A stretch of DNA of 24,017 bases from a virus. The stretch lies in the IMG/VR virus record IMGVR_UViG_3300045135_002563, positions 1-24,017 of that record; one strand, written 5' to 3'. The notes beneath the pieces were generated by a model. It saw only the letters and a list, made by a program, of their open reading frames with translations. It made no database searches and was not told the DNA's origin. Made by a program: the position numbers and the translations under genes. Each line of letters begins with the position of its first letter. The first letter of the stretch is position 1. Below, one piece after another: positions 1 to 24,017 of this stretch.

Positions 1-402
1 ATTTTTTCGTAATAGTTCATCATACTCATATGGTGTTGGGTCATAGATATATTTTATCTTATCTTTAGGTACAACACATACATCGATTTTATCTAATCTC
101 AATAATCTTGCTACTGTTAATCTATGATGGCCATCTAATACTTGGTATCCATCTTTGTATTCTCGAGCCCAAATTGGTCTTGGTTTTTTACCACTTCTAT
201 ATAAATCAAAAAAATATTCTAATTCAACATAATAAAATGATGCAACTTTTTTCCGTTCTTGAGGTGTTATATAAATATCTCTTGGATTTAATTGTACAGG
301 TTCTACAAATGATTCCCTATAATCTAAATCATCACATAGTTTTATAGAATCCCATACGGCACCCTCTTCATATTCATCTGTATATGTTATAAGTGTTATC
401 AT
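1..402 (-). CDS. ParB/sulfiredoxin-fold protein, 3' end cut by window
   Basis: This frame is open from an ATG at 402 to the left edge (134 codons seen, no stop), so the C-terminus lies outside the window. Residues 86-111 read YQVLDGHHRLTVARLLRLDK followed by IDVCVV. This is the DGHHR-type nucleotide-binding signature of the ParB N-terminal/sulfiredoxin-like fold (D90-G-H-H-R94), followed by the usual helix and beta-strand. Phage proteins of this fold include nucleases, DNA modification accessories and ParB-like ATP/CTP-binding proteins, and the visible part does not separate these. The ATG abuts the TAA of the preceding gene, so translation is probably coupled. No Shine-Dalgarno sequence is visible. 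Fold assignment is fairly sure; function is not. Confidence 0.75.
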   Translation of the reverse strand, partial: MITLITYTDEYEEGAVWDSIKLCDDLDYRESFVEPVQLNPRDIYITPQERKKVASFYYVELEYFFDLYRSGKKPRPIWAREYKDGYQVLDGHHRLTVARLLRLDKIDVCVVPKDKIKYIYDPTPYEYDELLRKN

Positions 403-633
403 TTAAACTAAAGAATATGAATATTGCCATCCACAATCATCATCGTACCATGAATCTTCTTTAACTTCGTTAATTGGGTTGAGAATTTTATTCAGTTTTT
501 TTACATCTACTTGATTCCAATATCCAAATCGTAGATAGACAGGATTTCCACCACCAAAGGTTTGTCCAATTTCAAAGTTACCGAATTCTTTTTCAACCTT
601 ATTCAGTACACTAATGTTTAATTTATTTCTCAT
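403..633 (-). CDS. Small hypothetical protein, 76 aa
   Basis: I do not recognise this protein. It begins MRNKLNISVLNK and is short, acidic and aromatic, with a W/Y/D-rich C-terminus (DSWYDDDCGWQYSYS). There is no signal peptide or membrane segment. The ATG at 633 is preferred to an upstream TTG at 642 because it gives a compact overlap with the stop of the preceding gene (ATGAGAAATAA shared over 623-633), typical of translational coupling. Its stop is directly followed by the ATG of the ParB-fold gene. It belongs to a run of small tightly packed accessory genes. Coding status is supported by packing and the absence of any other plausible frame; the function is unknown. Confidence 0.6.
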   Translation of the reverse strand: MRNKLNISVLNKVEKEFGNFEIGQTFGGGNPVYLRFGYWNQVDVKKLNKILNPINEVKEDSWYDDDCGWQYSYSLV

Positions 634-949
634 AACCAACAAATTTATAAGGAACTTCTTCTACTAATCCTTGTTTTACTGCATATGGATATTCTTCATT
701 TAACCAATAGTTCTGAACATATTCAACTTCTTTATTTACATCTAAATAAAGGTCATCAATACTATATCCTTCACCATATTTGATACCACCACATAACTCC
801 ATTAGTTCGTTGAGGTTATCCCAATTATTTCTGTTTGTATGAATCGATGTCAGAATATTCTTTTTCATCATATCAGCTACCTTGTCATTGTAATCATACA
901 TTTCTTTTGACCAGGGTTTTGTTACTTTAGGTTTTATTAATACTTTCAT
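623..949 (-). CDS. Hypothetical protein, 108 aa
   Basis: This is an unrecognised soluble protein beginning MKVLIKPKVTKPWSKEMYDY. The first third is basic and the remainder acidic (NKEVEYVQNYWLNEEYPYAV). The start at 949 forms an ATGA overlap with the stop of the upstream gene. A second in-frame ATG at 955 (MCMKV...) is also possible, and the GGGATG just upstream is at best a weak ribosome binding site. The C-terminus overlaps the next gene by 11 bases. No motif points to a function. Position among accessory genes suggests a non-structural role, but that is inference only. Confidence 0.6.
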   Translation of the reverse strand: MKVLIKPKVTKPWSKEMYDYNDKVADMMKKNILTSIHTNRNNWDNLNELMELCGGIKYGEGYSIDDLYLDVNKEVEYVQNYWLNEEYPYAVKQGLVEEVPYKFVGYEK

Positions 950-1578
950 ACACATCCCATTATTGAATCAATATTTTTAAGAACTGTTTTACTCATGAAT
1001 TGCTTGTTGTAACTCAACCAACCACCGTATTTGTTAACGATGTTATCAATCCACTCTTTTTCTTCATCACTTGGATTTTGAGTTTTTTCACACCACTCAT
1101 TCCAATTGTTCATCCAATAGTATTTAGTTCCCCAAGAAGGTTTGTTCTCAATAAAAATGTAAGAAGGAAAATACTTCATTGGAGTACCATTATCAGTAGC
1201 AGGAGAATCTTCTCTATCTTCGTACATATCAATCATACCATTGAAAGAACCAGCCTTCAATTTGTATTGCCATTGTTGAATATCTTCAAATACATCGTAA
1301 TCAGAGATTGGAGAACCATCTTTGTTACACACATTTACTCTTACCGAAGAACCACCACTATAAACATCAGAAGTAGCCGATACAACTAATGAAGGGTAAT
1401 TTTTCTTAACATATTGTTTGATTATCGAAGCAACAACTTTTGCTCTCATATAAACATAAGGTTCGTTGTTGTTATAGGTATCATAACCTATGGATTCTGA
1501 TGGGATTAGAAATTCATTTCCATCAATCGAAATTTTAACTTTTTTATTCATACTTTTAAGGTTTATTTTATCACTCAT
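946..1578 (-). CDS. LPD29-like conserved phage/mobile-element protein, 210 aa
   Basis: The middle of the protein (about residues 45-120) matches my recollection of the LPD29 domain (large polyvalent-protein-associated domain). It has a short helix with AKVVASIIKQYVKKNYPSL, then SATSDVYSGGSSVRVNV with the conserved aromatic-GG-S-hydrophobic strand, and finally AGSFNGMIDMYED, the usual G-x-F-x-G-M-x-D ending. LPD29 proteins are small conserved proteins of phages and mobile elements with no established biochemical function. The C-terminal 70 residues are tryptophan-rich (WMNNWNEWCEK) and unfamiliar. The ATG at 1578 sits only a few bases below a promoter-like element, so the message may be leaderless. 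An internal ATG nine codons in is an alternative start. The gene overlaps the next by ATGA. Confidence 0.7.
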   Translation of the reverse strand: MSDKINLKSMNKKVKISIDGNEFLIPSESIGYDTYNNNEPYVYMRAKVVASIIKQYVKKNYPSLVVSATSDVYSGGSSVRVNVCNKDGSPISDYDVFEDIQQWQYKLKAGSFNGMIDMYEDREDSPATDNGTPMKYFPSYIFIENKPSWGTKYYWMNNWNEWCEKTQNPSDEEKEWIDNIVNKYGGWLSYNKQFMSKTVLKNIDSIMGCV

Positions 1579-1586
1579 TTACATAG

Positions 1587-1619
1587 TAAATATACGAAAA
1601 AAAGCCGAGACTTCCAAAT
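1587..1619 (-). promoter_or_regulatory. Promoter-like element upstream of the LPD29-like gene
   Basis: Read on the minus strand this holds TTTGG, then TATATTTAC, with exactly 20 bases between TTG (1617-1615) and TATATTT (1594-1588). The spacing and boxes resemble the Bacteroidota sigma-ABfA pattern (TTG, about 19-20 bases, TAxxTTTG), with the final G missing. The same element recurs at 2115-2147 with identical spacing. The TTG box also lies in a short inverted repeat (1612-1629, 7-bp arms), so a weak hairpin is an alternative reading for that part. Confidence 0.5.
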
Positions 1620-1636
1620 TTTTTTGGAACTATTTT

Positions 1637-2095
1637 TTAAAAATTTCCGTCCGCAACTTGGAAACAATTCAAACCATTTTTTCTCCACATATCTACAACT
1701 TTCTGTCTATCATCAAATACACAAAAGATATCTAATTTGTTAGGGAATAAATCATCTAACCACTTTTGTTTTAAATCATCATCTGGCATGAATTTAAAAT
1801 CGTTAGATGTTGGTCTCATTTTTAAAATATCAAATGGAACATTATTATCGTTCAACCACTTTCGTGTGGCATCTTTGGTTGCCTTAGACCTACCACTAAA
1901 GATAACAATTCTAAAACCAGAATCTTTTAACATTCTCGCCATCTTAATAACTGCATCATTTGCATCATCTAAATCAATATTCTTTGGGTCAAAGAATACA
2001 TCCCAATCTAATTTACCGTTAGGTTTTGTAGAGATAGCTCGCCTTTTATCAATCAAGGCAAGAGTTCCATCTAAATCAAAGATTACATTTTTCAT
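1637..2095 (-). CDS. HAD-family 3'-phosphatase, stand-alone relative of the T4 PNK (PseT) phosphatase domain
   Basis: All HAD-superfamily motifs are visible: DLDGT (D7 nucleophile, D9), FSGRS with S67, a basic motif III region around K109-K111, and FDDR (D128-D129). The last 27 residues (DDRQKVVDMWRKNGLNCFQV then ADGNF) closely follow the end of T4 polynucleotide kinase/phosphatase as I recall it ([20 protein letters not shown]...SGDF). The 152-aa length equals the phosphatase half of PseT alone: no P-loop kinase domain is present. The predicted activity is removal of 3'-phosphate or 2',3'-cyclic phosphate from nucleic acid ends, as in repair of tRNA or DNA breaks. A nucleotide phosphatase is the main alternative. 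The ATG lies about 20 bases below a promoter-like repeat. Confidence 0.85.
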   Translation of the reverse strand: MKNVIFDLDGTLALIDKRRAISTKPNGKLDWDVFFDPKNIDLDDANDAVIKMARMLKDSGFRIVIFSGRSKATKDATRKWLNDNNVPFDILKMRPTSNDFKFMPDDDLKQKWLDDLFPNKLDIFCVFDDRQKVVDMWRKNGLNCFQVADGNF

Positions 2096-2114
2096 ATCGT
2101 AATTATTTACATAG

Positions 2115-2147
2115 TAAATATACGAAAAATAATTGATATATCCAAAT
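2115..2147 (-). promoter_or_regulatory. Promoter-like element upstream of the HAD phosphatase gene
   Basis: On the minus strand this reads TTTGG, 20 bases from TTG to TATATTT, then TATATTTAC. The stretch 2105-2129 is identical over 25 bases to 1577-1601 upstream of the next gene, and the TTTGGA boxes are equally placed although the spacer between differs. Identity limited to boxes and near-start region suggests selection on promoter elements. The predicted leader is about a dozen bases with no clear Shine-Dalgarno sequence. Confidence 0.5.
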
Positions 2148-2152
2148 ATTTT

Positions 2153-2908
2153 TTAAGAAATTTTTGCAGAACCTACATCGATTGGTTCTCTTTTCATATG
2201 ATTACCAGTTGCAAAGTTTGCACCTTCTTTGATATAACCAGTTAAGAACGCCCTTCTGAATCTATTTGAAGTATTTGGTTCTGAACCATGTACTACATTT
2301 GAATGAAGTAGTGCAACCTGTCCTTTTCTTAGATATCCATCTATGTGTGGGAAGTTGTGGTCCTCTGGTAGTACACAAGGTTTACCTCTTTCGTTTCTCC
2401 AATTTTTTGGATTTGAACCAGCTCTTACTTCATCTACCTCTATCGGCAATTTACCTAAGTGATGTGAACCCTCTAAATACCAAACAGAACCATTATTAGG
2501 GTCGTGATTATCAAACGCAATAGAAACATTGATTATTTCGTTTGATTTACATTGTGTATAAAATATGTTTTGATGTTGGTCTCTTCCTAATTGACCTGGT
2601 GGTTTGAAATAAGCCCAAGTTTGTACACCAAAGATTTTACTTTCCATTAAAAATTCACAAGCCTCAATAATTTTAGGATGTTTCATTAAATCAGTAAGTA
2701 ATTCTGATTCCTTATGTGGATACATAAATGGGTCGTATTCACCCCATTCACCTTTTGTATCGTTCTCTTGTCTTTGAATTCTGATTCGTTCTAACTCTTC
2801 AGCATATAAATCTACTTCACTCTCTGTGAGTAAATTTAAAATAGATACTCCCTTGTATCTCCAGTCAAATTGTAGTTGTTGTTTTTCTAAATCTGTAAGA
2901 TAACTCAT
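2153..2908 (-). CDS. Phytanoyl-CoA dioxygenase (PhyH)-family protein with HxN in place of HxD
   Basis: This 251-aa protein has the double-stranded beta-helix layout of PhyH 2-oxoglutarate/Fe(II) oxygenases. It shows WAYFKPPGQLGRDQHQN, where the HxD metal motif is expected. Next comes the core strand NGSVWYLEGSHH. Then HSNVVHGSEPNTSNRFRRAF follows, giving the distal histidine (H207) and the 2OG-binding arginine (R218/R219). The expected HQD reads HQN (H112, N114), encoded by an unambiguous AAC, so one carboxylate ligand of the iron triad is missing. Phage relatives hydroxylate proteins, nucleotides or small metabolites; the substrate here is unknown. It sits next to a glycosyltransferase in the downstream part of the tail operon, so a surface-decoration role is possible. 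A weak AAGG precedes the ATG. Confidence 0.85.
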   Translation of the reverse strand: MSYLTDLEKQQLQFDWRYKGVSILNLLTESEVDLYAEELERIRIQRQENDTKGEWGEYDPFMYPHKESELLTDLMKHPKIIEACEFLMESKIFGVQTWAYFKPPGQLGRDQHQNIFYTQCKSNEIINVSIAFDNHDPNNGSVWYLEGSHHLGKLPIEVDEVRAGSNPKNWRNERGKPCVLPEDHNFPHIDGYLRKGQVALLHSNVVHGSEPNTSNRFRRAFLTGYIKEGANFATGNHMKREPIDVGSAKIS

Positions 2909-2928
2909 AACCTTATTTTCTATATATA

Positions 2929-3906
2929 TTAGATTAAATTATTTTTGAAAAAAAGCAGGTTATAAATAATATTATAGTTTTTCCTTACCTTCTCAAAATT
3001 ATCTTTGTAAAAATTCTTAGTTTCTTCTAAACTAAGTTTATTTACTTCTTTTACACACTCTATGTAATTATTTACTTTCTCTTCTTCTTGAATATAAGAA
3101 TCAGTATTGAATCCAAAATAAGTATTCCATGTTGTAAGACCAACCTTTTCTAAATCTTTGATTAAATTATTATCACCAAATATAATTGGAAGTGTACCTG
3201 TCATAAATGCAATTAAACATTTTTCTGATAATTGTGCATATCCCATTTCTTGAGAGTTACCACTTTCTATTACAAATGAAAAGTAACTGTTTTCATATTC
3301 TTTTAATAATCCTTTTAATGTTGGAAATTTACTAATTCGTTTTTTGTGTACACTATTAGTATATGGATTATTTGCATCATTTGGCCATTTAGCATATCTT
3401 ACTAAACTATCATTCAAATGTATTCTCCTCATTATAGATGTTCTAAGTGCACTTTGTTTTCTAACAGAACATATTCCTTTATATTTTCTATCTTTAATTC
3501 GTATTTCTTCGTTTTCATATTCATCAAATACTTTTTCATCAACAGAATTCCATGCTATACTTTTTCTCGTATGTAAATCTTGCCACATCCAAAGATTTGT
3601 AAGTGGATGTGTTGAATACTTGTAAGAAGATATTGTTGCTTGAGATATTAAGGCAGTTGTAAGATTATATTTTTCAATATTATAAATAATATCATCAAAA
3701 CATCTTTTATTATCTATGATTTCGTGTTCAACTAAAAAGTATATGGGTAAATTGTTCTCAACTCTTTGTAGTAGATAATCTAAGTTTTTTTCTATTTTGT
3801 TTGGAATATAGTTTTTATCTTCCCAAGAATTATGAATACCTATAAAATGATTTGAGTGATGCTCAATACAAGATAGTATATCTGTTATCTGTTCTCTGTA
3901 ACCCAT
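2929..3906 (-). CDS. Glycosyltransferase, GT10 (fucosyltransferase)-like C-terminal half
   Basis: Residues 208-247 contain YFSFVIESGNSQEMGYAQLS, then EKCLIAFMTGTLPIIFGDNN. This is the arrangement FxxxxENS-x-GYxTEKxxxAxxxGxxPIxxG seen in the sugar-nucleotide binding C-terminal half of GT10 enzymes. The N-terminal 200 residues are poorly conserved, as is common in such enzymes. No signal peptide or membrane helix is visible, so the protein is probably cytoplasmic. Length (325 aa) fits a single-domain GT-B enzyme. It lies directly after the hub-like genes and before the PhyH gene, which suggests glycosylation of a virion protein or of host-surface glycans. Donor and acceptor cannot be read from sequence. 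An exostosin-like family is an alternative assignment. Confidence 0.65.
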   Translation of the reverse strand: MGYREQITDILSCIEHHSNHFIGIHNSWEDKNYIPNKIEKNLDYLLQRVENNLPIYFLVEHEIIDNKRCFDDIIYNIEKYNLTTALISQATISSYKYSTHPLTNLWMWQDLHTRKSIAWNSVDEKVFDEYENEEIRIKDRKYKGICSVRKQSALRTSIMRRIHLNDSLVRYAKWPNDANNPYTNSVHKKRISKFPTLKGLLKEYENSYFSFVIESGNSQEMGYAQLSEKCLIAFMTGTLPIIFGDNNLIKDLEKVGLTTWNTYFGFNTDSYIQEEEKVNNYIECVKEVNKLSLEETKNFYKDNFEKVRKNYNIIYNLLFFKNNLI

Positions 3907-3916
3907 TTATAAACAT

Positions 3917-4495
3917 TTAGTATCCACCGTTTCTACCCGAAGTTCGTTTTGAACCAAATGATTTTCCTAACTTTATTTGACCTGCAGATTTTGAATCTTT
4001 GTAATATTGTAATAAGTTTGGTAAAAATAATTTTAGATTTGGCATAATATTAGATACTTGTGAAATACTTAATGAATTCATTTCATTTACTGATATTTTT
4101 TTTATACTATTACCAATTATTTTTTCTGAACCTTCACCTGAAATTACCCAATCGATTTCTGCAAGGTTATATAACGGGTTCTCCCTATACTTACCAGTTC
4201 GGTTTCTACTGATTTCGAATATTGGTGCGTTCTTATCATTTGATTTTTGTATAAAGTATCGTTTTATTACACCGATTTCATAATCTTTTACGGTTAATTT
4301 AGGTGCATATTGTTTTATCTTACCACCCTCTGTATATAAACCACTATTTGTTTGGATTGCTCGATATCTATTTAACAATTCGTTTTCTCCAGGTAAATCA
4401 CCAACATGGTCTGCATTTCGCATGAGCTTACCATTCTCCATTCGGTGCCATCCTTTTGGAACATAGTTTCTTGGGTCTGTTAATCTTCTACTCAT
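3917..4495 (-). CDS. Unrecognised protein, probable tail/baseplate component, 192 aa
   Basis: No known domain is visible. The protein starts MSRRLTDPRNYVPKGWHRME, has a mixed soluble middle region (ISRNRTGKYRENPLYNLAEI) and ends in a basic glycine/serine tail (LGKSFGSKRTSGRNGGY). The ATG at 4495 overlaps the stop of the hub-like gene (TAATG), so the two are translationally coupled. That coupling, and its position at the end of the baseplate run, suggest a virion or assembly role. Alternatives are a small baseplate wedge or spike-associated protein. I cannot name it. Confidence 0.65.
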   Translation of the reverse strand: MSRRLTDPRNYVPKGWHRMENGKLMRNADHVGDLPGENELLNRYRAIQTNSGLYTEGGKIKQYAPKLTVKDYEIGVIKRYFIQKSNDKNAPIFEISRNRTGKYRENPLYNLAEIDWVISGEGSEKIIGNSIKKISVNEMNSLSISQVSNIMPNLKLFLPNLLQYYKDSKSAGQIKLGKSFGSKRTSGRNGGY

Positions 4496-6789
4496 TATCC
4501 TGCAACGTTTCTAAATTGTCCCTCTATTTGTGTTTTCCAACCCATACCTTCAATTTGTTGGTTTATTTGTGTAACTTGAAAAAACCCATTATCATATCTT
4601 GATGGCAATCCTACCACTTTAAATTTATCTCCTCGTTTCCATCCACTTAATCCATGAATAGTGAATGTAAATTTAATTGGTAAAAGTGCTTGTCCTATTT
4701 GATGTTCTTGTTGATTTTCTGATTGTTTCTTTATATCTTTTCTTCTCCATGTTCTCAATAAATCAGGGTCATTAAAAGTAAAGAATCCTAATTTTTTCCA
4801 AGAACCTCTTGCATCTAAATCATCACCACTATTATCTATAATTTTTGGGTAAACACCTGCCCTATCTTTAAATAGAGAATATGCTGCTGCAATCTTTTCT
4901 TCATCTGATGGCCCAGTCGTATCTGATTCTTCTTTCTTTAATGCTTCATTATTTTCATAACTAACATTTGCTGCAATCCAATCCACTTCGTTTGTAAACA
5001 ATCCTCTACCAGTTTCTGGTGAAGTGGTACTACCATCTTCATTTACTTTTAATTCACCTTGAGATGCTTTACCCATCGTTACCATCCCCATCATTGCACC
5101 ACCGATAGATGAATCTAATGATGCCTCTAAAAATACAGATTTTTCACCATGTAAAAATAATTCAAGAGGTGGATTTTTAGGTGATGGACACGAGAGTGCT
5201 TTATCTACAACAATAAGTTGGTCTTGAACTTCGTTTGTTTTTGTTTCATGGTTGTAAACATTACAGTTATGTTTTTCTATTTCAAATGACCAAAAGTTAT
5301 TTGATGCAGCATTTAACCCATTCAGAATTTGTACGAATACATCATATGTGGTATTTGTTTTAGATTCCATAATTCCTTTAGCAAATTCATAATTTACATA
5401 TAAATTTTCAAGATAGCCCCAATTACCTGCTTCTAATTCTGTTAGTTCATTAAATACTCCTGCGTAATTTGGGTCAAACTTACTATTTTCAGGAAATGAT
5501 ATACCAAAATAAGACATATCAACTTCACTTCCATCTGCATCTGGTTTTGGTGGTTCTTCACCTTTTAATATAGACCAAAATCCAAAATTAGGCATTTTTT
5601 CATTCGGAATCAATAATTTACTTTTATCTGTACTAAATATGTGTCTATGTGCTCTAATTGGTATTTTCTGATATCTAAATCCACCCTCTACTACATTTCC
5701 ATCTTTATCAACAATTTTTGGAACACCACTTCTGTCTAAGATTACACTAAATAATACATCTAATTTTACAAATCTTTCACTACCGATTAATGGTGTGTTA
5801 CTTGGAACTGCAATTTTATTACCATCTGGATTACGAATTTTGGAATCATTTGTTTCATCCCCCATATCTTCTCGTAATTCTTCATCAAAGTTTACAAAAT
5901 TATATGGTTGAGTATAATAATCAAGATTAACTAATCCTTTAATATCTTCTGTTCTGTTGTAAGATGGTAAATCGTTATAAAAAAATTGAAATTGTCTTTT
6001 TCTATCATTAATAGTACCCTTTACCCACCAAAATGATTCACCACCAATTGTTTCTTTTGCACCCTCTTTAATAGCACTTTTATGTCCTTGTAAATATGCT
6101 GCCAAATCTCCAACACCAGTCAGTTTTACACTAACTACATATTTTTCACCAGTCTCATAAGATAATCCACCACCTGTAATTCTACCTAAAAAATTATCAT
6201 ATTGTCCATCTGCTGCCTCTCTTTGTGCTTGTACTGCAGGTAAGTTTCTCATTGAAACAATTTTTTTAGTATCATCAAGTGATACCAACCCGTTCATCGC
6301 AGTGGCAGTATTCCATCCAAATTCTACAAAAACATGATGACCAGGTTCTGCAAACTTTGCCTGTATCTCATCTAATTGTGCTAATGAGAAACAAGTTATT
6401 TGTAATTCTGACTTTTTGGATAATCCATTATTACCTTCTGATATATCTAATCCACTAATTATTGGTCTTGGTCTACCCCATCTATCATCTTCAAATTCAA
6501 TTTCTTTTCCTTTGATATCAGTAAGTACTACCTTTTGTTCGTCTCCTTCTCCTTCAGTAGCAGTTTGACCAGTTGTACCTCTTGAATCTGCACCGATTCC
6601 ACCGTATATTGCATTTGCTGCGTAGAACAAAGGTACGGATGGGTTAGATAAAATAACCATACCATTCCCAACACCAGATGTAATTCTAATCCATGCATTT
6701 AATTTACTAACATCGATTATATTACCCTTTCGATTATCAAGAGTTTCTTTGATGTACCCTAATGGAGTTGAAAAATAACTGAAAGACAT
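4495..6789 (-). CDS. Putative baseplate hub protein (gp27/gpD-like), 764 aa
   Basis: The protein has an N-terminal beta-rich region containing SELQITCFSLAQLDEIQAKF then HHVFVEFGWNT, which resembles the barrel domains of tail hub proteins in which a solvent-facing channel is built. Its C-terminus (residues about 700-764) reads LLPIKFTFTIHGLSGWKRGD, then GLPSRYDNGFFQVTQINQQI and GMGWKTQIEGQF. That pattern (ligand-free OB-like domain, then V-G-L-P, G-x-F-x-V, W-x-T-x-I-x-G) is common at the ends of gp27/gpD-type hubs. The family call is by pattern and context, not by a unique signature. At 764 aa it is longer than T4 gp27, so extra domains are present in the middle. It lies 3 bases below the LysM gene and overlaps the next gene by TAATG. 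Confidence 0.6.
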   Translation of the reverse strand: MSFSYFSTPLGYIKETLDNRKGNIIDVSKLNAWIRITSGVGNGMVILSNPSVPLFYAANAIYGGIGADSRGTTGQTATEGEGDEQKVVLTDIKGKEIEFEDDRWGRPRPIISGLDISEGNNGLSKKSELQITCFSLAQLDEIQAKFAEPGHHVFVEFGWNTATAMNGLVSLDDTKKIVSMRNLPAVQAQREAADGQYDNFLGRITGGGLSYETGEKYVVSVKLTGVGDLAAYLQGHKSAIKEGAKETIGGESFWWVKGTINDRKRQFQFFYNDLPSYNRTEDIKGLVNLDYYTQPYNFVNFDEELREDMGDETNDSKIRNPDGNKIAVPSNTPLIGSERFVKLDVLFSVILDRSGVPKIVDKDGNVVEGGFRYQKIPIRAHRHIFSTDKSKLLIPNEKMPNFGFWSILKGEEPPKPDADGSEVDMSYFGISFPENSKFDPNYAGVFNELTELEAGNWGYLENLYVNYEFAKGIMESKTNTTYDVFVQILNGLNAASNNFWSFEIEKHNCNVYNHETKTNEVQDQLIVVDKALSCPSPKNPPLELFLHGEKSVFLEASLDSSIGGAMMGMVTMGKASQGELKVNEDGSTTSPETGRGLFTNEVDWIAANVSYENNEALKKEESDTTGPSDEEKIAAAYSLFKDRAGVYPKIIDNSGDDLDARGSWKKLGFFTFNDPDLLRTWRRKDIKKQSENQQEHQIGQALLPIKFTFTIHGLSGWKRGDKFKVVGLPSRYDNGFFQVTQINQQIEGMGWKTQIEGQFRNVAG

Positions 6790-6791
6790 AA

Positions 6792-7079
6792 TTACTGATT
6801 AAAGTTTTTTCGTATTTCAATATAGTTCTGTGGTATTCTGAGTACAGTTCCATCTTCACACGCAAGAGATGCATTATGAACTTTATTCGCTGATGCGATA
6901 ATCCACCATAGGGTTGAATCATTGTAATATTGTGCAGCAAGAGTATCTAATCTATCACCTGCTTGTGTTGCTACATAAATATCATCATCTCTTAACGGTA
7001 TTTGTGGATATACTTTTGTTCTGTACACCTCTCTACCATCAGCTAATTTCTTTACTTCGTTTGTTTTATACCTACTCAT
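6792..7079 (-). CDS. LysM-domain baseplate protein (gp53/tail protein X-like), 95 aa
   Basis: Residues about 33-82 form one LysM-type module: IYVATQAGDRLDTLAAQYYN, then STLWWIIASANK and a closing VLRIP. In contractile phages, small LysM proteins of this size (T4 gp53, P2 gpX) sit in the baseplate close to the hub and probably clamp other subunits rather than act enzymatically. The gene is packed between a tube-cap-like protein (TAATG overlap at 7079) and the hub-like protein, which supports that role. A peptidoglycan-binding function is possible but less likely given the lack of any lytic domain. Confidence 0.8.
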   Translation of the reverse strand: MSRYKTNEVKKLADGREVYRTKVYPQIPLRDDDIYVATQAGDRLDTLAAQYYNDSTLWWIIASANKVHNASLACEDGTVLRIPQNYIEIRKNFNQ

Positions 7080-8848
7080 TATGTTAATGATTTAAAATCA
7101 TACATTTTACTTAAACCAGTTGTACTTCTTTGTTCAACAAATTTAACAGTAATAGATGCATCTATAAATTTTGGTAATTTATAACCTTTTAGGTCTTTGG
7201 CCTCTAATTTCTTTGCCCCACCACCTACTTTATTTAAATACTCATCATCTAACATTGGTGTACCATCACCAGTTTCCCATGTTGATGTATCTGGTACCGT
7301 ATATGATAATGATTCTATGAATCCATCTTTGTTATCATACATATTTCCAAGTGTAAACTTTATAAATGGTGGGATTACATATCCTGCACCACCTTCATAT
7401 CCAGTCGGATAACATAAATAAGTTAAGAATTTTAACTTTTCCCAATTGTTTACTAATTCTTGTGCGTTTAATGCGAATAGTTGTAGTGTAAATGTAACAC
7501 TTCTTTCTACTCCACTATATGTGTATAAGTTGAATGGATTTCCTAAAAACTTTGAACTATCCCAAGAAGGAGAAGTAGTTTCTGTAAGACCAGTTATAGA
7601 ACATCTAAAGTGTGCCCTTTTACCACTATATGTGTTTTTGATTACAAGTGGTATTAAATCATAATCTTCAAGTTTATCTTTTCCATCAACTAAAATATCT
7701 TCATCTGATACTGCAGATTGATTTATAATATCTCTACCACTTCTAATACCTCTTTTTGATTCTAATGTATTAGTTGCAATATCATCTTGTTTTGAATATT
7801 TGTTTTCAGAATCTCTTTGTTTTGAAAAATCTTCTTCTTTGAATGTATCTGAATCTCTGAATCTAAATGGTGTTTTCTCACCATAAACTTTTTTCTTTAC
7901 TTTTTCTTGATATGAAAATCCAACCTTATCTAAATCAATTGTTAAATCTTGTGAATCATCTTTTACTAAATCTTCTGATACTTTAGTGTATAAATTTGGT
8001 TTATTACCTGAACGAGTTTCATCATCATTGAATTTGTTCTCAGAGGTTTGAGTGTTTTTACCAATCGTTCTTGGAGGTGCACCAAAAATACCATTTAAAT
8101 ATAATGATTTAATGTACTCAAGTCTTGTTGACATATCATTTCTATCTTTGATTGCTTCTGCAGATATATCAACAGTAGATGAATATGTAAACCCACCTTC
8201 TTTTTGTGGTTTTTGCTCTTGTAAATCTTGTCTATTTGCTACTATGTTACCATAATCAGGTATTAAGTTTTTATAGGCACCTTGTGCTGGTTGGTCACTT
8301 CCTCTTCTACCAAATAATGCTCCTCTGATTTCTCCTTTTACTAAATCAATTCCTTTACCTACTGCCTGTTTTGCCAATTGAGATGGACTTCCACCACCTA
8401 ATCCTTTTAAGAACTTACCAACACCAGTTCCTGCACCACCTAATCTAATCTCTTCTAAGGTGATTGGAGTGTTGACTGGGTTCTTACCTACTAAACCTTT
8501 AGCAACATCGGTAGGGATTAAATTAACGGGTATTCCGAGTGTGCTATTAACCTTATCTCTTGCCTCTGATATAGATTCTACTTTACCACCAGTTAATTTA
8601 GATAATCCTTTACCAATTAATCCACCATCACCAGGGTCAACTGCGTTTGCAGTTCTTTGTTTTTCTACCGCAGAAGTAGTTCTGTTCATGATACGAATAG
8701 ATTCGTTACCATATAAGATAGGATTGTTTAATTCAACTGCAGATTTTATTCTGATACCAGTTAATTCTTGTTCTACAAGAGTTTCTGTATCTTTCTTTAC
8801 TTGATTATCCAATCCACTACTCTGAAATAAATCTATAATACTTGGCAT
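7079..8848 (-). CDS. Probable baseplate-tube junction (tube cap/initiator-like) protein, 589 aa
   Basis: The N-terminal third is glycine-rich (FLKGLGGGSPSQLAK, GALFGRRGSDQ) and the middle is charged and probably disordered. The folded part is C-terminal, about residues 395-589: KRAHFRCSITGLTETTSPSW, GVERSVTFTLQLFALNAQEL, then PPFIKFTLGNMYDNKDGFIE, and a last strand PKFIDASITVKFVEQ. Such beta-rich modules resemble the tube-like folds of T4 gp48/gp54, and the position between tape measure and LysM/hub genes is where a tube cap is expected. That assignment is inference from pattern and context. Only 3 bases separate it from the tape-measure gene, with TGGATT as a weak ribosome binding site. Confidence 0.6.
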   Translation of the reverse strand: MPSIIDLFQSSGLDNQVKKDTETLVEQELTGIRIKSAVELNNPILYGNESIRIMNRTTSAVEKQRTANAVDPGDGGLIGKGLSKLTGGKVESISEARDKVNSTLGIPVNLIPTDVAKGLVGKNPVNTPITLEEIRLGGAGTGVGKFLKGLGGGSPSQLAKQAVGKGIDLVKGEIRGALFGRRGSDQPAQGAYKNLIPDYGNIVANRQDLQEQKPQKEGGFTYSSTVDISAEAIKDRNDMSTRLEYIKSLYLNGIFGAPPRTIGKNTQTSENKFNDDETRSGNKPNLYTKVSEDLVKDDSQDLTIDLDKVGFSYQEKVKKKVYGEKTPFRFRDSDTFKEEDFSKQRDSENKYSKQDDIATNTLESKRGIRSGRDIINQSAVSDEDILVDGKDKLEDYDLIPLVIKNTYSGKRAHFRCSITGLTETTSPSWDSSKFLGNPFNLYTYSGVERSVTFTLQLFALNAQELVNNWEKLKFLTYLCYPTGYEGGAGYVIPPFIKFTLGNMYDNKDGFIESLSYTVPDTSTWETGDGTPMLDDEYLNKVGGGAKKLEAKDLKGYKLPKFIDASITVKFVEQRSTTGLSKMYDFKSLT

Positions 8849-8851
8849 ATC

Positions 8852-11332
8852 TTATAATCCATATGAGTTAACCTTTGTTCCGTTAACTACGTTTCTAATT
8901 CCACTTGTAACTTTTGCACCATCTAAGTAAACTGCCACTTTACCAGCATTTAAATCTTGTCTTAATCCTTGAATCTCTGTGAGTAAGGCTTCCATTGAAT
9001 CTTCTCCACCACCTTCATCATCACCACCGAACAATCCACCCAATGCCATACTAATACCACCTACCATTGATAACGCCATTAGACCAGGTAATGCAGTAAT
9101 TCCAGCTAATCCTAAAAACATAAGTGAACCAGCCAATGCAGTAATACCTGCTGCAAGTGATAATATCCCACCAGTCAATGGTACTACATTAGTAAGTGTA
9201 TCTTTTACTAAATTTAGTGTTTCAAATGGTATCATTCTTAATCCAATACCAAATAAAGTCAATCCTGCACCCATAATTCCAAGAGATGCTGCTGCTAACA
9301 TTATAAGTGGTGATAAGAATCCAAGTGGTGTTATCGCCAATCCAAATGCTAATAGTTGAGCTCCAAGTGATACGAAATTAAAATCTGCAGGTACTTGTGC
9401 TATTTCTTGTAATGCCTTTCCGAGAATAAACATAGCCCCAGAAATTAATATCATTGCTCCAGCCCCAGCTAATATCATTGGTCCTGCAAATGACATAATA
9501 CCACCAACTGCTGCCAGTGAAAGAGTTAATCCAAGAAGTGCTAATCCAGCAACTTTTAAAGTATCAAATCCAATACCTTGAAACTCTTGTAATGCTTTTC
9601 CAAGAATAAACATAGCCCCTGCAATCAATACAAGTGCTGCTGCTCCTTTAACCACATCGGTCATTTTTATCTTACTAATACTTTTTGTAAGTTTTGATGG
9701 GTCTCCTTTTGATGGACTTGGTGTTGTAGGTTTACTTATAGATGATGTTGCATCTCCTTTGGCTGGTATTTTATTTATAAATTTACCAAGTATAGGCATC
9801 TTTGATGCAATTCCTTTTACATCGAATCCCATTTGACCCATTGCAATTGCAGCACCACCAACTCCTTTTACAAATGAACCAAGTGGCCCTTTTGCAAGTG
9901 CAGACATGGTTTGTCCTATTCTATCAAATGTACTTACTTGTAAAGAACCATCAGCATTTAGTTTATCCATATTAGTGGTCATTTTCTGAAGTTCTTCAAC
10001 TGATAATCCTAATGCCTTTGCTGCTTCTCTCTTTTGGTAGATATCCATTTTGTTAAATTCTTCAACACCACCTAATTGGTTGATTGCTGATTTAACTGCT
10101 GAACCTATCTCACCTTCATATGCTAATCTTCTTGCCTGTTCGAAGTTAATATTTTTTCCTAATAATGCACCTAATTCAAGTTCTGAGGTTAAAGAGTTTT
10201 CAATATCTAATAAACCATCAGTAACATTTGTTAAGGATGACATCTCTAAACCGAGTTTCTTTGCAGCAATTGCTGCTTGAATCATATTCTTTCCACCATC
10301 TTTACCATACTCGGCAAACTTTTCAGTATTTGCTGCTAAATCTCCAGCAACATCTGCAGGGATTACTCCTGCTGCCTTTGATGCATCATAAACTAATTGA
10401 GCCATATCGGCACCTGCCTGTGCCGTTCCATCTCCCAATCTTGCGAACCCACCGATTAACTTAGCGGTTTCAGCACCACTAAGATTTAAATTAGTTGCTA
10501 ATAAGTTTGCGTTAAACTGTGCACCAAATGTTGATTGTTCAACTCCACCTAATTCTGTAGCCAATCCTTTTGCAACTGCAGTTGCATCTTTGAATACCAA
10601 CCCAAATACGGTTGCACTTACGGACATCTCATTGAAGAGTGAACCAGTTTCTCGTGCAGTTTGACCTAATTTATCTAATGCTATACCTGCACCTATCAAA
10701 CCTACACCTAAACCACCCATCACACCAGATGTTAGTGTACTGAATACATCTAATACTCCACCTAATGTACCTTTTATACCTTCAAGTACCTTGTGAGTAT
10801 TTTCCATTTGTGTCTTTTGGAAAGCGGTAAGGTTAGAGTAATCTTCTGCTAATGAATTTTGTTCTTTAAGAGTTTGTACAATTTTAGAATTACCATGAAT
10901 ACCTTCAGTAACCTTAGCCATTTCTTCATCTCTCATACTCATCAATGCTGCTTTTTGATGAATATCATCTCTTCCTAATTGAGATATTTGTTGATTAAGG
11001 TCTTGAACTTTTTGTAATGATTGTAATTTTTTACCAGTAAATCTATCATCACCTGCTGCTAAAGTTAATGCTGCTTTTTGGTTATCTTTTAATGAAGCGT
11101 ACGCACCTGATATAGAACCGAGACTCTGTTCCATATTTGAGTATTCATTAAGTGTTTCTTGATTTACCTTTTTTAATTCTTTTGCAAGCTCAACTATTTT
11201 GTCCTTTTGTTCATCAACGTATTTATTTATTTTTAATTGGCTTAAGACGGTAGATTCTTTTGCACGTTTAATTCGTGCCTCTGCATTCTCTATCTCTTTT
11301 AGAAGTCCTAATCTATTTTTTTCGTCAGCCAT
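8852..11332 (-). CDS. Tail tape-measure protein, 826 aa
   Basis: The first 200 residues are charged, helical and coiled-coil-like. A segment rich in small residues follows (GVMGGLGVGLIGAGIAL near 204-219), then a conserved-looking alpha-helical middle, a proline/serine hinge (about 532-550), and a long hydrophobic region of several membrane-type helices (560-770). The extreme C-terminus, VAVYLDGAKVTSGIRNV, is typical of tape-measure proteins. The family spans the tube lumen, sets tail length and may insert into the host membrane. At the usual 1.5 Å per residue the length would give a tail near 120 nm. The string AMFILGKALQE occurs twice, 60 residues apart. The start has a good AAGGAGT. It follows the chaperone-like pair, as in most tailed phages. 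Confidence 0.88.
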   Translation of the reverse strand: MADEKNRLGLLKEIENAEARIKRAKESTVLSQLKINKYVDEQKDKIVELAKELKKVNQETLNEYSNMEQSLGSISGAYASLKDNQKAALTLAAGDDRFTGKKLQSLQKVQDLNQQISQLGRDDIHQKAALMSMRDEEMAKVTEGIHGNSKIVQTLKEQNSLAEDYSNLTAFQKTQMENTHKVLEGIKGTLGGVLDVFSTLTSGVMGGLGVGLIGAGIALDKLGQTARETGSLFNEMSVSATVFGLVFKDATAVAKGLATELGGVEQSTFGAQFNANLLATNLNLSGAETAKLIGGFARLGDGTAQAGADMAQLVYDASKAAGVIPADVAGDLAANTEKFAEYGKDGGKNMIQAAIAAKKLGLEMSSLTNVTDGLLDIENSLTSELELGALLGKNINFEQARRLAYEGEIGSAVKSAINQLGGVEEFNKMDIYQKREAAKALGLSVEELQKMTTNMDKLNADGSLQVSTFDRIGQTMSALAKGPLGSFVKGVGGAAIAMGQMGFDVKGIASKMPILGKFINKIPAKGDATSSISKPTTPSPSKGDPSKLTKSISKIKMTDVVKGAAALVLIAGAMFILGKALQEFQGIGFDTLKVAGLALLGLTLSLAAVGGIMSFAGPMILAGAGAMILISGAMFILGKALQEIAQVPADFNFVSLGAQLLAFGLAITPLGFLSPLIMLAAASLGIMGAGLTLFGIGLRMIPFETLNLVKDTLTNVVPLTGGILSLAAGITALAGSLMFLGLAGITALPGLMALSMVGGISMALGGLFGGDDEGGGEDSMEALLTEIQGLRQDLNAGKVAVYLDGAKVTSGIRNVVNGTKVNSYGL

Positions 11333-11341
11333 TTATACTCC

Positions 11342-11551
11342 TTATTTAGAATATTTTTTGATGAGTGCATCAAGTTCAGCTTTTTCTTTTCTGATTTTCT
11401 CCATTTTATCAGTTAATTCTTTTGGAGTACCAGCTTTTCTAGCTCTTTGGATAAACTTATCATGAGTGTTTTTTTGCAACCCATTAAAGAATGAATCACT
11501 AAACTTTTTGGCTGTACCAAATAATCCTTCGTTTGTTTTTTCTTTTGACAT
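11342..11551 (-). CDS. Small basic hypothetical protein preceding the tape measure, 69 aa
   Basis: This short lysine-rich helical protein (MSKEKTNEGLFGTAKKFSDS, then a coiled-coil-like KMEKIRKEKAELDALIKKYS) is not recognised. Coding is supported by a strong AGGAG (11558-11562) six bases upstream of the ATG, a promoter-like box before that, and a terminator just above it. It is thus the first gene of the transcription unit carrying the tape measure, 9 bases away. A role as a tape-measure chaperone or virion component is plausible but unproven. Confidence 0.7.
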   Translation of the reverse strand: MSKEKTNEGLFGTAKKFSDSFFNGLQKNTHDKFIQRARKAGTPKELTDKMEKIRKEKAELDALIKKYSK

Positions 11552-11577
11552 ATGTTTCTCCTATGTAATTCTTCTTA

Positions 11578-11585
11578 TATAAATA
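11578..11585 (-). promoter_or_regulatory. Late-promoter-like TATTTATA box before the 69-aa gene
   Basis: On the minus strand this is GATATTTATATAAG, 27-34 bases upstream of the ATG at 11551. It lies immediately downstream of an intrinsic terminator, so a new promoter is needed here to transcribe the tape-measure operon. The core matches boxes upstream of five other tail genes. Confidence 0.5.
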
Positions 11586-11591
11586 TCGTCC

Positions 11592-11623
11592 AAAAAAAAA
11601 GTGAGGAATTTTACTTCCTCACT
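11592..11623 (-). terminator. Intrinsic terminator after the chaperone-like overlapping frame
   Basis: A perfect 9-bp stem (plus-strand arms 11600-11608 and 11615-11623) with a 6-base loop is followed, in the direction of transcription, by nine T residues. The TAA of the upstream frame lies in the loop, so the hairpin includes the end of that coding region. Confidence 0.9.
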
Positions 11624-11871
11624 CTTACGTTTGGTCCTCTTGATTTTTTAGAAGATTTATCGTATTGTTCTTTTTCCTTCTTCTTGGCATCTATTAATTT
11701 CTTGAAATAGAAACGTCTCCAATGGATGGGCATATGATAAACATCTCCCCAAGTAAATCCATTACCATAGTTAACCATTTCCCAAATTTGGGTATGAAGT
11801 TGGATACTATAATCACTCGGAAGGGTAAAAAAACCCAACCCCAAAGGGAATATCGAGAGCCTCCGATTCAC
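11611..11871 (-). CDS. Overlapping downstream frame, candidate frameshift extension of the gp26-like protein
   Basis: This frame has no ATG at its 5' end. The longest possible start is a GTG at 11871 inside the preceding gene, with no convincing ribosome binding site. Its protein-like sequence begins right after a T7 run: TLPSDYSIQLHTQIWEMVNY, then GNGFTWGDVYHMPIHWRRFY and a lysine-rich tail. The frame is offset by +1 (equivalently -2) from the upstream gene, which ends five codons past the T run. This is the G/GT layout of tail assembly chaperones, lying as expected just before the tape measure. A fusion would add 71 residues to 251, giving 322 aa. Independent initiation at GTG or TTG is the alternative. 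The 3' end is the loop of a strong terminator. Confidence 0.65.
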   Translation of the reverse strand: MNRRLSIFPLGLGFFTLPSDYSIQLHTQIWEMVNYGNGFTWGDVYHMPIHWRRFYFKKLIDAKKKEKEQYDKSSKKSRGPNVRVRK

Positions 11872-12580
11872 CCGTGAGGTCCGATGTAAATGTGTACCTC
11901 ATGTCCATATCTGGACTTATTGATTTAACGTAGTTTCTTAATGCCCTTGTATCCAAAGCCAATAAGCCGTTTGTAACAAATGAATTAATGAACCCTCTAT
12001 CTGAGTTACCATCTACTTCTTGTATCATGTACTTTAAACGAGTGGTTACTTCGTTACTTACATCTGATTTACCTTTTTGTAATCTTTGTAACGCCTGAGT
12101 TTCAGCCGTTATATCTTGTTCATCTTTATGGGTGAGTAATTTAAACTTAACTTTTTTCTTTGTTTTTGGTAATTCAAACTCATATCTGTTTTCTCTATTC
12201 AATAAGTTTTCATCAACATCCTTTGTTTGGATTTTAGCTAAATCAATTACTGTTTTTTGTTGTTCACCAGAGAATGGGTCTGTAACTTCTACTTGATAAT
12301 CTGAACCATAACCTAAAATTCTTGTTGCTAATAAGATTGCGTTTTTATCACCTACTACAATATCATTAATATCAATATCCTTATCAACTACAACTGATTC
12401 AAATAACTTATCAAGTACCACCCCCTTTCTTATCAAATTTTGAGATGCAAGTATATCTTCTTCTTTTGCAGTCATATACTTGATTTCTACTCTACCCTTT
12501 GATAACGGGTTTGATTCTGGATATACTTTACCTTTTGATGGTAATTCTATCACTTCTGTTGGAAATTCGTAATTTGCCAT
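11813..12580 (-). CDS. T4 gp26-like baseplate/tail assembly protein, 255 aa
   Basis: The N-terminus MANYEFPTEVIELPSKGKVY, followed by GRVEIKYMTAKEEDILAS, matches the T4 gp26-type baseplate family (SKGxxY, then a beta-strand, M-T-x-x-E-E). The middle (FKLLTHKDEQDITAETQALQ) and the end (PDMDMRYTFTSDLTGESEAL) fit as well. I start at 12580 because the 25 residues that a further upstream ATG would add come from AT-rich leader and terminator-flanking sequence. The start has only a weak ribosome binding site. In T4, gp26 is described as a baseplate hub subunit. Here, tube before it, overlapping frame and tape measure after it make a tail assembly chaperone role equally likely. It has its own promoter-like box below a terminator. 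Confidence 0.75.
   Translation of the reverse strand: MANYEFPTEVIELPSKGKVYPESNPLSKGRVEIKYMTAKEEDILASQNLIRKGVVLDKLFESVVVDKDIDINDIVVGDKNAILLATRILGYGSDYQVEVTDPFSGEQQKTVIDLAKIQTKDVDENLLNRENRYEFELPKTKKKVKFKLLTHKDEQDITAETQALQRLQKGKSDVSNEVTTRLKYMIQEVDGNSDRGFINSFVTNGLLALDTRALRNYVKSISPDMDMRYTFTSDLTGESEALDIPFGVGFFYPSE
11825..11836 (-). other. Candidate frameshift (slippery) site
   Basis: On the minus strand the upstream gene reads GGG TTT TTT TAC CCT. The seven T residues (11833-11827) let a Phe tRNA on TTT slip +1 (or -2) onto another TTT without mismatch and continue as ACC CTT CCG into the downstream frame. The zero-frame stop follows five codons later (11815-11813). A GGAGG (11864-11860) lies 26 bases upstream, probably too far to act as a classical stimulator. 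RNA polymerase slippage on the T run would have the same effect. Confidence 0.55.
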
Positions 12581-12600
12581 ATTTCTAAATGTTTTGTGTA

Positions 12601-12608
12601 TATAAATA
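12601..12608 (-). promoter_or_regulatory. Late-promoter-like TATTTATA box before the gp26-like gene
   Basis: The minus strand reads TATATATTTATATACAC, 21-28 bases upstream of the ATG at 12580 and about 30 bases downstream of a strong terminator. It shares an extended stretch (TATTTATATA, CAC, AAACATTT) with the box before the gene at 15942. Confidence 0.5.
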
Positions 12609-12638
12609 TATAAAAAGTAAAAAGTTAGAATTTTAGAC

Positions 12639-12667
12639 AAAAAAAAAGTTCTCACTAAGAGAACTTT
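12639..12667 (-). terminator. Intrinsic terminator after the tail tube gene
   Basis: A perfect 9-bp stem (plus-strand arms 12645-12653 and 12659-12667, 5-base loop) merges in the direction of transcription into a run of nine T residues. It lies 23 bases past the tube stop codon, ending the sheath-tube transcription unit. Confidence 0.9.
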
Positions 12668-12690
12668 CTTTCTTCAATATATTATTAGTA

Positions 12691-13179
12691 TTAGAATTCT
12701 AAGATTGCGTAATCATAGGATAAAGTCAATGTGATTTCTGCTGGGTCATTAGAAGCCCAATCTAAATCGTTGAACACTGCGTTATTAATGAACGCACCTT
12801 TTAGAGTCCATTGTTCAATCTTATCACCAACTGGTCCTAACATATAGAAATTAACATCTTTCTTATAGAAATCTGCGTATCCATCTCTACCTGTTAAAGA
12901 TTCGTGAGAAGTTCTCACCCATTCCATTACTGATTGTGCACCACTTGGTACAATTGGGTCATATAATGAAATTTCTACATCTTGCCACTCACCTTTTCCT
13001 TTGAGTTTTCTCTTAACATTAATATGGTCAAGAGTTACAACCTCAAACTGAATTGAAGGTCTGTTGGCTGTTTTGATAAGATATGAAGGTATACCATCGA
13101 TTTCCATGATGAATCTGTTCTTCATCTTCGGTTCGAAGTTGGTATAAAACATATCGTTAAATTCTAATACTTCTGCCAT
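12691..13179 (-). CDS. Tail tube protein, T4 gp19 family
   Basis: Length (162 aa) matches T4 gp19 (163). Characteristic segments are FEPKMKNRFIMEIDGIPSYL at the N-terminus, VKRKLKGKGEWQDVEISLYD, the helix VMEWVRTSHESLTGRDGYAD, and the C-terminal strands LKGAFINNAVFNDLDWASND then EITLTLSYDYAIL. The protein polymerises as stacked hexameric rings inside the sheath. It follows the sheath gene at 49 bases, has a strong AGGAG before its ATG, and is ended by an intrinsic terminator, fitting high-level late expression. Confidence 0.92.
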   Translation of the reverse strand: MAEVLEFNDMFYTNFEPKMKNRFIMEIDGIPSYLIKTANRPSIQFEVVTLDHINVKRKLKGKGEWQDVEISLYDPIVPSGAQSVMEWVRTSHESLTGRDGYADFYKKDVNFYMLGPVGDKIEQWTLKGAFINNAVFNDLDWASNDPAEITLTLSYDYAILEF

Positions 13180-13201
13180 TTTATTTTTCTCCTATTATAC
13201 T

Positions 13202-13213
13202 AATAAATATAAT
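13202..13213 (-). promoter_or_regulatory. Promoter-like box between sheath and tube
   Basis: The minus strand reads GATTATATTTATTAGTATAAT just upstream of AGGAG and the tube ATG. It resembles the TATTTATA box elsewhere with one change in the core, and offers TATAAT as well. It would give the tube gene its own message in addition to read-through from the sheath. Confidence 0.4.
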
Positions 13214-13228
13214 CTTTTTTATTTTTCA

Positions 13229-15568
13229 TTATGCTGAGAACGATGCTCCAGTCGGTAGAATGTTGAAGTCAATTACAATGAATTCAGCAGTCTTAGTTGG
13301 TTGTAAAAATATTTGACCTGCTAAGATGTTTCTATCGATTACATCTGGAGTGTTGTTTGTCTCATCCATAACAACTCTAAATGCATATAACCCTTGTCTT
13401 TGTTGTACACCTTCTAAATAAGGTTGTACTGTATTTATAAATCTACTTCTTGTTTGTGCAGTATTTTGTTCGAATATTAAGTATCTTGAAGTACTTGCAA
13501 CAAACTTCTTAACTTTGATTAATAATCTTCTTACGTTGATTCTATCAAGTGCAGATGCTTTATCTTGTAAAGTTTTCTGTCCGAAAGCAACAATTCCTTC
13601 GCCTGGGAACTGAGCAATTGGGTTAACTTTAGATTCATATAAAGTATCTCTTTCAGCGTGAGTCAATCTATTCAATACAGAAACTGCTCCTACAATTCCA
13701 CCTCTATTTAAACCAGCCGGTGCGAACCATTCTGCTGCGATTCTATCGTTAGCAGCATAGATACCAGGTAGTAATGTTGATGGTGGTACTGCAGTTAGTT
13801 TGTTTGTATTTGAATCAATTGTTTTGACCCATGGATAGTAAGCACCTGCGTAGTTACTATCTAAAGCCTCTGCTTGAGTAGTTGCTTGTCCGATTGTATC
13901 ATTTTGACCAGTTAAATCACCGATGAAGAATGCATCACTTCTAGCTTCTACCATATCAACTACTTTATCAAACACATAAGAGTGTAATCTTCTTACCACA
14001 CCAGGTGCAGATACCAAGTTGATATCGAAATCATCTGGATTAGATACTGAGTTGATTGCTTTTACATATGCAACCGAACCACTTGAAGCTGAGTTTGATA
14101 AGTTAAATCCTTGTGAGTTACCTGCTGATATTCCAGCACCCAAGTGAGGTCTTACTGTTGGAGCACATCCATCAAACCCGCCTTGGAAGGCAACTGAAAA
14201 TTGTCTCTTAGCGATATCTTTCGCTTTTACATCAGAATCAGTTGAACCAGTTAACGCATAACTTAAACCAACACCATCAATGTTTCCATCGAATGCAAAT
14301 ACTACGTTTGAACCAGTAGATGGACTTGCTGGTATAGGTGCCAAGTAATTATGATTATCTAATTTTACAACTGCAGTTTCTAAATCAATACCTGAGAAAG
14401 TTGTTTTACTTCCTGCAGTGTTTGAATCTGAACCTGTACTGAATACCACTGCTGGTAATTCAGTTGGAGTAGTAAGATTGACTGGGTTTTCATACTCTTT
14501 ATGACCAAATGGTCCTGCAGTTACTGGATACCCATCTAATACTTCTACTCTGATGTATTTTGAGTTATTTCTATAATCTCCGTTTTCAGATTGTTTTCCG
14601 TTTGCATCGATAGTAAGGTTTCTATCACCAATTACTCTTGCGATGTATTGTGGAGATGCAGGGTCTAAGTTAACATTGTTAAATGTTTCTAATACTGATT
14701 TTCTCTTATCAGTATCACCAAATTTTCTAACTGCTATAGAGAACGTTGCGTAATCTGTAGAGTTTGAAGAACCTGCTTCTTTAATATTGAAAATAGAGAT
14801 TTTAAATTCTTTATTTGTATTTGTACCATCACCTAAAGTGTGGAATCTGAATAAGTTATGTCTTTCACCAGAAATTAACTGAGAAACGATGTAAGGAGTA
14901 GTGGCGTGTTGTACATCATTCGAAAAGTTATTTGCTGGTAATGGTTCTACTTCAACTTTTGAACCACTATCAGATATATAAGTTCTGTAATCATATGCTG
15001 CACTTTGGAACCAGTTATATGCATATGCTATTTTACTTCCATATGGTGATTCACCGAATACATCTGCTATATCATTTCCTGCAGTGTATAAAACTGAAGC
15101 AGAAACTTCAAGGGAACTTGTCCCATCTACTGCTACATTTATTGAAAATGCTGATGCTGATTCTTCTCCAGCAAGTACTGAACCAGAGAACCCTACTGAT
15201 GCATCTGAGCCACTTGTGTTAAATAAAGTACTAACTACTTTTTTCCCACCGTTATCTGCTGAACCACTAATTTTTATTGCAAGACCTTCAGTTTGAGTAT
15301 ACCCACCGATGTGACCAACTCTAACAACTGTTACTGTTCCTGCTTCTCTTAAATAATTTTGAACGGTATATCCTGTATAGTAAGAACCATCAGGTGTACC
15401 GAAGATTTCATCGAAATCTGCTTGAGTGCTTATTACGGTTGGAACGAAAGCAGGCCCTTTTTTAGTAGGTCCTATGATTGCTGCTCCTATTTCACCAATA
15501 CCTTGAGGTAAAAATGAAAGGTCATTCTCTCTCGTAAATACACCAGGTGATACAATTTTTTCTGCCAT
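13229..15568 (-). CDS. Contractile tail sheath protein (gp18-like), 779 aa
   Basis: The N-terminus has the sheath signature VSPGVFTRENDLSFLPQGIG, then GAAIIGPTKKGPAFVPTVIS. This is followed by QADFDEIFGTPDGSYYTGYT and YLREAGTVTVVRV. The C-terminal domain carries DRINVRRLLIKVKKFVASTS, RSRFINTVQPYLEGVQQRQG, then NTPDVIDRNILAGQIFLQPT and a final EFIVIDFNILPTGASF, typical of the part that grips the tube and neighbouring subunits. At 779 aa it is larger than T4 gp18 (659), the excess lying in the variable, Ser/Thr/Gly-rich middle domains exposed on the tail surface. A strong TAATAGGAGT precedes the ATG. It heads the sheath-tube unit. Confidence 0.95.
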   Translation of the reverse strand: MAEKIVSPGVFTRENDLSFLPQGIGEIGAAIIGPTKKGPAFVPTVISTQADFDEIFGTPDGSYYTGYTVQNYLREAGTVTVVRVGHIGGYTQTEGLAIKISGSADNGGKKVVSTLFNTSGSDASVGFSGSVLAGEESASAFSINVAVDGTSSLEVSASVLYTAGNDIADVFGESPYGSKIAYAYNWFQSAAYDYRTYISDSGSKVEVEPLPANNFSNDVQHATTPYIVSQLISGERHNLFRFHTLGDGTNTNKEFKISIFNIKEAGSSNSTDYATFSIAVRKFGDTDKRKSVLETFNNVNLDPASPQYIARVIGDRNLTIDANGKQSENGDYRNNSKYIRVEVLDGYPVTAGPFGHKEYENPVNLTTPTELPAVVFSTGSDSNTAGSKTTFSGIDLETAVVKLDNHNYLAPIPASPSTGSNVVFAFDGNIDGVGLSYALTGSTDSDVKAKDIAKRQFSVAFQGGFDGCAPTVRPHLGAGISAGNSQGFNLSNSASSGSVAYVKAINSVSNPDDFDINLVSAPGVVRRLHSYVFDKVVDMVEARSDAFFIGDLTGQNDTIGQATTQAEALDSNYAGAYYPWVKTIDSNTNKLTAVPPSTLLPGIYAANDRIAAEWFAPAGLNRGGIVGAVSVLNRLTHAERDTLYESKVNPIAQFPGEGIVAFGQKTLQDKASALDRINVRRLLIKVKKFVASTSRYLIFEQNTAQTRSRFINTVQPYLEGVQQRQGLYAFRVVMDETNNTPDVIDRNILAGQIFLQPTKTAEFIVIDFNILPTGASFSA

Positions 15569-15593
15569 TTTATTTTACTCCTATTATCAAATT

Positions 15594-15617
15594 TGTGTAA
15601 TGATACACATATAAGTA
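15594..15617 (-). promoter_or_regulatory. Promoter-like box and inverted repeat upstream of the sheath
   Basis: On the minus strand ATACTTATAT (core 15617-15610, one mismatch to the TATTTATA box) is followed at once by a 6-bp inverted repeat TGTGTA-TCAT-TACACA (15609-15594) and then, after a short AT stretch, the ribosome binding site. The dyad could be an operator or a 5' leader hairpin; neither is proven. Confidence 0.35.
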
Positions 15618-15645
15618 TTAATTAAAACTTAGAAAAGATAAAAAT

Positions 15646-15942
15646 CTACTCTGCATTTACTGCTTCTTCCTTCTTTTCTTCTATTGGAGTGAAAACACCC
15701 GTCTGTGGGTCAAAGTTCCCATCTCCATATTTCTTATTTAATTCTGTAAACAAATCACTTTCTTGATTAATTAGATTTGTGTACTCACCTTCTACTTGAA
15801 GGATTTCTGTTTCAATCTCTTGAATTCTTCTTTTCTTTTCAAGTGATAATTGACCAATCTTTGCAAAACATTGTCCGATTGATTGACGAAGTTGGTTAAT
15901 ACTACCCAACTCTTCTTCTGTAAACTTTATTTCTTCTGCCAT
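15646..15942 (-). CDS. Small coiled-coil protein adjacent to the tail sheath, 98 aa
   Basis: Residues about 8-73 form a continuous amphipathic helix with heptad-like spacing (LGSINQLRQSIGQCFAKIGQ, then RIQEIETEILQVEGEYTNLI and LFTELNKKYGDGNF). The end, DPQTGVFTP plus an acidic tail, is familiar from small conserved proteins of marine T4-like phages whose function is unknown. Its position between the Hint-domain tail protein and the sheath suggests a structural or assembly role. No Shine-Dalgarno sequence is visible before the ATG, only an AT-rich leader below a TATTTATA box. Confidence 0.75.
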   Translation of the reverse strand: MAEEIKFTEEELGSINQLRQSIGQCFAKIGQLSLEKKRRIQEIETEILQVEGEYTNLINQESDLFTELNKKYGDGNFDPQTGVFTPIEEKKEEAVNAE

Positions 15943-15974
15943 TTTGATATAATTTAAAAATGTTTAAGTGTATA

Positions 15975-15982
15975 TATAAATA
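15975..15982 (-). promoter_or_regulatory. Late-promoter-like TATTTATA box before the coiled-coil gene
   Basis: The minus strand reads CTTATATTTATATATACAC, 33-40 bases above the ATG at 15942, in the gap after the Hint-domain gene. Sequence on its downstream side (CAC, AAACATTT) is shared with the box before 12580. Confidence 0.45.
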
Positions 15983-16013
15983 TAAGATTTTTTCTCAAAC
16001 GTTAATTTTATTT

Positions 16014-17297
16014 TTAACTCTTAGTAAATGTTAATGTACTACTATAAGCACTTCTTAAACCGTTTGTTCCATACTGTCTTACCCTAGCGTAGTAAGTACC
16101 ATTTGCAGGTGGAGTTCCATATACATATGAGGTTGCACTCCATTCCGTTTCGTTCACTTCTGTTGATGCGAAGTTTGATACGGTAGATACTTGTAAATCA
16201 TATACATCATTTGTACCATCACCACTCCATGAAAGTGTATTTATTGCGTTATCCCATGCTAATGATGTTGGTGCACTTGGTGCAGATTCATCTGTATGTG
16301 TGTTACCACCCTTGTTGTGTGTTACATATCCATTTACTAAGTATGTATCTACATCCTCTACATTAATAGATACAATCTCCACATTTTCCTTTTCTACAAC
16401 GATTGTTTCAATATCAATTTCATTAATTCCATCGTTATGTCTTTTTATTAATTTATCTCCAACTTTTAATCTAAACATTTCTTTAAATTTATAAAGTTGT
16501 TCTTCCGAATCCCAAACTAACATTGGGTGTTCTGATGTTGCTCGTATTTCACCATTATTAATATTGTAATAAGATGATGCAAACGAGAATATAATATCTT
16601 TTACGCTTACTTTACAGTATTCTCCACTTATATCTGAACTATTCCATTCAAAGAAATCTGCATCTGAATCTAAATTTAGATTTGTAGGATTGTATCCTAA
16701 TAACTCATCTCCTTCTTCTAAATCTCCAACTTGAGATATACTTCCATCATACATAATAATTGGAGAATCCGCGGTTAAACAAAGTGCAGATGCATTGTTA
16801 TCATATGAATCAACTGTATAAACAGTTTTATCTCTGTTTGAACCATGATTTGTTGCATGGTCATTAAAAGTATCATCAAATACTACTCGTACTGTATGTG
16901 ATGCAACTGTCTGTAATACCGTTTGGTCAAGATTATCAGTATTATCTGTCATTGTAGATGCATCGAAAGTTGCGGTTTCACCACTATTTGTGTTTACACT
17001 TAGTTTACTACCCGCAGGTACAGACCATGTAAAGTTATCAGCCTGATTTGCTATTTTACTTTGAAATAATGAACCAGATACTGTAAATCCTAATCTATAG
17101 GTTTCTGTTGTGTTTTCAACTACATATGTAAATCCTGCAACACCACCAACCGTATCTATACCGAAGTCATCTAAGGATACTTCTGTTCCTGCACTACCAT
17201 TAATTGCATTTAAAGAAACACCACTACCAGTTGCGGTAGTTCTTACTGCTGTTCCTAAATTTTTTAAACTGAGAGTATCTCCTGAACTTCTAGCCAT
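16014..17297 (-). CDS. Tail/fibre protein with embedded Hint (intein-like) domain and C-terminal FnIII-like domain, 427 aa
   Basis: Three parts are visible. Residues 1-172 are a Ser/Thr/Gly-rich virion-type region (SSGDTLSLKNLG, SLNAINGSAGTEVSLDDFGI, GFTYVVENTTETYRLGFTVS). Residues 173-328 are a Hint domain: Cys173 in CLTADSPIIMYDGSISQVGD, block B ATSEHPMLVW with T254 and H257, and the terminal VDTYLVNGYVTHN with H327-N328. Residues 341-425 resemble fibronectin type III (SAPTSLAWD, TLSWSGD, GTYYARVRQYGTNGLRSAYS). No homing endonuclease is inserted. The residue after Asn328 is Lys, not Cys/Ser/Thr, so canonical splicing is unlikely and peptide-bond cleavage is expected, as in bacterial intein-like domains. 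AGGAAA precedes the start. Confidence 0.85.
   Translation of the reverse strand: MARSSGDTLSLKNLGTAVRTTATGSGVSLNAINGSAGTEVSLDDFGIDTVGGVAGFTYVVENTTETYRLGFTVSGSLFQSKIANQADNFTWSVPAGSKLSVNTNSGETATFDASTMTDNTDNLDQTVLQTVASHTVRVVFDDTFNDHATNHGSNRDKTVYTVDSYDNNASALCLTADSPIIMYDGSISQVGDLEEGDELLGYNPTNLNLDSDADFFEWNSSDISGEYCKVSVKDIIFSFASSYYNINNGEIRATSEHPMLVWDSEEQLYKFKEMFRLKVGDKLIKRHNDGINEIDIETIVVEKENVEIVSINVEDVDTYLVNGYVTHNKGGNTHTDESAPSAPTSLAWDNAINTLSWSGDGTNDVYDLQVSTVSNFASTEVNETEWSATSYVYGTPPANGTYYARVRQYGTNGLRSAYSSTLTFTKS
16314..16781 (-). other. Hint/bacterial intein-like domain within the tail protein (Cys173-Asn328)
   Basis: Coordinates cover the codons from the N-terminal Cys to the C-terminal Asn. The 156-residue mini-intein size, the TxxH block B and the C-terminal HN dyad are all present. 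The +1 residue is Lys, followed by GG. Expected chemistry is N-terminal thioester cleavage and/or Asn cyclisation, releasing the two flanks without ligation. Confidence 0.8.
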
Positions 17298-17306
17298 AAT
17301 CGTTTC

Positions 17307-18308
17307 CTATATATTATAAATATCAAGTAGAGAGTTTATCCATTTATTTTTATCCGTATAGTTCTCTACCATATAAGATTTTAGTTTATCAAACCATTGT
17401 TTTTTTACAGAATATGGTTCTTTACACAACTGATTATAAATATCTACAAATTCTTTTTTATTCTTTGCTCTATAAGGATATTCGAAATCTTTACACCAAG
17501 AGGTATATAAAATAGGCAACTTTCCATAATCAACTGCCTCAAAGATACCATACCCAAATGGTTCATTTGTAAAACACGAATGGGATATTCCCCAATCTTT
17601 ATTATAAAACTCATCTTTGAATTCTGAATTATAGTGATATATTTTTGATTTAGAGAAATCAAACTTCATCCATGATTTCCAATACCATTTCATCTCAAGT
17701 GATTCTGTAAACATAAATGATTTCATACCATCTAAAAAATGTGGATTCTTTCTTCCTTCTGGTCTTGCACAGAATCCTATAGTATTTGAATCAGATAATT
17801 CAAGATTTCGTTTGAATTCATAAAAATTTTGTATATTTTCGTTTTCTATAAGAATATCAAATAAACCAACCCATATATTATGTTTACTTGAATTAGCAAC
17901 TTCTTTTTCCCACGCAGAATCCATATATGGTGCATGAACTGTATAGGTATCTAATCCTAATGAAGATTTTAAAACATGGTCTACTGAGTTATGTAATATG
18001 TTTGAGTGTATCTTATCTTTATTTTCTAATATTGGTTTTAAAGGTGTATAATGTCCATGTAGTATGTTTATTCTTCTTGCACCTCTACACAATTCTTCGA
18101 ATTTATCAATATCATCACCATGCCAATAAGTTTCTATTGGAAACTCATAATCATAATCATCAAAATTTTTTGGTTTGTTTCTATGAATAAGAAGGATTGG
18201 GGTTACATCTAATTTAGGTGCAATCAATTCTAACCAATCATTCACCCATTTATCAGAACCTGCGTTGGTATAAGGACCACCACCAGTTGTATAATAAACA
18301 TCATACAT
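17307..18308 (-). CDS. GT4-like (GT-B) glycosyltransferase, 333 aa
   Basis: The C-terminal half contains EPFGYGIFEAVDYGKLPIL with the EX7E motif of retaining GT4-type enzymes (E249 and E257). Before it is FCARPEGRKNPHFLDGM, in the place of the phosphate-contacting R/K loop. The N-terminal half (ILHGHYTPLKPIL, LDTYTVHAPYMDSAWEK) is compatible with the acceptor-side Rossmann domain. No signal peptide or membrane helix is seen. The start ATG directly abuts the TAA of the fibre gene upstream and lacks a ribosome binding site, so translation is likely coupled. Located between fibre genes and a tail protein, it probably glycosylates a virion protein, though modification of host surface glycans cannot be excluded. 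Confidence 0.75.
   Translation of the reverse strand: MYDVYYTTGGGPYTNAGSDKWVNDWLELIAPKLDVTPILLIHRNKPKNFDDYDYEFPIETYWHGDDIDKFEELCRGARRINILHGHYTPLKPILENKDKIHSNILHNSVDHVLKSSLGLDTYTVHAPYMDSAWEKEVANSSKHNIWVGLFDILIENENIQNFYEFKRNLELSDSNTIGFCARPEGRKNPHFLDGMKSFMFTESLEMKWYWKSWMKFDFSKSKIYHYNSEFKDEFYNKDWGISHSCFTNEPFGYGIFEAVDYGKLPILYTSWCKDFEYPYRAKNKKEFVDIYNQLCKEPYSVKKQWFDKLKSYMVENYTDKNKWINSLLDIYNI
17315..17322 (-). promoter_or_regulatory. TATTTATA box overlapping the end of the GT4-like gene
   Basis: The minus strand reads TTGATATTTATAATATATAG, 18-25 bases above the ATG of the Hint-domain gene. Because it also encodes the last residues (DIYNI) of the glycosyltransferase, it may be coincidence. Confidence 0.3.
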
Positions 18309-20009
18309 TTATTTAATTTTTGATTCTAAATCTTCGATTCTTTTCAGAAGTTCTTTGTTAGATTCGATTAGTAAAGCTACTATCTTTTCGTATTTTACCG
18401 CTTTATATCCACTTTCTCTTGTTTCTACAATCTCTGGTAATACTTTTTCTATTTCTTGTGCAATTACACCAACATCATGTTGACCTTTGAATACTTCGTG
18501 TTTATCATTCCAATCAAAAGTATATCCACCGATTTGTTTTAGTTTTTCGTTTGGATTTTGGATTGGTGTAACATTATCTTTATATCTTTCATCCGAAGAA
18601 GCGTATGCAACAACATCTTCACCAACATTAAGTGTTTTTGCTATACCAACACCACCATCAACTACAAATGCACCTGTTGTTTTTGCATCTGATTGTGTTG
18701 TATCAGATATATCTGTTGGTTTATCAATCTGTACTTTTCCGTTTGTACCATCGAGGTAAAGGTAAGAGGCAACACCACCCGAACCATCATCTGATTGTAG
18801 AACTACGTTACCATCATTCGTGTTATTTCTAATAATAAGATTACCAGTACCATTTGCAAGGAACATATTTGTTCCGTTGTGATATAATTGGGCATCGTTA
18901 TCAGAACCGAGTCTTATTTCTTTACTATCTTGCCATTCTGTATGAGCAGATACATCGTCATTAGCGTTAGCTCTAATGAATCCACTTGAATCAATGCTAT
19001 CTAATGTTTGTGCATTACCACCATCAGCACTTGTAATGTAATTCTGAGATTTTACGAATGCAGTTGTAGCGATTTGAGTACTATCATCAGTTAAATCTGC
19101 CGTAGGTGCAGTTGGTGTGCCTGTGAGAGCGGCGTTTGTAAACATTGTAGATTTACTCTCGTTGGTAACGCTACCCAATCCTACATCACCTGCGGTAGTT
19201 CCTTGTGCTCTTAATGAAGCAAACGTACCATCAGCATCAAAGTTATCACCAGTTGCAAATGCGGTTGAGTTGAATGCATTTGAACCTAATTGTCTTGTTC
19301 CTATTACATTTGAACCATTTATTGTTAGTACATCTGTTTCAGAGTTTTGAGCAGATAATCCACTAAGTGTAAGTGTTGTTCCACTAATACCAGCTCCACT
19401 TCCACTTATAGGTTTACTAAAAACTATGTTTTCAGTACCACCATCTAATCTTAAATATTCAGTTAAACCACCACTACCATCATCACTTCTAAATATAAGG
19501 TCTTTATCATCTTCATTTAAATCAAAATAAGTATCACCATTATTAACAGAGTATATTTCTAAATCATTTTGATTACCTATTCTTAATTTTATACCATCTT
19601 TGATTTTTAAATGAGATTGAGAAGTTGAATATACAACTGCATCTGTATCAATTTTTAGATTTCCACTCCAACCACCAGTACCGACATATATATCTTGAGT
19701 ACCATCACCAGCAAGTTGAAACACTGTGGTGTTGTTCATTTTGAAGTGCATATCATCTCCACTATTAATAATACCATCATTACTACTAATAAAGAATCCA
19801 CTAGCGGTTACTCTACCTGTTAATTCTATTGAACCAGTAGTTACAGAATCAGTAGTTACAATGTGTTCAATAGAATCAGAACCATCGTTCTTTTTGAAGA
19901 ATATTCTACCATCATAGGTATTTACGGCCAACTCACCGAGAGCCAAATTACTGGTAGAAGGAACTTTACCAGTTGTTGCAGACCTTTTTAATTTTATCGT
20001 TTGTGCCAT
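18309..20009 (-). CDS. Tail fibre protein with S74 intramolecular chaperone, 566 aa
   Basis: The N-terminus MAQTIKLKRSATTGKVPSTS, then LALGELAVNTYDGRIFFKKN, is the common virion-attachment module of many marine phage fibres. The middle consists of beta-rich repeats, twice containing D-D-G-S-G-G-x-x-x-Y-L-x-L-D-G. The last 96 residues are a Peptidase S74 (endosialidase-type) chaperone: SSDERYKDNV at the self-cleavage site, TFDWNDK, GVIAQEIEKVLPEIV, then KAVKYEKIVALLIESNKELL and a terminal coiled coil. After assisting trimer folding, the module cuts itself off before the Ser of SDER. It follows the larger fibre gene by 11 bases. Its last 131 residues are a near-duplicate of that gene's end. Confidence 0.9.
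   Translation of the reverse strand: MAQTIKLKRSATTGKVPSTSNLALGELAVNTYDGRIFFKKNDGSDSIEHIVTTDSVTTGSIELTGRVTASGFFISSNDGIINSGDDMHFKMNNTTVFQLAGDGTQDIYVGTGGWSGNLKIDTDAVVYSTSQSHLKIKDGIKLRIGNQNDLEIYSVNNGDTYFDLNEDDKDLIFRSDDGSGGLTEYLRLDGGTENIVFSKPISGSGAGISGTTLTLSGLSAQNSETDVLTINGSNVIGTRQLGSNAFNSTAFATGDNFDADGTFASLRAQGTTAGDVGLGSVTNESKSTMFTNAALTGTPTAPTADLTDDSTQIATTAFVKSQNYITSADGGNAQTLDSIDSSGFIRANANDDVSAHTEWQDSKEIRLGSDNDAQLYHNGTNMFLANGTGNLIIRNNTNDGNVVLQSDDGSGGVASYLYLDGTNGKVQIDKPTDISDTTQSDAKTTGAFVVDGGVGIAKTLNVGEDVVAYASSDERYKDNVTPIQNPNEKLKQIGGYTFDWNDKHEVFKGQHDVGVIAQEIEKVLPEIVETRESGYKAVKYEKIVALLIESNKELLKRIEDLESKIK
18312..18704 (-). repeat. C-terminal chaperone module shared by the two fibre genes (copy 2)
   Basis: This encodes the segment starting TTQSDAKTTGAFVVDGGVGI and ending with the S74 domain. 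The partner copy lies at 20024-20410 in the upstream fibre gene. The junction segment (KTTGA, VDGGVG, AKTLNVGED, VAYASSDER) is almost identical in the two proteins, while the sequences further upstream are unrelated. Confidence 0.85.
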
Positions 20010-20020
20010 TTTCTAAAATT

Positions 20021-23000
20021 CTATTTAGATTTTAGTTCTTCTATTTCTTTTTGGAGTTCTTTTATTGATTCAATTAATAGTGGAACAAGTTTTTCGTATT
20101 TTACTGCTTTGTACCCATTATCTCTCGTATCTACGAGCTCTGGCATAACTTGTTCTATTTCTTGAGCAATAACTCCGTAATCTCTACCTTTATAAATATC
20201 TTGTTTTTCTTCATTCCAATCGAATGTGTTACCACTAATCTGAGATAATTTCTCAAGTGGGTTCTCGATTGTTTGAATATTATCTTTTAATCTTTCATCT
20301 GAAGATGCATATGCAACAATATCTTCACCAACGTTTAGAGTTTTGGCAACACCAACACCACCATCAACAATTAACGCACCAGTTGTTTTGGAAGTTGATT
20401 GTGTAGTTGAATCTATGTTTACTGCTGATGAGAATGATTTAGCACCACTAAATGTTTGTGTACCACTTAGGTGAGCAGTGTCTGAATCTAAGTATGCGGA
20501 TGCAATTGCAGTACCTTGCCAAGTACCAGTTCCAATTGTTCCAACAGTTGTAATTGAAGTTGCACCAGTAAATCCTGTCTTATCTGCATCATTAAGAACT
20601 ACTTGTGATGAACCACTAATTACATTACGTCCATTAACTTCTAAGAATGAAGAAGTTAATTGTGATGAACCAGATATTATACCAATTCCACCAAATAATA
20701 CTTCATCAGTAATTGAACTACCTAATGATACTGAAGTACCACTAATTGTTATACTTGAGTTTGTTAATTGAGAATTTCCAATACCAGTTACCTGTGCAGA
20801 TGAACTAAATACTCCTTCTGCATTTAACTTTGTAAGTACATTTGCATCAAAGTTTGTAATATCATTTGCGTTTACTTGACTTGAACCACTAAATACACCT
20901 AATGAATTTAAGTAATTTAAGTTATCTGTGTTGTTATATTTATCTAAATCAGAAATTTGAGATTCTGTAATAGTTACTTGTGAAGAACCACTAATTACTC
21001 CTAATGAGTTAAGGTGGTCTGTATTATCTGAATCAGTATAGAATGTAAGTTGACTTGAACCTGAAACTACACCTGTTGGTAAATTACTTACAATATTACC
21101 AGTTGTAATAACTTCGGCTTCACTACCTAATTTTCCTGCCTTCCAATAATCATTAGTTGAATCCCATTTAAATGAACCACTTGTTGTTGAACTACCAGTA
21201 CCGTCTTTTACTAAGATACCTCCTTCAGTAGCAGAACCACCAAAGTTAAGTTCTAATATATTATCACCAATGTTAACATTGTTTGTTGAAGTATAAGTTG
21301 TTGTTCCAGCAACACTTAAATCTCCACTAATAGTTACATCATCATTGAATGTTTGATTACCAGAATGAGAAGAACCACTTAATACTGCCTCTGCATCTAA
21401 TTTAGTTTTTACATTTGAATCAAAGTTTGTAACATCGGTTGCATCTACTTGTTCAGAGCCAGATATTACACCAGTACCTCCGAATAGTACTTCATCAGTA
21501 ATTGAACCACCTAATGATACTGAAGTTCCACTAATGGTAATTGATGAATTCGTAAGTTGTGAGTTACCAATACCAGTTACTTGAGCCGATGCAGAAATTA
21601 CACCTTCCGCGTTTAACTTTGTAAGTACATTTGCATCGAAGTTTGTAATTGTATTTGCATTTACTTGTGCAGATTCTGAAATTAAACCTTCCGCGTTTAT
21701 TTTATCAAGTACGTTTGCATCGAAGTTTGTAATTGTATTTGCGTTTACTTGACTTGAACCACTAATTACGGTATTTGTATTTAATATATCAACTATTTGT
21801 TGTGAACCACTTAAAGTACCAGTTCCACCAAATAGAATTTCATCAGTAATTGAACTACCCAATGATACTGAAGTACCACTTATGGTAATTGCTGAGTTTG
21901 TTAATTGAGAATTTCCAATATTCGTTACTTGTGCAGATTGTGAAATTACACCATCACCACCTGAACTAAGGAATGAAGAGGTTGCAGTTTCGATTTGGTC
22001 TAATCTACTATCGAATGAAGAAGTTTCTAATTCTATTCTATCTAATCTTCCATCCGCAGAGCCTGTAAATGTATTAAGATGTGAAATATCAGTTGAAGAA
22101 CCTGCTGCTGCTTGTACTCCTTCTGTAAAATGTGTTGAGCCTGTATCTAAGTTTATAGTAACATCACCAGTTACACCACCACCACTTAAACCAGTTCCTG
22201 CTGCTACTGCAGTGATATCACCACCACCTGCACCTGCAATTGCAGAGTTTACTGCGGCTGCGGTTGGTACTACAGTTGAATCACCAAATATAGAACCAGT
22301 AACATTATAGAATGCTGCAGTTCCAAGTGAGCCCGTATGTGTTTCAAGTTGGTCTAATCTATCATCAAAAGATGATGTTTCTAATTCTATTCTATCTAAT
22401 CTACCATCTGCAGAAGAAGTGAATGTATTTATTTCTCCTAAACTTGTATCTATAGAACTTGTTTCGAGTTCGATTCTATCTAATCTTCCATCAAATGATT
22501 CTGTAGTAGTGTTTAGTTCTCCTAAACTTGTATTTATAGAACCAGTTTCTAATTCTATTCTATCTAATCTTCCATCAAGAGAACCAGATTCTGTTTCTAA
22601 GTATCCTAATCTTGAATCAAGTGAAGAACTAAAGGTTGTAAATCCATCTGTACTTGAAATGGTTATTTGACCTGAACCACTAACTACATCATCTCCGTTT
22701 GGTCTTAGTACTGAACCTGAGATTACTCCATCTCCATCTGGTCTTAGTACTGAACCAGAAACAATTCCATTTGTAGCGATTATTTGTCCTTTTAATCTTG
22801 TTGCTTCAACTTCAGTAAGATTATCTAAATATGTACCCGTTTTAAAAGATATTGTATCATCACCAACATTTGGATGAATAGTACTTGTTGCAATAACAGA
22901 TGCAGTTATATCACCAGTTCCAAAGTTTACATCTTTGTTTACTAAATGAGCTACTGTCTGAGATGAACCACTAACTACACCAGTTGGTAAATTAGCTATC

Positions 23001-24017
23001 GTTTGAGCTGAACCACTAACCAATCCTGCGGGTTTAGATGTTACGTTTGCGAATGTTACAGAATCCGCAGATACGCCTGTTAAGTTCGAACCATCTCCAT
23101 AGAATGCCGAAGCAGAAACATCTGCATCAAATCTAAATTCTTGTTCTGTATGATTCCATTGTAACGATTTGTTAGCACCATCGATTGTTAAACCTGCACC
23201 GTTTGCTGCTGCAGAATCTGCTGCTCCACTCGCTACTAAAATATTTTTATCCTCAACATTTAATGTATTTGTATTAAGTTGAGTTTGTGTTCCTTGAACT
23301 GTTAAATTACCTAATATTGTTACATCTGCTGAATTAAGTGTAATTGCAGTATCAAATGATTGTGTAAATAAATTTAATCTTGAAGTATCATCTGATTCAG
23401 ATATAAATCCAAATGCTGTTATTTGTTCTGAACCACTTAATACTCCATCTTCATTTGGTCTTAGTACTGAACCACTAACAACATCATCACCATTTGTATT
23501 CAGATATGAAGAGGTTGCACTTTCAATTTCACCAAATCTTGTTTCAAATGAAGAAGTGGTTGATTCGATTTCATCTAATCTCCCATCAAAAGAAGATGTA
23601 GTAGAATTTATATTTGTAATAGAAACATCAACAGATGAACTAAATGTTGAAAATCCATTTACTGAACCTATGTTTACTTGTGCAGATTGTGAAATTACAC
23701 CATCACCATTAATTTCTAAGAATACACTTGTTAATTGGTCTGAACCCGATACCACACCACTTGGTAAATTTGTTTCAATTTGGTCTGAACCAGATATGAC
23801 ACCAGTTGGTAAATTAGCTATGGTTTGTGAAGAACCACTTACAACACCCGTAGGTAAGTTTGCTATTGTTTGTGAAGAGCCACTAACAAGACCAGTTGGA
23901 AGTGAGTCAATAACTTGTTGTGAACCACTTAATACTCCATCTCCGTTTGTATTGAGATATGAAGAAGTTGCGGTTTCAATTTGGTCTAATCTACTATCGA
24001 ATGATGCAGTTACAGTA
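20021..24017 (-). CDS. Giant repetitive tail-fibre protein with S74 chaperone, 5' end outside window
   Basis: The frame is open to the right edge, giving 1331 residues so far. I do not accept the GTG at 23755 as the start, because the same repeat pattern continues upstream of it. The protein is built from repeats: a 15-residue NLPTGVVSGSSQTIA unit, many [IV]SGS[SAED]Q segments, helical SFDGRLDRIELETSS units, an ITNFDANVLTKLNAEGV unit, and three copies of a ~45-residue block ending GSSITDEVLFGGTG. Such alternation of beta repeats and short coiled coils suits a long trimeric fibre. The final 94 residues are an S74 self-cleaving chaperone (SSDERLKDNI, GVIAQEIEQVMPELV, KAVKYEKLVPLLIES, coiled coil). 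Host-receptor binding is inferred. Confidence 0.9.
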   Translation of the reverse strand, partial: TVTASFDSRLDQIETATSSYLNTNGDGVLSGSQQVIDSLPTGLVSGSSQTIANLPTGVVSGSSQTIANLPTGVISGSDQIETNLPSGVVSGSDQLTSVFLEINGDGVISQSAQVNIGSVNGFSTFSSSVDVSITNINSTTSSFDGRLDEIESTTSSFETRFGEIESATSSYLNTNGDDVVSGSVLRPNEDGVLSGSEQITAFGFISESDDTSRLNLFTQSFDTAITLNSADVTILGNLTVQGTQTQLNTNTLNVEDKNILVASGAADSAAANGAGLTIDGANKSLQWNHTEQEFRFDADVSASAFYGDGSNLTGVSADSVTFANVTSKPAGLVSGSAQTIANLPTGVVSGSSQTVAHLVNKDVNFGTGDITASVIATSTIHPNVGDDTISFKTGTYLDNLTEVEATRLKGQIIATNGIVSGSVLRPDGDGVISGSVLRPNGDDVVSGSGQITISSTDGFTTFSSSLDSRLGYLETESGSLDGRLDRIELETGSINTSLGELNTTTESFDGRLDRIELETSSIDTSLGEINTFTSSADGRLDRIELETSSFDDRLDQLETHTGSLGTAAFYNVTGSIFGDSTVVPTAAAVNSAIAGAGGGDITAVAAGTGLSGGGVTGDVTINLDTGSTHFTEGVQAAAGSSTDISHLNTFTGSADGRLDRIELETSSFDSRLDQIETATSSFLSSGGDGVISQSAQVTNIGNSQLTNSAITISGTSVSLGSSITDEILFGGTGTLSGSQQIVDILNTNTVISGSSQVNANTITNFDANVLDKINAEGLISESAQVNANTITNFDANVLTKLNAEGVISASAQVTGIGNSQLTNSSITISGTSVSLGGSITDEVLFGGTGVISGSEQVDATDVTNFDSNVKTKLDAEAVLSGSSHSGNQTFNDDVTISGDLSVAGTTTYTSTNNVNIGDNILELNFGGSATEGGILVKDGTGSSTTSGSFKWDSTNDYWKAGKLGSEAEVITTGNIVSNLPTGVVSGSSQLTFYTDSDNTDHLNSLGVISGSSQVTITESQISDLDKYNNTDNLNYLNSLGVFSGSSQVNANDITNFDANVLTKLNAEGVFSSSAQVTGIGNSQLTNSSITISGTSVSLGSSITDEVLFGGIGIISGSSQLTSSFLEVNGRNVISGSSQVVLNDADKTGFTGATSITTVGTIGTGTWQGTAIASAYLDSDTAHLSGTQTFSGAKSFSSAVNIDSTTQSTSKTTGALIVDGGVGVAKTLNVGEDIVAYASSDERLKDNIQTIENPLEKLSQISGNTFDWNEEKQDIYKGRDYGVIAQEIEQVMPELVDTRDNGYKAVKYEKLVPLLIESIKELQKEIEELKSK
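20681..21952 (-). repeat. Three dispersed copies of a ~135-bp block in the fibre gene
   Basis: Copies lie at 20681-20815, 21470-21604 and 21818-21952. Each encodes NSQLTNSSITISGTSVSLGS followed by SITDEVLFGGTG, with a few substitutions. Differences are mostly synonymous or conservative, pointing to intragenic duplication kept similar by selection or recombination. Confidence 0.85.
23726..23905 (-). repeat. Four tandem 45-bp units in the fibre gene
   Basis: Units at 23905-23861, 23860-23816, 23815-23771 and 23770-23726 encode variants of NLPTGVVSGSSQTIA. The first two are nearly identical in protein; the last two have drifted (SGSDQIET, SGSDQLTS). Single further copies of the unit occur around 23060-22960 and 21080-21040. 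Confidence 0.9.

Follow-up and report, generated by a model that had tools for sequence, protein, structure and literature searches.

A conserved UUU_Y site and a predicted +1 frameshift in the probable tail assembly chaperone gene of a T4-like phage lineage

We analyzed a 24,017-nucleotide stretch of viral DNA (IMG/VR record IMGVR_UViG_3300045135_002563, positions 1 to 24,017; hereafter the window) and found, by comparison with related genes, that it very probably codes for a short and a long version of a tail assembly chaperone, the latter of which would arise by a +1 slip near the 3' end of a gp26-like gene. It further seems likely that frameshift direction changed within this single chaperone lineage while the fused product stayed the same: most members would use +1 at UUU_Y (UUU then a pyrimidine) and a nested clade -1 at A_AAU_UUC. 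Across the relatives the pair would be obtained by +1, by -1, by a separate start or from two paralogues. As far as we searched, UUU_Y as a +1 signal of a large aquatic lineage is new, and so is the switch to -1; in the literature covered, which mostly excluded subscription papers, we found no report of a +1 site in this T4-like lineage.

The chaperone locus and its neighborhood

On the minus strand the genes run in the order: sheath, tube, gp26-like gene, ORF2, a 69-aa ORF and tape measure (Table 1). The gp26-like gene thus comes after the tail tube gene and before that of the tape measure, as is the case for TAC-N/TAC-NC. In a profile search its 255-aa product matches PF12322 (E 4e-9, 36.8 bits versus a curated cut-off of 24.5). 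The gene ends in GGG TTT TTT TAC CCT TCC GAG TGA, and the +1 frame is free of stops through the T7 run, its upstream open stretch covering 83 nt before the zero-frame stop. A preliminary description of this DNA had correctly located the run, its GGG TTT TTT TAC context, the nearby zero-frame stop and the frame offset. It had also held that the second frame has no ATG; ORF2 of the window does have ATGs, at 11778 and 11733, but both lie within the conserved domain. The predicted junction peptide of the fusion starts GFFTLPSDYSIQ.

Table 1. Features of the chaperone locus and adjacent tail genes in the window
Feature	Coordinates	Strand	Remarks
Zero-frame gene, gp26-like (TAC-N), 255 aa	11813..12580	-	PF12322; phrog_150
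Slip site GGG TTT TTT TAC, T7 run	11827..11833	-	UUU_U permits +1 re-pairing of tRNA-Phe
Zero-frame stop TGA	11813..11815	-	four codons past the two Phe codons
+1 frame (ORF2, TAC-C domain), 71 codons and stop	11611..11826	-	conserved; TAA at 11613-11611
Predicted +1 fusion (TAC-NC), 322 aa, junction GFFTLPSD	11611..12580	-	predicted, with TTTT read as one Phe step
69-aa ORF between fusion and tape measure	11342..11551	-	no significant family in the profile search
Tape measure protein	8852..11332	-	phrog_4372, E 7e-7
Tail tube gp19	12691..13179	-	PF06841, E 4e-9
Tail sheath gp18	13229..15568	-	PF04984; phrog_23

A short ORF between chaperone and tape measure is also present in the phages immuto, Mel-JY01 and SP-15. 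Elsewhere on the minus strand of the window are: a 427-aa protein (16014-17297) with an intein-like HINT region at residues about 180-379 that ends in VNGYVTHN, scoring 27 bits with PF14890 and 25 bits with PF07591, both below the cut-offs, which makes an intein in a phage structural protein possible; two fibre-like proteins (18309-20009 and 20021-24016) with similar C-termini, ending in Peptidase_S74 self-cleaving chaperone domains; a Phytanoyl-CoA dioxygenase-like gene (2153-2908; PF05721, E 7e-20) by the tail genes; and a polynucleotide kinase phosphatase-type HAD protein (1637-2095; PF25109, E 1e-30).

Conservation of the second frame

The window is AT-rich and contains 15 T7 runs, 7 on the minus and 8 on the plus strand. 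The run, which the preliminary description had taken as a signal, is hence not rare by itself, and conservation becomes the real test; it exceeds chance. A first scan with the 255-aa protein recovered 80 viral loci at 47-74% identity. In nearly all of these TTT TTT T(AC/GG) CC(T/A) lies close before the stop, which in the relatives follows the run by a few codons, and the +1 frame stays open for about 60-75 codons further. Together with scans from divergent members and named phages this yielded 192 distinct genes. An ORF2 HMM assigns the second frame to +1 for 181 of them and to -1 for 4; a further 6 are truncated and one (RM378) is too diverged. As these relatives share descent, the counts are neither independent nor to be read as probabilities. 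RM378 itself keeps the T7 run and an open +1 frame, with a second frame beyond the reach of the HMM.

The isolates Mel-JY01, immuto, SP-15 and GXN1 share the +1 offset; the scan from SP-15 matched only SP-15 itself; immuto (a Flavobacterium phage, L083) has its second chaperone domain left unannotated. Isolate hosts in the +1 lineage are Flavobacterium, Microcystis and Bacillus. Nine further genome-bin contigs, mostly Bacteroidota, carry the second frame in +1, and these bins together with immuto suggest a Bacteroidota link for a lineage whose metagenome contigs have no known hosts.

When 81 relatives are aligned by codon, the run's two Phe codons are TTT in 78 and 79 genes respectively, against a background in which TTT makes up 77% of Phe codons in these genes. 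These two codons and the Pro two codons on account for three of the four top columns in synonymous conservation among 73 columns. Beyond the zero-frame stop, the first 10 codons have a pN/pS of 0.32 in the +1 frame in the near group, whereas the two alternative frames reach 0.95 and 2.65; by this measure these codons evolve as protein in the +1 frame alone. The conserved stretch of ORF2 begins right at the run (FF[GT]LPxxYxxxLHxxIF), and the +1 frame is under purifying selection ahead of its first ATG. For 17 relatives, a +1 stop lying upstream limits entry to the seven codons from run to zero-frame stop; in three of these (L026, L030 and L033) the next 45 codons are free of ATG, GTG and TTG. 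Comparison of the relatives thus shows that ORF2 is read from a point ahead of any start codon. The conserved offset, the UUU_Y site and protein selection in the +1 frame all support the proposal of the preliminary description that a programmed frameshift joins the two frames.

The slip signal

An in-frame UUU_Y just before the zero-frame stop is conserved in all 181 relatives whose second frame is in +1, and it is the sole cognate +1 re-pairing site common to all of them. The sites are: TTT TTT T in 142, TTT CTT T in 31, TTT CTA T in 5, TTC TTT Y in 2 and TTT TTT C in one. Relatives with an interrupted T run have in its place either a slip-capable UUU_Y or a canonical -1 heptamer. UUU_U is also known as a +1 site from release factor 2, where a small minority of species have it instead of CUU_U (PMC5009743).

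Other candidate sites were set aside. Slippage at the conserved CCU Pro codon would move CCU to CUN without re-pairing; the conservation of this codon fits dual coding. A CCC_C slip is possible in GXN1 alone and a CUU_U slip in the style of release factor 2 at TTT CTT T sites, while UUU_Y alone covers every relative. A lambda-type X_XXY_YYZ heptamer with a -1 ORF2 is not found in the window, where ORF2 is in +1. Upstream of the site GGGG and AGGG are enriched among the relatives, while Shine-Dalgarno-like AGGAG/GGAGG shows no enrichment, and RNA structure downstream of the +1 site is weak (mean z about -1.1). Given these two results, we found no strong stimulator.

Alternative readings of the offset

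The preliminary description had left the shift as +1 or -2, and in the window alone the sequence does permit both. In a -2 shift, which phage Mu uses (PMC5009743), the tRNA-Phe that reads the run's second UUU would move back two bases and insert an extra Phe (GFFFT). A T7 site lets either shift re-pair on UUU without mismatch, and the retention of both Phe codons as TTT above background would suit this reading. However, 38 of the 181 relatives (those with TTT CTT T, TTT CTA T or TTC TTT Y) offer no cognate -2 re-pairing at TTT|TTT and yet keep the offset and UUU_Y, and we regard a -2 shift as unlikely. The same broken runs bear on transcriptional slippage, in which a shifted mRNA would arise on the T run: RNA polymerase can slip on homopolymers, but seven Ts is short for this, and the offset persists without an intact run, which makes this explanation highly improbable. 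As general mechanisms, both -2 and transcriptional slippage are disfavored by these variants, which leaves +1 as the favored slip for the family. Assemblies often err at homopolymers, and a sequencing error or a decaying gene might mimic such an offset, but an offset that recurs in 181 distinct genes across many metagenomes as well as in the four isolates is almost impossible to explain in this way.

That ORF2 is instead a separate small gene, translated by internal initiation or translational coupling, appears quite improbable. Annotators have treated Mel-JY01 and the cyanophage gp51 in this manner, that of S-PM2 starting from an ATG 2 nt past the gp26 stop; many relatives have an ATG at ORF2 codon index 17 or about 31-33; and the distant LR756511 (L086) has its own ATG, a plausible separate start for the second frame. 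Against this, the first 45 ORF2 codons contain no ATG, GTG or TTG in 35 of the 181 relatives, the 15 codons past the heptamer lack an ATG in 29 of 71 cyanophage-type genes, and protein selection acts on codons ahead of the ATG. A Shine-Dalgarno-like sequence precedes the first ATG in 4 of 132 cases, a weak piece of evidence because Bacteroidota-type genes use few of them. Apart from the very distant LR756511, no member of the family offers ORF2 a well-placed start of its own, and the +1 fusion remains the preferred reading.

A likely nested switch to -1

In L073, L214 and L215 the site reads AAT TTC TTC TGG and the second frame is in -1, with a canonical heptamer, A_AAT_TTC, exactly there. In a tree built without the site they group together with support, next to +1 members and within the +1 family (SH-aLRT 99 and 91; a quick tree with no inferred root and long branches elsewhere). 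No consistent downstream structure was found in the three.

The wider PF12322 family

In S-PM2 and HTVC008M there is a single PF12322 gene, ending in T_TTT_TTC or T_TTT_TTT, whose -1 frame leads into the small annotated gp51. A U_UUU_UU(C/U) -1 heptamer is present in all 71 distinct readable cyanophage-type genes. Directly downstream of these sites folding energy is low (mean z -3.1, 80% under -1.5), which is not seen in the flanking windows. No common structure emerged from a consensus fold over the whole set of cyanophage sites, as hairpins vary from subgroup to subgroup, while the single-sequence z-scores are strong. Cyanophage and pelagiphage gp51 (L108, 1691-1864; L109, 1867-2004) are annotated as separate genes despite the joining heptamer, and the annotated start of HTVC008M gp51 trims conserved codons.

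Seven Straboviridae phages including T4 have two PF12322 genes each, a short gp26 and a gp51 with a C-terminal extension, while six named slip-type phages and eight viral contigs, which may be fragments, have one apiece. Profile comparisons give 93.7% for the full fusion versus cyanophage gp26+gp51, 88.6% for ORF2 of the window versus cyanophage ORF2 and 97.9% for cyanophage ORF2 versus the T4 gp51 C-terminus; the direct comparison of ORF2 of the window with the latter is weak (11.7%). The sequence profiles thus relate ORF2 to cyanophage gp51 and, by way of that protein, suggest a link to the C-terminus of T4 gp51.

Structure and chaperone function

The two domains were modeled apart. Within the ORF1 model (pLDDT 90), residues 127-223 gave as best VIA-align matches 3KLU (YqbN, Z 5.0) and 2OB9 (HK97 chaperone, Z 4.9), the next being at 2.3; a Z of about 5 is modest, below 8. 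The title of the 3KLU entry is silent on function, and we take YqbN to be a phage tail chaperone. Foldseek alone returned no significant match for the ORF1 model. The ORF2 model has three helices (pLDDT 78) and found no match in a PDB search. The structural matches and the place before the tape measure, along with the PF12322 family, support the assignment of the gp26-like gene as a probable tail assembly chaperone, in line with the preliminary description. Its remark that this role is not commonly annotated in the T4-like family needs a correction: Vladimirov, Gautam & Davidson (2022, Virology 566:9), as cited in PMC10885494 and PMC12846349, identified T4-like chaperone genes with a short-plus-long arrangement in some of these phages, and PMC12846349 cites the same work for poly-T -1 signals in their TAC-N genes. 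That these genes are gp26 and gp51 by name is our own reading.

Proposed mechanism and its implications

In our model, most ribosomes would stay in the zero frame and produce the short TAC-N, like T4 gp26. A minority would slip on one of the two adjacent Phe codons of UUU_UUU_U: the peptidyl-tRNA-Phe would detach and re-pair one base forward on UUU, or on UUC in relatives with UUU_C. Reading on in +1 would add a mostly helical domain of about 70 residues to give TAC-NC, like T4 gp51. If lambda gpG/gpGT is a guide (PMC5009743), binding of the tape measure would fall to the part common to both forms, and recruitment of tail-tube subunits to the extension.

A 2016 review held the tail-chaperone frameshift to be widely conserved 'except T4' (PMC5009743). 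Under the model, a large, mostly aquatic T4-like lineage retains it, run forward at UUU_Y with neither a stop codon in the A site nor strong RNA structure. Together with its neighbors, which show -1 sites and duplicated genes, it forms a natural series in which to ask why direction flips while output is held. Annotation would also need correction, as the second domain is missed or named a hypothetical protein.

Comparison with known systems

In lambda, gpG/gpGT likewise comprise a short and a frameshifted long chaperone encoded ahead of the tape measure, but by a -1 shift; the likeness is one of arrangement. The Listeria +1 shifts invoked as a chaperone precedent in the preliminary description are in fact in capsid and tail-shaft genes (PMC5009743). 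A parallel in the kind of shift is the G-T tail chaperone of the archaeal myovirus HSTV-2, a haloarchaeal virus, which very likely uses a +1 shift (PMC5009743). In prfB (release factor 2) a +1 P-site slip occurs on CUU_U, in a minority on UUU_U, as proposed here (PMC5009743); there it is accompanied by a stop codon in the A site and an upstream Shine-Dalgarno, whereas here a sense codon (UAC, UGG, UUU or CUU) follows. The Kyanoviridae gp26 and small gp51 (S-PM2, HTVC008M) share with the window an overlapping, related C-terminal frame by the tape measure and a poly-U site, but shift by -1 at U_UUU_UU(C/U), mostly with a hairpin downstream. The T4-like chaperones share the PF12322 family and the coexistence of a short form with a long form carrying a C-terminal extension: T4 and other Straboviridae achieve this with two genes, the window with one gene and a predicted +1 slip.
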